Shown here piece after piece: positions 1 through 64,000 of a stretch of 64,000 nt of DNA; the first letter of the stretch is position 1, and each line of letters begins with the position of its first letter. The stretch spans positions 1 through 64,000 of the forward strand of contig CAMDDZ010000008.1 of assembly GCA_945893145.1 (NCBI GenBank), read 5' to 3'. The translations under genes and the position numbers were made by a program. This DNA is from Rhodoplanes serenus (GTDB lineage: Bacteria; Pseudomonadota; Alphaproteobacteria; Rhizobiales; Xanthobacteraceae). The notes beneath the pieces were generated by a model that saw nothing but the letters and a program-made list of their open reading frames with translations, was not told where the DNA came from and did not search any database.

Positions 1-1366
1 CCAAACACCCGGCCGCCAAACGAGCACTGCTCGGGAACGAGCAGCGGCGTAAAGGCGTGTTGCGCATAGGCGGCAATAAAGGCGGAAACGCGATCAAAAA
101 GCGGCTGCGTCCGACTGTAGAAGCCCTCGATCTTCTGGAAATCGACCCGCCCGTCGGGCGTGGACTTAAACGCGCTGTCGTTGGTGGGCTGCCGAAGCCA
201 ACGAAGCCCTCGCTGTAGGTCAAGCTAAACTGGCTGACCCCGCCTTGGCTGGCGAAATCCGCATCCGCCCGGATGCGGATGCCGCGCAGGCGGTCCCACT
301 GGTTCGCATCGATCCCAAGGAAGCTGTAGTTGTCGCTCATGAACGTCATGGCGACGAGCGTGAAGTTGCGCTCGCGTTCGCGGATGACCGGATAGGAAGC
401 ACCCGACTCGATATAGGTGCTGCGAGTCCTGAGCTTGAATTGTTCGGGCAGCGCCACGCCCGGATAGCCCCAAGCATAACTTGCGTTCACGAACGCGGTG
501 AGACCTTCAGCGGTGAGAACGTGCCGCCAGCCGGGCGCGATGTACTGCAATTCCGACAGCGGCGATGCACCCGCATAGGCCATGGTGAACGCCGCGTGCT
601 GGCCGAAAATATTGTTGATCGTCGGCGACACCAGGAATTGCAACGGACCGCGCGACTTGGTGCCGCGATTGTCGATGCGCGCGTTGACTTCAATTGGCTT
701 CTCCGTGACCTCGACGACGAGCGTGGCCCCGCCGGTTTCGCGCTTCGATGCCTTGAGCGTGGTGGAGAATTTCAAGCCCGGCAGATCGTTTGCCAGCAAC
801 AGGTAACGCTCGATGGTGCGAACGTTGACCGGCCGCTCGGCAATGATGCGAGCCGTGTAGTGCGAGAAGAAATCGCGATACTTGGCGAGCTTCTCTCTCG
901 GCCACTCGACCTTATCGACGAAGCCCTCGACGACGCGGAGCTTGACCACCGCGCCACGCTCGTTCAGCTCCTGCGGCGGCACAATCGCACGGGACAGCAC
1001 GTAGCCGTCGGCGCCGTATTTGGCGGTAATGCGCTGAGCGAGGTCGTAGATCGCCTGCAGCGGCACCTCGCGCCCGATCAGCTCCTCATAGAGCGGCGCC
1101 AATTGCTCGGTGCTGTAGATTGTCGATCCGACCACGACGATCTTGCGGACGACGAGCTTGGTGCCGGTGGCGCCTTCAGGCGCGACAGTGCTCGGCAGCG
1201 AAATCCCAGGACCGCGGGGCTGCGCCTGCGGGCTCGGCGGAATCGCAAATTGATCGCGCTCCCGCCCCGGCTGCGCGCCCGACGGAAGACTGACCTGCGC
1301 TACAGCGACGTACGAAAAACTCACCATCGCCAGTATCGCCAAAAGGCGAAACAGGCGGGAGACCAT
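1..1366 (-). CDS. TpsB/ShlB-FhaC family outer-membrane secretion porin (partial, frameshifted)
   Basis: Read on the minus strand from an ATG at 1366, the frame gives a signal peptide (MVSRLFRLLAILAMVSFSYV, cleaved near AVAQ), a POTRA-like region (KLVVRKIVVVGSTIYSTEQL) and a long beta-barrel-type sequence. This fits two-partner secretion transporters, which export a large TpsA exoprotein across the outer membrane. Near 183-188 the frame must change by one base: upstream it reads TYSEGFVGFGSPPT, and the continuation NDSAFKSTPDG...TQPLFDRV...LLVPEQCSFGGRVFG lies in another frame. One extra C in the C-run (minus strand) joins them as GSPTNDSAF. The C-terminus lies beyond base 1, and no TpsA partner is in view. 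The family call rests on motif resemblance only. Confidence 0.75.
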   Translation of the reverse strand, partial: MVSRLFRLLAILAMVSFSYVAVAQVSLPSGAQPGRERDQFAIPPSPQAQPRGPGISLPSTVAPEGATGTKLVVRKIVVVGSTIYSTEQLAPLYEELIGREVPLQAIYDLAQRITAKYGADGYVLSRAIVPPQELNERGAVVKLRVVEGFVDKVEWPREKLAKYRDFFSHYTARIIAERPVNVRTIERYLLLANDLPGLKFSTTLKASKRETGGATLVVEVTEKPIEVNARIDNRGTKSRGPLQFLVSPTINNIFGQHAAFTMAYAGASPLSELQYIAPGWRHVLTAEGLTAFVNASYAWGYPGVALPEQFKLRTRSTYIESGASYPVIRERERNFTLVAMTFMSDNYSFLGIDANQWDRLRGIRIRADADFASQGGVSQFSLTYSEGFVGFGSPPTTARLSPRPTGGSISRRSRASTVGRSRFLIAFPPLLPPMRNTPLRRCSFPSSARLAAGCL

Positions 1367-1582
1367 CGTTCCCAGCCTCCAACGATTCGCGAACAGACCA
1401 GTTGGAAGCTGGACGCGCGGCGGTGCAATCAGCGCGAGCTGTGAATTATGGGCACAAGCGCCGCTACGCATCGGGAACTACACGCATAAACTCTACCTGC
1501 CGCCGACTGCCAGCGGCCCCACTCCTTGTTGCACATCCCGGCCGCTCCAATGATCAGGAGCGTAGGCGGCCGGGCTCGGTCG

Positions 1583-2293
1583 CTATTCTGCGGCGGCGCG
1601 CCCCTTGTGCGCGTTGCGCTCAAGGCAGCCGATCGCGAAGTCGGTGGACATGATGTCGCCGAAGGTCAGGTAGAACGCGCACAGCGAGGCGTTGTGCTCC
1701 TCGTCAGTGTTGGCGGCGTTGCCGTCGGTCATCATGACGGTCTTGAAGTTGAGCATCATGGCGTCGCGCGCCGTCGACTCGCAGCACACGTTGGTGACGG
1801 TGCCGGTGATCAGCAGCGTGTCGAGCCCGCGAGCCCGCAAGACCTCGGCCAGATTGGACGAGCCCTGGATAAAGGCGCTGAAGCGGTTTTTCTCCACCAC
1901 CAAGTCGTCAGACTGCACGTCGAGCGCGGGCCAAAGCTCGTGGCCCTTGCTGTCGGCGGTCAGCGCCGCGATGCGCTTGGCGCCCTGCTGGGGTGTCACC
2001 ATGGCGAAATAGGTGGACCAGTTTTGCAGCGCGTCATTTTTGAAGGTGGTCTTGATCCAGACCACTGTGCCGCCGGTGGCGCGCACCGCCGCAGCCAGCC
2101 GATTGATGTTCGGGACAATCTTCTCTGCCATCGGGCAGAGCGCATGCGCCACGCCCGGCAGCATGAAGGCGTTTTGCATATCGACGACGACCAGAGCGGT
2201 CTTGGCCGGATCGAGATTGTCGTGGATGTGCTCGCGGCCACGCCGCGCCACGACCCGATCGATAATTGTTTGCGGGATCGACAGTTTGTGCAT
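1583..2293 (-). CDS. Isochorismatase-family cysteine hydrolase
   Basis: The 236-residue protein has the isochorismatase/nicotinamidase fold. The three expected catalytic residues are visible: Asp38 in VVVDMQNAF, Lys135 in VEKNRFSAF and a Cys at 170 in TNVCCESTARDA. Members hydrolyse amides or enol ethers, for example RutB ureidoacrylate amidohydrolase, N-carbamoylsarcosine amidase and nicotinamidase. Length and the TNVCCESTARDA motif resemble the RutB/CSHase branch, but the substrate cannot be fixed from sequence. It is probably cytoplasmic, with no signal peptide. It is transcribed divergently from hemA across about 200 bp, and no pyrimidine-catabolism neighbours are present. Confidence 0.85.
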   Translation of the reverse strand: MHKLSIPQTIIDRVVARRGREHIHDNLDPAKTALVVVDMQNAFMLPGVAHALCPMAEKIVPNINRLAAAVRATGGTVVWIKTTFKNDALQNWSTYFAMVTPQQGAKRIAALTADSKGHELWPALDVQSDDLVVEKNRFSAFIQGSSNLAEVLRARGLDTLLITGTVTNVCCESTARDAMMLNFKTVMMTDGNAANTDEEHNASLCAFYLTFGDIMSTDFAIGCLERNAHKGRAAAE

Positions 2294-2379
2294 TGCGGGC
2301 CCCCTCTGCCGCGGGGGGATTATGCGGCCCAGAGGGGGGTCCCGGCAACCATTCGAACAGACCGGAAAACCGCCACAAA

Positions 2380-2393
2380 TTGACTCAGCTCAA
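2380..2393 (+). promoter_or_regulatory. FNR/FixK-type box upstream of hemA
   Basis: TTGACTCAGCTCAA fits the TTGA-N6-TCAA core of FNR/FixK/CRP-family sites and ends 108 bases before the hemA start codon. It is the only such site noticed in this interval. Low-oxygen control of hemA through FixK-like sites is known in Bradyrhizobium, which makes it plausible. It also sits in the divergent promoter region of the isochorismatase gene, so either gene could be the target. Confidence 0.5.
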
Positions 2394-2501
2394 ACTGAAG
2401 TGACTGATTTTCTGGCAATATCGGCTCGACAAACCGCCTAGAAGCCTTCTAAAAAAGCAAAAAGAGGCGATGTCCCACCGGGCGATCAGGGTCTGCTCCC
2501 G

Positions 2502-3728
2502 ATGAATTACGATGCTTTCTTCGTTAACGCCCTTGGCCGGCTGCGGGACGAACGGCGCTACCGGGTCTTTGCCGATCTGGAACGCATGGCCGGGCGCTTT
2601 CCGCACGCGATCTGGCATTCGCCGCAGGGGCCGCGCGAGGTCGTGATCTGGTGCTCGAACGATTATCTGGGCATGGGCCAGCACCCGAAGGTGATCGGAG
2701 CCATGGTCGAGACCGCGACCCGGATGGGTGCTGGCGCGGGCGGCACCCGCAACATCGCCGGCACCCATCATCCGCTGATCGAACTTGAGCGTGAGATTGC
2801 CGACCTGCACGGCAAGCAATCGGCCCTGGTCTTCACCTCGGGCTATGTCTCGAACGAGACCGGCATTTCGACCATCGCCAAGCTGCTTCCGAACTGCCTG
2901 ATCTTGTCGGACGCCTACAACCACAATTCGATGATCGAAGGCATCCGGCAGGCGCACTGCGAAAAGCAGATTTTCCGCCACAACGATCTAGCGCACCTCG
3001 AAGAGCTTTTGCGCACAGCCGGTGACCGGCCGAAACTGATCGCGTTCGAAAGCCTTTATTCGATGGATGGCGACATCGCGCCGATCAACGCTATCTGCGA
3101 TCTGGCGGAGCGTTATGGCGCGATGACCTATCTCGACGAGGTGCATGCGGTCGGCCTTTACGGCCCGCGCGGCGGCGGCGTGGCCGAGCGTGACAACGCC
3201 ATGCACCGCATCGATGTGATCGAAGGCACGCTCGGCAAGTCGTTTGGCTCGCTCGGCGGCTACATCGCGGCGAATGGCGCGCTGTGCGACGCGGTCCGCT
3301 CCTACGCGCCGGGCTTCATCTTCACCACGGCGCTGCCACCGGCGGTCTGCGCAGCGGCCGCAGCCGCGATCCGTCACCTGAAGTCGTCGAACTGGGAGCG
3401 CGAGCGCCACCAGGATCGCGCGGCGCGCGTGAAGGCCGTGCTCACCGCGGCGGGCCTGCCCGTGATGGCGACGCCGACCCACATCGTGCCGGTGATGGTG
3501 AGCGAGCCGGAGAAGTGCAAGGCCGCGAGCGATCTCCTGCTCGCCGAGCACAGCATCTACATCCAGCCGATCAATTATCCGACCGTGCCCAAGGGCACCG
3601 AGCGGCTACGCATTACGCCGTCGCCGTACCATGACGACGCGCTGATCGATGCGCTCGCCGAAGCGCTCGTCGATGTGTGGCAGCAGCTTGGCCTGCCGCT
3701 CGCGCGACGGCCGCTGGCGGCGGAATAG
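2502..3728 (+). CDS. hemA: 5-aminolevulinate synthase
   Basis: This 408-residue PLP enzyme condenses glycine with succinyl-CoA to 5-aminolevulinate, the first step of the C4 heme pathway typical of alphaproteobacteria. Family signatures include [16 protein letters not shown] (81-96), [10 protein letters not shown] (212-221) and the PLP-binding lysine 246 in [15 protein letters not shown]. Length matches other alphaproteobacterial HemA proteins (about 400-410). It stands alone, with a FixK/FNR-type box about 110 bases upstream suggesting oxygen control. This fits the heme demand of the cytochrome oxidase genes further along. Confidence 0.96.
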
Positions 3729-3886
3729 CCATTTCTCAAGGCTTATTAATAGCTTAGCGGCCGCGATCCATCGTCTGAGGCCGCCGCGCGTCTCGCGGGT
3801 CAGCGCGATACAGACGAAACATTCGCAACATTCGCCGGAAACAAACGTGGGTTATCCCTTTCGGTATTGAGATCGAGGGACACGCC

Positions 3887-4087
3887 ATGACCAACCATTC
3901 GCTGATCAACGCCGACGGCAAGACCCACGCCAAAATTGCGTTTCTGGCCCTTGCGGTTTCGGCGGTGTTTATGGCGCTGATCTCGGCCTCAAGCGTCACA
4001 AAATCCGATGTCCGCGTGGCCGGCCCGGTCATCAAGGCCAATGCGATCGTGAAGGTCGCGGCAAGCGATCGCGGCGTGATCCGCTAA
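3887..4087 (+). CDS. Small single-span membrane/secreted protein, unknown function
   Basis: The 66-residue protein begins MTNHSLINADGKTHAKIAFL. It has one hydrophobic helix (about residues 15-33) and a short polar tail ending KVAASDRGVIR. Small proteins starting with a similar NADxKTH stretch followed by one helix occur widely in Bradyrhizobium-type genomes without a known role. The ATG follows GAGGGACACGCC, which provides a ribosome-binding site. It lies between hemA and the convergent AbrB-family gene. The function is not recognised. Confidence 0.6.
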   Translation: MTNHSLINADGKTHAKIAFLALAVSAVFMALISASSVTKSDVRVAGPVIKANAIVKVAASDRGVIR

Positions 4088-4101
4088 ACCCAAACAAAAA
4101 A

Positions 4102-5211
4102 CTAGTCTTCGATCGTCGGGCGCTGCGCCGGCATTTCGACTTGCGGCGGAGGCGGTGGCGGCGCTGCGAGCCAACGCGCCAGCAGCGGCACCGATACCGA
4201 CACCAGCAGAAAACGCGCCACGTGATGCGCCCCGACGAAAATCGGGTCGAGGTGCAGCGCGAGCGCCAAGACCATCATGGTGTCCTGCGCACCGGGCGCG
4301 AACGCCACGACCGCATCGGCGATGCGAATCGAGGGCAGCGTTGTGAGCAGCAGCACGAAGCCCGACGCAACCGATAGCGCCACCGCGAACGACCCAAGCG
4401 CCGCACCAAGATAATGCAGCAGCGTGCGCGGATCAGAGCCTGCGAAGCGCGAGCCGGTCACCGCGCCAATCCCGATCACCGCCGCGGCCGCAACCCACCA
4501 CGGCAGCACGGCCTGGATGAAGCCGGTGCCGTGCAAAATCGCCGACGCAATCATCGCGCCGAACATCAAGCCGCCCGGCAGCCGCAGGCGCAGCAGCAGC
4601 AAGCCGCCGGCGGCCGAGGCCGCGACCAGGATCGCAAGCTCCGTGGGCGACGCGATGCCGGTGCCGGAGCGCGGCAGCATGATGCCCTTGGTCGTCAGCC
4701 CGAACAGCGCAAGCCCCATCGGGATGCCGATGGTGAGCGAAACCACGCGCATGACCTGCACGATCGCAATCGCACGCACGTCGAGGCCGTATTCGGCGGA
4801 GAGCACCATCACCTGCCCGAGCCCGCCGGGGCTCGCCCCCATCAGCGCCGACTGCGGGTCCCAGCCGTGAACAAAGCGCAGATAGCATCCGGTGGCGGCG
4901 ATCATGCAGACGGTCGCGACCAGGAGCACCGCGATGCTGAGCGGGAAGGCCGCGAGCCCCATGAGCGTCTCCGGCGTCACCACTGCGCCCAGCGAGATCC
5001 CGACCAGCACCGAAATGACCCGCGACAGCGGCCGCGGCACGATCAATGGCCGGCCGGCGAGCGCCGCCACCGCCACTGACAGCAGCGACCCTGAAACCAG
5101 CCCCGCCGGAAAGCCGATCAGCGTGAAAATCACGCCGCCGACCGTGCCGATCAGCAGTGTTTCGGCGGCGCGCAACGCCGTGCGTTGCCATTGGGTCGGA
5201 GGTTGAGCCAT
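4102..5211 (-). CDS. AbrB-family (duplicated AbrB domain) inner-membrane protein
   Basis: The 369-residue protein is almost entirely hydrophobic, with about ten predicted helices arranged as two similar halves. This is the pattern of the AbrB duplication family (COG3180), often mislabelled ammonia monooxygenase. Characteristic stretches are GFPAGLVSGSLLSVAVAAL near the start, ASPGGLGQVMVLSAEYGLD in the middle and FAPGAQDTMMVLALALHLD near the end. The two halves carry matching GxxxxM-type repeats. Family members are putative permeases and the substrate is unknown. The start is ATG at 5211, with a Pro-rich cytoplasmic tail. A LuxR-type regulator lies immediately upstream in the same direction and may control it. 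Confidence 0.8.
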   Translation of the reverse strand: MAQPPTQWQRTALRAAETLLIGTVGGVIFTLIGFPAGLVSGSLLSVAVAALAGRPLIVPRPLSRVISVLVGISLGAVVTPETLMGLAAFPLSIAVLLVATVCMIAATGCYLRFVHGWDPQSALMGASPGGLGQVMVLSAEYGLDVRAIAIVQVMRVVSLTIGIPMGLALFGLTTKGIMLPRSGTGIASPTELAILVAASAAGGLLLLRLRLPGGLMFGAMIASAILHGTGFIQAVLPWWVAAAAVIGIGAVTGSRFAGSDPRTLLHYLGAALGSFAVALSVASGFVLLLTTLPSIRIADAVVAFAPGAQDTMMVLALALHLDPIFVGAHHVARFLLVSVSVPLLARWLAAPPPPPPQVEMPAQRPTIED

Positions 5212-5254
5212 CGAGCCCGATCAATGCCCAGAAAGGAGGTTCGGGGCAATCGGC

Positions 5255-5500
5255 TCAATGCCCGCGCGATCCACTCATCACGATGCGCACGAGATCGACC
5301 GCATTCTTCGCGCCGAGCTTGTCCATGATGCGGGCGCGATGGACCTCGATGGTGCGCGGACTGATGCCGAGATGGCGGCCGATCTCCTTGTTGGAGGAGC
5401 CCCCGACGACCAGCCTCAGCACCTCCTGCTCGCGCGGCGTAAGCCGCTTGGAGCGCGGCCCCTGTCCACCAACGTCGCCTTGCAGCGCTTCCTGACTCAT
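5255..5500 (-). CDS. Stand-alone LuxR-type HTH transcriptional regulator
   Basis: This short protein of about 81 residues consists almost only of a GerE/LuxR DNA-binding domain: LTPREQEVLRLVVGGSSNKEIGRHLGISPRTIEVHRARIMDKLGAKN. No receiver or ligand domain precedes it, so it resembles the FixJ C-terminal output domain on its own. The ATG at 5500 follows GGAAGA at normal spacing; a GTG at 5518 would add six residues. It is co-directional with the AbrB-family permease 43 bases downstream, which suggests a regulator-transporter pair. Confidence 0.8.
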   Translation of the reverse strand: MSQEALQGDVGGQGPRSKRLTPREQEVLRLVVGGSSNKEIGRHLGISPRTIEVHRARIMDKLGAKNAVDLVRIVMSGSRGH

Positions 5501-5586
5501 GCGCCGTTCTTCCACCACCGGGACACAGACACATCGTCACGTTGGGACGAAGGCTAAGAAATATCAAGTGGGGGCAGTGTCCCTTT

Positions 5587-5638
5587 GAATCCGAAGCTCG
5601 CAAAGCGCTTGCAGCACGGCAGTGCGAACTTCGGATTC
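5587..5638. repeat. Palindromic intergenic element (long imperfect hairpin)
   Basis: GAATCCGAAG (5587-5596) pairs with CTTCGGATTC (5629-5638). After one mismatch, TCGCA (5598-5602) pairs with TGCGA (5623-5627), giving about 15 stem positions round a 20-base loop. It sits between the 3' end of mscL and the LuxR regulator, both on the minus strand. There is no T-tract, so it is more like a REP-type palindrome than a classic terminator, although it could protect the mscL transcript end. Confidence 0.6.
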
Positions 5639-5657
5639 ACGACACGAGCAAGGCTCG

Positions 5658-6068
5658 TTATTTGCGCGCGAGCAGATCGCGGATCTCGGTCAGCAGCACC
5701 TCCTGCTTCGGCGGCGCGGCCGGCTTGGCTTCCTCCTTGTGGCGCAGCTTCTGGATCAGATTGACGACCAGGAAGAGACAGAACGCGATGATGGCAAAGT
5801 TGATCGCAATGGTGATGAAATTTCCCCACGCCAGCACGGCGCCCTGCTTCTTCGCTTCGACGAGCGAGGCCGCCGTCACCTTCGGCGACAGCGCAACGAA
5901 GTAATTGGAGAAGTCGAGACCGCCGGGGGCGAGCGCTCCGATCACTGGCATCAAGATATCGCCGACCAGCGAAGTGACAATCTGCCCGAACGCTGCACCG
6001 ATAATGACGCCGACCGCGAGATCGACCACGTTGCCCCTGATCGCGAAGTCCTGGAATTTCTTCAGCAT
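5658..6068 (-). CDS. mscL: Large-conductance mechanosensitive channel MscL
   Basis: The 136-residue inner-membrane channel opens under membrane tension to release solutes on osmotic downshock. The MscL signature is complete: [20 protein letters not shown], then TM1 ([23 protein letters not shown]), a periplasmic loop, TM2 ([23 protein letters not shown]) and a charged C-terminal helix ending [10 protein letters not shown]. The ATG at 6068 is chosen because GGAGGG lies just upstream; an in-frame ATG at 6083 would only add MQEGV. It appears monocistronic. Confidence 0.95.
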
Positions 6069-6292
6069 GACGCCCTCCTGCACCGACCCGGATGGGTCCG
6101 CGCCACCATCTTAGCGTCGGCTGCAGCGGCCGGAATGGGGCTCCGCCAGGGCCAAAACCGCTTGGCCCGGCAGGCGCTTAGCAGGACGCCCGGAAGGTGG
6201 ACAACGCTCGCGGTTCTGTGGTCCCCTGCCCCGGGGATGCAAGGCAGCGCGGGCCGCCAAGGCTCCGGCGCGGCCGGTTTTTGGGAGACGAC

Positions 6293-9200
6293 ATGCTGCA
6301 AGGCTGGGTCGTCGTCGCAGTCGCGCTCGGCTACATCGGCTTTCTGTTCGTCGTAGCAAGCTACGGCGACCGCGTGCGGCAGCTCGGCCGCTCGCGGCTG
6401 CTGATCTATCCGCTGTCGCTTGCGATCTACTGCACGTCCTGGACGTTCTTCGGCTCGGTCGGACTTGCGTCGCGGACCGGCTTCGACTTCCTCACCATCT
6501 ATGTCGGCCCGATCCTGATGATCGGGCTTGGCGCGCCGCTGATCGTGCGGATCGTGCGGCTCGCCAAGGCGCAGAACATCACCTCGATCGCCGACTTCAT
6601 CGCGGCGCGCTACGGCAAGGGCCAGGCGGTGGCCGCCACCGTGGCGCTCATCACCATTGTCGGCACCATTCCCTACATCGCGCTTCAGCTCAAAGCGGTG
6701 TCCTCGTCGCTCAGCACCATCCTGGCGCATGTGGCGGCCGAGACCGGCACTGTGCAGCCGCTGCTCGGCGACATCGCGCTGTTCGTGGCGCTGTCGATGG
6801 CGGCCTTCGCGGTCTTGTTCGGCACCCGCCACATCGACGCCACCGAACACCAGGACGGGTTGATGCTGGCGATCGCCGCCGAGTCGATCGTCAAACTGTT
6901 TGCCTTCCTGGCGGTCGGCGCGTTCGTCACCTTCTGGATGTTCGATGGACCGGTCGCGCTGTTCTCGCAAGCGATGGAGCAGGCGAACACGTCGGCGGTG
7001 CTGACGCGCGAGCCGCAGATCGCGACGCTCACCGCGATGACGCTGCTTTCGTTCGTCGCCATCGTGCTGTTGCCGCGCCAGTTCCACGTCACGGTGGTCG
7101 AGAACAACAGCGAGCGCGAGATCAAACGCGCCGCCTGGCTGTTTCCGGTCTATCTCGTGCTGATTAACCTGTTCGTGCTGCCGATCGCGATGGCCGGATT
7201 GCTCGCCTTCCCGGCCGGCGGCGTGGACAGCGACATGTTCGTGCTGGCGCTACCGCTGATCGCCAAATCCGACACCTTCACGCTGATTGCCTTCATCGGC
7301 GGACTGTCGGCCGCGACCGCGATGGTGATCGTCGAGACCGTCGCGCTCGCCATCATGGTGTCGAACGACATCGTGATGCCGCTGGTGCTCAAGCGGCGCG
7401 AGGCGCTGATCGCAAGCAGCGGCGACGTCGGCCAAATGCTGCTGCGGGTGCGGCGGACCGCGATCTTCGTCATTCTGCTGCTGGCCTACGTCTATTATCG
7501 CTCGGCCGGCGAGGCCCAGCTTGCCGCGATCGGCCTGCTCGCCTTCGCGGCGGTGGCGCAATTGGCGCCCGCCTTCTTCGGCGGATTGTTCTGGCGGCGC
7601 GCCACGGCACGCGGCGCGATTGCCGGCATGGCGCTCGGCATCTTGGCCTGGGCCTACACGCTTCTGCTCCCCAGCATCACCGACATCGGCGTCATCGGCC
7701 GCCATATTCTCACCGAGGGTCCATTCGGGTTCGTGGCGCTTCGGCCGCAGGCTTTGTTTGGGTTGTTCGATCTGCCGCCACTGGTTCATGGCGTGATCTG
7801 GAGCCTCGCGCTCAACATCCTCGGCTATATCGGCTTCTCGCTGGCGTCGCAGCCGAGCTCGATCGAGCGCATGCAGGCCGATGTGTTTGTGCCATCGAAT
7901 CTGACACCAACGCCGAGCTTCCGGCTATGGCGCTCGTCGGTGACAGTGGAAGAACTGACCACAACGGTCGCACGCTATCTGGGCGAGGAGCGCACGCGAT
8001 TGTCGTTCGCGAGCTTCGCGGAAACACGACGCATCAGCCTGCACCCGCAGGCCGAGGCCGATTTCCAACTGCTGCGCTACGCCGAGCACTTGCTCGCATC
8101 CGCCATTGGCGCCGCGTCATCGCGGCTGGTGCTGTCGCTGCTTCTGCGCAAACGCACGCTGTCGACCAAGGCTGCGCTCCAACTGCTCGACGACGCCAAC
8201 GCCGCGATCCACTACAACCGCGAAATCCTGCAGTCCGCGCTCGATCATGTGCGCCAAGGCATCGCCGTCTATGACAAGGACATGCGGCTGGTTTGCTGGA
8301 ACCGGCAATTCGGCGAAATCCTCGATTTGCCGCCGGAATTGACCCGCATCGGCGTCTCGCTCGAAGAGATCGTCCGCCACAATGCGGAGCACGGCGCGCT
8401 GGGGCCCGGTCCCGTGGACACGCTGGTGCGCGAGCGGCTCGCGAATTACGTCACCGAGCGCGAGCCCTATCTCAAGCGCTTCCCCGATCGCGGCCTGGTG
8501 GTCGAGGTCCGCACCAATCGCATGCCGGACGGCGGCCTCGTCACCACCGCGACCGACATCACGCCGAGCGTGGCGGCAGCCGAAGCGCTCGAACGCGCCA
8601 ATGCGACGCTCGAAATGCGTGTGCGCGAACGCACCACCGAGCTTACCCGGCTAAACGCCGAACTCGGCCGCGCCAAGGGCGACGCCGAAGAGGCCAACGT
8701 CTCCAAGACGCGGTTTCTGGCCGCCGCGAGCCACGACATTTTGCAGCCGCTCAACGCCGCCCGCCTCTATGTCACGTCGCTGATCGAGCGGCATGGCAAC
8801 GGCGAGGAGGCGCGCCTGATCGGCAACGTCGATGCCTCGCTCGAAGCGGTCGAGGAAATCTTCGGCGCGCTGCTCGACATCTCCCGACTCGACAGCGGCG
8901 CCATGCGCCCCGAGCAAGCGAACTTCCGCATCGACGAATTGCTGCGCCAGCTCGACGTCGAATTCGCGCCGCTCGCGCGCGAAAAGGGGCTTGAGCTCAG
9001 CTTTGTGCCCTGCTCGCTCAGCGTGCGATCGGACCGCCGGCTGCTGCGGCGGCTCCTGCAAAACCTCGTCTCCAATGCGGTGAAATATACGCCCAAAGGC
9101 CGCGTGCTGGTCGGCTGCCGGCGCGTCAGCGACCGTTTGCGCATCGACGTCTATGACACCGGGCTTGGCATTCCACAGTCGAAGCGCAAGGTAATCTTCC

Positions 9201-9802
9201 GCGAATTCCAGCGCCTTGACGAAGGCGCCAGGGTGGCCCGCGGGCTTGGGCTCGGTCTCTCCATCGTCGAGCGCATTGCGCGCGTGCTCGACCACAACAT
9301 CGATCTGAAGTCTTCGGAACACGGTTCGTGCTTCTCGGTTGAAGTGCCGGTCTCAATCGCCGCGCCGGCGCGCGAATTGCCGCGCGACCTGGTGAGCATC
9401 GATCGCAGCCGGCTGCTCAGCACCGTCGTGCTCTGCATCGACAACGAGCCCCAGGTCCTGGACGGCATGGAGACGCTGCTCGGCGGCTGGGGCTGTCAGG
9501 TCATCAAGGCACCCGACCTTGCAACCGCCATCACCGCAATATCCGAAGCGCAGGCGCCGCCGAACGGGCTCTTGGTGGACTACCATCTCGATAGCGACAA
9601 CGGCGTCGATGCCATCGTCGAGCTGCGCCGCCGCTTCGGCGCCGATCTGCCGGCAATCCTGATCACCGCCGACCGCTCGCCGCATGTGCGCGACGCCGCC
9701 CGCGAGCACGACATCCAGGCCCTGCACAAGCCACTGAAACCCGCGGCGCTGCGCGCCCTGATGTCGCAATGGCGCGTGCCGCGCGTCGCCGCAGCCGAGT
9801 GA
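6293..9802 (+). CDS. SSS-domain hybrid sensor histidine kinase with PAS and receiver domains
   Basis: From the ATG at 6293 (preceded by GGGAGACG) the protein has 1169 residues. Residues 1 to about 510 form a sodium:solute symporter-like membrane domain of a dozen or more helices. A PAS domain follows at about 645-755 (VRQGIAVYDKDMRLVCWNRQF), then a short coiled coil. Next come the HisKA H-box with His814 (ASHDILQPL) and an HATPase with an N-box (LLQNLVSNAVKY) and DTGLGI. A C-terminal receiver has phosphoacceptor Asp1096 (LLVDYHL) and conserved Lys (LHKPLKP). The architecture matches NahK/ErcS'-type hybrid kinases. A LuxR-type response regulator lies 540 bases away in convergent orientation and is the likely partner. 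The signal, perhaps a transported solute, is unknown. Confidence 0.92.
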   Translation: MLQGWVVVAVALGYIGFLFVVASYGDRVRQLGRSRLLIYPLSLAIYCTSWTFFGSVGLASRTGFDFLTIYVGPILMIGLGAPLIVRIVRLAKAQNITSIADFIAARYGKGQAVAATVALITIVGTIPYIALQLKAVSSSLSTILAHVAAETGTVQPLLGDIALFVALSMAAFAVLFGTRHIDATEHQDGLMLAIAAESIVKLFAFLAVGAFVTFWMFDGPVALFSQAMEQANTSAVLTREPQIATLTAMTLLSFVAIVLLPRQFHVTVVENNSEREIKRAAWLFPVYLVLINLFVLPIAMAGLLAFPAGGVDSDMFVLALPLIAKSDTFTLIAFIGGLSAATAMVIVETVALAIMVSNDIVMPLVLKRREALIASSGDVGQMLLRVRRTAIFVILLLAYVYYRSAGEAQLAAIGLLAFAAVAQLAPAFFGGLFWRRATARGAIAGMALGILAWAYTLLLPSITDIGVIGRHILTEGPFGFVALRPQALFGLFDLPPLVHGVIWSLALNILGYIGFSLASQPSSIERMQADVFVPSNLTPTPSFRLWRSSVTVEELTTTVARYLGEERTRLSFASFAETRRISLHPQAEADFQLLRYAEHLLASAIGAASSRLVLSLLLRKRTLSTKAALQLLDDANAAIHYNREILQSALDHVRQGIAVYDKDMRLVCWNRQFGEILDLPPELTRIGVSLEEIVRHNAEHGALGPGPVDTLVRERLANYVTEREPYLKRFPDRGLVVEVRTNRMPDGGLVTTATDITPSVAAAEALERANATLEMRVRERTTELTRLNAELGRAKGDAEEANVSKTRFLAAASHDILQPLNAARLYVTSLIERHGNGEEARLIGNVDASLEAVEEIFGALLDISRLDSGAMRPEQANFRIDELLRQLDVEFAPLAREKGLELSFVPCSLSVRSDRRLLRRLLQNLVSNAVKYTPKGRVLVGCRRVSDRLRIDVYDTGLGIPQSKRKVIFREFQRLDEGARVARGLGLGLSIVERIARVLDHNIDLKSSEHGSCFSVEVPVSIAAPARELPRDLVSIDRSRLLSTVVLCIDNEPQVLDGMETLLGGWGCQVIKAPDLATAITAISEAQAPPNGLLVDYHLDSDNGVDAIVELRRRFGADLPAILITADRSPHVRDAAREHDIQALHKPLKPAALRALMSQWRVPRVAAAE

Positions 9803-9827
9803 TACCGGCGGGAGCGTCCGGCCGCTC

Positions 9828-10250
9828 TTACTGCTTCTTCAGGAACTGGATGCGCTCGCGCGCCTCGGTGACAAAGCAGGACGGAAAGCGCACCAAATAT
9901 TCCTCGAACACCACGGTCGACGTTGTCGCCGCGATGGTCTTCCAGTGGATGGCTGCCGCGGCACAATCGACGGCGGGCGCAGCGTCCAACTTCGGCGCCG
10001 TCGCCTCGTTGCGGGCCGCCGCCGGCACGCCGTAGCGCACCGGCTCTACCGACATGAGCCGATAGCGCTGGTTTTCGGTGCTTTTGCTTTCATCCAAAGG
10101 CCGCGCGCAACCGAGCCGGTGCTTGTCCTGGACGCGGGCGCAGCTTTCCCAGTCATCCTGGCTGCTGGCCAACGCCGTGCGGGCCGGCGAGGCGAGGAAT
10201 CCCGCCCCAGCGACCAGGCTCATACCGATGATTCGAACAACCCAAGCCAT
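9828..10250 (-). CDS. Secreted protein of unknown function
   Basis: The 140-residue protein has an N-terminal signal peptide (hydrophobic residues 5-28, likely cut after ARTALA). The mature part has four cysteines, two of them close together near the start (ESCARVQDKHRLGC). The C-terminal piece (AAAIHWKTIAATTSTVVFEEYLVRFPSCFVTEARERIQFLKKQ) resembles the short helical motif found at the ends of many rhizobial caspase-like and SEL1-type secreted proteins. No catalytic motif is visible. It lies between the hybrid kinase and its likely response regulator, so it could be part of the same signalling locus, but that is inference. Confidence 0.6.
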   Translation of the reverse strand: MAWVVRIIGMSLVAGAGFLASPARTALASSQDDWESCARVQDKHRLGCARPLDESKSTENQRYRLMSVEPVRYGVPAAARNEATAPKLDAAPAVDCAAAAIHWKTIAATTSTVVFEEYLVRFPSCFVTEARERIQFLKKQ

Positions 10251-10339
10251 GTGTGAAGGCTACCACGTGCCAGCATTCAACGTCAGCATGGAGTGAAACG
10301 CACGCTAGGCGAATTCATGGCGAGCGCCAGTGCCCCGGG

Positions 10340-11014
10340 TCATTCCCCGTGCGCCGCGACCTGTGGCCATTGTCCCACTTCGATCTTGGCCGCCGCGATG
10401 ACCGCCTGGGTGCGGCTATCGACGCCAAGCTTTTGCAGGATCGCCGAAACATGCGCCTTCACGGTCGCCTCGGACACGTTGAGCTCGTAGGCGATCTGCT
10501 TGTTGAGCATGCCCTCGGACAGCATCATGAGGACCCGCACCTGCTGCGGCGTGAGCGTGGCGAGCCGGCCCATCAACGCAGCTGCGTCGGCGTCCGAGCC
10601 AGCCGAAAGATCGACATCCGGCGGCGTCCACACGCCCCCCTTGAGCACACGAACGATCGCCGAGCGCATCGCCTCGATGCCGAGCGTCTTCGGGATGAAG
10701 CCGGATGCGCCGAAATCCATGCAGCGGCGGATCACCGCGGGATCGTCGTTGGCCGACACCACCACGATCGGCACGCTCGGATATTGCGCGCGCAGATACA
10801 TCAGGCCGGAGAAGCCGCGCACGCCCGGCATCGACAGGTCGAGCAGAATGAGATCGACTTCACCGCCTTTGTCGAGCAGCTTGGCAATCTCGTCGAACGA
10901 GCCGGCCTCCGAAATCTCGGCCTTGCCGAACACGCCGGACACGGCTTCGCGCAACGCGCCCCGGAACAGCGGGTGGTCGTCGGCAATGACCAGGCGATAG
11001 TTCGTGTCGGTCAC
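10340..11014 (-). CDS. LuxR/NarL-family response regulator
   Basis: The 224-residue protein has an N-terminal receiver with acidic pocket (VIADDHPLF), phosphoacceptor Asp59 (LILLDLSMPG) and the conserved Lys in GFIPKTLG. The C-terminal HTH (about 150-215) reads LTPQQVRVLMMLSEGMLNKQIAYELNVSEATVKAHVSAILQKLG. It is a DNA-binding output protein and the likely target of the SSS-type hybrid kinase encoded convergently just upstream. The start is a GTG at 11014. It may be co-transcribed with the monooxygenase-fold gene about 100 bases upstream. Confidence 0.93.
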   Translation of the reverse strand: MTDTNYRLVIADDHPLFRGALREAVSGVFGKAEISEAGSFDEIAKLLDKGGEVDLILLDLSMPGVRGFSGLMYLRAQYPSVPIVVVSANDDPAVIRRCMDFGASGFIPKTLGIEAMRSAIVRVLKGGVWTPPDVDLSAGSDADAAALMGRLATLTPQQVRVLMMLSEGMLNKQIAYELNVSEATVKAHVSAILQKLGVDSRTQAVIAAAKIEVGQWPQVAAHGE

Positions 11015-11111
11015 AACGGATCCCAGGCGCGGACGCGGCCCCCACGGCGCGTCGCAGCCTCGCGGTGGAACCTACAATACTTGGCCCCGCCAATGCACGC
11101 CGCGTATTCCG

Positions 11112-11459
11112 CTATCCGCCGTGATAGGCCTGCGAATCCGCCGGCGCCGCGCCGCGCTCCGTCATGCCGTAGTCCCGCACAACGCTCGCGATCCGCAGCC
11201 GATAGTCGGCAAAAATCCCGCCCCGCCCAGCCGCCTGGCTCTCGCGATGATGGAGCTGGTTGCGCCATCCCTTCACCGCCGCCTCGTCGCGCCAGAACGA
11301 CAGCGAAAGCAGCTTGTTCGGGTCGGTCAGGCTCTGAAACCGCTCAACCGAGATGAAGCCGTCCATTTTCTGAAGCTCGTCGCGCAGGGTCGCCGCGATG
11401 GCGAGATAATCGCCTTGCCGGCCGGACGCGGGCCAGACTTCGAAGATGACGGCGATCAT
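11112..11459 (-). CDS. Antibiotic biosynthesis monooxygenase (ABM) fold protein
   Basis: The 115-residue protein has the ferredoxin-like ABM fold: MIAVIFEVWPASGRQGDYLAIAATLRDELQKMDGFISVERF, then SLSFWRDEAAVKGWRNQLHH and a C-terminal strand RLRIASVVRDYG. Members include heme-degrading and quinone-forming monooxygenases and many uncharacterised dimeric proteins; no heme ligand can be assigned here. It sits 24 bases after yjbQ in the same direction and is probably in its operon. Confidence 0.85.
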   Translation of the reverse strand: MIAVIFEVWPASGRQGDYLAIAATLRDELQKMDGFISVERFQSLTDPNKLLSLSFWRDEAAVKGWRNQLHHRESQAAGRGGIFADYRLRIASVVRDYGMTERGAAPADSQAYHGG

Positions 11460-11483
11460 GCTTTCGACTCCTGCATCAGATGG

Positions 11484-11969
11484 TCACGCCCGGCTGCCGA
11501 CGAACTGCAGCACCACCGCGCGCCGGTGTGGGCGGCGGCGGTGCTCCACCAGATAAAGCCCCTGCCAGGTGCCGAGCGCCAGCGCCCCGCCGCGCACCGG
11601 AATGTGCAGCGATACGCCCGTGAGCATGCCTTTGATATGCGCCGGCATGTCGTCCGGCCCCTCGACGGTGTGGATCCAAGGCCCGTCTTCGGGCGCGATC
11701 CGGCGCAGCGCTGTGACGAGATCCGCCTGTACGTCCGGATCGGCATTCTCCTGGATCGTGAGCGACGCCGAGGTATGGCGCAGGAAGGCGAGCAGCACAC
11801 CGTCGCCTGCTCTGCACTCACGAACAAAATGCGCGGCCTCGCGCGTGATTTCGGTGAGGCCCTCGCCGGGCGTCTCGACCACAAGCTCCGCGCTCGCGAT
11901 CAGCTCCGGCGCGATGCTGCTGATCGCCGATAGACGGCCGGCCACGTCGTCGCCTCCGTCAGCTCTCAT
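11484..11969 (-). CDS. YjbQ-family protein (secondary thiamine-phosphate synthase type)
   Basis: This is a UPF0047/YjbQ-fold protein of 161 residues. Diagnostic segments are GLTEITREAAHFVRE, LLAFLRHTSASLTIQENADPDVQADL, the Asp/His motif near PEDGPWIHTVEGPDDMPAHIK and LALGTWQGLYLVEHRRRPHRR. The family shows weak thiamine-phosphate synthase activity in E. coli YjbQ, and its true role is unclear. The ATG at 11969 overlaps the stop of the upstream gene (TGATG), indicating translational coupling. Longer in-frame starts would run into that gene and are not needed for the fold. Confidence 0.85.
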   Translation of the reverse strand: MRADGGDDVAGRLSAISSIAPELIASAELVVETPGEGLTEITREAAHFVRECRAGDGVLLAFLRHTSASLTIQENADPDVQADLVTALRRIAPEDGPWIHTVEGPDDMPAHIKGMLTGVSLHIPVRGGALALGTWQGLYLVEHRRRPHRRAVVLQFVGSRA

Positions 11970-12598
11970 CAGTTCTTGCGCTGAATGTCCCGCTGGATCG
12001 AGGCCATCATCTCGATCATCCGGCGCCAAACCTTCTCCGTGAAGGCGAACACGCGATTAAGCTCGGCGTCGCTCGGCAACTGAACCTCCGGAGGCGCCGG
12101 CTTGTCCGGCGCCCGCGCGACCGGAGGGGGCGCCGTGATGCTGCCGGGCAATTCGACGCCGCGCGCCAACAACGTCTTCTTGAGCGCTGCATTTTCAGCC
12201 TGCAAACGGTTGAACTCGGCATCCAGCGCGACGCGATCGTCAGCCACCGCCTGACAGGCCCAACCAGTCGGGCCATGACCGCAGACCGAGACCTGGCCGG
12301 TGCGGATATCGAGCCGCACGAATTTGTCGCCGACGGGGTGGATCGAATAACGGCCCTCTTCCGGGGCTGGCGCCGGGGCCGGCATCGCAAGCGGCGGCGT
12401 GGGCGCCGGTATGGCGGCGGCCGGAGGCGCGGGAGGCGGGATGGGCAGCGGCGGCACCGGCGTGTCTTGTGGATTTTGCACTTGCGGAATTTGCACCGGC
12501 GGAGTGGGTTGCGCTGCCGGCGGCTGATCCTGCGCGAGCGCGGGCGATCCGCCAGCCGCGACACCAGCAACAAGCAACGCAAGCGCAAAGCGCCTCAT
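11969..12598 (-). CDS. Secreted proline-rich, coiled-coil protein of unknown function
   Basis: The 209-residue protein has a clear signal peptide (MRRFALALLVAGVAAGGSPALA) and a very Pro-rich segment (about 24-80, mostly P, A, Q and V). A small region with two cysteines follows (QVSVCGHGPTGWACQ), then a short coiled coil (EFNRLQAENAALKKTLLARG) and a C-terminal helix (VFAFTEKVWRRMIEMM). This layout suggests a periplasmic or envelope protein whose Pro-rich linker spans the periplasm. No family is recognised. It is coupled to yjbQ by stop/start overlap. Confidence 0.7.
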   Translation of the reverse strand: MRRFALALLVAGVAAGGSPALAQDQPPAAQPTPPVQIPQVQNPQDTPVPPLPIPPPAPPAAAIPAPTPPLAMPAPAPAPEEGRYSIHPVGDKFVRLDIRTGQVSVCGHGPTGWACQAVADDRVALDAEFNRLQAENAALKKTLLARGVELPGSITAPPPVARAPDKPAPPEVQLPSDAELNRVFAFTEKVWRRMIEMMASIQRDIQRKN

Positions 12599-12808
12599 GA
12601 CGTTTCTCCGTACGGATTTGGGCTCACAGTATTGGGCTCACTTAGACGCCGCTATTGCGGCAGCTCTGCGAAGGCACGTGGCCTGCAGCGTAGCACTCCA
12701 CGGCGATCGCCTAAAACGCGCCGCACGCCACTTCTGCGGCCCTGTGGAAGCCGCGGAAAGCCTTGATGCGACTGGTGTTTCGAGCCATTGGCGAAATGCG
12801 CCGGATTG

Positions 12809-12837
12809 TTGACTTGGCAAATCCCAAACACTATGGT
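12809..12837 (+). promoter_or_regulatory. Sigma70-type promoter of the F0 ATP synthase operon
   Basis: TTGACT (12809-12814) and TATGGT (12832-12837) are separated by exactly 17 bases. They lie 55-80 bases upstream of the first atpI start codon in an otherwise empty intergenic region. Spacing and match are good for a housekeeping promoter, but no transcript start has been seen. Confidence 0.6.
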
Positions 12838-12891
12838 CCGCGCGGCTTTTGAGGGCGGCAGGAATTCGCTGGATTTGCCCGTTGCGGTGCG

Positions 12892-13278
12892 GTGTCGGAA
12901 GCATGGCCTCCAAACATGGCCGGTGACGCGCACGACGACGGCAAGCACGGCAACCGGCTGGCCGATGAGGCCGCCCTCTCCGCGAGGCTCCAGCGTCTCG
13001 GCCAACAGCTCGATCAAGTCAAATCGAGCAAGCCTCCTGATCCTGCGGCTCCTCGCCCACAAGCCGACACGTCGGCGATGGCGCGCGGGTTGCGGCTCTC
13101 GACCGAGCTGGTTGCGGGCGTGATTGTCGGAGCCGGGATCGGCTGGTTGCTCGACCGCTGGCTGGGCATCTCGCCGTGGGGGTTTATCGTGTTTCTGTTG
13201 CTCGGATTCACCGCCGGGTTGTTGAACGTGATGCGTGCGGCGGGCCTGGCGCAGCAACGCCAAGGGCCAAAGCAGTAA
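12892..13278 (+). CDS. atpI: ATP synthase protein I (AtpI)
   Basis: The 128-residue protein has a hydrophilic N-terminus and two transmembrane helices (LVAGVIVGAGIGWLLDRWLG and GFIVFLLLGFTAGLLNVMRA). This is the AtpI/Ca2+-Mg2+ uptake type of F0-operon leader protein, which helps assemble the c-ring. It is the first gene of the operon. The GTG at 12892 is used; an ATG at 12916 (MAGDAHDDGK) is an equally plausible start giving 120 residues, and neither has a strong ribosome-binding site. Confidence 0.88.
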   Translation: MSEAWPPNMAGDAHDDGKHGNRLADEAALSARLQRLGQQLDQVKSSKPPDPAAPRPQADTSAMARGLRLSTELVAGVIVGAGIGWLLDRWLGISPWGFIVFLLLGFTAGLLNVMRAAGLAQQRQGPKQ

Positions 13279-13339
13279 GGGTTTGAGCCGCCAACGCGGC
13301 ATGGACGAAACGACGACCGACTGAAGCGACACCGAGATC

Positions 13340-14092
13340 ATGGCTGCTGATCCCATCCACCAATTCGAAATCCAGAACTACTTCCCGGTCTTCAAGATCG
13401 GTGCGACGCAGATTCATTTCACCAACTCGGCCCTGTTCATGGCGGTTGCGGTGGGACTGACGGCGGCGCTGCTGATCGGCGCGACCTCTGGCCGCCGGCT
13501 GGTGCCGACGCGGCTGCAGTCCCTGGCCGAGATGAGTTACGAGCTGGTGGCGAACACGCTCCGCAACACCGCCGGCGAAGAGGCCATGCGGTTCTTCCCG
13601 CTGGTGCTCTCGCTGTTCATGTTCATCCTGGTGTCGAACGTGGTGGGGCTGATCCCCTACACGTTCACGGTGGCGACCCACATCATCATCACGGCGGCGC
13701 TGGCGCTGACCGTGTTCTTCACCGTGATCATCTACGGCATCTGGCGCAACGGCTGGCACTTCTTCAAGCTGTTCCTGCCGAGCGGCATTCCGGGCTGGAT
13801 GGCGCCGATCCTCATCGTCATCGAGCTGCTGTCGTTCCTGTCGCGCCCGATCTCGCACAGCGTCCGGTTGTTCGCCAACATGCTGGCCGGCCACATCACG
13901 CTCAAGCTCGTGGCGGGGTTCGTCGTGATGATGGGCAGCGTCGGCGCGCTCGGCGTCTTCGGCGCCATTGCGCCGCTGGCGCTCACCATTGCGTTGACCG
14001 CGCTCGAGCTCTTGGTCGCGGTCCTGCAAGCCTACGTCTTCACCATTCTGACCTGCATCTATCTCAACGACGCAATCCACCCGGGACACTAG
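13340..14092 (+). CDS. atpB: F0F1 ATP synthase subunit a
   Basis: The 250-residue integral membrane protein forms the proton half-channels of F0. It has the N-terminal [10 protein letters not shown] segment of alphaproteobacterial subunit a and multiple helices. The essential arginine lies in [23 protein letters not shown], and a conserved C-terminal helix reads [24 protein letters not shown]. Length is standard. It follows atpI by 61 bases and precedes atpE. Confidence 0.97.
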
Positions 14093-14133
14093 GCGTCAGC
14101 GCTGTCCCTCAATCTCTCAAAGGAGTTCTGAAC

Positions 14134-14361
14134 ATGGATCCGTTAGCGGCAAAATTCCTCGGCGCAGGCCTCGCCTGCATCGGCATGGGCGGTGCGGCGA
14201 TTGGCGTCGCCAACGTGTTCGGCCAGTTCCTGGCGGGCGCGCTGCGCAATCCGTCGGCCGCTGCCGGCCAGAACACCACGCTGTTCCTGGGCTTCGCGCT
14301 CGCCGAAGCGTTCGGCATCTTCTCGCTGCTGATCGCGCTGCTGCTGCTGTTCGTGCTCTAA
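14134..14361 (+). CDS. atpE: F0F1 ATP synthase subunit c
   Basis: The 75-residue hairpin protein forms the rotating c-ring. Two helices flank a polar loop; the first contains the glycine-rich [20 protein letters not shown]. The second carries the proton-binding carboxylate in [20 protein letters not shown] strong AAAGGAG ribosome-binding site lies 8 bases before the ATG, as expected for the subunit made in the highest copy number. Confidence 0.97.
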
Positions 14362-14386
14362 GGCCTAGAGTCAGAACCGGCCCACG

Positions 14387-14917
14387 ATGGCGACCAACGC
14401 CCATACCGAAGTGCCCGCTGGAACGAAGGTATTCCCTCCGTTCCAGAAGGACACATTCGCGTCGCAGCTGATCTGGCTCGCGATTTTCTTCATCGGGCTC
14501 TACGTGCTGATGTCGCGGGTCGCGATCCCGCGCATTGGCGGCATCATGGCGGCCCGGGCGAATAAGATTTCCGGGGACCTCGCGGAAGCCGCCCGCTTCA
14601 AGCAACAGTCGGACGCGGCGCTGGCCGCCTACGAGAAGGCACTGGCCGACGCCCGCGCTCGCGCGCAGGCGTTGGCGGCGGAGACCCGCGACAAGCTCAA
14701 CGCGCTGGCCGAAGGCAACCGCAAGGCGCTCGAAGGGAAGCTCAACGAGAAGCTTGCCGCGGCCGAGAAGACCATCGCGGCGACCAAGACCGCCGCCATG
14801 GCCAACGTGCGCGGGATCGCCACCGATACGGCCGCCGCGATCGTGGAACGGCTGATCGGCGCAGCGCCCGCGTCGTCGGCCGTGGATGCCGCGATCGCCG
14901 ACGTGCTGAAGCGATAG
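14387..14917 (+). CDS. atpF2: F0F1 ATP synthase subunit b'
   Basis: The 176-residue stator subunit has one N-terminal helix ([23 protein letters not shown]) followed by a long Ala/Lys/Glu-rich coiled coil (about 60-150). It is paired with a second, similar b-type gene 8 bases downstream. The b/b' heterodimer is typical of photosynthetic and related alphaproteobacteria. The N-terminal Pro-containing extension before the helix identifies it as b' (also called atpG or atpX). Confidence 0.93.
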
Positions 14918-14925
14918 AGGGCGCG

Positions 14926-15420
14926 ATGCTTCACCTGCTGTTGGAAGCGGAATTCTGGGTCGCCGCCGCGTTCGCGATCTTCCTCGGCGTGCTGGCCTAT
15001 GTGGGCGCCCACAAGATGTTCCTCGATGCGCTCGACGCGCGTCAGCTTCGGATCAAGGCCGAGCTCGACGAGGCGCGCCGCCTGCGCGACGAGGCCGAGG
15101 CGCTGCTCGCCGAATACAAGCGCAAGCAGGGTGAGGCCGAACGCGAGGCCGCCGCCATCATCGCGGACGCCCGCGCCGAGGCCGAACGCACCGCCGCCGA
15201 GGCCCGCACCAAGATGGAAGAGTTCGTCGCTCGCCGCACCAAGGTCGCCGAAAACAAAATCGGCCTTGCCGAGGCACAGGCCCTCGCCGACGTCCGTGCT
15301 GCCGCAGCAGATGCGGCGGTCGCCGCCGCCGAGAAAATCCTGGCGCAAACGACCAAGGGCAAGATCGCCGATGACCTCATTTCGCAGGGCATCGCAGACG
15401 TGAAGACCAAGCTGAACTAA
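14926..15420 (+). CDS. atpF: F0F1 ATP synthase subunit b
   Basis: The 164-residue stator subunit has an N-terminal helix ([23 protein letters not shown]) and a long alanine/glutamate coiled coil to the C-terminus, which ends [10 protein letters not shown]. It is the last gene of the F0 operon. The F1 genes are not in this window, matching the split F0/F1 arrangement of alphaproteobacteria. Confidence 0.95.
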
Positions 15421-15665
15421 GGCGCGAATTTTCGGAACGGCAGGCCCCTGAGTACAGGCGCTTAGACCCGCGGAACATCGCAACAGCGTAAAGTTCCGCT
15501 TCTTCTAAACTCCGGGAAAACCCTGTGCGGAACCTGTGCACAAGCCCAGGCCGCGAAGTGCCGCACTATCAATGCTCTGACCCCTATCCATAATCCGGCC
15601 ACGCGAATCGCTTTACGGAAAAAAGCGACGCACCCGTGTGCGGCGGCCGGATTTGGGGGCCTCCC

Positions 15666-16322
15666 GTGTTGATCTTTGACTGCAATGGCGTCTTGGTGGA
15701 CAGCGAGGCTATCGCTGCGACCGTCGCTGCGCAGGAACTGACGCGAGTTGGCTTCTCGGTCTCACCTGAGGTGGTGTCGCGATTTTTCGCCGGCCGGCGT
15801 CCTGTGGACATGCTGGCCGACGTCGAAGCCGCCACCGGCCGCAAACTACCGCCGAATTTCCACGCCGTACTGGCGTCGGCGACGCTGCGCCGCCTGCGCG
15901 CCGAACTGCGCTCGACCGCACATATAGAACACGCGCTCACGTGGCTGCGCGGGCCGAAATGCGTGGCTTCCTCCTCCACGCTCGACCGCGTGCGCGTGAG
16001 CCTCGAGAGCACCGGCCTGCTGCGCTTCTTCGATCCCTACCTGTTCTCCGCGAGCGACGTGCCGCGCGGCAAGCCGGCACCGGATCTGTTCCTGCATGCC
16101 GCCGCCAAGATGCAAGCCAATCCGGCGCAGTGCGTCGTGGTTGAAGATTCACCGGCCGGAGTTGCGGCCGCCACTGCCGCCGGCATGATCCCGATTGGCT
16201 TCATCGGCGGCAGCCACGCCAGCCCCAATCTCGGCGCCTATCTCACCAGCGCGGGCGCGCGCGCCGTGATCGCCGACATGCGCGCGCTCAAAGGCACCGT
16301 GGTCGCGCTGCGCGGCTGGTAA
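15666..16322 (+). CDS. HAD-family hydrolase (phosphoglycolate phosphatase/beta-phosphoglucomutase type)
   Basis: The 218-residue HAD phosphatase has motif I IFDCNGVLVDSE, in which the usual second Asp is Asn (DxN rather than DxD). Motif II is VASSST, the motif III lysine lies in PRGKPAPDLFLHAA and motif IV is VVVEDSPAGVAAATAAGM. The helical cap inserted after motif I places it in the CbbY/Gph-like group. The GTG at 15666 begins right at the first strand; an upstream GTG at 15636 would add ten residues. The substrate is unknown. Confidence 0.85.
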   Translation: MLIFDCNGVLVDSEAIAATVAAQELTRVGFSVSPEVVSRFFAGRRPVDMLADVEAATGRKLPPNFHAVLASATLRRLRAELRSTAHIEHALTWLRGPKCVASSSTLDRVRVSLESTGLLRFFDPYLFSASDVPRGKPAPDLFLHAAAKMQANPAQCVVVEDSPAGVAAATAAGMIPIGFIGGSHASPNLGAYLTSAGARAVIADMRALKGTVVALRGW

Positions 16323-16340
16323 GCCGTTACGTGGCGGGCC

Positions 16341-17012
16341 TTACGTGGCGGGCTTGGGCTTCGGTTTGGGCTTCGGGGCCGGTTTCTTCTTGACCGGCGG
16401 CTCACGCACCGCGAGTGCATCGAAGCCGACATAGACGATATAGGAATCGATCTGATCGCCGGGCGGCTGCGGGAAGCTGACCTGCTCCTCCACGTGCGTA
16501 AACAGCACGTTCATGTCGCCCGGCGGCACAGTGACCGGAATACGCACCAGCTTGGTGGTGATCGGCTTGGGCTCGATGCCTTCCATCACCACGGCAAGCC
16601 GCAGCGGCACTTCGACCTGCGGCGGCGCACCGGCCGGCCCGACGATCACGCGGCCCTGCACACCGACCCGCATCGTCACGATCCGGTTCACCACGTGACA
16701 TTCGCGTGCGGTGTCGACGACGGTGGCCTGATAGCGCACGTTCAAAGCCGACTGATCGGCTGGATTTGTATAAATCGTGTAGGTGGACGCGCCGCGCCGC
16801 ACGCTGACGCTCGGACATTCGATCTTGGCCTCGGGCACTGCGGCGGATGCATCGGCGGCGGTGGCGGGCTCGGGACGGCTCGAGCTGAACCAAGAGGACG
16901 AGGGCAGCGACGGCATCGAGGGCGTTGGAATCGAAGAGCAGGCAGCCAGCGCCACCGCGGCGGCAACGACCGCCAGCGCGCTACGGCAAGATCCAGTCCC
17001 GAACGTCCCCAT
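16341..17012 (-). CDS. Lipoprotein of unknown function
   Basis: The protein of about 223 residues has a lipoprotein signal (VVAAAVALAACSS, lipobox LAAC), a Ser/Pro-rich linker, a conserved-looking beta-rich domain (IECPSVSVRRGASTYTIY ... VRYQATVVDTARECHV) and a Lys/Pro repeat tail (KKKPAPKPKPKPKP). The domain contains two cysteines that could form a disulfide. The ATG at 17012 follows GGAG and is preferred over ATG 17027 and TTG 17033. No function is recognised; it is probably anchored in the outer-membrane inner leaflet. Confidence 0.7.
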   Translation of the reverse strand: MGTFGTGSCRSALAVVAAAVALAACSSIPTPSMPSLPSSSWFSSSRPEPATAADASAAVPEAKIECPSVSVRRGASTYTIYTNPADQSALNVRYQATVVDTARECHVVNRIVTMRVGVQGRVIVGPAGAPPQVEVPLRLAVVMEGIEPKPITTKLVRIPVTVPPGDMNVLFTHVEEQVSFPQPPGDQIDSYIVYVGFDALAVREPPVKKKPAPKPKPKPKPAT

Positions 17013-17137
17013 CCCCACTCCGAACATGCTCAACGCTTAGATTTACAAGACTAAATCCGCGTAAACGAGCGCCCTTATAGCAGGGCCAAGGTGGCGGCCC
17101 CAAGGCGGCTCAAAGACGGCACAACGCTATGTAAGCA

Positions 17138-17725
17138 TTAAGGTTTCGGGTCGGTGCGCAGCCGCGCATAAAGCAGGTGGTCCTGCCACATGCCGTTAAT
17201 GCACAGATAGGCCCGGGCGTAACCTTCGCGGTGGAAGCCGGTGCGCTCGAGCAGCCGCACCGAGGCGACATTGGTCGGAATGCAGGCCGCTTCGACGCGA
17301 TGCAGCCGCAACAGGTCGAACGCCACCGGCAGCAACGCGCGCACCGCCGCCGTCATGTAGCCGCGCCGGGCGTGCGGCGCGCCGGCCCAGTAGCCGAGAC
17401 TGGCGGCCTGCGCGACCCCGCGCCGCACGTTGGCGAGCGCCAGCGCGCCGATCAGCGTGTTGTCTTCTTTGCGGAACATGAAGAACGGATAGGCCTGATC
17501 AGTGCGCATGTCCTCGGCATAGCGCCGCATGCGCTGACGGAACGAGGCCCGCGTGAGATCGTCGGCCGGCCAGGTCGGCTCCCATGGCGTGAGAAAGTCG
17601 CGGCTCGCTTCACGCAGCTGCGCCCACTGTGCGTAGTCGCTCATCTGCGGCGTTTTCAGCACCACGCCATCGCCGTTGACAGGCGGGAGCGCCTCGGGCG
17701 AGCTGATGGAGCGGAACAGCGCCAT
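17138..17725 (-). CDS. GNAT N-acetyltransferase (RimJ/RimL-like)
   Basis: The 195-residue protein has the GNAT fold of the ribosomal-protein/alanine N-acetyltransferase group: PQMSDYAQWAQLREASRDFLTPWEP, GYWAGAPHARRGYMTAAVRALLPVAF (acetyl-CoA loop) and RVEAACIPTNVASVRLLERTGFHREG. RimJ-type enzymes acetylate the N-terminal residue of ribosomal proteins, but the true substrate here is unknown. It lies 16 bases after the M16 peptidase and is probably the last gene of the thrC operon. An M16-GNAT neighbourhood is common in related genomes. Confidence 0.88.
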   Translation of the reverse strand: MALFRSISSPEALPPVNGDGVVLKTPQMSDYAQWAQLREASRDFLTPWEPTWPADDLTRASFRQRMRRYAEDMRTDQAYPFFMFRKEDNTLIGALALANVRRGVAQAASLGYWAGAPHARRGYMTAAVRALLPVAFDLLRLHRVEAACIPTNVASVRLLERTGFHREGYARAYLCINGMWQDHLLYARLRTDPKP

Positions 17726-17741
17726 GGGATGCTCTTTAAGC

Positions 17742-19013
17742 CTAAGCTGCGCGGGTCGCCAAGCCGTCGAAGATCGACGCCGCGGCGTCGAGCCCCTTGC
17801 CCGGCCCGAGTGCCGCGATCGCCGGACGGCCGCGTCCGATCAGTCCACGGCCGGCGGCGCGCGCGCTTTCCACCGTCACTGCATCGACCTTCGCGATGAT
17901 CTCGTGGAGCGGAATCGGACGGCCATAGGCCAACATCTGACTGGCAAGCTGTTGGGCGCGCGCGTTGCAGCTTTCCAGTGCCATCAGCAGGCCCGCCTTC
18001 ATCTGCGCCTTGGCGCGGGCGACCTCCGCCTCGTTGAGGTCGTTCGCCGCTGCCGCCATCTCGCCGACCACGACCCGCATCAACTCATCGGCGTCGGCCG
18101 CGTCGGTGCCGGAATAGAGGCTGAACACGCCGGTGTCGGTGTAGGGCGCGTGATAGCAATAGATCGCGTAGCAGAGGCCGCGCTTCTCACGCACCTCCTG
18201 AAACAACCGCGATGACATGCCGCCGCCGAGCACCGCCGAATAGACCTGAAGGCTGTAGAGGTCGGGATGACGCTGCGGCAGGCCTTCGAGGGCGACCGCA
18301 ATATGGACCTGCTCGAGATCGCGCGCCTCGAGCCGCGCGCCGCCGCCGAAGCGCGCCGCCTGGGGCGTCGGCGCTTTAGGCCCATTAAACCCGCCGAAGC
18401 GCCGCTCCACCTCAGCGACCACCGCGGCGTGATCGACCGCCCCGGTCGCGACCACCACCATGTCGGGGCCGCGATAATTGCGCTCGAGATAGGTGCGCAG
18501 GTTGCGGTCCTTGAACGAGCGCACGGTTTCCGGCGTGCCCATGATGGGGCGCCCGACCGGCTGCTCCGGAAACGCCTGCGCCTGGAGGAAGTCGAAGATC
18601 AAATCGTCGGGCGTGTCCTCAACGGCGCCAATCTCCTGCACGATGACGTTTTTCTCGCGCTCCAGCTCGGCCGGATCGAAGGTCGGGTTGGACAGGATGT
18701 CGGCGATAACGTCGAGCGCCAGCGGAACGTCGGCCTTGAGCACCCGCGCGTAATAGGCGGTGGTTTCGACGCTGGTGGCCGCGTTGATGTCGCCGCCGAC
18801 CGTTTCGATCTCCTCGGCGATCTGGCGCGCGGTGCGGCGCTTGGTGCCCTTGAACGCCATATGTTCGAGCAAATGTGAAATGCCGTGTTCGTCAGGCAAT
18901 TCATCGCGGCTGCCCGAACCGATCCAGCAACCGAGCGCCGCGGTTTGCAGATGCGGCATGTCGTCGGTAACGACCGCGAGACCTGACGGCAGGCGGGTGA
19001 CTTCGACGCTCAT
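17742..19013 (-). CDS. M16-family zinc metallopeptidase (processing-peptidase-like)
   Basis: The 423-residue protein has the inverted zinc motif HLLEH (His47, Glu50, His51 within GISHLLEHMAFKGT) of pitrilysin/MPP-like peptidases. The downstream Glu lies in the TAYYARVLKADVP region. The inactive-type C-terminal half carries the SSRLFQEVREKRGLCYAIY signature. Length matches single-chain PqqL/MPP-beta-like enzymes of alphaproteobacteria. Its start overlaps the 3' end of thrC by 4 bases, indicating co-translation. The physiological substrate is unknown. Confidence 0.93.
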   Translation of the reverse strand: MSVEVTRLPSGLAVVTDDMPHLQTAALGCWIGSGSRDELPDEHGISHLLEHMAFKGTKRRTARQIAEEIETVGGDINAATSVETTAYYARVLKADVPLALDVIADILSNPTFDPAELEREKNVIVQEIGAVEDTPDDLIFDFLQAQAFPEQPVGRPIMGTPETVRSFKDRNLRTYLERNYRGPDMVVVATGAVDHAAVVAEVERRFGGFNGPKAPTPQAARFGGGARLEARDLEQVHIAVALEGLPQRHPDLYSLQVYSAVLGGGMSSRLFQEVREKRGLCYAIYCYHAPYTDTGVFSLYSGTDAADADELMRVVVGEMAAAANDLNEAEVARAKAQMKAGLLMALESCNARAQQLASQMLAYGRPIPLHEIIAKVDAVTVESARAAGRGLIGRGRPAIAALGPGKGLDAAASIFDGLATRAA

Positions 19014-20425
19014 GCCGCGGCTCCTTCACGCGCGGCACGACTCGCCGCCAAGATGAAACGTTCAACCACGCCCTGATCGGCGATCAAGGGCGTAAAGCGT
19101 TCTTCGCGATCGGGCAGATCGGCGAGCCAATCCGGCAACGGCGGCCGCGTGCCGCAGGCCGCCTCGACCGCATCGGGGAACTTGGCGGCGTGGGCGGTGC
19201 CGAGCACGATCATCGGCACGGTCGGGTCACGCACTTCCTTTTCGGCCACCGCGACACCGACGGCGGTGTGCGGATCGACGAAGCGGCCGGTCTCGCGCAG
19301 CGCCGTGCGGATGGTGGCCGCGACCTCCTCTTCATCGGCACGATCGGCGGTGAACAAGGCGCGGACATCAGACAGCGCGCGGGTCGAGATCGAGAAGCGA
19401 CGCGACTGCGCGAGCGAGCCCATCAGCTTGCGGATCGTCGCCGCGTCGCGGCCGGACGCTTCGAACAGCAGCCGCTCGAAATTCGACGACACCTGAATGT
19501 CCATCGAGGGCGACGACGTCGCGATCACGTCGCGCACCTCATAGGCGCCGGTCGCGAGCGCGCGCACCAGGATGTCGTTGACATTGGTTGCGACCACGAG
19601 GCGATCGATCGGCAGACCCATACGCTCAGCAACATAGCCAGCGAACACATCGCCGAAATTCCCGGTCGGCACCGTAAACGCGACCTTGCGCTGCGGCGAG
19701 CCGAGCGTCACCGCGGACGTGAAGTAATAGACCACCTGCGCGACGATGCGTGCCCAGTTGATCGAATTGACGCCGGAGAGCCGGACCCGATCGCGGAAGG
19801 CGTGATGGTTGAACATGCCCTTCACGAGCGCCTGGCAATCGTCGAAGGTGCCCTCGATCTCGAGCGCGTGCACGTTTGCGTCGGTGGCCGTGGTCATCAT
19901 GCGGCGCTGAACGTCGGAGACGCGACCGGCCGGGAACAGCACGAACAGATCGGTGCGATCGCGGCCGCGGAAGGCTTCAACCGCGGCGCCGCCGGTGTCG
20001 CCCGAGGTCGCCACCACGATGGTGGTGCGCTCGCCGCGCGCCGCCAGCGCGTGATCCATCAGCCGCGCCAGGAACTGCATGGCGACGTCCTTGAAGGCGA
20101 GCGTCGGGCCGTGGAACAGCTCAAGCAGGAAGGTGTTCACGCCGAGCTGCACGACCGGCGCAACCGCCGGATGGCGAAACATGCCATAGGCCTCGCGCGC
20201 CATGCGCGACAGGTCAGCGTCGGAAATCAGACCGCCCACGAACGGCTTGACGATCTCGACCGCGACCTCGGCGTAGGGCCGGCCGACGAAGCTCGCGATC
20301 GCCTGCGGGGAGAAGCGCGGCCAAGCCTCTGGCACGTAAAGCCCGCCGTCGCGGGCCAGGCCCGCAAGGGTCACGTCAATGAAGCCGAGCGGCGGGGCTT
20401 CGCCGCGGGTGGACACATAACGCAC
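19010..20425 (-). CDS. thrC: Threonine synthase
   Basis: The 471-residue PLP enzyme converts O-phosphohomoserine to threonine. The start VRYVSTRGEAPPLGF is the usual N-terminus, so the GTG at 20425 (preceded by AAGGA) is chosen over an upstream in-frame ATG at 20464. The PLP lysine is Lys112 in FHGPTLAFKDVAMQFLA, and the phosphate-binding stretch ATSGDTGGAAVEAF follows. It heads a minus-strand operon with the M16 peptidase and GNAT genes. Confidence 0.95.
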   Translation of the reverse strand: MRYVSTRGEAPPLGFIDVTLAGLARDGGLYVPEAWPRFSPQAIASFVGRPYAEVAVEIVKPFVGGLISDADLSRMAREAYGMFRHPAVAPVVQLGVNTFLLELFHGPTLAFKDVAMQFLARLMDHALAARGERTTIVVATSGDTGGAAVEAFRGRDRTDLFVLFPAGRVSDVQRRMMTTATDANVHALEIEGTFDDCQALVKGMFNHHAFRDRVRLSGVNSINWARIVAQVVYYFTSAVTLGSPQRKVAFTVPTGNFGDVFAGYVAERMGLPIDRLVVATNVNDILVRALATGAYEVRDVIATSSPSMDIQVSSNFERLLFEASGRDAATIRKLMGSLAQSRRFSISTRALSDVRALFTADRADEEEVAATIRTALRETGRFVDPHTAVGVAVAEKEVRDPTVPMIVLGTAHAAKFPDAVEAACGTRPPLPDWLADLPDREERFTPLIADQGVVERFILAASRAAREGAAA

Positions 20426-20512
20426 GGTCGATCCTTGGGGCGCGCGGAGGGACACTAGAGGCAACCCCCGGCTTTCACAAGGAAGCGGCTAATTCCTTGA
20501 TTTTCCTAAAAA

Positions 20513-21298
20513 TTAGGCCTTTTCGCCACCCTCCATCGGGGCCGCCTTGGCCTCGCGTTGGCGGCTACGCACCCAGAAAGCAAAGACCGCCACGAGGACA
20601 CCCGCGAGGCCATACCAGGTGATCGCATATTGCAGATGATTATTTGGCAGATTGACCTTCATCCGCCCAGGCTTCGGCAAGCCGCCGGACGGAACCGGCT
20701 CCTCCATCTCGACGTAGAACGGCGCGACCGCGCCCCAATTCTTGCGCACCGCCATCGCCATCTGATCGCGCACGAACCAGAGATCGTCGCGGGCGCTGTA
20801 GTCGCTGTCGAACCAGCCAGGCTGATCCGGCCAGCGCAGAACGCCGACGACACCGACCGGCCCTCCCGGCAGCGCGGCTGGCGGCGTCGTGGCGGTCGGA
20901 TGAGCCGCCGGCGCATAGCCGCGATTGACCACCACCACGCTGCCGTCAGGCAGCCGCGCGGGAGCGAACACGAAATAGCCCGGCGCCTTGATGTCATCGC
21001 GCAGCGAGGTGCCGCCGGTGAACAGCCGGGCCTCGCGCTGCGACGGACCCTGGCCGGGCAAAAATTCGGCGCGGAAGGTGACGCGGCGGAACTCGGATTC
21101 CGAACGGTCGAGCGTCGCCCAGCTTTGCGGCGGCGGCAGCGGTTGGGGCGGCGCATCGAGCTGCCGTGTCAGGTTCGCGATCAGCCCCTCTTTCCACGCC
21201 TTGCGCTCAAGCTGCCAGGTGCCAAGACCCAGAAGCACGACAAAGCCCGCGAGCGCGAACAGGCTCGGCAGCAGGAGGCGCGCGCGAATCGCGCTCAC
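20513..21298 (-). CDS. SURF1-family cytochrome oxidase assembly protein
   Basis: The 261-residue protein follows the SURF1 plan: N-terminal helix (LLLPSLFALAGFVVLLGLGTWQLERKAWKE, with the signature LGTWQLERK), a periplasmic domain, and a C-terminal helix (YAITWYGLAGVLVAVFAFWV). The motif NNHLQYAITWYGLA is diagnostic. SURF1 helps insert heme a into subunit I. The GTG at 21298 overlaps the stop of the DUF983 gene by three bases, so the two are translationally coupled at the end of the oxidase cluster. Confidence 0.92.
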   Translation of the reverse strand: MSAIRARLLLPSLFALAGFVVLLGLGTWQLERKAWKEGLIANLTRQLDAPPQPLPPPQSWATLDRSESEFRRVTFRAEFLPGQGPSQREARLFTGGTSLRDDIKAPGYFVFAPARLPDGSVVVVNRGYAPAAHPTATTPPAALPGGPVGVVGVLRWPDQPGWFDSDYSARDDLWFVRDQMAMAVRKNWGAVAPFYVEMEEPVPSGGLPKPGRMKVNLPNNHLQYAITWYGLAGVLVAVFAFWVRSRQREAKAAPMEGGEKA

Positions 21299-21678
21299 GG
21301 AGAGCCGGCCCCCGGCCGGCTCTCCGCAGCCTTGTGGTGGTATTGCAGCGCGATCATCAATCCCTTCATGGATCGCAGCGGCAAAAGCGTGGTCGCCAGA
21401 ATCAGCGGCCCCCACAGCAGCGCATGGACCCAGAACGGCGGCGCGTAGAGCACTTCTGTAATCAGCGCGCTGCCGACCACGATGATACCGGCAAAAAAGA
21501 TCACGAACACCGCCGGCCCGTCGCCGGCATCCGCGAAGTCGTATTCGAGTCCGCACGCTTCGCAGCGCGGCCGCAGATCGAGGAAGCCCGCAAACAGCCG
21601 TCCCTTGCCGCAGCGTGGGCAGCGGCACGCGAGCCCAGTGCGAAACGGCGACAGCGGCGGCGGGTTCATGTCGTTCAT
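21295..21678 (-). CDS. DUF983 membrane protein with zinc-ribbon N-terminus
   Basis: The 127-residue protein has CRCPRCGKGRLF...RCEACG, a four-cysteine zinc-ribbon-like motif, followed by two helices (VFVIFFAGIIVVGSALITEV and a second ending LPLRSMKGLMIALQYHHKA). DUF983 genes regularly sit beside SURF1 and ctaE in alphaproteobacteria, which suggests an oxidase-assembly role not yet defined. The ATG at 21678 follows AAGGCG. A hairpin lies between it and ctaE. Confidence 0.85.
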   Translation of the reverse strand: MNDMNPPPLSPFRTGLACRCPRCGKGRLFAGFLDLRPRCEACGLEYDFADAGDGPAVFVIFFAGIIVVGSALITEVLYAPPFWVHALLWGPLILATTLLPLRSMKGLMIALQYHHKAAESRPGAGSP

Positions 21679-21696
21679 ATCGCCTTCATAACGCAA

Positions 21697-21722
21697 AAGG
21701 GGGCAGCTTGCGCCGCCCCCTT
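21697..21722 (-). terminator. Hairpin with T-run after ctaE
   Basis: AAGGGGGC and GCCCCCTT form an 8-bp stem round a 10-base loop, 20 bases after the ctaE stop. On the minus strand it is followed by further Ts (CCCCCTTTTGCG). It could end most oxidase transcripts and lower expression of the DUF983/SURF1 pair downstream. Confidence 0.6.
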
Positions 21723-21742
21723 GGTTTCGAATTGTTGCACCG

Positions 21743-22612
21743 TCAGTGCGCGAGAGGCGTTCCTGCACCCCAGACGTAGATAGCGGCGAACAGGAACAGC
21801 CACACCACGTCGACGAAGTGCCAGTACCAGGCGCAGAACTCGAAGCCGAGATGCTGCGTCGGCGTAAAGTGCCCGGCGTAGGCGCGGATCAGGCATACGA
21901 TCAGGAACGTGGTGCCGATCAGCACGTGCGCGCCGTGGAAGCCGGTCGCCATGAAGAAGGTGGCGCCGTAGATGTGGCCCGAATAGGTGAACGCGGCATG
22001 GGCGTATTCGTAGGCTTGCACGCAGGTGAAGGTGGCGCCGAGCAGGATCGTCAGCCACAGGCCGTTGATCAGGCCCTTGCGGTCGCCGTGCAACAGCGCG
22101 TGGTGCGCCCAGGTAACGGTCGTACCCGAGGTGAGCAGGATCAGCGTGTTAAGCAGCGGCAGATGCCACGGATCGAAGGTGCCGCGGAAATGCTGGCCGT
22201 CCGGACTCGGATGCGGCGGCCAGACGTGACCGATCAGATCGCCGCGCATGAACTGATGGATGTCGCTCGGGAACAGCGCGGTGCTGAAATAGGCCCAGAA
22301 CCAGGCGACGAAGAACATCACCTCGGAGGCGATGAACAGGATCATGCCGTAGCGATGGGAAATCTGGACGACGCGGGTGTGGTAGCCGCCGTGCTCGGCC
22401 TCCTGCACCACGTCGCGCCACCAGCTCAGCATGGTGTAGAGCACGCCGATGAGCCCTGCGAAGAACAGCAGGGGCGCCATCGCGAACATCTTGTGCATCC
22501 AAGTGATAAGGCCGACCGCCATCACAAAGACCGATATCGAGCCGACGATCGGCCACGGCGACGGATCGACGAGGTGGTAGTCGTGGTGAGGCTTGGCGTG
22601 ACCGTCGGCCAT
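21743..22612 (-). CDS. ctaE: Cytochrome c oxidase subunit III
   Basis: The 289-residue protein has seven helices. Conserved COX3 segments include [57 protein letters not shown] and [21 protein letters not shown]. The C-terminal [19 protein letters not shown] is also typical. It is part of the aa3-type oxidase whose other subunits lie upstream, and is separated from ctaG by 22 bases. Confidence 0.97.
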
Positions 22613-22634
22613 GTGTCTCGGCTCCGTTTAGATC

Positions 22635-23234
22635 TTAAATTCGTCCCGGCGCTTTAGCCGGCGTGTTGTCCGCCACCGGCCGGTACGGCTCGCGCTGCGG
22701 AAAGAAGCTGTAAGACAACGTGATGGTGTTGACATCGACGCCGTCGGCATCTTTCGCCATCGCCGGATCGACATAGAACACCACCGCCATCTCGCGCTTC
22801 TCGCCGGCCTTGAGCCGTTGCTCGGTGAAGCAGAAGCAGTTGATCTTCTGAAAAAAGGCGCCGACGTTGAGCGGCGTGACGTTGTAGGCAGCGACGCCGG
22901 CTGTCTCGCGCGCCGACTCGTTGACCACGGTGTATTCGACGGTCACCACCTCGCCGAGGCGGACATCGATCGAGGTGCGCTCGGGGCCAAACCGCCACGG
23001 CAGCCCGCCGCCCACATTGGCGTCGAACCGCACCGTCACGACGCGGTCGAGCACATTGGCCGGAGCCGCTGTCGCGACTTGCGTGGTGCCGTTGAAACCG
23101 GTGGCGCGGCAGAACCAGTTGTAGAGCGGCACTGCCGCGTAGGCCATGCTGACCATCAACGCAACGAACACGCCGCAGGACGCGGCGACCAGGATGTCGC
23201 GTTTGCGGGCAGGTGCTGCGGAGCGCTCGGTCAT
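22635..23234 (-). CDS. ctaG: Cytochrome c oxidase assembly protein CtaG (Cox11)
   Basis: The 199-residue copper chaperone delivers CuB to subunit I. It has an N-terminal helix ([37 protein letters not shown]) and a periplasmic Ig-like domain. The copper-binding motif is intact ([16 protein letters not shown]). The C-terminus [20 protein letters not shown] is slightly extended. The position between the small CoxF-like gene and ctaE is the usual one. Confidence 0.96.
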
Positions 23235-23238
23235 GATG

Positions 23239-23415
23239 TCACAACGGCCTGACGAGGACTCCGGGTCCCTTCACCAAGGTGACCGCCCAAATCAGGATCG
23301 CAAACACCCCCAGCGCCAGTGCTATGGCAATCGAGCGCGCGCGACGGCGGCGCAACTGCTCTGGCGTCAACACGATCCCGGGTTCGTTGGGCTTTTCATC
23401 CATCGCCAGGCTCAT
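23239..23415 (-). CDS. Small oxidase-cluster membrane protein (CoxF-like)
   Basis: This 58-residue protein ([28 protein letters not shown]..., one helix [20 protein letters not shown]) sits between ctaB and ctaG. Its ATG overlaps the ctaB stop (ATGA). The VLTPEQxRRRRxRSIAxAL pattern matches the short protein found at this exact place in rhizobial cta operons, often named CoxF. The function is unproven, though it may be a small assembly factor or subunit. An in-frame ATG at 23403 would give 54 residues. Confidence 0.8.
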
Positions 23416-24388
23416 CCCAACACTCGGCCGAACGGAGCGCCGACGCCTTGCATCCCCAGCACCCGCTCGACCAGGAGCGCGGCGAACAAGACGAAGAGAT
23501 AGAGGATCGAGAACGTAAAGAGCTGCTTGGCGGTGCGTTCCACGGCGGGGCCTTCGGACGCGCACAGCCGCAACCCTAGCGCCACCATCGCGGCACCGCC
23601 GAGGATCGACACCACGCCGAACGGCCATCCGGCATAACCCAGCAGCCACGGCGACGCGCCGACCGGCGCAAGCACCAGCGAATAAATCAGGATCTGCCGC
23701 CGCGTCTCGTTCGAGCCCGCGACCACCGGCAGCATCGGGATGCCGGCGCGCGCATATTCGTCGGCGCGGCCAAGCCCAAGCGCCCAGAAGTGCGGCGGCG
23801 TCCAGAAGAAGATGATGAGAAACAGCAGGATCGGCTCGATGCCGATGCTGCCGGTCGCCGCCGCCCAGCCGATCACGGGCGGGAATGCGCCCGCCGCCCC
23901 ACCGATGACGATGTTCAGCGGCGTCGAGCGCTTGAGCCACATCGTATAGATGACGGCATAGAAGAAGATCGTGAAGGCGAGCAGGCCCGCGGCCAGCAGG
24001 TTGATCATCAGGCCGAGGAACACGATTGCAAAGCCCGCGAGCACAATGCCGAAGGCCAGTGCCTCACCGGGCTGCACGCGCCCGGCCGGAATGGGCCGGT
24101 CCAACGTGCGCGCCATCTTGGCGTCGATGTCGGCGTCGTACCACATGTTGAGCGCGCCGGCAGCGCCGGCGCCGACCGCGATACAGAACAGTGCAAAGAA
24201 GCCGAGCACCGGATGCAGATGGCCCGGCGCGACCACAAGACCCACCAGCGCCGTGAACACCACGAGCGACATCACCCGCGGTTTAAGCAGGGCGATATAG
24301 TCGCCGACGCCGGCCATGCTCGGTTCGGCATAGACGCCGCCGGTACGCATCGGCTGGGCCAGATCGGCGCTTTCGCTCGTGAGCGACA

Positions 24389-24389
<1 letters not shown>
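23412..24389 (-). CDS. ctaB: Protoheme IX farnesyltransferase (heme o synthase)
   Basis: The 325-residue UbiA-fold prenyltransferase makes heme o for heme a synthesis. It has the Asp-rich substrate motif [21 protein letters not shown] and a second motif near [24 protein letters not shown]. The nine-helix profile is normal. The ATG at 24389 overlaps the ctaD stop (TGATG). Upstream in-frame codons run into ctaD and are not part of the protein. Confidence 0.96.
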
Positions 24390-26008
<1,619 letters not shown>

Positions 26009-26048
26009 CTAACCCTTCGACTTTGCTTTGTCGCCCGCTGATGTTTCG

Positions 26049-26888
26049 TTACCGCGCCGCCGCAAGCGCAGTCGGGCGCTCGCTGTCGGTGCTGGCGTAT
26101 TTCTTTTTCGCCTGCTCGAGCCAGGTGGCGTAATCCTTATCGCTCACCACCCGCACCACGATTGGCATGTAGGCGTGGTCCTTGCCGCAAAGCTCCGAGC
26201 ACTGGCCGTAATAGACGCCCTCGCGATTCGCCTTGAACCAGGTCTCGTTGAGCCGGCCCGGAATCGCGTCGATCTTGATGCCGAACGAGGGCACCGCGAA
26301 GGCGTGGATCACCTCGGCGCCGATGACTTGGACGCGAATGTTCTTGTTGACCGGCACCACCATCTCGTTGTCGACCGCGAGCAAGCGCGGCTGTTCGCAC
26401 TTGATGCGCTCCCGATCGCAAGCCAGCAATGAGTCGAACTCGAACTTGGAGTCCGGATAGTTGTAGCTCCAGAACCACTGCTTGCCGATCGCCTTCACGG
26501 TGACGTCGGCCGGCGGAATGGTGGTTTGCAGGAACAAAAGCTTGAATGACGGCACCGCGATGGCGACCAGAATGACCACCGGGACCAACGTCCAGAGCAC
26601 TTCGATGAATGTGTTATGCGTGGTCTTCGACGGCGTCGGATTGGCCCGCGCGTTGAAACGAAAGATCACAATCAGCAGCAGCACCAGCACGAAGGCCGTG
26701 ATGGCGACGATCAGCCAAAGCAGGACGTTGTGAAACCAGGTGATGTCGTCCATCACCTGCGTCGCCGATTGCTGGAAGCCCATCTGCCAGGGCGAAGGCT
26801 GACCCATGCCGGCGAGCGCCACTCCGCCACCCGCCACCAAGAACACGATCGCAGCCGCTACCGCGGCCAACCGTTTGTGCACCAGCAT
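26049..26888 (-). CDS. ctaC: Cytochrome c oxidase subunit II
   Basis: The 279-residue protein has a signal peptide (AAAIVFLVAGGGVALA), two helices and a cupredoxin domain. The binuclear CuA site is complete in GQCSELCGKDHAYMPIVVRV, with the upstream His in IHAFAVPSFGIK. It accepts electrons from cytochrome c in the periplasm. It is the first gene of the oxidase cluster and is transcribed divergently from the IalB gene. Confidence 0.97.
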   Translation of the reverse strand: MLVHKRLAAVAAAIVFLVAGGGVALAGMGQPSPWQMGFQQSATQVMDDITWFHNVLLWLIVAITAFVLVLLLIVIFRFNARANPTPSKTTHNTFIEVLWTLVPVVILVAIAVPSFKLLFLQTTIPPADVTVKAIGKQWFWSYNYPDSKFEFDSLLACDRERIKCEQPRLLAVDNEMVVPVNKNIRVQVIGAEVIHAFAVPSFGIKIDAIPGRLNETWFKANREGVYYGQCSELCGKDHAYMPIVVRVVSDKDYATWLEQAKKKYASTDSERPTALAAAR

Positions 26889-27247
26889 CGTCTTGTTCGC
26901 TCCTTCGGCGAAAATCGGTCGTGACGCGTCCGAGCCGCACCGGCCAGCTTTATGCAGGTCAATGCCCGCTTCCGGATAGCGCCCAAAGGGCGGGCGTGGA
27001 TCGGCAGGCGGTGCGGCGGGAGGGGGCTTCCCGCGCCTCTCAAACCATAATTCTGGCGCACTCGCAATGTGCCTGGGTGTGGGTTCGATGCGACTATCTG
27101 TTTATAGCGCCGGACCGGCATGCTGGCGCCCTTGCGTCCTTGACATGCCAGGGCCGCCATGTACGTGAAGCGCATGTCGCTGCGGTTGTCTTGGAGGTCG
27201 TGATTCGCGTCGGGCGATGGGTTTCCAGCCAGCCAGAGGACTGGATC
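26889..27247. other. Divergent intergenic region between ctaC and the IalB gene
   Basis: About 360 bases lie between two divergent starts and should hold both promoters. No convincing FNR/FixK box or paired -35/-10 was found. A TTGACA at 27139 or thereabouts lacks a good -10 at the right spacing. No credible ORF was seen. Confidence 0.4.
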
Positions 27248-27793
27248 ATGGGTCAATTCGGCGATCACAGGCATATCGGCATTCGATCACGGGTCGCACC
27301 GTGGTCGTTGGGCGCAGCATTCCTGATTGCGCTCGTTTTGGGCACGGCGGGCCAAGCCTTGGCCCAGGGTGCCGTGCGTTCGGTGCATAACGACTGGCAG
27401 GTCCGGTGCGACACCCCGCCCGGAGCCCAATCCGAGCAGTGCGCGCTGATGCAGAGCGTGACCGCCGACGACCGGCCCAACATCGGGCTGACCGTGATCG
27501 TGCTCAAGACCGCCGACAAGAAGACCCGGCTGATGCGGGTGATCGCGCCCCCCGGGGTGCTGCTGCCGTCCGGCCTGGGGCTCAAGGTCGATAGCGCTGA
27601 GGTGGGCCGCGCCGGCTTCGTGCGCTGCGTGCCCAACGGCTGCGTCGCCGAAGTGATCATGGACGATCAATTGATCCAGAAGCTTCGCACCGGCCAAACC
27701 GCGACCTTCATCATCTTCCAGACCCCCGAAGAGGGCATCGGGCTCCCGATGAGCCTGAAGGGGTTCGGCGAAGGCTTCGACAAGCTGCCCTGA
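27248..27793 (+). CDS. Invasion-associated locus B (IalB) family protein
   Basis: The 181-residue secreted protein has a signal peptide ending AQALAQ near residue 40. The IalB domain follows: HNDWQVRCD, the EQCALMQ segment, then VPNGCVAEVIMDDQLIQKLRTGQTATFIIFQ. Four cysteines (54, 65, 127, 132) probably pair as disulfides. Bartonella IalB promotes erythrocyte entry, while the many homologues in free-living rhizobia have unknown periplasmic roles. The ATG at 27248 is preferred to much longer upstream in-frame starts because the signal peptide follows directly. Confidence 0.88.
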   Translation: MGQFGDHRHIGIRSRVAPWSLGAAFLIALVLGTAGQALAQGAVRSVHNDWQVRCDTPPGAQSEQCALMQSVTADDRPNIGLTVIVLKTADKKTRLMRVIAPPGVLLPSGLGLKVDSAEVGRAGFVRCVPNGCVAEVIMDDQLIQKLRTGQTATFIIFQTPEEGIGLPMSLKGFGEGFDKLP

Positions 27794-27805
27794 ACCTCGG
27801 CTGTC

Positions 27806-27928
27806 ATCGCCCGCGAAGCTTGTCCCTGCGAAGGTGGGCGATCCAGGACCCTCCACCGCATTCCGCCGGATGGCCTCGCCTCCTACGCTTGATCCATGGA
27901 TACTGGATGCTCCTCCGCCTTCGCGGAG
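27806..27928. repeat. Intergenic palindromic repeat
   Basis: Two inverted repeats lie between the IalB and dehydrogenase genes. ATCGCCC (27806-27812) pairs with GGGCGAT (27836-27842), and CTCCGC (27913-27918) pairs with GCGGAG (27923-27928). The wording (GTCATCGCCCGCGAA...GGGCGATCCAG) is like the dispersed intergenic repeats of Bradyrhizobium-type genomes. No second copy was found in this window. Confidence 0.45.
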
Positions 27929-27960
27929 CATGACACCATCTTTGTGAATGGAGCCGTTGC

Positions 27961-28872
27961 GTGAACCTCGGATTCGTCGGCCTTGGCGCCATGGGCGAGT
28001 TGATCGTCCCGCGGCTGATGGCGGCTGGCCACGCCGTTACCGGCTGGAACCGCACGCCCGACAAGGCCAAGCCCTTGATCGACGCCGGCATGACGTTCGC
28101 CGGCACGCCGCGGCAGGTGGCCGAGCGTTCGGAGATCGTGTTCTCCATCGTCACCGATTCGAAAGCCGTGAAAGCGATAGCGCTCGGCCCGGACGGCATC
28201 ATCGACGGCCTGCGCAGGGGCGGCATCTATATCGACATGAGCACGATCGAGCCGGACGCCAGCCGGGAGGTAGCGGCCGAATTCGCCAAAGCCGGTTCGA
28301 TCATGCTCGACGGCCCGCTATCCGGTAGCCCGGTCACCGTAAAAGCGGGTCAGGCCTCGGTCATGATCGGCGGCGACGAGGCGGCATTCGAGCGCGCCAA
28401 GCCGGTGTTGCTTGCGATCGGGCCCAAGGTGACGCGCATCGGCGGCCAGGGCCTCGCTTGCCAGATGAAGATCGCGGTCAATCTCCTCCTGATGGTCGAG
28501 GTGATCTGCTTCGGCGAAGCGGTTGCGCTCGCCGAGAAGGGCGGCGTGGCGCGCGACGTCGCCGTCGACGCCATCCTGAAAAGCGTGGCGGCCTCGCCAG
28601 TGCTTGGCTATCGCGGGCCGTTCATCCTGGAAGGCAAGATGCCGGCGGTGCCGCTCGCCGACGTGAGCCTGCAGCAAAAGGACATGCTGCTCGCGCTCAA
28701 CCTCGGGCGGACGCTCGGCAGCCCGACGCCGCTCGCCGCCGCCGCGAACGAGATGATGAACGCCTGTCGCGGGCTCGGCATCGATCACAATGACTTCGTC
28801 GTCGCACACCAAGTCTATCGCCGGCTTGGTGGACAAGATTCTGGTGGACAAGATTCCGGAGGACAATCGTGA
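27961..28872 (+). CDS. NAD(P)-dependent 3-hydroxyisobutyrate dehydrogenase-family oxidoreductase
   Basis: The 303-residue beta-hydroxyacid dehydrogenase has the Rossmann motif LGFVGLGAMGELIV at the N-terminus and the substrate motif DGPLSGSPVTVKAGQASVMIGG. The catalytic lysine lies in GLACQMKIAVNLLLM. Substrate could be 3-hydroxyisobutyrate, tartronate semialdehyde or a related acid. The C-terminus is unusual: a short DNA repeat (28834-28870) encodes GGQDSGGQDSGGQS, absent from typical members. The GTG start lies at the beginning of the first strand. Its stop overlaps the start of the cupin gene (GTGA), so the two are coupled. Confidence 0.88.
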   Translation: MNLGFVGLGAMGELIVPRLMAAGHAVTGWNRTPDKAKPLIDAGMTFAGTPRQVAERSEIVFSIVTDSKAVKAIALGPDGIIDGLRRGGIYIDMSTIEPDASREVAAEFAKAGSIMLDGPLSGSPVTVKAGQASVMIGGDEAAFERAKPVLLAIGPKVTRIGGQGLACQMKIAVNLLLMVEVICFGEAVALAEKGGVARDVAVDAILKSVAASPVLGYRGPFILEGKMPAVPLADVSLQQKDMLLALNLGRTLGSPTPLAAAANEMMNACRGLGIDHNDFVVAHQVYRRLGGQDSGGQDSGGQS

Positions 28873-29354
28873 CCAACAAGGCTGAAAAAATCGGTGCCGC
28901 GCTCGCCAAGGCGGTCAAAGCCACGACCGGCATCACGTCGGCTCAGATGGGCGCCAAAATGTTCCGCACCAACATCGCAAAGGTGCCGAAGGTCGAAGGC
29001 CTGAAACGCGACGACGGCTGGATCGATATGCAAGTGCAATTCCTGATCGACAAGAAATCCGCCGGTGCGGATCACGTGGTGGGCTGGACAGTTCTAAAGC
29101 CCGGCGCCAGCCACGAGTGCCATCTCCATCGCAATTGCGATGAGTTCTTCATCGTGCTCAAGGGCCAGGGCCACATCATCACTGACAAGGGACTTGAGCC
29201 ATCGGGATCGGGCGACGTGGTCTATTCACCCCGCGGCTGCTGGCACGGCTTCAACAACACGTCGAAAGAAGACGTCGTGCTGGTGTGGGGCTGGATGGGA
29301 GCCGGATCGATCGACGATTCCGGCTATGAGGTGCCGGAAGGCGGACACAAGTAA
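28869..29354 (+). CDS. Cupin-domain protein
   Basis: This 161-residue protein has a single cupin barrel. Motif 1 is KPGASHECHLHRNCDEFFIVLKGQGHI, with metal-ligand histidines and an acidic residue; motif 2 is SPRGCWHGFNNTSKEDVVLVWGW. The N-terminal part (about 1-50) is helical and has no known domain. It is translated with the upstream dehydrogenase, so it may act on the same small-molecule pathway as a dioxygenase, isomerase or sensor. Confidence 0.82.
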   Translation: MTNKAEKIGAALAKAVKATTGITSAQMGAKMFRTNIAKVPKVEGLKRDDGWIDMQVQFLIDKKSAGADHVVGWTVLKPGASHECHLHRNCDEFFIVLKGQGHIITDKGLEPSGSGDVVYSPRGCWHGFNNTSKEDVVLVWGWMGAGSIDDSGYEVPEGGHK

Positions 29355-29377
29355 GCCGAGCGGCGCAGTCGCGCCGG

Positions 29378-30514
29378 TCACCACTGCATCAGCGAATTGC
29401 CAACCGGCGCCGAACTCGAACGCGCGACGACATCGTTACGGCTGGACGCCGTGGCAGTGCCTGGGCCGTAGTACGGCAACCCCTTGGCCTTGGCGGTTTT
29501 GACGTCGCCGAAGTGACGGTAGCGGTTCGGCTCGAAGTAGATGAAGAACTTGGCTTGGCGCGGCGTCCACCAGCGGGCGAGCTTGGCCTGGAACTTGTTG
29601 AGACGGATGCAGCCCAGGCTGACCGGCGAGCCGAACGTGCCGCCTGAATCGAGGCCGCCGGCGATCTGATGGATGCCGTTGCCGGTCTCTCCGACATAGC
29701 CCTTGTCGGGCACGAAATGCATGAAGTTCGGCATTTCGATGGGACGGCCGCCGTTCTCGAACGGCACCGCGCGGGCGTCGCCGCCGCCGAGCCGCGCATC
29801 GCGTCGCGCGTCGGCCGGCGTGTAGGGACGGTCGGTGCTCCAGCTGCGCGATTTGATAACGTTGATCGGCGCGTAATAGCGATTGAGCGGCGGAATGCCA
29901 CGGCTTGATGAGGTGACGAAGCGATAGACGAGCTTCGGCTCGCCGTTGACGATCTCGCAGAAGCTGAGCGTCTGGCCGACGCAATAGCCGTTGAACACCG
30001 GCGGCTTAACGACCGGCTCGGCCTTGAAGCGCTGGACCTGCTGCACGTAGTTCTGCAGGTCCTCCAGCTCGGTCTTGAGCGCCGCGGTATCGTCCGGCGT
30101 TGCATCGGCGGCGAGCAACGAGGCGAGGTTCGCCTTCGCAAGCGCCGCGATCTCGACATTGCGCGCCGCCGCAATCGCACGCAGGCGTGGGAATTCGCTG
30201 AGCTCTTCGACCGGCGAGAAATACTCCTGCACGCCGCGGCAATAGCCGTCGGCATCCGCCGAATTCAGGTCGGCCACCACATAACGCTGGCGATAGCGCT
30301 CCGGCAGCTTGTCGTTCTCATTTTGCGCAGCCGACAGCGGGAAAAATTCGCCGGTTTTCGAATCGCGAAGCTGGTCAAACGGGATGCGGCAGCTGGCGTT
30401 GACGTCAACGCTCTGCACAGCCGCCATCGACGCCGGCCTGCTCGCGGCAAGCGCCGGAACCGCAGCAAAACCCAACGCAACAATCGGGAGCAACAGCGAT
30501 GGCAATACGCGCAT
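29378..30514 (-). CDS. L,D-transpeptidase (YkuD) family periplasmic protein
   Basis: The 378-residue secreted protein has a signal peptide (LPIVALGFAAVPALA). A central helical/coiled-coil segment (about 110-170) precedes a C-terminal YkuD-like domain. The catalytic pattern His282 (GIHQIAGG) and Cys302 in GSPVSLGCIRL is intact, although the usual HGT before the nucleophile is replaced by SPVSL. Such enzymes form 3-3 peptidoglycan crosslinks or tether proteins to the wall. It is convergent with the cupin gene. Confidence 0.85.
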   Translation of the reverse strand: MRVLPSLLLPIVALGFAAVPALAASRPASMAAVQSVDVNASCRIPFDQLRDSKTGEFFPLSAAQNENDKLPERYRQRYVVADLNSADADGYCRGVQEYFSPVEELSEFPRLRAIAAARNVEIAALAKANLASLLAADATPDDTAALKTELEDLQNYVQQVQRFKAEPVVKPPVFNGYCVGQTLSFCEIVNGEPKLVYRFVTSSSRGIPPLNRYYAPINVIKSRSWSTDRPYTPADARRDARLGGGDARAVPFENGGRPIEMPNFMHFVPDKGYVGETGNGIHQIAGGLDSGGTFGSPVSLGCIRLNKFQAKLARWWTPRQAKFFIYFEPNRYRHFGDVKTAKAKGLPYYGPGTATASSRNDVVARSSSAPVGNSLMQW

Positions 30515-30693
30515 GAACCCCCCGCCCGGATCGTTGCAAACGTTTCATTGCTGTGTTGCACCAACAAGAATGCCGCCGAAGCTTTCCACCGCGGACTTCA
30601 TGCTTAGAGGAGTTATCCACTGCGTTGACGATAGTGCTGGCGCGCCATAGCGTTGTGCTGGGAAATCTCCTTCGCCCGCGAAAGCCGCACCCC

Positions 30694-31413
30694 ATGAGCG
30701 CCACGCTGAACGACCCGCGCATCGCAAATGGCATGCGGGCGCAAATGGCGCTGCGGCGGAAACACATCGACGCCGGCGCCAAGCAGATCGGCTGGAAGGT
30801 CGGCATGGGCGCGCCGCCGCTCAAGGCAAAGCTGAACTTGACGGCACCGATTGTGGGTTTCCTGCTCGACAGTGCCCCGCTGCCGTCCGGCACCACGGTG
30901 TCGCTCAAGGACTGGCAAAAGCCCGTCGCTGAGGCCGAGATCGCGGCCTATATCGGCCACGACCTGCCCGCCGGAGCGAGCCGCGACACTGTGCGCTCCG
31001 CGATTGCGGCGCTCGGTCCCGCCATCGAGCTTGCCGATGTCGACTGCCCGATGGAGGACGTCGAGGCAGTGCTATCGGGAGACATTTTCCAGCGCCATGT
31101 GATCCTGGGGCCACGCGACACCTCGCGTGCCGGCGCCCGGCTGGACGGCTTGAGTGCGCGCGTCACCCGTTCGGGCAAGGACGTTCCGGTGCCGGCCAAC
31201 CTGGAAACCAACATCGGCGAGATCGTCGGCATCGTGCGTCACGTCGCCGACGTGGCGGCGGCGCTGGGCGACGGCCTGCGCGCCGGCCACTTCATCATCT
31301 GCGGCTCGCTGACCGCGCCGCTGTTCCTGGAGCCGGGCGAGACTGGCGTGGATTTTGCGTTGGAATCGATAGGAGGACCGATAGGGACGATTTCGGTCCG
31401 GTTCTCGACCTGA
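30694..31413 (+). CDS. Fumarylacetoacetate-hydrolase-fold protein (2-keto-4-pentenoate hydratase type)
   Basis: The 239-residue protein resembles MhpD/DmpE hydratases of meta-cleavage pathways. Key segments are QIGWKVGMGAPPLKAKLNLTAPIVGFLLDSA, the acidic metal-binding site AEAEIAAYIGHDLPAG, ALGPAIELADVDCP, and the C-terminal IICGSLTAPLFLEPGETGVDFAL. It would add water to 2-oxopent-4-enoate-like dienols. The ATG at 30694 begins a normal-length protein. It lies 10 bases before a Bug receptor gene, suggesting uptake and breakdown of one aromatic-derived acid. Confidence 0.85.
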   Translation: MSATLNDPRIANGMRAQMALRRKHIDAGAKQIGWKVGMGAPPLKAKLNLTAPIVGFLLDSAPLPSGTTVSLKDWQKPVAEAEIAAYIGHDLPAGASRDTVRSAIAALGPAIELADVDCPMEDVEAVLSGDIFQRHVILGPRDTSRAGARLDGLSARVTRSGKDVPVPANLETNIGEIVGIVRHVADVAAALGDGLRAGHFIICGSLTAPLFLEPGETGVDFALESIGGPIGTISVRFST

Positions 31414-31423
31414 GGAAAACACC

Positions 31424-32401
31424 ATGACGCTGCCACGCCGCCGTTTCCTGCAAGTGGCCGCAAGCGCGTTGGCGCTTCCTGCGCTTTCGCGGTCCGCGCA
31501 GGCCGAAACCTATCCGGCGCGGCCGGTGCGGCTGGTCGTGCCATTCGCGCCGGCCGGCGCATCCGACATCATCGCGCGCTTGGTCGGGCCTGCGCTGTCG
31601 GAGCGGCTCGGCCAGCAAGTCGTCGTCGAGAACCGGTCCGGCGCCGGCGGCAACATCGGCACCGAGAGTGTCGTGCGCGCGACGGCGGACGGCTACACGC
31701 TGCTGGTGGTCGGCGGCTTCAACGCGATCAACACCACGCTCTATGACAAGCTCAGCTTCGTATTCGCCCGCGACATCGTTCCGGTCGCGGGTATCGCCCG
31801 CATGCCCAATGTCATGCTGGTGTTGCCGACGTTTCCTGCGGCAACCGTGCCGGAGTTCATCGCCTACGCGAAGGCCAATCCCGAGAAAATCAATTTCGGC
31901 TCGGGCGGCACCGGGTCGCCGACCCATCTGTCGGGCGAGCTATTCAAGATGATGACCAGCATCAACATGGTGCATCTGCCGTATCGCGGCGCTGGGCCGG
32001 CACTGATCGACCTCTTGGGCGGACAACTCCAGACCATGTTTCCGACGCTGCCGTCGGCGATCGGCTATATCCGCGGCGGCAAGCTGCGCGCCCTTGGGGT
32101 GACACCCGCCAAGCGCTCTGAGGCGGTGCCGGACGTTCCAAGCATTGGCGAATTCGTGCCGGGCTACGATGCCGGCGACTGGTACGGCGTCGGCGCGCCG
32201 GCCGGCACGCCGCCCGAGATCGTCGAACGACTCAACAAGGATATCAATGCGGTCCTCACCGATCCGGAAATGAAATCGCGTTTGACCGAGCTCGGCATGA
32301 CGCCCATTCCGGCTTCGCAAACCGAATTCACGCGCTTCATTGCCGACGAAACCGAGAAGTGGAGCAAGGTGGTCAAGTTCTCCGGCGCCAAGCCGGATTG
32401 A
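31424..32401 (+). CDS. Bug-family (TctC-like) periplasmic solute-binding protein, Tat-type signal
   Basis: The 325-residue tripartite tricarboxylate transporter receptor starts with a twin-arginine-like signal (PRRRFLQVAASALALPALS). The Bug signature follows: YPARPVRLVVPFAPAGASDIIARLVGPALSERLGQQVVVENRSGAGGNIGTESV. PYRGAGPALIDLLGGQLQTMF and a C-terminal TPIPASQTEFTRF are also typical. No TctA/TctB membrane genes are nearby, so it is an orphan receptor. It is probably co-transcribed with the hydratase gene, so its ligand may be that enzyme's substrate. Confidence 0.93.
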   Translation: MTLPRRRFLQVAASALALPALSRSAQAETYPARPVRLVVPFAPAGASDIIARLVGPALSERLGQQVVVENRSGAGGNIGTESVVRATADGYTLLVVGGFNAINTTLYDKLSFVFARDIVPVAGIARMPNVMLVLPTFPAATVPEFIAYAKANPEKINFGSGGTGSPTHLSGELFKMMTSINMVHLPYRGAGPALIDLLGGQLQTMFPTLPSAIGYIRGGKLRALGVTPAKRSEAVPDVPSIGEFVPGYDAGDWYGVGAPAGTPPEIVERLNKDINAVLTDPEMKSRLTELGMTPIPASQTEFTRFIADETEKWSKVVKFSGAKPD

Positions 32402-32435
32402 CTGTCACCAAAGTCGCCAGAGCGGCCGCACCCGC

Positions 32436-34289
32436 TCAATGCGGAAATGCGAGATTGTGGTTTTCCGCAGCAAGCCGCCAGCTTTCGACGTCGCCTAGCA
32501 TGGCATCGGCAGCCGCAGCCGCATGATAGCGCAAAGCCGCCAGATCGGACTTCTCGTTTTGGATGGCGCGGATCAGCTGCTGCAGCGTTGTATCAGTACG
32601 CCGCGAGCGCCGGCAGATGCCCTCGAAATCGCCAAAAATTCGAATGCCGTAGGCTGCTGTTGCGGCGGCAGGTAGCCAGACGCTCAGGAACAGGAGCGCT
32701 TCGGGTAGTAGATGCAGGAGGTAAAATTTTTCTAAGAAAGAATGGTATGGCCAAACACACAGGGCAACCACCGCGACGATAATCGTCCCAATAAACAGCC
32801 AGAAGCCGATGCGCTCCAGCCAGCGCTCCAGATGCTCCATGCGCTGGGCATTCGACAAATGATAACGGCATTGATCTCGCAGCAGTTCGACCATGGCAAA
32901 TCGCGCCGCGGCGACCCACTCGGAAGCAAGCCACCCCGAGCGTAAGCCCTGCTCGCGCAAAATCGCGCGGGCGTACCAACCGGTCCAGGTCGGTTCCTGG
33001 ATCGGGAAAAACGTTGCGGGGCGGATGCCCAGCATCCAATGCAACAACACGGCGCGCAGGCGCTCGGCGACTTCGCGCGCTTCGAACCAGCGGCGGTGCC
33101 ACCGTCGCCGCCGGCCAAAATTGGTATTCACCACAATCAAGCCGATGCAAACCATCTCTAAGAACACCAGAGCCGGCTTGTTTCCGGGAAACAGAACAGA
33201 AAGCGCAGCAAACATCACCGCCAACGATGCCAGCACAAAATTGCTCACGAAGGCGCTACGGTAGGCCAGCGCGAAATGCGAGCCGATGGCGTCGGCCCAG
33301 CCGTAGGCCGTCGCCATCGTGCTGACGTCGCCGCCGCGCGCCGGATCGGAGAACGCGGTCAATCGCGCCGCAAGGATGAAGGGCTCGGTCGATGACAGGT
33401 CCTTGAACAGGAACCGCCGGCCGGACAGGACCATCAGGAGGGGAAATTCAGGACGGAAATGGAATCGCCTGCTTCGCTCACCGAGGTAATCGGAGAGCGA
33501 CTTGCGCTCATCGGGATTGACCGGCGGGCGGACCAGGCGATCGATCAAATGCCGCAGCAAGTCCCCGCTGAGAATCTGGCGCGGCGCATCCTCGATGGCG
33601 TTGACCGAAACCGGGAACTCGGTGAGTCCGCTCCAGCGGAGGCAGGTGGCTTCTGCCTCGGGCGGTCCAGCGCTGCTCTTTTCGTTGTTGACGTGAATAT
33701 GAATGACCGGAATGCCCTGACGCGCCGCAACGCTGAGCATCTCGGTTGTGCCGCCGCGGCCGCGCGAGGGGCCGCCGTCCCAGACCGCCAGCAGAATGTC
33801 CGCTTGGCTCAACACAGTAAGGCCGGTCGCTTCGTACGATTGTGGCTCTTTCCGGCTGCCTTCGGCGTCGGAATCGCCCGGCAGCCGCCGTTCGCCGGGC
33901 AACTCCAGGCAGGCGTTGGCGCGACCGACCAATTCGCTGAGTTTTGTCTTGGCGCTGTCGGCTTTGAAATCCTTTGCATACTCCTCGGTTGCAAACGGGA
34001 GCGCCGCGGCCAGCGTGAAGCCGCGCGCAGCGCGTTCGAGCGCGATCTCGGCTGCCATTGTGTCGGCGCCGTCCGCGAGCCCGGTTACAATCGAAAATGA
34101 CGGCGATTGAGGGCTGAAAAACGCGCGGTACGTTTCGTGCGCCTGTGCCGTCGCAACGGCGATTTCGTCCAACACCTTCGCAATCTCGGCCTTGACCCAC
34201 CCTTGAGCCGCTGGCGGCAGACGGTCGGCACGATGGCCGATGACCCCGATTGCCAGGGCCAGACGAGGTTTTGGAGGGTGTTCGCTCAC
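32436..34289 (-). CDS. SLOG-like nucleotide-binding domain fused to SLATT-like transmembrane region
   Basis: The 617-residue protein is not a housekeeping type. Residues 10-200 form a Rossmann-like domain with IGVIGHR (14-20), VTGLADGAD (68-76), ALPFATEEYAKDF (96-108) and ADILLAVWDG...RGRGGT (163-181). This pattern is the SLOG (DprA/LOG-like) superfamily, thought to bind nucleotides or NAD-type ligands. Two hydrophobic pairs follow (about 349-391 and 494-545), each leading into charged helices, as in SLATT modules. SLOG-SLATT combinations have been predicted as nucleotide-sensing membrane effectors in antiphage conflict systems. It is flanked by a Bug gene and tldD, with no nuclease or cyclase partner. 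The domain calls are from motif reading only. Confidence 0.7.
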   Translation of the reverse strand: MSEHPPKPRLALAIGVIGHRADRLPPAAQGWVKAEIAKVLDEIAVATAQAHETYRAFFSPQSPSFSIVTGLADGADTMAAEIALERAARGFTLAAALPFATEEYAKDFKADSAKTKLSELVGRANACLELPGERRLPGDSDAEGSRKEPQSYEATGLTVLSQADILLAVWDGGPSRGRGGTTEMLSVAARQGIPVIHIHVNNEKSSAGPPEAEATCLRWSGLTEFPVSVNAIEDAPRQILSGDLLRHLIDRLVRPPVNPDERKSLSDYLGERSRRFHFRPEFPLLMVLSGRRFLFKDLSSTEPFILAARLTAFSDPARGGDVSTMATAYGWADAIGSHFALAYRSAFVSNFVLASLAVMFAALSVLFPGNKPALVFLEMVCIGLIVVNTNFGRRRRWHRRWFEAREVAERLRAVLLHWMLGIRPATFFPIQEPTWTGWYARAILREQGLRSGWLASEWVAAARFAMVELLRDQCRYHLSNAQRMEHLERWLERIGFWLFIGTIIVAVVALCVWPYHSFLEKFYLLHLLPEALLFLSVWLPAAATAAYGIRIFGDFEGICRRSRRTDTTLQQLIRAIQNEKSDLAALRYHAAAAADAMLGDVESWRLAAENHNLAFPH

Positions 34290-34446
34290 GGCAAACTCGC
34301 AAGGCGCAGGATGATTGGGACGATATTGTTACGCGCTTCAGTTGCATAGGGAGCCAGCCCTCGCAGATTCAGCATTCAGGACCTATGTTGCGGCAGACTT
34401 CGATCATCAGGGACTCGCCCCAGGAACTCGCCCCAGGAATCGCCCC

Positions 34447-35868
34447 ATGTCCACCACCCCCTCCTCCCTCCTCGACCGCGCCGGCCTCGACCGCGACCGC
34501 GTCGCCAAACTCTTGGCCCGCGGGCTCGAAGGTGCCGACGACGGTGAACTGTTCCTCGAATACAAGCAGTCCGAGATGCTGGTGTTCGACAACGGCCGGC
34601 TCAAGCAGGCGACCTACGACACCAACCAGGGCTTTGGCCTGCGCGCCGTCAAAGACGAGGCGGTCGGCTATGCGCACGCCTCCGACATGTCCGAGGCCGC
34701 AATCGAACGCGCCGCCGACGCGGTGCGCGCGGTGAAGGGCGGCCACTCCGGCCAATATGCCGATGCGCCGGCGCGCAGCAACCGCAAGCTCTATGGCGAC
34801 GATAATCCGCTGGAGGCGCCGGGCTTCGACGCCAAGGTGAAGCTGCTGGAGGCGATCGACGCCTATGCGCGCGGCAAGGACGAGCGCGTGCGGCAAGTCA
34901 CCGCCAGCATTGGCGCTTCGTGGCAGGTGGTCGAGATCGTGCGGCCGGGCGGCGAGACCTATCGCGATATTCGCCCGCTGGTGCGCGTGAACGTTTCCGT
35001 GGTGGCGGGCCAAGGCGACCGGCAGGAGGTCGGCTCCTTCGGCTATGGCGGCCGCGAGGGTTACGGACAGTTCATCGCCGACAAGACTTGGCGGCACGCG
35101 ACCGACGAAGCGGTGCGTCAGGCGCTGCTCAATCTGGAATCGATCCCGGCGCCGGCCGGCGAGATGGATGTGGTGCTCGGCCCGGGCTGGCCGGGCGTCA
35201 TGCTGCACGAAGCCGTGGGTCACGGCCTCGAAGGAGATTTCAACCGCAAGAAGACCTCGGCTTTCGCGGGCCTGTTGGGCCAGCAGGTCGCAGCCAAAGG
35301 CGTCACCGTGGTGGACGACGGCACGATGGCATCCCGCCGCGGCTCGCTCTCGATCGACGACGAAGGCACGCCGACCAACCGCACCGTATTGATCGAGGAC
35401 GGCATCCTGGTCGGCTACATGCAGGACCGCCAGAACGCGCGGCTGATGAACATGAAGCCGACCGGCAATGGCCGGCGTGAGAGCCACGCACATGTGCCGA
35501 TGCCGCGTATGACCAACACCTACATGCTGGCCGGCAACCGCGACCCGAAGGAAATTCTCGCCTCGGTGAAGAACGGCATCTACGCCGTCAACTTCGGTGG
35601 CGGCCAGGTCGATATCACGTCGGGCAAGTACGTGTTCCAGGTCACCGAGGCCTACCGGATCGAGAACGGCAAACTCGGCGCACCGCTCAAAGGTGCCATG
35701 CTGATCGGCAACGGCCCGACCGACCTGCACCGCGTCAGCATGGTCGGCAACGACCTGCAGCTCGACACCGGCATCGGCACCTGTGGCAAGAACGGTCAGG
35801 GCGTGCCGGTCGGCGTCGGCCAGCCGACGCTGCGGATGGACCGAATCACTGTCGGCGGAACGGGTTGA
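34447..35868 (+). CDS. tldD: Metalloprotease TldD
   Basis: The 473-residue TldD/PmbA-family peptidase has the HEAVGHGLEGDF motif (His254-Glu255-x3-His259), a zinc HExxxH site. The C-terminal region contains NFGGGQVDITSGKYVFQVTEAY and GPTDLHRVSMVGNDLQLDTGIGTCGKNGQGVPVGVGQPTLRM in separate stretches. TldD works with TldE (PmbA) to degrade unfolded peptides and to mature microcins and CcdA. The ATG at 34447 is followed by MSTTPSSLLDRAGLD; longer upstream frames are not coding. A ccdAB pair lies immediately downstream. Confidence 0.95.
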   Translation: MSTTPSSLLDRAGLDRDRVAKLLARGLEGADDGELFLEYKQSEMLVFDNGRLKQATYDTNQGFGLRAVKDEAVGYAHASDMSEAAIERAADAVRAVKGGHSGQYADAPARSNRKLYGDDNPLEAPGFDAKVKLLEAIDAYARGKDERVRQVTASIGASWQVVEIVRPGGETYRDIRPLVRVNVSVVAGQGDRQEVGSFGYGGREGYGQFIADKTWRHATDEAVRQALLNLESIPAPAGEMDVVLGPGWPGVMLHEAVGHGLEGDFNRKKTSAFAGLLGQQVAAKGVTVVDDGTMASRRGSLSIDDEGTPTNRTVLIEDGILVGYMQDRQNARLMNMKPTGNGRRESHAHVPMPRMTNTYMLAGNRDPKEILASVKNGIYAVNFGGGQVDITSGKYVFQVTEAYRIENGKLGAPLKGAMLIGNGPTDLHRVSMVGNDLQLDTGIGTCGKNGQGVPVGVGQPTLRMDRITVGGTG

Positions 35869-35931
35869 GGGCCGAAATGGCCTTTGGCCGCCGATTCGGC
35901 TATTGTCGTCGCGGCTGAATGTGAGAACCCG

Positions 35932-36171
35932 ATGGGCGAGCGAGTCACTCTCGAACTTGACGCCAAAGCGCTCGCTGCGGCACGCGCAGCGAACATCGAC
36001 TTGGCGCAATTGTTGGTCGAGGCACTACGGCGCCGGCTGCCGCAGCTTGATGGTGCGGCACGAGATCAGGCCGCCCGTCAATGGTATGAAGAAAACAAGA
36101 AAGCAGTCGATTCCTATAATGCGTTTATCGAAGTGCACGGCCTGTTTTCCGATGGCGTTCGGATGTTTTGA
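35932..36171 (+). CDS. ccdA: CcdA-like antitoxin
   Basis: The 79-residue protein begins MGERVTLELDAKALAAARAANIDLAQLLVEALRRRL, a short ribbon-helix-helix-type N-terminus. The tail WYEENKKAVDSYNAFIEVHGLFSDGVRMF matches the CcdA toxin-binding region (xYNxFIExxGxFSDxxRxF). CcdA neutralises CcdB and represses its own operon. The ATG at 35932 is chosen because the upstream in-frame codons (MAADSAIVV) lack conservation. The toxin starts on the next base after the stop. Confidence 0.88.
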   Translation: MGERVTLELDAKALAAARAANIDLAQLLVEALRRRLPQLDGAARDQAARQWYEENKKAVDSYNAFIEVHGLFSDGVRMF

Positions 36172-36486
36172 TTGCCGCGTCAGTTCGACATCGTTGAAAA
36201 TCTGAATCCACGCACCCGCTTGCACTATCCGCTTCTTGTGGTGCTCCAACACGACCGTGTCGCGTCGCTGAGGAGCATGATCGCCGCGCCGTTAGTGCCA
36301 TCCGCCAACGCGCCAGCCAGTTCGCGCCTCCATCCTTCGATCACGATTGGCGCCAGCCAGTTTTTCATTCTTACCGAGGAACTGGCGGCGGTCCCTCCTG
36401 GTGTGCTGGGCGCTGTCGTTGGGTCAGCTGAGGCAAATCGTTATGAAATCATCGCCGCACTCGACCTGCTGTTCACCGGCATCTAA
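36172..36486 (+). CDS. ccdB: CcdB-like gyrase-poisoning toxin
   Basis: This 104-residue protein (MPRQFDIVENLNPRTRLHYPLLVVLQHDRV...) has the CcdB fold signatures: a conserved N-terminal strand, the central TIGASQFFILTEELAAVP segment, and the C-terminal LDLLFTGI tail that contacts gyrase and CcdA in the family. The start codon is TTG at 36172, directly abutting the antitoxin stop. An inefficient start and coupling would keep toxin below antitoxin. The tldD gene 300 bases upstream is notable because TldD/E degrades CcdA in E. coli. Confidence 0.87.
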   Translation: MPRQFDIVENLNPRTRLHYPLLVVLQHDRVASLRSMIAAPLVPSANAPASSRLHPSITIGASQFFILTEELAAVPPGVLGAVVGSAEANRYEIIAALDLLFTGI

Positions 36487-36494
36487 GCGGTTTG

Positions 36495-37058
36495 CTACCG
36501 CACCACGCCCGATAGGCAGCACGGCTTGCGCCGCGGCGGCTTGATCTGGCTTTTGAGATAGCAGCGCGCTGAGGCGCCCAGATAGCCGGGCCGCACGTAG
36601 GTCCAAGCCCGGCAGCGGCTCTCGCCCTCGCAGGTCTTCTTGCAGGTTTCGCCGGTCGGATCGGAGGCGATGTCGAAGCTGCGATAGTCGCCGCCGGTGC
36701 GGTCGATTGACGTCTCCACCGGACCGGTGCGCGATTCGAGCAGGCCCCCGCCTTTGATGCCGGACACGCAGCAGGCGTTCTCGACGCGCGGCGTCACCTG
36801 GCTCTTGAGAAAGCAGACCGCGTTGTTGCTGCCGCCGAGCGCAGCCGTGCCCGGATATGAAAACGTCCAGGCCCGGCAGCGCCCCTCGCGCTCGCAGCGC
36901 GCCGCGCAAATCTCCGGGTCGCCGGTGGGCACCACGAAACGCAGCAAATCGCCGCCCGGCCGGTCAAAGCCCCGCTGTGCGCTTGCGGTCTGCGCCGCGC
37001 TCACAGCGATCAAAGCGAAAATCGCGCAGCCCAAAAAGCTTGGGAAAAATCGCCTCAA
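36495..37058 (-). CDS. Secreted PAN/Apple-domain protein with two repeats
   Basis: The 187-residue protein has a signal sequence (LGCAIFALIAVSAAQTASA) and two consecutive PAN-like modules. Each begins with GGD(Y/L)RxF and has the cysteine plan xCxxxCExExxCRAWT...CxLKSQ: one with CAARCEREGRCRAWTF and one with CKKTCEGESRCRAWTY. PAN domains bind proteins or carbohydrates. The TTG at 37058 (after GGAAGGCGGGAC) is preferred; an ATG at 37151 would place a polar stretch before the signal. Related tandem PAN proteins are common in Hyphomicrobiales and lack a known role. Confidence 0.75.
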   Translation of the reverse strand: MRRFFPSFLGCAIFALIAVSAAQTASAQRGFDRPGGDLLRFVVPTGDPEICAARCEREGRCRAWTFSYPGTAALGGSNNAVCFLKSQVTPRVENACCVSGIKGGGLLESRTGPVETSIDRTGGDYRSFDIASDPTGETCKKTCEGESRCRAWTYVRPGYLGASARCYLKSQIKPPRRKPCCLSGVVR

Positions 37059-37159
37059 GTCCCGCCTTCCGATCAATGCAACCGCAGCCCCGCACCATGT
37101 TAATGAAGGCGGCGCGTAGAGGCGAGAGCGTTTGCGTATAGGGCCGCCCACAAAAGAAT

Positions 37160-37186
37160 GCGCCCGCCGGGGGTGCCGGCGGGCGC
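37160..37186 (-). terminator. Rho-independent terminator of the DUF1127 gene
   Basis: GCGCCCGCCGG (37160-37170) and CCGGCGGGCGC (37176-37186) form a perfect 11-bp stem with a 5-base loop. On the minus strand the stem is followed by ATTCTTTTG. It lies 75 bases after the DUF1127 stop codon and ahead of the PAN-protein start. Confidence 0.75.
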
Positions 37187-37260
37187 GTCATCCGGAGAGC
37201 GAGAGGGGATTCGCCGTTCCGGAGTTCGGCCGATGGGAGGATCGGCCGGAGCAGCAAAAC

Positions 37261-37620
37261 TCACATCAGGAAGCAAGCCGGGCGATCGGCCGCCGGATAG
37301 CGTGGCGAGTCGCACGCCGAGTCATTGGCTCCGGCCGATCGTTCGAACGCCACCTTGCGGCGGCTCATGCGCCGTTCGGCGGCCCGCTGGGCCAGCGTGT
37401 CGGTCGGATCCTGCCAGGGCGAGCCCGAATAGGCGTCGCGCAGGTCACCGCGCGTCAGCCCAATGTCGGCCAGCATGCGATCGTCGAGGCGCGTCAGCAT
37501 CGCGGCATGACGGCGATTCTTCAGCCCGCGGCCCATCTCCTTGAGCTTGCGAATCAAGGCCACAAGCGCCCGGACGGCTGGGCGGCCGGCTTCGAGGGTA
37601 AGGCTGGTAATGGCGGGCAT
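37261..37620 (-). CDS. DUF1127 domain protein
   Basis: The 119-residue protein carries a central DUF1127 motif (RRHAAMLTRLDDRMLADIGLTRGDLRDAY) with helical flanks and a longer C-terminal tail than the usual 45-70-residue members. DUF1127 proteins are Arg-rich and small, and in other alphaproteobacteria have been linked to RNA-related regulation and phosphate or sRNA networks. The ATG at 37620 follows GGAGG. It is divergent from a LysR regulator 213 bases away, a common pairing in Bradyrhizobium-type genomes. Confidence 0.82.
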   Translation of the reverse strand: MPAITSLTLEAGRPAVRALVALIRKLKEMGRGLKNRRHAAMLTRLDDRMLADIGLTRGDLRDAYSGSPWQDPTDTLAQRAAERRMSRRKVAFERSAGANDSACDSPRYPAADRPACFLM

Positions 37621-37833
37621 GGCATCCTCCAATCGCTTGAAAAATCAGGGGAAGGTGCCTTTAGCGGCCACCGCAATGTTGCGGAGCCGCGCTCACCTTC
37701 CATCCGATGTCGTCGGAACCCCCCTAATATGCACCGCAGCAATTGATAAGTGAAACGAATGTTTGTAATCTAACTGATCATCGAAGATGATGGATTGCCG
37801 GGGCGGCTCCCGGGATCACGCAGGGAATTTTCC

Positions 37834-38715
37834 ATGAGCGCGCTCATCGACATCGACCAACTGCGCACCTTCATCGCGATCGTCGAGACCGGCAGCTTCA
37901 CCAAGGCCGCCGAGGTTGTGCACAAGACCCAGTCGGCAGTGTCGATGCAGATGAAGCGACTCGAAGAGCGCCTCGGCCGCGCGATCTTCGCGCGCGACGG
38001 CCGCGCCTCGAAGCTGACCGAGGACGGCGAGCGGTTGCTCGACTACGCGCGCCGCATCGTGAAGCTCAACATCGAGGCGCTCGCTGCTTTCTCCGACGCC
38101 GAACTCACCGGCCGCGTGCGGCTCGGACTACCGGACGATTACGCGGACCGTTACCTGCCCGAGATCATGGCGCGGTTCTCGCGCGCCTATCCGGGCGTCG
38201 AGCTTACGGTCATGTGCGAGCCTTCGGTCGAGCTGGTCGAACTGATCGACGCCAACGAACTCGACCTCGCCATCGTCACCGACTGCGGCACGTCACGCGC
38301 ATCGGAAACCTTCCGGCGCGAGCGGCTGCTGTGGGTGACGTCGAACCGCCATTCCACTCATGTGGAGGAGCCGCTGCCGCTCGCACTCGGCCGGTCGAGC
38401 TGCGGCTGGCGCCGCGCCGCAATTGGATGCCTGGAGACCATCGGCCGTCCGCACCACATCCTCTACACCAGCCCCAACGCCAGCGCGGTCGCCTCCGCGG
38501 TGCTCTCCGGGCTTGCGGTGTCGGTGTTTCCAGAGTCGGGATTGCGGCCCGGCATGCGCGTGCTCAGCCCGGGCGACGGCTTTCCGGAATTGCCGGGCTG
38601 CCGCGTCGGCCTGATCCGCAATCCGCACGAGACCAGCGCGCTTGCTGACGCACTCGCCGAGCACATCATTTCGTCGCTCGATAACCTGTCGGATGCGGCT
38701 CAAGCGGCGGAGTGA
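37834..38715 (+). CDS. LysR-family transcriptional regulator
   Basis: The 293-residue protein has the LysR winged HTH at the N-terminus (DIDQLRTFIAIVETGSFTKAAEVVHKTQSAVSMQMKRLEERLG) and a two-lobed effector-binding domain (VRLGLPDDYADRYLPEIMARF...DLAIVTDCG). The ATG at 37834 gives the normal start; the upstream in-frame extension is unneeded. It is transcribed divergently from the DUF1127 gene and may control it. Its 3' end is convergent with, and almost abuts, the amidohydrolase gene. Confidence 0.92.
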   Translation: MSALIDIDQLRTFIAIVETGSFTKAAEVVHKTQSAVSMQMKRLEERLGRAIFARDGRASKLTEDGERLLDYARRIVKLNIEALAAFSDAELTGRVRLGLPDDYADRYLPEIMARFSRAYPGVELTVMCEPSVELVELIDANELDLAIVTDCGTSRASETFRRERLLWVTSNRHSTHVEEPLPLALGRSSCGWRRAAIGCLETIGRPHHILYTSPNASAVASAVLSGLAVSVFPESGLRPGMRVLSPGDGFPELPGCRVGLIRNPHETSALADALAEHIISSLDNLSDAAQAAE

Positions 38716-38729
38716 AACAACCGACTTGT

Positions 38730-40512
38730 TCAGGCGTTGAATTCGTCGAGCCACGCCGTGGGCAGACCCGCGTTCCGATAAAAATGCTTCCAGCCGGCCC
38801 CGTGTGCCGTTCGCGCGCTGATCGATTCCGAGTCCGAGGAAACGGATCGAATTGCGATACATGATCGCGTCAACCTCAGTCGCACTGAAACCGGCGTCGC
38901 AGAGCGCGGCCAGCATTTGGTCCGGATAGGATCGGCGGGCGAAGAGATCGATTGGCGGCATACCCTCTTCCCGGCCAACCAACGCCCAGTCGGTGCCGTA
39001 CATCAGATGCCGCGCACAATCGGGAAATCCGGACTTGAAGACCTTCAGGTTCTCGATGACCCGCTTCCGGCCGTAATCCTGGATGCCGAGGATGTTGCCC
39101 TTACTGTTTAGGACTTCGCTGAAATAGCTGAGATCGGCAAACACGTTCGGTTTCGGCCTCTCGATCCAGGTCTTGCCGATGAACCAGTCCCAGGTCTGAT
39201 CGCGGGCAAGCAGTTCGCCGGTCTCGCTCCGCCCGGCAAACCGGCCAAAGTGGGCGAAGTTCACCCGCAGGTTCGGGAATTTCGACAGCACGGGCTGCCA
39301 GTAGCGCGGATTAGCGCGCTGACCGAAGGTCGGGCTGGTTTCATTCGAGTCGGTGGTGTGCGCCATGATCGGCACATTGTTGTCGTTGCACCACGCGTAC
39401 AACTGCATCAGCGCGTCATCGAGCAGCTTGCCCGGGATCGATCCGAGCCCGTTTGACCTCACCGGCGTGTTGTCGTTGCATCTATTGGAGTTATCGCCGC
39501 CGAATCGCACGTAGCATGGAAACTTCTTGCCAAGCTCGGCATTGCCGGACGGTTGGAACCCCATCGGCGGATAAAGCTTAATCCCGATGAATCCCTTCTC
39601 CATCACCGCGCGCTGAACGAGCTTGAGCGGGGCATCCGCCTCCGGTCGTCTGTTCTTTTCGTGGATCGCCTGCCGGAGCGGATCAAATCCGACGAAGCCG
39701 TGCACATGCGGCCCATTCTTCCGGCGCGAAATCCGCGCCATAACCTCGATCTGGTCTGCGAGCGCGAATTTCGGCTCGTCTTCCACCCACATCGAGAAAT
39801 CGACCAGCGCCGGAGTCATTAGCGGCACGCGACCGCGGTGAATCCGGCTCAGGTCTTCGGCCATTTCGAAGCGGTGACGCGTAAACAGAAGCGCCCAACG
39901 GATGTACCGGCCTATCACTTTGTTGCTGGCGTAAAGCCTAACCGCAAGGTCGGCGCGCTGCACGCGATCGATGTCGTCACGGGAGGCGCCGCAGCAGAAG
40001 AACTGTGGGTACGCCTCGGTGATCAGCAATTCTTGAAGACGGTTGAGCGCGTTGTCGATGGCTTCGGCAGCCATGAAGGAACGCCAATACAGGATGTCCC
40101 TGTCCCAGATCTTATCGAGCAAGGTTTCCACGATCTCGCGGCCGTCGAGCTGGCGCTGCGCGGCCGACGGCACTGACTTGCGCCCCTGCTCGATTTCCTC
40201 GATGAAGCCGATCTCCTCCGCCGGTTTAGGCGAGCGATCCTGCAACAGCTTCGTCAACTCATGAATCAAGATGGCGAAGGCGTCAGGATAGCGCGCGAAT
40301 AGCCCGCCCAACTCCTGGCTTCCACGAATCACCACCTTCTTCAGGAAGCCCTCGACCGGTAGATCGCCGGCGTTGAAGATGTGGCAATGCACATCGATGA
40401 ATCGGCTCTGCCCGCTGCAAGCCACGCTCGTCTGAGCCCAGCCCCGGCTGACGGCGAGCGAACTGCCGACGCTCGCAAGAACGCCAGTCACTGCCTGACG
40501 ACGGTTCAACAT
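38730..40512 (-). CDS. Secreted metal-dependent amidohydrolase (frameshifted near 3' end)
   Basis: This is a TIM-barrel amidohydrolase (COG2159-like) with a twin-arginine-type signal (NRRQAVTGVLASVGSSLAV). The metal motif DVHCHIFNAGD lies near residue 40, with KGFIGIKLYPPMGF, PIMAHTTDSNE and MYGTDWALVG further along. The reading frame breaks at the A-run 38780-38784 (T-run on the coding strand). As read, the protein runs on through antisense of the LysR gene to 38293. With one T fewer, the sequence continues EAFYRNAGLPTAWLDEFNA and stops at 38730, a normal family end of about 593 residues. Substrate unknown. The frameshift may be an assembly error. Confidence 0.75.
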
Positions 40513-40616
40513 GGATGCCCCCCTTTTTCGTCATGAGTGCACTCTATCACAGGTAGAAGGAAGCGGCATACACCCGTACACGAGGTGGAGCTGGCTTGCG
40601 CTGCGCCAGTCGCGAC

Positions 40617-41981
40617 TTAATAAGCGAGTTCGTCGAACACCGGATCGACCGAGCCGTTCCACGGCCCTGCGTACCGCGCCAGCAGATCCTCGGCCGGCGT
40701 GGTGCCGCGCGCGACGATCTCCTCCAGCACGCGCAGATAACGCGTCTCGTCGCGGCCGTTGCGGTCGAGCCGCTTGCGCCGGACCAGACCCTTCTGGGCC
40801 AGCGTGAGCGTTTCGATGGCGAGCGCCAAGAGAGTGCGGCCCCGGATGGTGGCCTTGAAGCCAAGCTTCGGCACATCGTCGCGCAGCTTCTGACGCTCTG
40901 CCGCGGTCCAGTCCTTCACGATCTGCCAGCACGCATCGAGATTGTCGTCGTCATACATCAGGCCGACCCAATAGGCCGGCAGCGACGGCAGCACGCGCCA
41001 CGGCCCGCCGTCGGCGCCGCGCATCTCGATGTAACGCTTGAGGCGCACCTCCGGAAAGATTGTCGAGACGTGGTTGGCCCAGTCCGAGATGGTGGCGCGC
41101 TCGCCGGGGATAAGCTTGCCGGCAAGATGATCGCGGAACGATTTTCCGGCGACGTCGATATACCGGTCGCCGCGCTTGACGAAATACATCGGCACGTCGA
41201 GCGCGTAATCGGCGTAGCGCTCGAAGCCCATGCCGGACTCGAACACCCACGGCAGCATGCCGGCGCGCTGATTGTCGGTATCGCGCCAGATTTCCGAGCG
41301 GAACGACAGCAGGCCGTTCGGCTTGCCCTCGGTGAACGGCGAGTTCGCGAACAGCGCAGTCGCAACCGGCTGCAACGCGATCGAAACCCGCATCTTCCGC
41401 ACCATGTCGGCTTCGGAGGAGAAGTCGTGGTTCGTCTGCACCGTGCAGGTGCGATACATCATGTCGAGGCCGAGCGAGCCGACCTTCGGCATGTAATTCG
41501 TCATGATCTTGTAGCGGCCCTTGGGCATCACCGGCATGTCGGCGCGGCTCCAGTTCGGCGTCATGCCGATGCCGAGGAAGCCGATACCGAGCGGGCGCGC
41601 CACCTCGCGCACTTGCGCAAGATGCGCGAACAGCTCGCTCGCGGTCTCATGCACGTTGTCGACCGGCGCGCCGGACAGTTCGAACTGCCCGCCGGGCTCC
41701 AGCGAGATCGCGCCGCCGCCGGTGACGTCGGCGAGGCCGATGATGTTCTCGCCTTCCATGATCGGCTCCCAGCCGAGCATGTCGCGCATGCCGTCGAGCA
41801 GCGCGCGGATGCCGCGCGGCCCGCCATAGGGGACCGGCCGATGGCCTTTCACTGTGAAGGCGAACTTCTCGTGCTCGGTGCCGACCCGGAATTGCTCCTT
41901 CGGCTTACAGCCTTCCGCGAACCACGCGACGAGCTCGTCGCGCGAGTTGATCGGCGTCATGTCGACCTGGTCGCGAGCCAT
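40617..41981 (-). CDS. gshA: Glutamate-cysteine ligase (plant/alphaproteobacterial type)
   Basis: The 454-residue enzyme makes gamma-glutamylcysteine for glutathione. The GCS2/GshA-type motifs fit the plant and rhizobial branch: FRVGTEHEKFAF, PVPYGGPRGIRALLDGM, SLEPGGQFELSGAP, NYMPKVGSLGLDMMYRTCTVQTNHDFSSE and EMRGADGGPW. Length agrees with that family (about 450-460). It appears to be transcribed alone. The regulation cannot be read from the sequence. Confidence 0.95.
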   Translation of the reverse strand: MARDQVDMTPINSRDELVAWFAEGCKPKEQFRVGTEHEKFAFTVKGHRPVPYGGPRGIRALLDGMRDMLGWEPIMEGENIIGLADVTGGGAISLEPGGQFELSGAPVDNVHETASELFAHLAQVREVARPLGIGFLGIGMTPNWSRADMPVMPKGRYKIMTNYMPKVGSLGLDMMYRTCTVQTNHDFSSEADMVRKMRVSIALQPVATALFANSPFTEGKPNGLLSFRSEIWRDTDNQRAGMLPWVFESGMGFERYADYALDVPMYFVKRGDRYIDVAGKSFRDHLAGKLIPGERATISDWANHVSTIFPEVRLKRYIEMRGADGGPWRVLPSLPAYWVGLMYDDDNLDACWQIVKDWTAAERQKLRDDVPKLGFKATIRGRTLLALAIETLTLAQKGLVRRKRLDRNGRDETRYLRVLEEIVARGTTPAEDLLARYAGPWNGSVDPVFDELAY

Positions 41982-42107
41982 TCAGGGGTTCCGGCAGCAA
42001 AAGGTCGCGACCTTAATCATGGGCGCGACGAAAGGGCAACGTGGATGAGGGTCTGGCTGACCAGCGGCAAAACGCTTGCGGCAGGTCAAAGTCGCTTAGT
42101 TCATCGC

Positions 42108-42851
42108 CTAGTTCGGCTTCTGGAATTTCAGCACGAATTCATCGACCGGGACCTTGGGACGGAAGATCGGCTCGTCGCGCGGATCCTCCGGATGGCGCAG
42201 GAAATCGGCCTTTGCGACGAGCCGGAAGCCCGCAGCCTCGATCTCCTGCCGAAGCGCGGCCTCCTCGATCCGATGCAACGTCTTGCCCACCGTGACGCCC
42301 GCGCCGGGCTTGGCGGAATGGTCCGCAACCACCAGGAAGCCACCGGGCTTGAGCGCCGCAAACAGCTTGCGATTCATGACGGCGCGGTCGACCGCCATAT
42401 AGGTGGTGTCGTGGTAGTAGAAGAAGAACGTGATGAGATCGAAGCCGCCCACGTCAGCCGGCAGCGGATCGTCGAACGGGCGAGTCAGCACCGTGACGTT
42501 CTTCATGATCGGCGTCTTCATACGCGCCTCGAACCGCTCCCTGGCGCGCGCATTGGCGTCAGTGGAATCCTGGGCGTAGACCGTGCCGGCCGGACCGACC
42601 GAGCGCGCCATCAGTTCGGTGCTGTAGCCGCCACCAGCGCCCATATCGAGCACCTTCATGCCGGGGCGCACGCCCGTGAATGTGAGCAGCTTCACCGGAT
42701 CGCGACGCTGGTCGGTCTGCCGATCGGCGTCGCTGCGGTCTGGCGCAGCAATGAGAGCACCATAATCCTGCGCCGACGCCGGAAGCTGCGCGCCTGCGAG
42801 CAGCGCGCCGCAAGCCAAGAGGCCGATGATGATCGTTCTTGAAATCTGCAT
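42108..42851 (-). CDS. Exported SAM-dependent methyltransferase (COG4798-like)
   Basis: The 247-residue protein has a cleavable signal peptide (IIIGLLACGALLAGAQLPASAQ). A class I methyltransferase domain follows with SAM motif VLDMGAGGGYSTELMARSVG, GGFDLITFFFYYHDTTYM and LKPGGFLVVADHSAK. Predicted periplasmic methyltransferases of this group are widespread in alphaproteobacteria but uncharacterised, and how SAM would reach the periplasm is unclear. It lies downstream of fadJ with a 15-base gap and may be the last gene of that operon. Confidence 0.85.
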   Translation of the reverse strand: MQISRTIIIGLLACGALLAGAQLPASAQDYGALIAAPDRSDADRQTDQRRDPVKLLTFTGVRPGMKVLDMGAGGGYSTELMARSVGPAGTVYAQDSTDANARARERFEARMKTPIMKNVTVLTRPFDDPLPADVGGFDLITFFFYYHDTTYMAVDRAVMNRKLFAALKPGGFLVVADHSAKPGAGVTVGKTLHRIEEAALRQEIEAAGFRLVAKADFLRHPEDPRDEPIFRPKVPVDEFVLKFQKPN

Positions 42852-42866
42852 GAATTCCTCCGGCGA

Positions 42867-45077
42867 TTACGCCGCTTTCTTTCCCGGCGGGAACCGCCGG
42901 TAGAAACGGTCATCGGTTTTGGCCAGGTCGAGCAGGAGCTGCGGCGGCGCGAAGCGCGGACCGTACTTCTTTTCGAACCGCTGGCACAGTTCGACAAACT
43001 TCTTGCTGCCCATCATGTCGATATAGGACAGCGTGCCGCCGGAGTAAGGGGCGAAGCCCCAGCCCAGGATCGAGCCGACGTCCGCCTCGCGCACGTCGGT
43101 CACGACATGCTCCTCGAAGGTGCGTGCGGCCTCGACCGCCATCACCACCAGGAAACGCTGCTTCAACTCCTCGACGTCGAGCGCATCGACCTGGTCGCGG
43201 CTGAGCTTGGCCGGAATCAGATTGCCAAGCTCGGGCCACAGCCGCTTCTTGCCGCCCTGCGGATAATCGTAGAAGCCCTTGCCGTTCTTGCGGCCGAGCC
43301 GGCCGTTCTTCTCGACCATGTCCTCGAGCAGCTTCTTCTGCCGCGGATCGATCGCCTGCGGTCCGAGATCGGCTTCGGCGGCGCGGACGATCCGCAAGCC
43401 GAGGTCGAGCGCGGTCTCGTCGTTGAGCGACAACGGACCGACCGGCATGCCGGCCATGCGCGCGGTGTTCTCGATCATCGGCGCCGGAATTCCCTCCAGC
43501 AGCATGAGGTGGCCTTCCTGGATGTAGTTCAACACGCAGCGGTTGGCGTAGAAGCCGCGCGTGTCGTTCACCACAATCGGAGTCTTGCGGATCGCCCGTA
43601 CGAAATCGAGCGCAGTCGCCAGCGCCGCATCGCCGGTCTTCTTGCCCACGATGATTTCGACCAGCATCATGCGCTCGACCGGCGAGAAGAAGTGAATGCC
43701 AATGAAGCGCGCTGGATCCTTCGCGGTTTCCGCAAGCGATGTGATCGGCAGCGTCGATGTGTTGGAGCCGAACACCACACCGGCATTGACAGCTTGCGCC
43801 TTGGTGGTGGCGTCAGCCTTCACTTTTCGGTCCTCGAACACCGCCTCGACGATCAAGTCCACATCCTTCAGCGCGCCGTAATCCGCAGTCGGCGTGATGC
43901 GCGCCAGCACGGCGTCGCGGGCGGCGCTCTGCATCCGGCCCTTGTTGACCTGATCGGTAAGGCTTTTCTGAACCGTGGCCTTGCCCTTGTCGGCGCTGTC
44001 CTGATCGCGGTCGATCAGCACCACATCGATACCGGCCTGCGCGCTGACCGAAGCGATACCGGCGCCCATGAAGCCCGCGCCAATGATGCCGATCTTCTTG
44101 AGCTGCGTTGCCGGCACGCCGGCCGGCCGCCGCGCGCCTTTGTTCAAGTCCTGCATAGAAACGAACAGCGAGCGGATCATCGCCGCCGCTTCCGGCGAGC
44201 GCAGAATTTTCGCAAAGTGGCGCGACTCGACGGTGAGCGCGCGGTCGATCGGCAGCAGCAGGCCCTCGTAGACGACCTGGAGGATCGAGCGCGCGGCCGG
44301 ATAATTGTCGTAGGTCTCGCGCCGGTAGATCGCGTTCGCGGCGGGCCACGTCATCATGCCGGCCTTGGAATAGACCGGCCCGCCCGGCAGGCGAAAACCT
44401 TCGGTGTCCCACGGCGCCTTGGCCTTCGGATTGGCCTTCACCCACTCCTTCGCGGTCTTGATTGTGTCGGCGGTCGGCACCACCGCGTCGATGAGCTTCA
44501 TCGTTTTGGCACGGTTGAGCGGAAGCTGGTCGCCTTTGAGCAGGAATTGCAGCGCGTCGGCAGTCTGCATCATGCGCGACACGCGCTGCGTGCCGCCGGC
44601 GCCAGGGAACAGTCCGATTTTCACTTCGGGAAGGCCAAGGCGAGTCTTATCGTTGTCGGCGGCGATGCGCTGATGGCACGCCAGGCAAAGCTCGAAGCCG
44701 CCGCCGAGCGCGGTGCCGTTGATTGCGGCAGCGAACGGCTTGCCGCAGGTTTCGATCCGCCGGTAGAGCTGCGACAGCTTGCGGCTCTCCTCGAACAGCC
44801 GCGTCGCGGCCGCCTCCTCGCCCTGCGACTTGGCCAACTCCTGAAAGGTACGGCCAAGCGATTCCAACAGCGTCAGATCGGCGCCCGCACAGAACGTCTC
44901 TTTGCCCGACGTGATGACCGCGCCCTTGATCGCAGCATCGATCGCGATCTTCTCGACGATGGCGGCAAGCTCCTGGATCGCACTCACGTCGATCACGTTC
45001 ATCGAGCGGCCGGGCATGTCCCAGGTGACGAGCGCGATGCCGTCGCTGTCCACGTCGAGCTTGAAATTGTCGGGCAT
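42867..45077 (-). CDS. fadJ: Fatty-acid oxidation multifunctional enzyme (enoyl-CoA hydratase / 3-hydroxyacyl-CoA dehydrogenase)
   Basis: The 736-residue protein has an N-terminal crotonase domain (TSGKETFCAGADLTLLESLG; NGTALGGGFELCLACH; GLPEVKIGLFPGAGGTQRV). The NAD-binding domain starts near 325 (IGIIGAGFMGAGIASVSAQAG), followed by two C-terminal dehydrogenase domains (FFSPVERMMLVEIIVG and RMAGMPVGPLSLNDETALDLG). It catalyses steps two and three of beta-oxidation. The ATG at 45077 (MPDNFKLDVDSDGIALVTWD) is the normal start. It forms an operon with thiolase and acyl-CoA dehydrogenase genes, interrupted by two cupins. Confidence 0.94.
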   Translation of the reverse strand: MPDNFKLDVDSDGIALVTWDMPGRSMNVIDVSAIQELAAIVEKIAIDAAIKGAVITSGKETFCAGADLTLLESLGRTFQELAKSQGEEAAATRLFEESRKLSQLYRRIETCGKPFAAAINGTALGGGFELCLACHQRIAADNDKTRLGLPEVKIGLFPGAGGTQRVSRMMQTADALQFLLKGDQLPLNRAKTMKLIDAVVPTADTIKTAKEWVKANPKAKAPWDTEGFRLPGGPVYSKAGMMTWPAANAIYRRETYDNYPAARSILQVVYEGLLLPIDRALTVESRHFAKILRSPEAAAMIRSLFVSMQDLNKGARRPAGVPATQLKKIGIIGAGFMGAGIASVSAQAGIDVVLIDRDQDSADKGKATVQKSLTDQVNKGRMQSAARDAVLARITPTADYGALKDVDLIVEAVFEDRKVKADATTKAQAVNAGVVFGSNTSTLPITSLAETAKDPARFIGIHFFSPVERMMLVEIIVGKKTGDAALATALDFVRAIRKTPIVVNDTRGFYANRCVLNYIQEGHLMLLEGIPAPMIENTARMAGMPVGPLSLNDETALDLGLRIVRAAEADLGPQAIDPRQKKLLEDMVEKNGRLGRKNGKGFYDYPQGGKKRLWPELGNLIPAKLSRDQVDALDVEELKQRFLVVMAVEAARTFEEHVVTDVREADVGSILGWGFAPYSGGTLSYIDMMGSKKFVELCQRFEKKYGPRFAPPQLLLDLAKTDDRFYRRFPPGKKAA

Positions 45078-45082
45078 TGCGC

Positions 45083-45547
45083 TCACTCCTTGATCGGCGT
45101 GCCGTTCTTGCGCATCCAGCGGCGACTCTTGTCGTCGCGCTCCATCATGAAATCGACGTCGGGATAGTGCACGCGCTCGGCCTTCGAGCGCGTCCCGACC
45201 TCGAGATAGACCGCATCGCGATTGCTGCGATTGATCAGGCAGTGCCCAACGCCACCGTTGGCCCGCCAACCAGCGGCATCTCCAGGCTTCAATACGATCT
45301 CGCCGTCGTTTTCATGCAGCACCAGCTCGCCCTCCAGCACGAGGATGAATTCGTCCTCGGTCTCATGCCAGTGGCGCAGCGCCGATGAGCCGCCGACTTT
45401 GATGCGCGCCATGTTGACGCCGAACTGCGTCAGGCCGACCGCGTCGCCGAGCTTTTGCTTCTCGCGGCCCGCAATCGCGTGCGCAAATTCCTTCGGGTAG
45501 GACACATTGTTGGTCCAGGGCAGCGATTTGATGTCGATCTTCGGCAT
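45083..45547 (-). CDS. Cupin-domain protein, tandem copy 1
   Basis: The 154-residue single cupin begins MPKIDIKSLPWTNNVSYPKEF. Motif 1 is SSALRHWHETEDEFILVLEGELVL, with His, His and Glu as likely metal ligands; the later motif is GDAAGWRANGGVGHCLINRSNRDAVYLEVGTR. It is clearly paralogous to the gene just upstream: both share [24 protein letters not shown] and the H(C)LINR...DAVYxEVGTR block. Its ATG lies 7 bases after the stop of copy 2. The function in the beta-oxidation operon is unknown. Confidence 0.85.
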   Translation of the reverse strand: MPKIDIKSLPWTNNVSYPKEFAHAIAGREKQKLGDAVGLTQFGVNMARIKVGGSSALRHWHETEDEFILVLEGELVLHENDGEIVLKPGDAAGWRANGGVGHCLINRSNRDAVYLEVGTRSKAERVHYPDVDFMMERDDKSRRWMRKNGTPIKE

Positions 45548-45554
45548 GTTGCTC

Positions 45555-46034
45555 TCACCCGCTCCGCTTCGGATACGGCTCACCAGTGGTCTTGCGCGAG
45601 TAGACCATGGCGCCGCTGTCGTCGCGCTCGACCTTCATGTCGATGTCGGAATAGACGGTGCGCTCGCTCTTCGCGCGCGTGCCGACCTCGATATAGACCG
45701 CATCGCGATCGGTGCGGTTGATCAGGCAATGGCCATTGCGGCTGTTGGCCGGAAAGCCCGCGGCGTCGCCGGCCTTCAGCACGGTCTCGCCTGCGTCCTC
45801 CTGCAACACGACCGCGCCTTCGATCACATAGACGAACTCGTCCTCGTTCTGATGCCAGTGGCGCTGCGACGACCAGGTGCCGGGCTTCAGCGTGGTCATG
45901 TTGACGCCAAACTGGTTCAGGCCAATGGCGTTGCCGAGCCGCTTGCGCTCGCGGCCGACCGTGACTTGCCGAAACGGGTCGGGATAGAGGCTGACGGTAT
46001 CGACCGGCAGCTTGGCGATATCGATCTTGGGCAT
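45555..46034 (-). CDS. Cupin-domain protein, tandem copy 2
   Basis: This 159-residue cupin ([23 protein letters not shown]) carries motif 1 [24 protein letters not shown] and [37 protein letters not shown]. It is a duplicate of the following gene, with roughly half the residues shared by eye. It sits between the thiolase (4-base gap) and copy 1. Homologues are often annotated as auxin-binding or transcription-factor-like cupins without evidence. Confidence 0.85.
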
Positions 46035-46038
46035 GCAA

Positions 46039-47247
46039 TCACACGCGCTCAATGATCGTCGCGGTGCCCATGCCGACGCCGATGCAGAGCGTCACCAGGG
46101 CGGTGTTGAGATCGCGCCGCTCCAATTCATCGAGCACGGTGCCGAGGATCATGGCGCCGGTCGCGCCCAGCGGATGGCCCATCGCAATCGCGCCGCCGTT
46201 CACATTGATCTTGTCGTGCGGAATGTCGAGCGCCTGCATGTAACGCAGGATGACCGAGGCGAAGGCTTCGTTCAGCTCCCACAGGTCGATGTCCTTCGTG
46301 GTCATGCCGGCCTTGCGGAGGACCTTCTCGGTCACCGGGATCGGCCCGGTGAGCATGATGGCCGGCTCCGAGCCGATGTTGGCAAACTGGCGGATCCTGG
46401 CACGCGGCTTGAGACCCGCTGCCTTGCCGGCCTCGGCATTGCCGATCAGCACCGCCGCCGCGCCATCGACGATGCCCGACGAGTTGCCCGGCGTGTGCAC
46501 GTGATTGATCGCCTCGATTTCCGGATGCTTCTGCACCGCGACCGCGTCGAAGCCGCCCATCTCGCCCATCTGTATGAATGATGGGTTGAGCTGCGCCAGG
46601 TTTTGCATCGTGGTGGTCGGCCGCATGTGCTCGTCCTTGGCGAGCAGCGTGATGCCGTTGATGTCCTTGACCGGCACCACCGAATTCTTGAACCGGCCAT
46701 CTTCCCAGGATTTCCCGGCGCGCTTTTGGCTCTCGACCGCGTAGGCGTCCACGTCGTCGCGCGAGAAGCCATATTTGGTCGCGATCAGATCGGCCGAGAT
46801 GCCCTGCGGCATGAAATAGGATTTCAGCGCAATCGACGGATCGACCGGCCATGCGCCGCCCGAGGCACCGATGCCGACGCGGCTCATGGATTCGACGCCG
46901 CCGCCGATCGTCATGTCGTGCTGGCCGGACATCACCTCGGCCGCGGCGAAGTTCACCGCATCGAGGCCCGACGCGCAGAAGCGGTTGATCTGAATGCCCG
47001 GCACCTCGTCGCCGAAGCCCGCCATGATCGCGGCGACGCGCGCGATATCGCCGCCCGCCTCGCCGACCGGATCGACGCAGCCCAGCACCACGTCATCCAC
47101 CAGCTTCGGTGCGAGCTTGTTGCGCTCCCGGATGGCGGCGAGCGCATGGCTCGCCAAATTGAGCGCCGTCACCTCGTGCAGCGCGCCGTCCTGTTTGCCG
47201 CGGCCGCGCGGGGTACGAACGGCGTCGTAGATAAAGGCGTCGGTCAT
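46039..47247 (-). CDS. fadA: Acetyl-CoA acetyltransferase / 3-ketoacyl-CoA thiolase
   Basis: The 402-residue thiolase has nucleophile Cys91 in [15 protein letters not shown]. The His motif is [20 protein letters not shown], and the C-terminal catalytic Cys lies in [19 protein letters not shown]. The enzyme performs the last step of beta-oxidation. It lies between the acyl-CoA dehydrogenase (18-base gap) and the cupin pair in a five-gene minus-strand operon. Confidence 0.95.
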
Positions 47248-47265
47248 TGGGCTCTCCTGCGCGCC

Positions 47266-48423
47266 CTAAAGGCTGCGCGCGATCATCAGCTTCATGATCT
47301 CGTTCGTCCCCGCATAGATGCGCATGACGCGAGCGTCACGGTAGAGGCGCGAGATCGGATATTCGTCCATAAAGCCGTAGCCGCCGAACAATTGCAGGCA
47401 GCGGTCTACGACCTTGCCGAGCAGGTCGGTGGTCCAATACTTGCCCATCGAGGCGGTCACGGTGTCGAGCTCGCCCCTGAGATGCCGCTCGATGGAATGA
47501 TCGACGAACACCTTGGCAACCGTCACGTCAGTCTTGCAGGCCGCAAGTTCGAACTGCGTGTTCTGGAATTCGATGATCTTCTTGCCGAAGGCCTGGCGCT
47601 GCTTGACGTAGTCGACGGTGAGCGCAAGCGCGCGCTCCATCATGGCGACCGCATGCACCGACACGATCAGCCGCTCCTGCGGCAATTCGGTCATCAGTTG
47701 CGCGAAGCCCTGGCCTTCCTCGGAACCGAGCAGATTCTCGGTCGGCAGCGACACGTCCTCGAAGAACAATTCCGACGTATCGGCGGAATCGTAGCCGAGC
47801 TTTTTGAGCTTCCGTCCGCGGCGAAAACCCGGCGCGTCGTCGGTTTCCACCACCATGAGCGAGATGCCCTTGTGGCGCTCCTTGGGATCAGTCTTGGCCA
47901 CCACGACGATCAAATTGGCGTGCTGGCCATTGGTGATGAAGGTTTTCGAGCCGTTCAGCAGATAGCGGTTGCCCTTCTTCACTGCCGTGGTGCGCACACC
48001 TTGCAGGTCGGAGCCGGTGCCGGGCTCGCTCATCGCGATGGCGCCGACCAGTTCACCGGTAGCGAGCTTGGGCAGCCAGCGCTTCTTCTGCTCCTCGGAG
48101 CCGTAATGCAAAATGTAAGGCGCGACGATGCCGGAATGCAGCGGCGCACCGAAGGTGTCGAAGCCGGCGAGACTGTATTGCCGGTTGATGACGGCTTCAT
48201 GCGCGAAGCTGCCACCGGCGCCACCGTATTGCTCCGGCATCGAGGCACACAGCAGGCCCGCCGCGCCGGCCTGGGTCCAGACCTCGCGCGGATACATGTG
48301 CTCGTCGTGCCACTTGTCGAGATGCGGCACGAATTCGGTGTGCATGAAACGCCCCGCCTGCTCTTCCAACAGCACGAGGTCCTCGGTCATCCAGGCCGGG
48401 CGCGGAAGATTGACGGCGTCCAT
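47266..48423 (-). CDS. Acyl-CoA dehydrogenase
   Basis: The 385-residue FAD enzyme follows the acyl-CoA dehydrogenase pattern: IAMSEPGTGSDLQGVRT, SKTFITNGQHANLIVVVAKTDP, RQAFGKKIIEFQNTQFELA and the C-terminal YRDARVMRIYAGTNEIMKLMIARSL. It probably uses long or branched acyl-CoA. It is the first gene of the operon with thiolase, cupins and the FadJ-like enzyme. The ATG at 48423 gives MDAVNLPRPAWMTEDL; longer in-frame extensions run into the antisense of the next gene. Confidence 0.94.
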   Translation of the reverse strand: MDAVNLPRPAWMTEDLVLLEEQAGRFMHTEFVPHLDKWHDEHMYPREVWTQAGAAGLLCASMPEQYGGAGGSFAHEAVINRQYSLAGFDTFGAPLHSGIVAPYILHYGSEEQKKRWLPKLATGELVGAIAMSEPGTGSDLQGVRTTAVKKGNRYLLNGSKTFITNGQHANLIVVVAKTDPKERHKGISLMVVETDDAPGFRRGRKLKKLGYDSADTSELFFEDVSLPTENLLGSEEGQGFAQLMTELPQERLIVSVHAVAMMERALALTVDYVKQRQAFGKKIIEFQNTQFELAACKTDVTVAKVFVDHSIERHLRGELDTVTASMGKYWTTDLLGKVVDRCLQLFGGYGFMDEYPISRLYRDARVMRIYAGTNEIMKLMIARSL

Positions 48424-48497
48424 GGCGGGCTCTTGTTGCGGGCTTGGTCGAATCCGGAGCCGCACCATAGCGGCAGGCGGCAAGCCGCGCGAGTATA

Positions 48498-49352
48498 CTA
48501 GATGCGATAAGTCAGCCGCGAAATTCCAATGATGGCGAGCCGCGTTAGCTCCCATTCGATCAAGAGCGCCGCGAGCCCGATGGGCCAGTACCACGGACTC
48601 AGCACGCCGTCTGCGGTGCGGATAAAGCCGAGCGTGCCGGCAAAAACAAGCAGAAAGCCCATCACCGCGACCGGGCCGATCAGCGCCGCGATGCGCAGCT
48701 CGCCGAGATCGGCGCGGCGCGCGTTCACGGCCCAATGCAGCACGAACAACGGCACCAGCGGCAGCGCGCTCAGGCGGCCAACCAACGAATGCGCGTCGGC
48801 AAACGCATAAGCGACGAGCGACACGATCAGGAACGACACCACGAACCAGAAAATCCGCTCCCCGCGGTCGCGCAGGAAATCGCGCAGGCCTTCGCTGCGC
48901 GCTGGCGGTGGCGGCAATGGCTGCCCGGTCTGGCGCAGCCGCCAGAATGCCCAGGCGGCGCATATGCAAATCAGAATGCCGGTCGCAACCGCGATATTCG
49001 AGCGATAGGGCCAAATCGTAGGCCATTCGAAAAACACTGCGAGCGCCGCCCAGATCAGCAGACAAATCGCGATGGCAAGCCATTCGTGAAATCCGCGCCG
49101 CAATGCAATGAACAGCGCCGGCAGCAGGCTGTTGAAGAACATCAGCGGAAAGATGCCGACGATGATTTCGTCGGCCAGCTTGTCGGTCACCGTCAGCAGT
49201 ACGATGCCGTTGAGCGTCGGAAACGTCAGCGTCATGCCGACGGCGCGCGGATTGACGTTGCGCACCGTCCAGAGAATCCAGACGAAGGCGAGCGTGCCGA
49301 GTACGAGCTTGAGTGTCAGCGCCACAGCTGCAAACCTAGCCGAGCGCGACAA
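48498..49352 (-). CDS. Multi-pass membrane protein of unknown function
   Basis: The 284-residue protein has about eight hydrophobic helices and few charged loops. Segments include LTLKLVLGTLAFVWILWTV, WLAIAICLLIWAALAVFFEW and IFWFVVSFLIVSLVAYAF. One longer polar loop reads RQTGQPLPPPPARSEGLRDFLRDRGER. No family motif was recognised. It lies between the acyl-CoA dehydrogenase operon and a divergent Bug gene; a role in transport is possible but unsupported. Confidence 0.7.
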   Translation of the reverse strand: MSRSARFAAVALTLKLVLGTLAFVWILWTVRNVNPRAVGMTLTFPTLNGIVLLTVTDKLADEIIVGIFPLMFFNSLLPALFIALRRGFHEWLAIAICLLIWAALAVFFEWPTIWPYRSNIAVATGILICICAAWAFWRLRQTGQPLPPPPARSEGLRDFLRDRGERIFWFVVSFLIVSLVAYAFADAHSLVGRLSALPLVPLFVLHWAVNARRADLGELRIAALIGPVAVMGFLLVFAGTLGFIRTADGVLSPWYWPIGLAALLIEWELTRLAIIGISRLTYRI

Positions 49353-49414
49353 CGTGGCCTAGCTCCGCGCAACTCTCGGCCTCATAATGCGGAAAATTCC
49401 GGGAGGTCGCGCCG

Positions 49415-50386
49415 ATGAACACGCTGCTTCGATCCGCCGTGGTTTCGGCATTGCTCATCGGCACGCTCGGCACAGCGCAAGCGCAAACCTGGCCTGACCG
49501 GCCCCTCAAGTTCATCAGCTCGCAGGCCGCGGGCGGCGGCACCGACATCATCGGCCGCCTCATGGCAGATCAGCTTGCGGCCCGCGTCGGCCAGCCGGTC
49601 GTCTATGAGAACCGGCCGGGCGGCGGCAACGTCATCGGCACACAAGCGGCGGCGCGCTCGGCGCCGGACGGCTACACCTATTTCTACGCGACCGCTGCCG
49701 CGCTGGTGGTCGATCCCTACACGTTCAAGTCGCTGCCTTACGATCCCATCAAGGACTTCACGGTGATCTCGCGCATCGCCGAGGTCTCTTTCATGGTGCT
49801 GGCGCATCCCGACGTGCCGGCGAAGAACTTGGCCGAGCTGTTCGCCTATGCCAAGGCCAACCCGGACAAGGTCGCGGTCGCGACCGACGGCGCGCGGCGG
49901 TTCTCCGGCATGATCGCGGCCTGGCTCAACAAACTCGCCGGGACCAACATTCCCTACGTGCCTTACACGCAAATGACGCAAGGTGTGCAGGACGTGCTCG
50001 CCGGCCGGGTGCAACTCATCATCATCGCGGTACCGGCCGCCAAGGGGCACGTCGCGGCCGGCAAGCTCCGTCCACTCGCCGTGACGTCGCTGCAACGGCT
50101 GCCGGAATTCCCCGGCGTGCCGGCCGTCGCCGAAACCTTCCCGGGCTTCGACTTCGCTGGCTGGTTTGCGCTGGCGGTGCCAACCGGCGTGCCCGCGCCG
50201 ATCGTTGAGCGCGTGCATCAGGAGGTGAACGCCATCCTCAAGGACCCCGCGGTTGCGGATAAACTCAGGAGCATGGGCTTCGTCCCCTACGCCGGCGGCA
50301 CGCTGAAGCAGACCCAGGACTACATCGCGGCGCAGCACGCGGCATGGGGCAAGCTCGTGCGCGAGATCGGATTGCAACCGGAATGA
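49415..50386 (+). CDS. Bug-family (TctC-like) periplasmic solute-binding protein
   Basis: The 323-residue receptor has a Sec signal peptide ending AQAQT. Bug motifs follow: WPDRPLKFISSQAAGGGTDIIGRLMADQLAARVGQPVVYENRPGGGNVIGTQAA and PYVPYTQMTQGVQDVLAGRVQLIIIAVPAAKGH. It is an orphan, with no TctAB genes in the window. It is followed by a flavin monooxygenase and a GlcG-like gene on the same strand, suggesting an uptake-plus-catabolism unit for an aromatic acid. Confidence 0.93.
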   Translation: MNTLLRSAVVSALLIGTLGTAQAQTWPDRPLKFISSQAAGGGTDIIGRLMADQLAARVGQPVVYENRPGGGNVIGTQAAARSAPDGYTYFYATAAALVVDPYTFKSLPYDPIKDFTVISRIAEVSFMVLAHPDVPAKNLAELFAYAKANPDKVAVATDGARRFSGMIAAWLNKLAGTNIPYVPYTQMTQGVQDVLAGRVQLIIIAVPAAKGHVAAGKLRPLAVTSLQRLPEFPGVPAVAETFPGFDFAGWFALAVPTGVPAPIVERVHQEVNAILKDPAVADKLRSMGFVPYAGGTLKQTQDYIAAQHAAWGKLVREIGLQPE

Positions 50387-50443
50387 GTGGCTTGTGCATG
50401 AGCGACTTGCACCGGTCCGCGCCGCAAGCCTAACAAGGTTGTG

Positions 50444-51682
50444 ATGGACACGATCATCATTGGCGGCGGCATCGGCGGCTTGACGCTGGCGCTGCATGCC
50501 GCGAAGGTCGCGGGCCGCATCCGCGTGTTCGAGGCCGCGGCCGAAATGAAGGCGCTCGGCGTCGGCATCAATCTCGGCGCGCACGCCATGAAGGAGATGA
50601 GCGCGATCGGGCTGGAGGACGCGCTCGTCGCGACCTCCTGCCAGCCGCAGGACTACGCGTTCTTCACCCGTCACGGCCAGCTCGTCTATCGCCAGCCTTG
50701 GGGCAAGGCCGCCGGCCACCTCTGGCCGCACATTTCGCTGCTGCGCTCCGATCTCCAGCGCGTGCTGCTCGGCGCCGTGCGCGAGCGGATCGGCGACGAA
50801 AACTTCTTCACCGGCCACCGCTGCACCGGCGTCACGCAGAGCGGCGGCCGCGTCACCGCGCATTTCGCCGCTCCCGACAATACGGCGCTGCCGCCGGTGG
50901 AGGGCGATGTGCTGATCGCCTGCGACGGCGTGCACTCGGCAGTGCGCGCGCAGTTCTATCCGAACGAAGGCCCGTTCTGCTTTCGCGGCCTCAACCTTTG
51001 GCGTGGCACGACGGTGACCAAGCCTTATCTCACCGGCGCGAGTTTGGCCCGCGTCGGCGCGCGCCACTCGACCATCATCATTTATCCGCTGCGCAACAAT
51101 TACGACGGACAGGGCAACCAGCTCGTCAACTGGGTTTGCGAGATCGAACGCGACGTGGCGGTGCCGATGGACTGGAACAAGCCGGGGCGGCTGGAAGATT
51201 TCTTCCCGACGTACAAGGACTGGGTGTTCGACTGGATGAACGTGCCGGAGCTGATCCGCAACGCCACGCAAATCCTGTCCTATCCGATGGTCGATCGCGA
51301 TCCGCTGCCGCGCTGGACCTTCGAGCGCGTCACGCTGCTCGGCGATGCCGCGCACCCGATGTATCCGCAGGGTGGCAACGGCGGCGCGCAGGCGATCCTC
51401 GACGCGGCGGCGCTGGCGCGCCTGCTCAAACGCGAGAGCGATCCCATCGCGGCGCTGCGTGCTTACGAGAGCGAACGACTGCCGGTCACCAGCAAGATCG
51501 TGGTGCAGAACCGCACCGCGCCGCCGAACCTGCTGGTCGATCTGGTCGAGCAGCGCACCGGCGACAAGCCGTTCAAACGGCTGGAGGACGTCATCAGCCA
51601 GGACGAGATGAAGGCGATCATGGAAGACTACCAGAAGACCGCCGGCTATCACGTCAATCAGGTTTCAAGACCACAGGGGTAA
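50444..51682 (+). CDS. FAD-dependent aromatic hydroxylase (UbiH/salicylate-hydroxylase family)
   Basis: The 412-residue flavoprotein monooxygenase has the N-terminal GxGxxG (IIIGGGIGGLTLALHAAKVAG), the DG motif in LIACDGVHSAVRAQFYP, and the GD motif in LLGDAAHPMYPQGGNGGAQAILDA. It resembles 3-hydroxybenzoate 6-hydroxylase and salicylate hydroxylase types that insert one oxygen into phenolic acids. The substrate is not determinable. A GTG at 50441 precedes the ATG at 50444. It lies 57 bases after a Bug receptor and 4 bases before the GlcG-like gene. Confidence 0.9.
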   Translation: MDTIIIGGGIGGLTLALHAAKVAGRIRVFEAAAEMKALGVGINLGAHAMKEMSAIGLEDALVATSCQPQDYAFFTRHGQLVYRQPWGKAAGHLWPHISLLRSDLQRVLLGAVRERIGDENFFTGHRCTGVTQSGGRVTAHFAAPDNTALPPVEGDVLIACDGVHSAVRAQFYPNEGPFCFRGLNLWRGTTVTKPYLTGASLARVGARHSTIIIYPLRNNYDGQGNQLVNWVCEIERDVAVPMDWNKPGRLEDFFPTYKDWVFDWMNVPELIRNATQILSYPMVDRDPLPRWTFERVTLLGDAAHPMYPQGGNGGAQAILDAAALARLLKRESDPIAALRAYESERLPVTSKIVVQNRTAPPNLLVDLVEQRTGDKPFKRLEDVISQDEMKAIMEDYQKTAGYHVNQVSRPQG

Positions 51683-51685
51683 TCA

Positions 51686-52108
51686 ATGGCAGACACTGCA
51701 GCTTCTCTGAAACTCACGATCGATGGCGCGATGAAACTCCTCCAGGCCGCGATGGCGAAGGCGCACGACATGAAGGTGCCGGAGTGCATCGCGGTGGTCG
51801 ATGCCGGCGGGCACCTGCTCGCCTTCGCCCGCATGGACGGCGCGTTTGTGCTGTCGTTCGACACCGCGCTGGTGAAGGCGATGACGGCCGCATCCTACGG
51901 CATGCCGACCGGCGAGATTCCGGCCGGCATCGACATCAAGCTTGCCATCGCGACCCAAGGAAAACGCGTCAACCTGCCCGGCGGATTGCCGATCATCGTC
52001 GATGGCCACGTCATCGGTGGCATTGGCGTCGGCTCCGGCACCGGCGAGGAAGACCGGCAGGTGGCGAACGCCGCGCTCGCAGCGCTGACCGGCGCGAAGC
52101 GGTTCTAG
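51686..52108 (+). CDS. GlcG/HbpS-like heme-binding-fold protein (DUF336)
   Basis: The 140-residue protein has the GlcG/PduO-C fold pattern: MKLLQAAMAKAHDMKVPECIAVVDAGGHLLAFARMDGAF, SYGMPTGEIPAGIDIKLAI and LPGGLPIIVDGHVIGGIGVGSGTGEEDRQVANAALAAL. Some members bind heme or cobalamin, and many sit in catabolic operons without a known role. It follows the flavin monooxygenase by 3 bases and is surely co-transcribed with it. Confidence 0.9.
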   Translation: MADTAASLKLTIDGAMKLLQAAMAKAHDMKVPECIAVVDAGGHLLAFARMDGAFVLSFDTALVKAMTAASYGMPTGEIPAGIDIKLAIATQGKRVNLPGGLPIIVDGHVIGGIGVGSGTGEEDRQVANAALAALTGAKRF

Positions 52109-52203
52109 GCAACATCGGCGCTGGCGGTTGCATCCCGGTTGCGTCATCGTGGCAACGCATTGACAAACCAACACTGAATTGAAGAAATGGACTGGGAGCG
52201 GTC

Positions 52204-53772
52204 ATGGCAGACGACGGCAAGAGTATTTTCGTCGGCAAGGGTGAGAAGCCCGAGGCGCTGACACTTGCCTTCGGCAACCGCCACGGACTGATCACCGGCG
52301 CGACCGGCACCGGCAAAACCGTCACGCTGCAAGTGCTGGCCGAAGGATTTTCTCGCGTCGGCGTTCCGGTGTTCGCAGCCGACATCAAGGGCGATCTCGC
52401 CGGCATCGCTGCCGTGGGCGACGCCAAGCCCGCGTTCGTCGAGCGTGCTAAAAGCCTCGGCATCGCCTACGAGCCCGATGAATTTCCCGCCGTGCTGTGG
52501 GACATCTTCGGCGAGCAGGGTCATCCCATCCGCGCGACGATCGCCGAGATGGGGCCGCTGCTGCTTTCGCGCATGATGGACCTCAACGACACGCAAGAGG
52601 GTGTGCTCAACATCGCCTTCAAGATCGCCGACGAGCAGGCGCTGGCGCTGCTCGACCTGAAGGATCTGCGCGCGATGCTTGGCTTCATCGCCGAACACGC
52701 AACCGAACTGCAGAAGCAATACGGCAACGTGTCGGGCGCGTCGGTCGGCACCATCCAGCGCCAGCTTTTGGTGCTCGAGGCGCAGGGCGGCCCGAAATTC
52801 TTTGGCGAGCCCGCGCTCGACATCAAGGACCTGATGCGCACCGACCGCGACGGCCGCGGCGTCATCAACATCCTGGCCGCCGACAAGCTGATGCAGAGCC
52901 CGCGGCTCTACGCCACGTTCCTGCTGTGGCTGATGTCGGAGCTGTTCGAGGAGATGCCCGAGGTCGGCGACCTGGAGAAGCCGAAGCTCGTGTTCTTCTT
53001 CGACGAGGCGCACCTGTTGTTCAATGACGCCCCGAAGGCGCTGCTGACGCGCATCGAGCAGGTGGTGCGGCTGATCCGCTCCAAAGGCGTCGGCGTCTAT
53101 TTCGTCACGCAGAACCCGCTCGATGTTCCCGAGACAGTGTTGGCGCAACTTGGCAACCGCGTGCAGCATGCGTTGCGCGCGTTCACGCCGCGCGATCAGC
53201 GCGCCGTCCGCGCCGCCGCCGAGACATTCCGGCCTAATCCCAAGCTCAACACCGGGCAGGTCATCACCGAACTCGGCAAGGGCGAGGCGCTGGTGTCGTT
53301 CCTCGAAGGCAACGGCGTTCCCGCGATGGTCGACCGCACCATGATCCGGCCGCCGACCGCGCGCGTTGGCGTGCTGACGCCGGACGAACGCAAGGCGCTC
53401 ATTGCTGCGAGCCCCATGAAGGGAAAATACGACACACCGGTCGATTCGGAATCGGCGTTCGAGATGTTGCAGAAGCGCACGCAGGACCCGCACTCGCCGG
53501 GCGGCACCGCGCAAGGCCAGCCGGTTCCGGAGTCCGGCGGACTGCTCGGCAGTCTCGGCAGCGTGCTGGGCGGAATTTTCGGCACCAATCGTCCGCGCGG
53601 CGAACGGCTTTCGACCGGTCAGATCGTCGCGCGCGAAATCACCCGCTCGGTCACCACGCGCGTCGCCGGCAAGATCGCCGCCGACTTCGGCAGGCAGATC
53701 GCCGGCTCGGTCGGCGGCACGGTCGGACGCGCCATCGTGCGCGGCACGCTGGGCGGCATCCTGCGCCGCTGA
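52204..53772 (+). CDS. HerA-like ATPase / DUF853 helicase
   Basis: The 522-residue P-loop ATPase has Walker A GATGTGKT (32-39), a Walker B-like [12 protein letters not shown] near 261-272, and the arginine-rich [11 protein letters not shown] sensor stretch. The C-terminus is Gly/Arg-rich ([22 protein letters not shown]). The DUF853 group belongs to the HerA/FtsK superfamily of DNA-pumping ATPases. HerA partners with NurA nuclease or SIR2-type proteins in some defence systems, but no such partner gene lies next to it, and stand-alone copies are common in proteobacteria. Confidence 0.92.
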
Positions 53773-54202
53773 ACGGCGCCTCTTTCCCTTATCTTTCCAA
53801 TCCGACCGCAGAAATCTGCTATCCGCGGCATGCTGTGAGAGAATGAAAATCTCCTTTTTTCTCAGGGATTAGCAGCGAACCCCATGACAAAAATTTAATC
53901 GACGTTTCTGCTTGCGCGCACCTACCGCGCCGCCGAACCGCCCTCACATCCCAATAGTGAATGCCGGGAGAGGGCGAATGTTTTCAACACATCATCGCGT
54001 CGTCATCGCACTGAAACGCTGATCGCACCACGGCGCGCTGCGCCGCTGGTTCGCAATGCCGATGAGTGCCGTCGAACAGGTTGCATCAGCGCCCCTCTCG
54101 GGATGCTGGCGCGCCAACGCGATCCCTCGCCTGGAAACTTGATGCCATAGGAGCTTGCTGCACTTCACCCACTTCAACTTTATCCAAACCCCGAGGAGTA
54201 CC
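53773..54202. other. Intergenic region with a possible leader peptide
   Basis: No gene of normal size was seen in these 430 bases. A 14-codon ORF at 53978-54022 (MFSTHHRVVIALKR) follows GGGAGAGGGCGA, a good ribosome-binding site, and could be a leader peptide. AT-rich sequence lies before it. Downstream GC-rich pairing (CGGCGCGC/GCGCCGC-like) is weak. The promoter of the next gene is presumably here. Confidence 0.35.
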
Positions 54203-54664
54203 ATGCGCACTCAGCACTCGAAGGGCCTTACGGCGGACCTCACCTCCTCTGCTGCCGTCCTGCCCCGCGATTTTTCGTCTGCCTTTCTGCTGTTCGGTTC
54301 GGCCATCGCACTCACGGCGATGTCCACTTTGTTTGTTGCACATCGATCCGATGTGGTCGCAGCACCGGTCTGCCAAACCAATCCGATAGCGCTTTTGTTT
54401 GGCACAAGCCTCACCACCACGATGACGGTGACAGGCGACCGGCCCTGCTCGATCTGGGTCCGCCCGGTCGGTGCGTCGGTCAACGAGCTGAGTGTCACGC
54501 AATCGCCGCAGTACGGTGCCGTCAGCCCGCGTGGCCGCACCGGTGTGATCTATCGCGCGCAAAAAGATTTCAGAGGCGAGGACTCCTTCGCCTTCTCCAT
54601 GGAAGGCCGATCGGGCGCCAACGCGGGCGCTGCGGTCGTGCTGGTCAACGTCACCGTGAAGTAA
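54203..54664 (+). CDS. Membrane-anchored or secreted Ig-like-fold protein, unknown function
   Basis: The 153-residue protein has a hydrophobic segment (FLLFGSAIALTAMSTLFVAH, about 30-50) that could be an uncleaved signal anchor. A beta-rich domain follows (TTMTVTGDRPCSIWVRPVGASVNELSVTQSPQYGAVSPRGRTGVIYR). It ends in a cadherin/Ig-like strand pattern (FRGEDSFAFSMEGRS...AAVVLVNVTVK). The YRAxKxFxGEDSFxF signature appears in bacterial Ig-like repeats. The ATG at 54203 follows CGAGGAGTACC. The function is not recognised. Confidence 0.7.
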   Translation: MRTQHSKGLTADLTSSAAVLPRDFSSAFLLFGSAIALTAMSTLFVAHRSDVVAAPVCQTNPIALLFGTSLTTTMTVTGDRPCSIWVRPVGASVNELSVTQSPQYGAVSPRGRTGVIYRAQKDFRGEDSFAFSMEGRSGANAGAAVVLVNVTVK

Positions 54665-54694
54665 CCGGCGGGGGCCGAAGGCGCTGGCAGCGGG

Positions 54695-56134
54695 TCATTT
54701 CCCCGCCAGCGCCCGCTTCACCATCGCCAGCAATGGCGCGACATCGTAGTCGTTATAATAGCTCGCGCCGACGCGCACCGGATCGCCGGCGTAATAGCGT
54801 TCGTAGTGCAGCATGCGCTGGCCGAATTGCGTGCCGGTGGCGTCCCACGCGAGCTTGAAGATGCGGATGCGCTCTTCGGCATCGACGCCGGCGCCGCGAT
54901 AATAGCGCGCGATGTCCGGCCCGGCCGGCGAGCGCAGGTCGGCCTCGGTCGGGCTGATGAGCAAGCCGCCCGCCGCCAGCACCTGCGTGACATGCACCAT
55001 GCGCTCGTACCAGCGCGGCAACTGGTAACGCAGCGCCTGCAGCGGCGCGTAAGCGGGACGGATGGAGCCGCGGCCGGTCGGCTCGGCCTTCTGCTCGGCC
55101 AGCACGATGGCGGCCTCGATCAGCGGCAAATAGCTGAGGCATTCGCCGAGCTGCTCCTGCACGTGCAGGAAGGTGTCGGACTTCACCGTGCGCGTCAGCG
55201 TAACCGCGATGCCAACCAGCAGCGAGCACTTGGCGAGCCCGCGCACCGCGGTCTGATGGCCGGTGTTGTTGCGGATGCTGGCCTGCCCGAACAGCGCGTT
55301 GCCCATCTTCACGTCGCCGTAGAGGAAGACGCGATCCCACGGCACCAGCACGTCGTCGAACACGCACACGGCATCCGGCTCCTCGAAGCGCGCGCCGAGC
55401 GGATGGTCGAACACCGACTGCGTGCCATCGTCGAACGGCTCGCGGCAGATGAAGCGCAGCCCTTTCGACGACGCCGGAATGCCGAACGCCAGCACATAGC
55501 GCTCGTCGCCCTCGCGGATGCCGGGTTGCGGATAGACCAGAATTTCGTCGGCGGTCGGGCCATGGGTGGCGAGCATCTTGGCGCCGCGCACGATCAGGCC
55601 CTCTTTGGTCTCCTCGACCACGCCCAGATGGGCGAACTGATCGTCGTGCTGGTGCGAGCTGCGCGAGCGGTCGGTCTGCGGGTTGACGATGGCATGCGTC
55701 GCGAACAGGTCGTGGGTGCGGCAAAACTTGTAGTAGTTGCGCACGTTGTCGGCGAAGCGCGCGCCGCGCTGGCCGAAGAAATCGGCGTTCTCAGCCCAGG
55801 CCATCAGCACCGTGTTGAGAAAATCCGGCGAGCGGCCGAGCAGGCCGAACGAGGCATTGGCCCAGATTGTCATCGACTGCCGCCGCTTCAGCAGGTCGGC
55901 CGGCGTGCGCGGCATCAGGAACGAGGTGCCGAACACCTCGCCATCTTCCTGGTGCGTCATCGTCGCGCGATGCTCAGGCGCGCATTGCAGATCGTAGAGA
56001 TGGGCAAGCGCCGCCACCGGCCGACGGAACACCGGGTCGCTGGTGACATCGTCGATCCTGCGGCCCGCGATCCACACCTCACGCGGATTGCGGCGCAGGC
56101 CTTCGATGAATTCAGTTCCGTTACGCACCGCCAT
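54695..56134 (-). CDS. 4-hydroxyphenylacetate 3-hydroxylase-family oxygenase (HpaB-like)
   Basis: The 479-residue flavin-dependent monooxygenase starts MAVRNGTEFIEGLRRNPREVWIAG, as is typical of HpaB-type enzymes. Other signatures are THAIVNPQTDRSR, GLIVRGAKMLATHGPTADEI, FEEPDAVCVFDDVLVPWDRVFLYGD and FKLAWDATGTQFGQRMLHYERYYAGDP. HpaB needs FADH2 from a separate reductase (HpaC), which is not nearby. It hydroxylates phenols at the ortho position. The ATG at 56134 is preferred to 56155. Confidence 0.9.
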   Translation of the reverse strand: MAVRNGTEFIEGLRRNPREVWIAGRRIDDVTSDPVFRRPVAALAHLYDLQCAPEHRATMTHQEDGEVFGTSFLMPRTPADLLKRRQSMTIWANASFGLLGRSPDFLNTVLMAWAENADFFGQRGARFADNVRNYYKFCRTHDLFATHAIVNPQTDRSRSSHQHDDQFAHLGVVEETKEGLIVRGAKMLATHGPTADEILVYPQPGIREGDERYVLAFGIPASSKGLRFICREPFDDGTQSVFDHPLGARFEEPDAVCVFDDVLVPWDRVFLYGDVKMGNALFGQASIRNNTGHQTAVRGLAKCSLLVGIAVTLTRTVKSDTFLHVQEQLGECLSYLPLIEAAIVLAEQKAEPTGRGSIRPAYAPLQALRYQLPRWYERMVHVTQVLAAGGLLISPTEADLRSPAGPDIARYYRGAGVDAEERIRIFKLAWDATGTQFGQRMLHYERYYAGDPVRVGASYYNDYDVAPLLAMVKRALAGK

Positions 56135-56204
56135 CGAGGACTCCCAGGGCAACAAGTTTGGCGTAGGCTAGTGTCAAAACCCATAAAAAGATCGGTACAC
56201 TGAC

Positions 56205-56328
56205 GTGTCCGTCATTGCGAGGAGCCATAAGCGCTTTTACGCGCGTCTTCGACGCGCTATGGCGACGAAGCAATCCAGCTCCATGCTGTGTTTCTGGATT
56301 GCTTCGCTTCGCTCGCAATGACGGACAC
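56205..56328. repeat. Palindromic dispersed repeat, composite copy
   Basis: Terminal 16-bp perfect inverted repeats (56205-56220 and 56313-56328, GTGTCCGTCATTGCGA and its complement) enclose an inner 12-bp inverted repeat (GAAGCAATCCAG 56267-56278 with CTGGATTGCTTC 56294-56305). Its right half is nearly identical to the copy at 62176-62250. The left arm carries an insert with its own small palindrome (GCCATAAGCGC...GCGCTATGGC). It lies in the promoter region between the HpaB-like and Bug genes. Confidence 0.8.
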
Positions 56329-56379
56329 TAGTATGCGCGGGTGCGAAGGGTCCATCCCGCAGGGCGGCGGAGAGAACAC

Positions 56380-57369
56380 ATGCGACGATGGCTCGGCATC
56401 GCGGCGCTCATGGGCGCGACGCTCCTGGGATGGCTTGCGAGCGCCGGAATGGCGGCGGCGCAAAGCTGGCCGTCGCGCCCGATCACCATCATCGCGCCAT
56501 TCCCGGCCGGCGGGCCGCTCGACACCATTGCGCGCATCATCGCCGATCCGATGCGAGCGTCGCTCGGCCAGCCGGTGGTGATCGAGAATGTGCCGGGCGC
56601 CGGCGGCAATCTCGGCATCGGCCGGCTCGCGCGCGCGGAGCCCGACGGCTATACGATCGGCATCGGTCAGTGGAGCACGCAGGTGGTCAATCCGGTGACC
56701 TACGCGTTGCCCTACAATGTGCAAACCGACTTCGAGCCGATCGCGCTGCTCACCATCACGCCGCAGCTCATCATCGCGCGCAAGGATTTCCCAGCGGCGA
56801 ACGTGAAAGAGCTGATCGCCTGGCTCAAGGCCAATCCGGACAAAGCGACCTGCGCGACGGTTGGCGCGGCCGGCGGCGCGCAAGTGTCGGCGCTGTATTT
56901 CCAGAAAGAGACCGGCACCACCTGCCGTTTCGTGCCGTATCGCGGCGGCGGGCCGGCGGTGCAGGACATGGCGGCGGGCCAGGTCGATCTGATGTTCGAC
57001 CAGGCCGCCAATGCGCTCGGCCCGGTGCGCGCCGGTACCGTGAAGGCCTATACGGTGATGGCGAAAACGCGCTGGGCCGCGCTGCCCGATGTGCCCTCGA
57101 TCGACGAAGCCGGCGCGCCGGGACTCTATGTGTCCTACTGGCACGGCCTGTGGGCGCCAAAGGGCACGCCGAAGGAGATCGTTGCCAAGCTCAATGCCGC
57201 CGTGATGGCGGCGCTCGCCGATCCCGCCGTGGCGAAGCGGCTCTCCGATGTCGGCCATGACGTATGGCCGCGCGAGCAGCAGACCCCAGAGGCGCTCGCC
57301 GCTTACCACAAGACCGAGATCGAGAAGTGGTGGCCGATCATCCGCGCCTCGGGATTGAAAGCGCAGTAA
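56380..57369 (+). CDS. Bug-family (TctC-like) periplasmic solute-binding protein
   Basis: The 329-residue receptor has a signal peptide (WLGIAALMGATLLGWLASAGMAAAQ). The Bug pattern follows: WPSRPITIIAPFPAGGPLDTIARIIADPMRASLGQPVVIENVPGAGGNLGIG, and FVPYRGGGPAVQDMAAGQVDLMFDQA. Two cysteines (TCATVG, TTCRFV) flank the central strand. It is an orphan receptor divergent from the HpaB-like oxygenase, so the two may serve one aromatic substrate. The ATG at 56380 follows GGAGAGAACAC. Confidence 0.93.
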   Translation: MRRWLGIAALMGATLLGWLASAGMAAAQSWPSRPITIIAPFPAGGPLDTIARIIADPMRASLGQPVVIENVPGAGGNLGIGRLARAEPDGYTIGIGQWSTQVVNPVTYALPYNVQTDFEPIALLTITPQLIIARKDFPAANVKELIAWLKANPDKATCATVGAAGGAQVSALYFQKETGTTCRFVPYRGGGPAVQDMAAGQVDLMFDQAANALGPVRAGTVKAYTVMAKTRWAALPDVPSIDEAGAPGLYVSYWHGLWAPKGTPKEIVAKLNAAVMAALADPAVAKRLSDVGHDVWPREQQTPEALAAYHKTEIEKWWPIIRASGLKAQ

Positions 57370-57423
57370 CGCCTCGGCCGCGGGCGTCATCACACATGCG
57401 CTGCCGCGACCTCGCGCGCATAC

Positions 57424-57550
57424 CTCACCAGCCTCTCTCGGCCTCATGGTGAGGAGCGATGCGTAGCATCGCGTTTCGAACCATGTGGCCGCCACAGTGG
57501 CCGCCTCGTCCTTCGAGACGCGGTCCTTCGGACCGCTCCTCAGGATGAGG
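57424..57550. repeat. Dispersed intergenic repeat with several hairpins
   Basis: The block opens CCTCACCAG, continues CTCATGGTGAGGAGC and closes CTCCTCAGGATGAGG, so its ends are roughly inverted. Inside are perfect hairpins GCGATGC/GCATCGC (57456-57472) and GCGGTCC/GGACCGC (57520-57536), and a tandem GTGGCCGCC pair near 57485-57504. The wording is typical of a repeat family spread through Bradyrhizobium-like genomes. It follows the Bug gene at 55 bases. Confidence 0.7.
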
Positions 57551-57630
57551 CGGATCGAATCTCGCGTTTGCGGCACAGCTCTCCACTTCAAGTTTCTTGC
57601 ACGCATGCGTCTTCGTCCTGCGGCGCGGTC

Positions 57631-58048
57631 GGCGTCGAAGTTGGGGGATGTCCGTACCCTCGGATCATCAGTCCGAGGGGATGGAGCGCCGGTCGACGCC
57701 ACATCTCGATCACGCCTTATCCGCCGATGGATTACTCCATCGGGGACTAACCGGCGTGGCGCCCAAATTCGTGGGCGCGTCGCCGGCCGACGCTCCATCG
57801 CGGCGATTTTGGGCGTCTCGGAACCGTGACTGACAAGAACCGGCAGCGAGCTCTCGCCCGCCCTGATCCCGGTGGCTTACGCCGCCGTTCATCCGGTCCC
57901 CGTGTCACCCAAAACTGGGCGCCCCTCGTAGTAGGGGGGACAGTTACCCGAGGCCTCCCGGGGATTGGTTTACGAAGCCAATCCGCAGGCGCCGCGTCCC
58001 ACCCCATTCAAATGACGTCTCATGAGAACGCCCTCGGGAGGGTGGGAC
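57631..58048. ncRNA. Candidate structured RNA: chain of stem-loops, no ORF
   Basis: No credible protein frame exists here, but consecutive stems do. GGCGTCGA/TCGACGCC (57631-57700) encloses CCCTCGGA/TCCGAGGG (57657-57679). CCGATGGA/TCCATCGG lies at 57724-57743. A 13-bp two-part stem (57751-57786) has an AATTCG loop. CCCA/TGGG and CCCCT/AGGGG lie at 57908-57937. GGATTGG/CCAATCC lies at 57962-57984, and GTCCCACCC/GGGTGGGAC closes at 57996-58048. Strand is undecided. It may be a ncRNA, a mobile-element RNA of the HEARO/omega type, or a string of DNA palindromes. No similarity search was possible. Confidence 0.5.
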
Positions 58049-58194
58049 AGAAGGAATATAATCAATATTAGGAATAAAGTCAAGATCGTCCAAATTCCGG
58101 TAGTGGCCAGTTTGGATGAGGCGAAGAATGACCAACCCTGAATTGCAAATCTTGCGCTATTCTTGTCCTTCGCCGGCGTGGCGTGGAGCAACCG

Positions 58195-59141
58195 ATGGAC
58201 GTGTCGTTACCGCATTTCGTGGAATACGACGTGCATGGCCACCCGTCGTCACGGCATTGGCTCAGAGCCTCATCTCCAATGAGAAATTGGCTAAAGAGGC
58301 CGTTCTTCTGTTGGAAGCGTATATCCCCGGCCTCGTTATTGAGGCGACCGCTGTATCGGTTCGACGGGTCTCTCAAGACTCGCCCCTCAAACAGGCGTTT
58401 GTCGTTGCGATTGTCGCGGCTTTCCAGCCGAAGCTTGAGCGTGATGTGCCGGCCATAATCACCGATCTAACGGGCTACCAAATCCCGCCGCACTACAACA
58501 CGCTCATCACAGTGTTGGTGATGATGATTGCTGTCTATGGGATCAGCAAGGTCATTGATCTGTTGTTCCCTGGCCGCAAGAAGGGCGCGCTAGATGAAAA
58601 TTATAGTGCCCTTACCGTTGTGGCTGGCGATCTTATTCAAGTCCCCGCCAGCACAATCGACGCCGCCGTTCGCGCGCGATACAGCGGCAAAAAGCCAAGC
58701 CAGATCAGCTCATTTGTGAAGGGTTTTTTTGCACCTGCGGCGGGACAGCCGGGAGCAAAAATAGTCGGCGGCCACGGCATCGAAATAACGCCAGCGGCCA
58801 TCGCGCAAATACCGCAGCTTGCGTTGCCAGAGATCGTGGAAGAGGAAGAGAAAACAGAAAGTCAGTTCGAAAATAATCAGAGGATCATTGTCCACGCGAT
58901 GGACCGCGATCGGGGACGGTCGGGTTGGGCGGGTCACATCCCGGCGTTATTCGAAGATCGGGTTCCCATGAAGCTTGATAAATCGATTGAGCCGGAAACC
59001 TTGTTTACGAAAACAGAAGTCACGGGGGATGTGCTAATCGTTTACAAGGAAAACGATGCGGGCGTGCGCTCACCTTCTGAAATACACCTGCTGAGGATCA
59101 AGCATCCCCCGAGGGCCAAGAAGCGAAAAGCCGCTCGCTAA
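58195..59141 (+). CDS. Unrecognised membrane-anchored protein (one-base frameshift)
   Basis: No family is recognised. The frame starting at ATG 58195 (after GGAG) gives MDVSLPHFVEYDVHGHP. It then continues in another frame as VVTALAQSLISNEKLAKEAVLLLEAYIPG... to the stop at 59141. One extra C in the CCC run 58242-58244 joins them, for about 315 residues. One helix is visible (YNTLITVLVMMIAVYGISKVIDLLF). Polar domains follow, including an acidic stretch EIVEEEEKTE and a Lys/Arg-rich end (KHPPRAKKRKAAR). Base composition is lower in GC than the neighbours, and an IS1-type remnant abuts its 3' end, both suggesting acquired DNA. Confidence 0.6.
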
Positions 59142-59143
59142 AG

Positions 59144-59344
59144 TCAGCGGGTCGCTTCCCACGATTCCAGCATTTCAACCACGTCGCTCATCTCCCAAAG
59201 GCGCTTGCTGACGCCTGCGGCCATCGCAGGGCTAACCTTGAGCGTTCGGTGGATCCGCACGAAATTGTAATAGAGAAAATGCAAGCTCATCGCGCGCGCG
59301 TGGTTTTCGACCTTTTTGCTAAAGCCATTGGTCAAGCGCGTCAT
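59144..59344 (-). pseudogene. IS1-family transposase C-terminal remnant
   Basis: About 66 codons remain (MTRLTNGFSKKVENHARAMSLHFLYYNFVRIHRTLKVSPAMAAGVSKRLWEMSDVVEMLES). They match the C-terminus of IS1-like DDE transposases of rhizobia (TRLTNAFSKK...YNFVRIHKTL...SPAMAAGV). The catalytic core and N-terminus are missing: upstream sequence runs into the MetE-like gene. The natural stop is retained. The 3' end of the unknown gene lies two bases away, in convergent orientation. Confidence 0.8.
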
Positions 59345-59382
59345 GCAGATTCCTGCACGACGCCAGCAAACGAAACGCTCAG

Positions 59383-60576
59383 CTACTTCCACAGCGCCTT
59401 TGTTGCGAGCCTCGCGCCTTCAGAAAGCGCCGCAAGCTTGGCCCAAGCGATCTGCGGATGCACCCGCCCGCCGAGGCCACAGTCGGTCGAGGCGATGACA
59501 TTCTCGCGGCCGACCGTCTTGGCGAAGCGCACGATGCGGTCGGCCACCAGCTCCGGATGCTCCAACACGTTGGTGGCGTGACTGACCACGCCCGGGATGA
59601 TGACCTTGCCGTCTGGAAGCTTGGTGCTTTGCCAGACTTTCCACTCGTGCTCGTGGCGCACGTTGCCGGCCTCGACCGAGTAGCCCTGCGCCTTCACCTT
59701 GAGCAGCAGGTCAACCACATCCTTGAGCTCGACGTCGCCTTTGTGCGGGCCGTGCCAGCTGCCCCAGCAGATGTGGAAACGGACGCGATCCTCAGGGATG
59801 CCTTGCAGCGCGTGGTTGACAGCCTCGACCTGGAACGCCGCCCATTTGCGATAACCGGCTTTGTCGTCGTTCATCGAGAACCACCAGTCGTAGATGTCGA
59901 CCAGCGCCGGGTCGTCGATCTGAAGGATGAAGCCGGCATCGACGATGGCCTTGTATTCCTCGCGGATCGCCTCGGCCAACGCGATGGTGTAGTCCTCGGC
60001 GTTTTTGTAATAGGCGTTGGGAAGAATCTGCAGCGTCGCGGGCGACACCGCTGTCATGAACACCTCTTCGACGCCGCCGGCTCGGGCTGCGGCGGCCATG
60101 TTGTCGATGTCGCGCTTGATGGCGGCGTGGCCGACGTATTTGACGGGTTCGGTGCAGGTCAGACCGTAGAGCTGCGCGCTGCTGGAGCCGCTCTGCCGGG
60201 CCGCGCTCGCGGCGGCGCTCGCCTCGGCGGCGTAGAATTCAGCGAAGTCCTTGCGCTCCTTGCTGCCGAAGGTCCAGGCGGCGCGGCCCTTCTTGGCGTG
60301 CTCCTCGCGCAATTGGAAGCCTTCGAGGCGAGGATAGACGTACGACCACCACGCGCCGAAATCCATCGCGCTCCGCATCGCCTTGCCGTACTCGCCGTCG
60401 TTGATGACATCGATGCCGGACTCGGATTGCTGGCGGACGATGCCGCCCACAGCCGCGCGCAGCCGTGGCTGCAGCTTGTCGTCAGGTGCATTGGCCGCAT
60501 AAAGCGCCATGAGGTCGTCCGGCCGTGGCAGACTGCCGACGTGAGTGGTGAGAATCCGCCGATCGCTTCGCTTCAC
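59383..60576 (-). CDS. MetE C-terminal-like cobalamin-independent methionine synthase family protein
   Basis: The 397-residue protein corresponds to only the C-terminal catalytic half of MetE. Zinc ligands are visible: His267 and Cys269 (RFHICWGSWHGPH), Glu301 (YSVEAGN) and Cys365 (STDCGLGGR). The N-terminal folate-binding barrel is absent. Such short proteins are common and may use other methyl donors or demethylate thioethers, so methionine synthase activity is not assured. The start MKRSDRRILTTHVGSLPRP is typical. Its 3' end adjoins the IS remnant but appears intact. Confidence 0.88.
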   Translation of the reverse strand: MKRSDRRILTTHVGSLPRPDDLMALYAANAPDDKLQPRLRAAVGGIVRQQSESGIDVINDGEYGKAMRSAMDFGAWWSYVYPRLEGFQLREEHAKKGRAAWTFGSKERKDFAEFYAAEASAAASAARQSGSSSAQLYGLTCTEPVKYVGHAAIKRDIDNMAAAARAGGVEEVFMTAVSPATLQILPNAYYKNAEDYTIALAEAIREEYKAIVDAGFILQIDDPALVDIYDWWFSMNDDKAGYRKWAAFQVEAVNHALQGIPEDRVRFHICWGSWHGPHKGDVELKDVVDLLLKVKAQGYSVEAGNVRHEHEWKVWQSTKLPDGKVIIPGVVSHATNVLEHPELVADRIVRFAKTVGRENVIASTDCGLGGRVHPQIAWAKLAALSEGARLATKALWK

Positions 60577-60675
60577 GCGCGCCTCCCTCTGCGTCGTCCG
60601 ATCCCGACGATCTGTCGTTGAGCGCCAGTCACCGGCGCATCGTTCGCAAGCATAATCATGAATGGCCGGCGTCGC

Positions 60676-61596
60676 TCACGCCAGCGCGTCGAGATAACGA
60701 TCCTGCAAGTGATCGCGGAACGGCATCGGCAAGAGCCTGAACATCTGACCGAGCGGCCCCGGCCCGGGCGGCGCCAGGATGGTGCCCGAAAGCAAGCCTT
60801 GGAAGCGCTGCTGCAATGACGTGCGCAGGCTTGCGCCAAGCTGCGGATCGTCGCCGCTCAACGGCGCTAGCGCTGCGGCCGGATCGAACTTGCCGCCCGA
60901 GGCGCAGGCCAGCATCCGGCCGATGTGATGGAAAGCGAGGTCTGGCGGCGGCACGCAGGGCACCACATCGTGCCCATGCACCAGCCGATAACTGACATCG
61001 CCCAGCGCCGCGTTGTAGCGCGTGACGAAGTTGCTGTTGCCGACGCGCGGACAGCCGAACAGATAGACCGCCATGGGCGGCGTGTTTGCCGTATGCGCGT
61101 GGAAACTCGCGAGGACTGCAAGCGCAGCGCCGAGGCTGTGACCGGTGAGGAACACCGGCTTGCCTTTCAGGAACGCGGACTTGATCAGCGGCAAGGCCGC
61201 ATCGGCTGCCGCCTGGAAACCCGGATGGGTGTCGGTGCCCTGGCGCGGCACGACGTTGAAGTCCGTCACCAGGTTCTCCCAGACCGCCCAATCGGTGCCG
61301 CCGAAAGCGATCACGATCGCATCGTTGCGCTCGGCGAGGACGCCGCGGGTGTCGAACGCGACACGCTTGATGACGCTCGCGTCGCGCAAGATGATCTTGT
61401 CGATGGTGTCGAACCCCCACAGCGCTTTTGCGTGATCGATGGTGGCTTGCTGGCCGGTCTCGTAAGCGAGTTGCGACATCCACATCATCGCCCGCGCGTT
61501 GTGCAGGTCGAAGTCGGGCTTGGGCGTGAAGGCCGCAAATGCCGTGCTGCCGAAATCGGTGTAATACTGCTGTGGGAACTCGACCAGAATGCTCAT
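60676..61596 (-). CDS. Class 3 lipase family protein
   Basis: The 306-residue alpha/beta hydrolase has the lipase elbow GHSLGAAL with Ser154. A likely Asp210 lies in HGHDVVPCVPP and His in FHHIGRML (223/224), completing a catalytic triad. The oxyanion stretch IVIAFGGTDWAVWENLVTD corresponds to the FRGT motif of fungal-type class 3 lipases. No signal peptide is apparent, so it may be cytoplasmic or exported by another route. The substrate is unknown. Confidence 0.87.
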   Translation of the reverse strand: MSILVEFPQQYYTDFGSTAFAAFTPKPDFDLHNARAMMWMSQLAYETGQQATIDHAKALWGFDTIDKIILRDASVIKRVAFDTRGVLAERNDAIVIAFGGTDWAVWENLVTDFNVVPRQGTDTHPGFQAAADAALPLIKSAFLKGKPVFLTGHSLGAALAVLASFHAHTANTPPMAVYLFGCPRVGNSNFVTRYNAALGDVSYRLVHGHDVVPCVPPPDLAFHHIGRMLACASGGKFDPAAALAPLSGDDPQLGASLRTSLQQRFQGLLSGTILAPPGPGPLGQMFRLLPMPFRDHLQDRYLDALA

Positions 61597-61652
61597 TGGT
61601 GCCTCCCCGCGCCAAAGCGCCGGCCATCCGCGCCATTGTAGCAGCCCAAACG

Positions 61653-61682
61653 AAAGCGGCGCGCCCGAAGGCGCGCCGCTTT
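61653..61682 (-). terminator. Hairpin downstream of the DUF1236 gene
   Basis: AAAGCGGCGCGCC (61653-61665) and GGCGCGCCGCTTT (61670-61682) form a perfect 13-bp stem with a CGAA loop, 21 bases past the DUF1236 stop on the minus strand. The A/T ends of the stem give short T-runs on either strand (TTTCGTTT on the minus). It should separate this gene from the lipase gene downstream. Confidence 0.75.
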
Positions 61683-61703
61683 TGCGAACGAAGTCCCTCA
61701 GCG

Positions 61704-62021
61704 TCAGTCGAGGCTGTGGATCACCCGGCGGTTCGCCGGATCGACGAAGTACACGTGATTGTCGTGATAGATGTAGCGATACTTGGACACCGACGGGCCC
61801 CAGGCCGACGGCACCGTGCGAAGTTCCACGCCAGCCGGCAGCGTCGCGCCGACGGTGATGCGCTCTTGCACGGTGACCGGCCGCACCTTTTCCTTCACCA
61901 CATATTCCTGAATCGTCGTCCGCTGCTGCGGCGACAATTCAATCGTAACCGACTGCGCGAACGCCGAGCCGCCTGCGAACAGGACGGTGGCGGCGATGCC
62001 AGCCAACAAGTGACGCTTCAT
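61704..62021 (-). CDS. DUF1236 domain secreted protein
   Basis: The 105-residue protein has a signal peptide (LLAGIAATVLFAGGSAFA). The DUF1236 signature follows (ELSPQQRTTIQEYVVKEKVRPVTVQERITVGATLPAGVELRTVP). The C-terminus YRYIYHDNHVYFVDPANRRVIHSLD, with the RxVVxxI-like end, is typical. The family is frequent in Hyphomicrobiales envelopes and its function is unknown. The ATG at 62021 follows GGGAGACAACAC; upstream in-frame codons are not coding. Confidence 0.88.
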   Translation of the reverse strand: MKRHLLAGIAATVLFAGGSAFAQSVTIELSPQQRTTIQEYVVKEKVRPVTVQERITVGATLPAGVELRTVPSAWGPSVSKYRYIYHDNHVYFVDPANRRVIHSLD

Positions 62022-62175
62022 GTGTTGTCTCCCTATGGGCGAGATGCCCATCTGAAAAATGTCTTTGCGCATGTTCGGTTCCGCGTGCCGCAAAGGAACT
62101 CCTGCGGGGAAAGTTCCGGCACAAATTGTCACCCGCGGAAACTAGGGTCGAGAATCATAGAAGGCGCCGTAGCCT

Positions 62176-62250
62176 CGTCATTGCGAGCGAAGCGAAGCAA
62201 TCCAGCTCCATGCCGTGTTTCTGGATTGCTTCGCTTCGCTCGCAATGACG
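62176..62250. repeat. Palindromic dispersed repeat, perfect 30-bp inverted repeat
   Basis: Arms 62176-62205 and 62221-62250 are perfect 30-base complements round a 15-base loop (CTCCATGCCGTGTTT). The right arm and loop match the copy at 56205-56328 with one loop difference. It fills the 350-base divergent region between the DUF1236 and PRC-barrel genes, where no ORF is seen. A long hairpin with conserved ends suggests a REP- or MITE-like element mobilised in trans. Confidence 0.85.
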
Positions 62251-62377
62251 GACACACCAGTGTCGCCCAGGATCGCTCAAGAAAACTCGCGTCGATTTGG
62301 CGACAGACGGAACCAAACAAATTCCACGGCGTTCGCATCCCACACGTTTACTTCCTTCAACACATCAGGAGTTCCAT

Positions 62378-62878
62378 ATGCGGAAAGTTATCGTGAGCGG
62401 ACTACTCGCATCGGTCCTGCTCGTTCCCGCTGCGCTCGCGCAGCAGACCAATCGCCCCGCCGCCAACGCCCCCGCGCCTGCGGCGTCGAACCAGACCGTG
62501 ACGGCGCCCGCCGGTCAGTGGCGCGCCTCCAAGCTCGTCGGCCTCAACGTCTACAACGGCCAGAACGAAAAGCTCGGCGACATCAGCGAAGTGCTGATGG
62601 ACCAGTCCGGCCGCGTGAGCGGCGTCATCATCGGCGTCGGCGGTTTCCTTGGCATGGGCCAGCACGACATCCTGGTCGGCATGGACAAGCTCAAGTTCGT
62701 CGATGAGCCGATCCGCAGCAGCGCCAACGCTCCGGCGAACGGCGCGCGGCCGTCCACCACCGGCGCGGCCCCGGCTCCGGCGTCCGCGACCACCGAGCGC
62801 AAGTGGTACCCGGATCACGCGATGCTGAACGCCACGAAGGATCAGCTCAAGGCGATGCCGCAGTTCAAGTATCAGTAA
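62378..62878 (+). CDS. Secreted PRC-barrel domain protein
   Basis: The 166-residue protein has a signal peptide (VIVSGLLASVLLVPAALA) and an Ala/Pro-rich linker. A PRC barrel follows at about 48-108 (ASKLVGLNVYNGQNEKLGDISEVLMDQSGRVSGVIIGVGGFLGMG). A second low-complexity linker precedes the C-terminal DHAMLNATKDQLKAMPQFKYQ. Secreted PRC-barrel proteins are abundant in rhizobia and are thought to act in envelope stress. The ATG at 62378 has AGGAG six bases upstream. Confidence 0.88.
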   Translation: MRKVIVSGLLASVLLVPAALAQQTNRPAANAPAPAASNQTVTAPAGQWRASKLVGLNVYNGQNEKLGDISEVLMDQSGRVSGVIIGVGGFLGMGQHDILVGMDKLKFVDEPIRSSANAPANGARPSTTGAAPAPASATTERKWYPDHAMLNATKDQLKAMPQFKYQ

Positions 62879-62896
62879 GCATCTGCCCTAAAGCGA

Positions 62897-62927
62897 AGAA
62901 AGCCCCGGCCCTCGGCCGGGGCTTTCT
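62897..62927. terminator. Bidirectional rho-independent terminator
   Basis: AGAAAGCCCCGGCC (62897-62910) and GGCCGGGGCTTTCT (62914-62927) form a perfect 14-bp stem with a 3-base loop. It lies midway between two convergent genes (stops at 62878 and 62933). The A/T-rich stem bases give T-runs on both strands, so it can stop transcription from either side. Confidence 0.9.
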
Positions 62928-62932
62928 GCTTG

Positions 62933-64000
62933 TCAAAACATCTCCGCCGGCAATTCCATTGTGCTCGCCGCCCCTGCCTGGATGCGCGCGAGCTGCGCCG
63001 TGGTTTCCGGCAGGATCCGCTCCATGAAGAAGCGTCCGGTCACGAGCTTGGCGCTCATCCGCGCATCCACGCCGGCCTTGAGTTTGGTTTGCGCCGCCGC
63101 CGCGATCTTCGCCCACATGTAGCCGAGCGCGCAGAGCCCGAACATGTGCATGTAGTCGGTCGAGCCGGCGCCGGCGTTGTCGGGCTTCGCCAGCGCGTTC
63201 TGCATGAACCACATCGTCGCGGCTTGCAGATGGCCGAGCGCTTTGCCCAACGGCTCGACGTAAGGCTTCATTGCGGCGTCGGCGCCCTGCTCCTTGATGA
63301 AGCCCTGTGTCTCGGCGAAGAACGCCTGCAAGGCGCGGCCGCCGTCCTTCGGGAGTTTCCGGCCGACCAGATCGAGCGCCTGGATGCCGTTGGCGCCCTC
63401 GTACATCATGGTGATGCGCGCATCGCGCACGAACTGCTCCATGCCGTGCTCGGCGATGTAGCCATGGCCGCCGAACATCTGCTGCGCCAGCACGCAATTG
63501 GCAAACCCTGAATCGGTCAGCACGCCTTTGATCACCGGCGTCAGCAGGCCCATGTGATCGTCGGCGGCCTGACGGGTTTTCTCGTCGGGCGAGTGGTGGT
63601 GCAGATCGGAGGCCAGCGCGGTCCACATCACCAGCGCGCGGCCCGCCTCGTTGAACGCCTTGATCGTCATCAGGGTGCGGCGCACGTCCGGATGCACGAT
63701 GATCGGATCGGCCGGTTTGCTCTTCTCCTTGGCGCCCGAGAGCGCGCGGCCCTGCAGACGCTCTTTCGCGTAAGCCACCGCGTTCTGATAGGCGACCTCG
63801 GACAGCGCGAGCCCCTGCACGCCGACGCCCATCCGCGCCTCGTTCATCATCACGAACATGGCAGGCAAGCCGCGATTTTCCTCGCCGATCAGGAAGCCGG
63901 TGGCGCCGTCGTAATTCATCACGCAGGTGGCGTTGCCGTGGATGCCCATCTTGTGCTCGATCGAGCCGCAGGCGACGGCGTTCTTGGCGCCGAGCGAGCC
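62933..64000 (-). CDS. Acyl-CoA dehydrogenase with C-terminal extension domain (5' end outside window)
   Basis: The frame is open to the window edge; an internal ATG at 63949 is not the true start, since GSLGAKNAVACGSIEHK precedes it. Signatures are GFLIGEENRGLPAMFVMMNEARMGVGVQGLALSEVAYQNAVAYAKER, a helical insert (GRALSGAKEKSKPADPIIVHPDVRRTLM) and QQMFGGHGYIAEHGMEQFVRDARITMMYEGANGIQALDLVGRKL. The extra C-terminal domain of about 130 residues is that of FadE-type/AcdA long proteins (about 595 residues). It is a beta-oxidation or acyl-CoA catabolism enzyme. Confidence 0.93.
   Translation of the reverse strand, partial: GSLGAKNAVACGSIEHKMGIHGNATCVMNYDGATGFLIGEENRGLPAMFVMMNEARMGVGVQGLALSEVAYQNAVAYAKERLQGRALSGAKEKSKPADPIIVHPDVRRTLMTIKAFNEAGRALVMWTALASDLHHHSPDEKTRQAADDHMGLLTPVIKGVLTDSGFANCVLAQQMFGGHGYIAEHGMEQFVRDARITMMYEGANGIQALDLVGRKLPKDGGRALQAFFAETQGFIKEQGADAAMKPYVEPLGKALGHLQAATMWFMQNALAKPDNAGAGSTDYMHMFGLCALGYMWAKIAAAAQTKLKAGVDARMSAKLVTGRFFMERILPETTAQLARIQAGAASTMELPAEMF

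Follow-up and report, generated by a model that had tools for sequence, protein, structure and literature searches.

The window, as we call the whole 64-kb stretch of DNA analysed here, carries on its minus strand an intact ORF encoding a protein of 617 residues. Such a protein had been proposed in a preliminary description that omitted the strand; ORF reading and translation placed it at exactly 32436-34289, with a GTG start at 34289, and reading of the plus strand over this interval in the given frame runs into stops. A chance ORF was ruled out by homologues covering the full length, with identities of up to 45%. The motifs quoted earlier are all present (GVIGHR at residues 15-20, TGLADGAD at 69-76, LLAVWDG at 166-172 and RGRGGT at 176-181). 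Conservation was judged from a 73-sequence alignment, composed of the window protein and 72 of the 80 best relatives kept from the 182 obtained in a scan of GTDB contigs (L043, L050, L074, L095, L097, L104, L115 and L118 are omitted). Invariant in this alignment are G18, H19, G74, D76, P98, A168, W170, D171 and G180, and further R405, E409, R412, R445, Q473, P540 and W604.

The gene is adjoined by a divergent tldD (ATG at about 34447) and, on its other side, by a gene for a TctC-family binding protein (31424-32401; Pfam E 1.7e-73), both of which are ordinary genes. No cyclase or nuclease gene was recognised beside it when the ORFs of the window were read by eye, in line with the earlier view of a gene placed between unrelated neighbours, and a search with a TIR profile found no TIR gene within the 64 kb. 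Elsewhere in the window, the G+C content dips to 0.568, compared to about 0.64, at 58000-60000 around a short ORF (59144-59392) which by eye resembles a transposase remnant.

Table 1. Coordinates of the gene, its predicted domains and its genomic spot (residues are those of the 617-aa protein)
Feature	Coordinates	Strand	Evidence
Whole gene: SLOG and four-transmembrane protein, 617 aa	32436..34289	-	ORF, translation, full-length homologues, model
SLOG (Rossmann-like) domain, residues about 10-255, predicted nucleotide sensor	33525..34262	-	VIA-align, Foldseek, column conservation
First helix-TM-TM-helix unit, residues about 323-424, SLATT/DUF4231-like	33018..33323	-	SLATT_1 and DUF4231 matches
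Second helix-TM-TM-helix unit, residues about 456-578, no family match	32556..32924	-	Model helices, alignment columns
Variable spot between hydratase-like gene and tldD	31414..34446	.	tblastn synteny, gap contents

An AlphaFold2 model built from the 73 sequences was obtained with a mean pLDDT of 93.2, a pTM of 0.92 and 0 residues under 50; a single-sequence model of the SLOG part (pLDDT 41) was not used. Foldseek against the PDB returned YpsA (2nx2, E 2.2e-4) as the single match at E<=0.001. YpsA was also the closest structure by VIA-align (Z 16.8, 2.6 A over 164 residues), followed by DprA (Z 13.7), ShosA (11.6), the Moco carrier protein (11.3), LOG proteins (9.8) and TRPM2 (8.6), while the SLOG domain of BcThsA in complex with 3'cADPR gave a moderate match (Z 7.7, 4.3 A over 153 residues). 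Because of these fold matches, the N-terminal residues are assigned, on the model, to a SLOG domain of YpsA-like shape, with the motifs GHR (18-20), GAD (74-76), WDG (170-172) and GGT (179-181). The SLOG-like domain suggested earlier is therefore supported by its predicted fold, without a match to a curated profile: no Pfam SLOG, LOG or YpsA model was found at E<=0.001 in any of the 73 relatives. The window protein matched Pfam DprA at E 0.085 and, in PADLOC, ShosA at E 0.0079 as its sole match. A phmmer search of PDB sequences gave three cytochrome P450 matches only (E about 0.008), which were discounted.

LOG phosphoribohydrolases carry the catalytic motif PGGxGTxxE. Its glutamate is absent in all 73 sequences, as judged by the column of residue 184, which is occupied by I (39), V (19), M (7), T (6) and L (2). 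Both a sensor and a hydrolase role are proposed for SLOG domains in passages of PMC9503650, which also place cADPr-sensing members in the YpsA-like SLOG clade.

The C-terminal half is helical in the model, with long helices at 323-366, 368-395, 397-418, 456-519, 528-553, 555-578 and 583-608. Hydropathy predicts transmembrane (TM) segments at 351-369/373-391 and 494-512/524-542, so that both hydrophobic pairs reported earlier are present, each ending in charged helices. Across the 73 sequences, four such segments are predicted in 48, three in 20 and five in 5. The first pair is followed by an invariant R405xxxE409xxR412; the second unit includes the conserved P540 and, after the second pair, a strongly conserved GIR..GDF....RS motif (548-562).

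Profile searches matched the first unit to SLATT-type families. On the window protein itself the matches stay below the curated cut-offs: NCBIfam SLATT_1 at 331-424 (E 4.1e-5, 23.5 bits, cut-off 41), Pfam DUF4231 at 330-419 (E 1.7e-4, 22.4 bits, cut-off 24.7) and NCBIfam SLATT_3 (E 5.8e-4); Pfam SLATT_3 gave E 0.06. Across the family, counting the window protein, SLATT_1 is matched at E<=0.01 in 67 of the 73 sequences (best 1.3e-17) and Pfam DUF4231 at E<=0.001 in 42 of 73. Judged by these profiles, the first helix pair appears to belong to SLATT/DUF4231 as a divergent member. Of the doubled helix pairs noted earlier, the first is thus supported as SLATT-like, but a second SLATT repeat could not be demonstrated: no Pfam or NCBIfam SLATT profile has the second pair as its best stretch of the window protein, and hhalign comparison of the profiles of the two halves of the membrane part revealed no significant similarity indicative of an internal duplication (P 0.14). 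Because of this last result, 'doubled SLATT' is a topological description rather than a demonstrated duplication. VIA-align gave middling helical matches only for the membrane half among the chains compared, and nothing firm was drawn from these.

The gene is accessory. Protein searches left all 10 of its 10 congeners (six being less than 90% complete) without a match; they matched 5 other genomes of the 60 relatives searched, SLOG-only in two cases, and 12 of 385 genomes of the class, its own genome counted. A family profile matched 27 of 398 phylum genomes and 27 of 385 class genomes, many with the SLOG part only; 10 of the class matches have E below 1e-50. By tblastn, all nine of the nine congeners which have this tldD carry other DNA and no copy of the gene in the spot, the stretch from the hydratase-like gene to tldD being 0.8-3.7 kb long with ORFs differing between genomes. 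Two related genomes (L025 and L043) have the gene at this same cox-linked locus, where it neighbours tldD and/or ialB, on the ialB side in L043. The place is thus shared and the gene patchy, as the accessory distribution expected in the preliminary description, rather than fixed housekeeping synteny, would have it.

Record titles of the best 80 of the 182 relatives name Alpha-, Beta- and Gammaproteobacteria, Acidobacteria, Dadabacteria, Gemmatimonadetes, Verrucomicrobiia, Planctomycetota and others. A full-length member of 708 aa lies on a phage-like IMG/VR contig, beside ORFs read by eye as tail and endolysin genes; in the other five IMG/VR relatives the match is restricted to the SLOG part. 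Members were also found on Caballeronia plasmids, one beside a TIR gene. In one genome (G255) the gene is broken by a stop, and in another (G093) a C-terminal remnant alone was matched.

To describe the neighbourhoods, genes were predicted around 97 family loci, including the window, and the neighbours were clustered; since a simple ORF caller was used, some neighbours are spurious ORFs. The 97 loci include three split or SLOG-only loci (L035, L037, L038), which are outside the identity clusters, and some duplicate fetches (e.g. L026/L045, L028/L070, L031/L068, L032/L076), which the clusters correct; L039, with no family ORF, is outside the set. A TIR profile, built up from six seed sequences that all scored above the Pfam TIR_2 cut-off, detected 56 TIR genes in 54 of the 97 loci. 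The linkage was considered as a possible artefact of this profile; all 56 genes match Pfam TIR_2 itself at E<=0.01, some below the curated cut-off, as is the case for the Marinicaulis-type partner.

TIR genes are concentrated next to the family gene. At a distance of one gene they occupy 34 of 187 positions, at two genes 11 of 175 and at three genes 7 of 167, giving 52 of 529 within three genes. Farther out, they fill 2 of 156 positions four genes away and 2 of 571 at distances of five to eleven. Oversampling of near-identical loci was considered as a source of this signal and was handled by clusters at 50-95% identity and by a tree. With one locus per 60%-identity cluster, TIR genes are found at 29 of 301 positions within three genes and at 0 of 344 at five to eleven (Fisher 1.2e-10); 29 of 56 clusters have one within three genes and 18 of 56 within one gene. 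In 43 of the 97 loci, including the window, no TIR gene lies in the stretch examined. Among the 34 adjacent TIR genes, 25 are on the same strand as the family gene, 22 of these within 170 bp, and 9 are on the opposite strand. Consistently, in random samples of neighbours, TIR_2 was found in 13 of 110 near genes (taken from 285 genes of 150-900 aa at distance 1-2); for 110 distant genes, all at least five genes away, it is not among the 25 families listed and so occurs in no more than 2 of them.

On a tree of 88 members (L028, L031, L032, L035, L037, L038, L045, L097 and L118 omitted), the presence of a TIR gene requires 22 changes, at least 16 of them forced by well-supported branches, and the pairing has therefore been made or lost repeatedly. 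The label is also clustered, since 2 of 500 shuffles need as few changes, showing that part of the linkage is inherited. The nearest kin of the window protein include two members (L040, L041) that both have an adjacent TIR gene.

The same was observed in new genomes from the phylum search. Four of seven full-length members (L186-L192, of which L190 is from a congener of a first-set member) have a TIR gene within 1 kb, with gaps of 78, 271, 888 and 12 bp; the TIR of L187 is a weak Pfam match (24.1 bits, E 1e-4), and the other three exceed the cut-off. When three more distant proteins with SLOG and TM segments (L193, L194, L197) are added, the count is 5 of 10, and in L197 the family and TIR genes overlap by 4 bases. 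The family is thus strongly associated with TIR-domain genes, and the TIR protein as its partner is the main new finding. The 'self-contained one-gene system' of the preliminary description is rejected as the default reading because of this linkage, which recurs in clusters and new members alike.

The partner proteins are diverse. Their Pfam tails include TPR_2 in 25 of the 56, FGE-sulfatase in 6 and WD40 in 3, with DUF4189 and nSTAND1 tails in single TIR proteins scanned. At the alignment column which we take to be that of the catalytic glutamate, 43 of the 56 have Glu, 8 Gln and 3 Ala, Glu being missing in 13 overall.

TIR genes are also found elsewhere in carrier genomes. TIR_2 genes number ten in the window genome; its ten congeners, some of them incomplete, have five between them, spread over four genomes. 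Several of the window genome's ten resemble TIR-FGE-sulfatase proteins. One of the ten, at 71772-72128 on the contig that carries the window, is of the TIR-FGE type, as is the partner in Marinicaulis loci. TIR_2 was found in 17 of 18 carrier genomes, with none in G130. Within the class sample, 8 of the 10 full-length carriers have it, compared with 70 of the 375 remaining genomes (P 6.6e-5); among carriers with no adjacent TIR gene the figure is 5 of 7, compared with the same 70 of 375 (P 0.004), both comparisons being uncontrolled for genome size and kinship.

Several known systems share parts of this arrangement. In type I Thoeris, in which, as described in passages of PMC11204291 and PMC12948488, the TIR product binds a SLOG domain and the SIR2 is switched on, a TIR gene (ThsB) lies beside a SLOG-bearing effector (ThsA, SIR2-SLOG). 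A TIR gene beside the effector is likewise found in much of the family, by the cluster counts given above, though not at the window copy. Unlike in ThsA, however, the SLOG domain of the family sits N-terminal to four TM helices and is far closer to YpsA, and no SIR2 or macro domain was detected by Pfam in the window protein (to E 10) or in the 73 relatives (E<=0.001). The TM-macro ThsA of type II Thoeris resembles the effector proposed here in being a membrane effector that reads a TIR signal and, according to passages of PMC11204291 and PMC12948488, is thought to disrupt the membrane, but its sensor is a macro domain in place of SLOG, and the family has four TM helices with a SLATT unit. The 2TM effectors of the SLATT/DUF4231 type, linked to CBASS, RT, TIR or GTPase genes, match the first helix pair and differ in the SLOG fusion and in the second conserved pair without a family match. 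YpsA (DUF1273) is the closest solved structure to the SLOG domain, although the solved chain has 178 residues and is without a membrane half. Finally, ADP-ribose-gated TRPM2, which has a TRP-type membrane domain and a NUDT9-H domain, also begins with a SLOG-type domain followed by a membrane half; the family has four TM helices and no NUDT9-H domain, and channel activity would be putative here. The best reading by analogy is that the family follows a Thoeris-like logic, in which a SLATT-type membrane unit would replace the SIR2 NADase, on a general plan resembling that of TRPM2.

Taken together, these results make it reasonably probable that the gene product is the membrane effector of a defence-type system based on TIR signalling. 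The protein is probably the cell-killing or pore-opening arm of an anti-virus alarm that uses a nucleotide signal. Such a system could start when phage infection, as the most likely trigger, activates a TIR protein through its sensor tail (TPR, WD40, nSTAND, FGE-sulfatase or other). By the biochemistry of TIR domains in other systems, it would convert NAD+ into an ADP-ribose-type signal, to which the cytosolic SLOG domain, whose fold rests on the model and on structural comparison, may then bind. The four-helix membrane half would in turn oligomerise or open, and the inner membrane would be permeabilised or depolarised, leading to growth stop or death. In the window genome the TIR partner would act in trans. 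Of the abortive-infection protein of the preliminary description, with sensor and effector fused, the combination of a sensor and a membrane effector in one chain remains the likeliest logic, but not its self-contained character.

Other functions can be proposed for the same architecture. A ligand-gated ion channel of ordinary physiology, serving ion or osmotic homeostasis, with a SLOG domain that reads a housekeeping nucleotide and TIR proteins acting as regulators or scaffolds, would fit the potassium-channel-like neighbours (clusters c7, in 7 loci, and c10, in 6) and the TRPM channels, which likewise join a SLOG-type N-terminus to a membrane half. The lack of the putative catalytic Glu in 13 of 56 TIRs and the housing of the gene at the tldD/ialB/cox locus in three loci (window, L025 and L043) point the same way. 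We nevertheless consider a physiological channel unlikely, given the patchy spread (0 of 10 congeners and 12 of 385 class genomes), the carriage of the gene by phage-like and plasmid DNA, and partner TIRs whose tails, frequently TPR and in some cases WD40 or STAND, are of a kind found in conflict systems.

A membrane-anchored enzyme that makes or destroys the signal, such as a LOG-like phosphoribohydrolase or a hydrolase of ADPR derivatives, is quite improbable: the SLOG superfamily does contain enzymes (LOG, Z 9.8), and passages of PMC9503650 list a hydrolase role among the proposals, but the Glu of the LOG motif is missing in 73 of 73 sequences and a membrane half with invariant charged residues answers no obvious need of an enzyme. 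We would give equally little weight to a solitary abortive-infection protein sensing infection by itself. The window copy without an adjacent TIR gene, and the 43 of 97 loci with none in the stretch examined, speak in its favour, whereas the TIR linkage is strong and repeated, and even carriers without an adjacent TIR gene are richer in TIR genes elsewhere, as in the 5 of 7 given above (P 0.004). A membrane effector paired with a TIR enzyme remains our preferred reading.

SLATT domains are called nucleotide-gated pore effectors, mostly by prediction. The ingredients of such a system and their general association are said to have been known already from a 2015 comparative-genomics paper by Burroughs and colleagues. 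In passages of the papers cited, the predicted role of SLATT is that of an ADPr-regulated effector acting on membrane permeability (PMC9503650; see also PMC7159879), TIR-SLATT neighbourhoods are described in phages (PMC9503650), phage defence by DRT10 requires a SLATT gene (PMC12632851), DRT9 sometimes has one (PMC12483538), and DUF4231 is counted among the domains enriched in defence islands (PMC10799925). Searches of open-access papers turned up no description of a TIR-linked SLOG-SLATT-4TM family, which is weak evidence of absence, as they leave out most of the subscription literature, papers on further Thoeris types included. In the simplest reading, the family would be the missing combination, in which TIR makes the signal, SLOG reads it and the SLATT-bearing membrane half acts. 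One chain joins a SLOG sensor of clear structure to a membrane unit of the SLATT type, and it is paired with TIR genes repeatedly across the tree. The family therefore offers a compact two-gene test for the activation of a SLOG-gated bacterial membrane effector by a TIR-made ADP-ribose derivative. If this is true, TIR immunity would gain a channel branch, and ADP-ribose-gated TRPM2 a plausible prokaryotic parallel.

The neighbourhoods had also been proposed as a place to look for defence islands. PADLOC matched the 110 near and the 110 distant genes alike: TIR-type and phospholipase models lead near the gene (25 of 57 families listed), and distant genes also matched, some of them strongly, such as SspH, Csm3 and Csm4 (25 of 46 families listed). 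A classical defence island around the family loci is thus not indicated by this comparison. The near-gene matches listed comprise E1-E2, TIR, SAVED-TIR and phospholipase models with no cyclase among them, and no CD-NTase/SMODS cyclase is among the 25 Pfam families listed for the 110 near genes.

Other neighbours recur. Potassium-channel-like genes form clusters c7 (L088, L093, L096, L102, L109, L034 and L035) and c10 (L058, L064, L067, L071, L111 and L117), some of these loci having no TIR gene; one member scanned from each cluster gave TrkA-N and Ion_trans_2. Genes for patatin-like phospholipases (cluster c15) lie next to or near the family gene in five loci (L034, L046, L075, L108 and L114), and the sampled near genes include three with a Pfam Patatin match and three matched by phospholipase effector models of PADLOC. 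In three Dadabacteria loci (L081, L086 and L091), a diverged family paralogue is located directly upstream of the main copy, with a TIR gene downstream. This paralogue has 617 aa in L086 and L091, and its L091 copy shows four TM segments and the motif RGLAEGLR; the paralogue and the main copy may form a heteromeric pair.

A second SLOG family, with the SLOG-like part in mid-chain, was detected by profile (L195, L196, L198-L202, L204 and L023:4929-6695). The three members scanned in full (L201, L202 and L023) all have a TPR-S N-terminus, and two of them match a class III nucleotide cyclase, one just below the cut-off. A TIR gene is present, in the stretch examined, in 6 of the 8 listed L195-L204 loci of this family, which points to a broader range of SLOG proteins as partners of TIR.

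Follow-up and report, generated by a model that had tools for sequence, protein, structure and literature searches.

Several described systems place a structured nucleic acid beside accessory or mobile genes. HEARO and omega RNAs, the partners of IscB and TnpB, are structured RNAs near an edge of mobile DNA that are transcribed towards the flank, and in integrons a structured site (attC) delimits short cassettes of accessory genes, often for defence. At known defence hotspots (tRNA/tmRNA integration sites, P2, and chromosomal), defence cargo is swapped at a fixed position. It is not settled how single defence genes pass from one bacterium to another when no mobile element can be seen. Among related bacteria, Bradyrhizobium carries the multi-copy structured intergenic repeats Br-REP1 and Br-REP2 (PMC5082802), and the processive antitermination RNAs (rrn boxA, put, EAR) have a boxA-like sequence of the kind found at the 3′ end of the RNA described here in many relatives. 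Our preferred reading, with a probability of roughly 0.68, is that this RNA, the product of a ∼450-nt gene with its own promoter and transcribed leftwards, forms the unchanging end of small sites in the chromosome where defence genes are exchanged.

The locus lies in a 64,000-nucleotide stretch of Rhodoplanes serenus DNA (the window), in which a preliminary description had noted consecutive strong stems at 57631-58048, with no open reading frame (ORF), as a possible new structured RNA. None of 100 dinucleotide shuffles folds as well as the 481-nt stretch 57600-58080 on either strand (z = −4.35 on the plus strand and −4.62 on the minus strand), and no conserved ORF is present, with reading frames and start codons broken between aligned copies from the same genome. 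A protein-coding reading was rejected, since every reading frame is interrupted and start codons are lost between copies. In window coordinates, the RNA gene extends from 58048 to 57597 on the minus strand, as delimited by the copies and their ends, by covariation, and by a match to model R1 at 57926-58051 (124 bits); its 5′ end near 58048 is placed from the promoter, and its 3′ end near 57597 is where homology between copies stops. The right edge first proposed is both the outer end of helix P1 and the expected transcription start, but the left edge fell about 35 bases short.

The RNA is preceded by a perfect sigma-70-type promoter (58055-58083, minus strand), with a −35 box TTGACT (58078-58083), a 17-bp spacer, and a −10 box TATATT (58055-58060); it is the sole exact match to TTGAC-N18-TATATT in the 64 kb, where 0.00 are expected. 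A promoter of the TTGAC type (47 loci) or the TTATCCCCG type (20 loci) occupies this position in 67 of the 136 loci, and the control stretches have none. The excess of G-U over A-C cells in the paired columns of the alignment (219 versus 38) fixes the RNA to the minus strand. Judged from sequence, the RNA is probably transcribed from its own promoter and stable. The structure first read at this single locus is real, but it belongs to the minus strand and to a multi-copy family.

The secondary structure is strongly supported by compensatory change, which is persuasive by the size of its difference from both shuffled and slid controls. RNAalifold predicts 63 pairs from 34 full-length homologues, 41 of them with two-sided changes, and in this alignment the named 60-pair structure, which counts a candidate pseudoknot, reaches 94.1% pairing and shows 217 two-sided changes, compared to 72 in shuffled controls that ignore the kinship of the sequences, none of 500 reaching 217. 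Sliding the pairing register drops the paired share from 94% to 43 to 49%, a control that favours the structure because it was partly derived from the tested alignment. The RNA appears to comprise a hairpin domain at its 5′ end (P1), a core that long-range helices close, a variable domain, and the long helix P4, with a pseudoknot also possible, all read on the minus strand. P1 joins GUCCCACCC (58040-58048) to GGGUGGGAC (57996-58004) and encloses 35 bases, and 8 of its 9 pairs have two-sided changes in the same covariation alignment. The long-range helix P2 (GCGGCG at 57990-57995 with CGCCGC at 57800-57805) is 99.4% paired, and P4 (57781-57799 with 57680-57698) coincides with inverted repeat I2, its two segments being 97.8 and 98.5% paired. 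The candidate pseudoknot (CCGAGGG at 58031-58037 with CCCUCGG at 57673-57679) has two-sided changes in 4 of 5 pairs, to which register shifts in the alignment may contribute, and its 3′ arm has an alternative local pairing with 57657-57664. No Rfam family matches, and the HEARO/omega RNA models give no hit either at the gathering score or at E values up to 5; this is one of the larger bacterial structured RNAs, of a family not previously listed. The suggestion of a new structured RNA receives strong support from this Rfam result, the strength of the compensatory change, and the conserved promoter.

The RNA is present in at least 40 copies in its own genome (85 to 96% identity), which share a conserved core and have two main types of end, A and B, plus mixtures. 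A search of 101 genomes found copies, mostly diverged, in 29 (counting that of the window), and eight complete or near-complete relatives have 6 to 48 per genome; some soil bacteria have dozens. Within the order, model R1 detects the RNA in 12 of 297 genomes, which span 10 of 123 genera; the sole hit among 289 genomes sampled from the class is the window's own. Among the genomes searched, the family is essentially restricted to Hyphomicrobiales. Named records with the RNA are MAGs assigned to Pseudolabrys, Variibacter, Rhodoplanes, Bradyrhizobiaceae, and Hyphomicrobiales, with single records from Methylocystis and from a betaproteobacterium, the latter possibly mis-binned. The plasmids and phages searched gave no match, and one IMG/VR contig has an RNA copy at the contig end. 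The 48 copies of relative G004 are more evenly spaced than by chance (gap coefficient of variation [CV] 0.57 versus a random mean of 0.97, with none of 5,000 simulations as even), the smallest gap being 40 kb, and their orientation is weakly clustered along the chromosome. Tandem full-plus-partial copies 20 to 70 nt apart occur at two loci (L200:1501-1846 and L194:15092-15267).

Many of the relatives' RNAs end in GGCTGTTTGACAATTGAATC, the core of which is boxA-like, as it is found again in four relatives' 16S leaders. A boxA-like GGCTGTYTGA is located near the RNA 3′ end at 25 of 102 loci and in none of 306 control windows, and in the window's copy and its sisters the site is degenerate at best. 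A 16S leader origin was rejected, as the relatives' rRNA leaders, compared by eye, share the boxA-like motif alone and not the RNA. Several type-B copies in the window's own genome run on into GGAG...ATG and then a short similar stretch, which could encode a few Ala/Arg-rich residues.

The DNA on the 5′ side of the RNA differs from that on the 3′ side. The 5′ flanks, taken as the 1.2 kb before the promoter, have a GC content below 0.55 at 21 of 84 loci, compared to 0 of 70 3′ flanks (Fisher P = 1e-6); a further, partly overlapping sample has 3 of 27 5′ flanks and 0 of 28 3′ flanks, alone not significant, and another locus set was left out as an independent sample because it partly overlaps the flank-GC sample. 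In 15 larger regions, picked for AT-rich 5′ flanks, the AT-rich part is one compact block of 1.1 to 3.3 kb that ends at the RNA. Genes in this position code for a DRT reverse transcriptase, dCTP deaminase, AbiL-like proteins, methyltransferases, STAND NTPases, and toxin-antitoxin components; PADLOC matches on the 5′ side are DRT RT_UG13a (1e-177), dCTPase (2e-150), AbiLi (1.5e-34), a PN effector (2.5e-10), PDC-M41A/B, and MTase_II (twice), and Pfam matches are PIN, STAND NTPase5, RelA_SpoT, HD, and RelE. None of 10 3′-side genes has a PADLOC defence match. These protein scans cover chosen loci and do not give an unbiased count, and about four fifths of the RNA copies are without obvious AT-rich cargo. 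Neighbouring genes have no significant orientation bias. No recombinase or duplication was identified at the ends, the far end of the cargo has no recognised motif, and no second RNA copy was found beyond the cargo in the 15 regions, the copy in L194 being a partial tandem one beside its RNA. A tRNA was considered as the far end, but ARAGORN found a single tRNA in 14 regions, away from any boundary. At two loci (L212 and L031; G047), a Y1_Tnp (IS200-like) transposase gene lies ∼100 nt 5′ of the RNA copy.

Orthologous sites illustrate how the RNA and its 3′ neighbour are kept while the cargo changes. Between trpS and a divergent PfkB-type, adenosine-kinase-like gene (both named from sequence, with no family search), the distance is 167 nt in G004 and 146 nt in G008, two sister species with no insert, and 1.8 to 4.3 kb in G001, G002, G005, G009, and G010. 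The inserts in these five species (1.7 to 4 kb) have the RNA at the same end and differing genes beside it; from the distances and the RNA position, the insert has its RNA next to the kinase and the differing genes on the trpS side. Within the window's genus, the model places the RNA upstream of the kinase in six genomes (G000, G001, G003, G005, G009, and G010), and G002 and G007 show recognisable, though degenerate or partial, RNA 3′ ends. Alignment on the kinase side is at 80 to 87%, but the 5′ flanks of the six RNAs have no mutual similarity. In the RNA tree, four of the six fall into locus-specific groups (in one case joined by a second copy from the same genome) and those of G000 and G001 sit with copies from elsewhere in their own genomes, a pattern that retention plus homogenisation would produce. 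Only one cargo at this site, a PIN toxin, has a clear family. At a second site, with uvrB as the far neighbour, three different cargos (a DRT, a PN effector, and a RelA_SpoT protein) lie between uvrB and the RNA in G117, G153, and G035, representing two families. As at defence hotspots, the core neighbours are kept while cargos of defence type differ.

In the window itself, GC content is 0.55 on the 5′ side of the RNA and 0.68 on the 3′ side. The 3′ neighbour is a core gene coding for a TctC-type transporter receptor (56341-57369, plus strand), convergent with the RNA. The 5′ neighbour (58116-59141, plus strand) is a putative cargo gene of unknown function without a Pfam, PADLOC, or NCBIfam match; homologues are present in 5 of 150 family genomes and in IMG/VR viral contig L235 (77% identity). 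Patchily spread in the family, it is a candidate accessory gene. The homologue in G274 has no RNA nearby, and the structure model (mean pLDDT 48.9) is too poor for use. The stem-loops do sit upstream of this gene, as initially stated, but it is divergent from the leftward RNA, which is thus not its leader. Just left of the RNA, 57438-57554 contains a large imperfect inverted repeat with GAGGAGC...GCTCCTC arms, and similar sequence follows several type-A copies in the same genome (L037, L050, and L053). A 135-bp stretch at 56189-56323, 96% identical to a repeat near another RNA copy (L050), is a separate dispersed intergenic repeat.

Under the preferred reading of an exchange site, foreign AT-rich genes of 1 to 3 kb, mostly for defence or toxin-antitoxin functions, would sit directly 5′ of the RNA promoter and be replaced over evolutionary time, the RNA and the 3′-side chromosome being retained. 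The RNA genes would act as shared anchors, either through homologous recombination between the many similar copies, which would explain the within-genome homogenisation, or possibly through some protein, RNP, or nuclease that reads the RNA or its DNA, although none was found. That the RNA or an RNP actively directs insertion or replacement of small defence cassettes just upstream of its promoter, with dozens of landing pads per chromosome, is a speculative and rather unlikely extension. A somewhat stronger, though still tentative, possibility is that the RNA and cargo together make up a small non-autonomous mobile element. Its right end, the RNA, would guide a nuclease or transposase acting in trans, or recruit it, in the manner of TnpB-type RNAs, with the flanking chromosome as a possible guide and cargo-free copies as the minimal element. 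Both empty and occupied orthologous sites, dispersed near-identical copies, the outward direction of the RNA, whose 3′ end lies in chromosomal DNA, and the even spacing in G004 (CV 0.57 versus 0.97), as with transposition immunity or close-repeat loss, are in keeping with this, but no nuclease or transposase was seen recurring beside the RNA, terminal inverted repeats and an Rfam omega-RNA match are lacking, and RNA-bearing sites persist across species as the cargo changes. The preliminary link to mobile DNA is supported in another form, the RNA being a constant border of variable foreign genes, and not as a guide RNA or retron: no IscB/IsrB/TnpB-like gene was found among the neighbouring proteins scanned, drawn from part of the copies, and the one reverse transcriptase among 20 scanned proteins is of DRT class UG13a and not of retron type.

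A housekeeping regulatory RNA (an sRNA or RNP) beside neutral intergenic space that merely permits foreign insertions would account for the standalone promoter, the long vertical retention at the kinase site, and the many cargo-free copies; it is unlikely, as neutral space predicts foreign genes on both sides, and AT-rich 3′ flanks number 0 of 70. The boxA-like sites, which match rRNA leaders and occur at 25 of 102 loci against 0 of 306 controls, together with several G198 copies that precede co-directional genes, could indicate a 5′ leader or antitermination element with a boxA-like 3′ end for the downstream gene. This is very improbable, because the genes downstream are not related to one another and lie in both orientations, the kinase has a promoter-like site of its own that is present at empty sites too, and the window's downstream gene is convergent; nor is the leader first suggested for 58116-59141 supported, as the RNA runs away from that gene. 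Least credible is a DNA-level repeat (MITE or REP) with no functional RNA: the copies are multiple, palindromic, and intergenic, but the G-U to A-C ratio of 219:38, the conserved promoter, and the covariation of the long-range helices argue strongly otherwise. The element's two ends are not linked by an inverted repeat, as those of a MITE would be, and no clean target-site duplication is readable, since the RNA ends differ between subtypes.

The RNA and its gene association are not described in the literature searched, which excludes most subscription papers and all bioRxiv preprints. At one edge of defence genes, the RNA offers a landmark by which Hyphomicrobiales can be searched for new defence genes, and a defined molecule whose possible role in defence-gene exchange can be tested; it could help to show how bacteria swap such genes. 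Unlike HEARO and omega RNAs, it has neither an Rfam match nor a recurring nuclease gene, is ∼450 nt with its own promoter, and stays while its neighbours change. Br-REP1 and Br-REP2 are palindromes of 20 to 40 nt, and their printed consensus sequences are unlike the ∼450-nt element (PMC5082802). In processive antitermination RNAs the likeness ends with the boxA-like site, which here follows the RNA and has no conserved gene behind it. Compared with attC sites as described, the ∼450-bp element has RNA covariation with G-U pairs and its own promoter, and its cargo is in either orientation at single dispersed sites rather than in arrays. Known defence hotspots likewise have a fixed position and swapped defence cargo; here, however, no integrase was recognised among the listed cargo genes, the cargo is 1 to 3 kb, and the border is a new multi-copy RNA.
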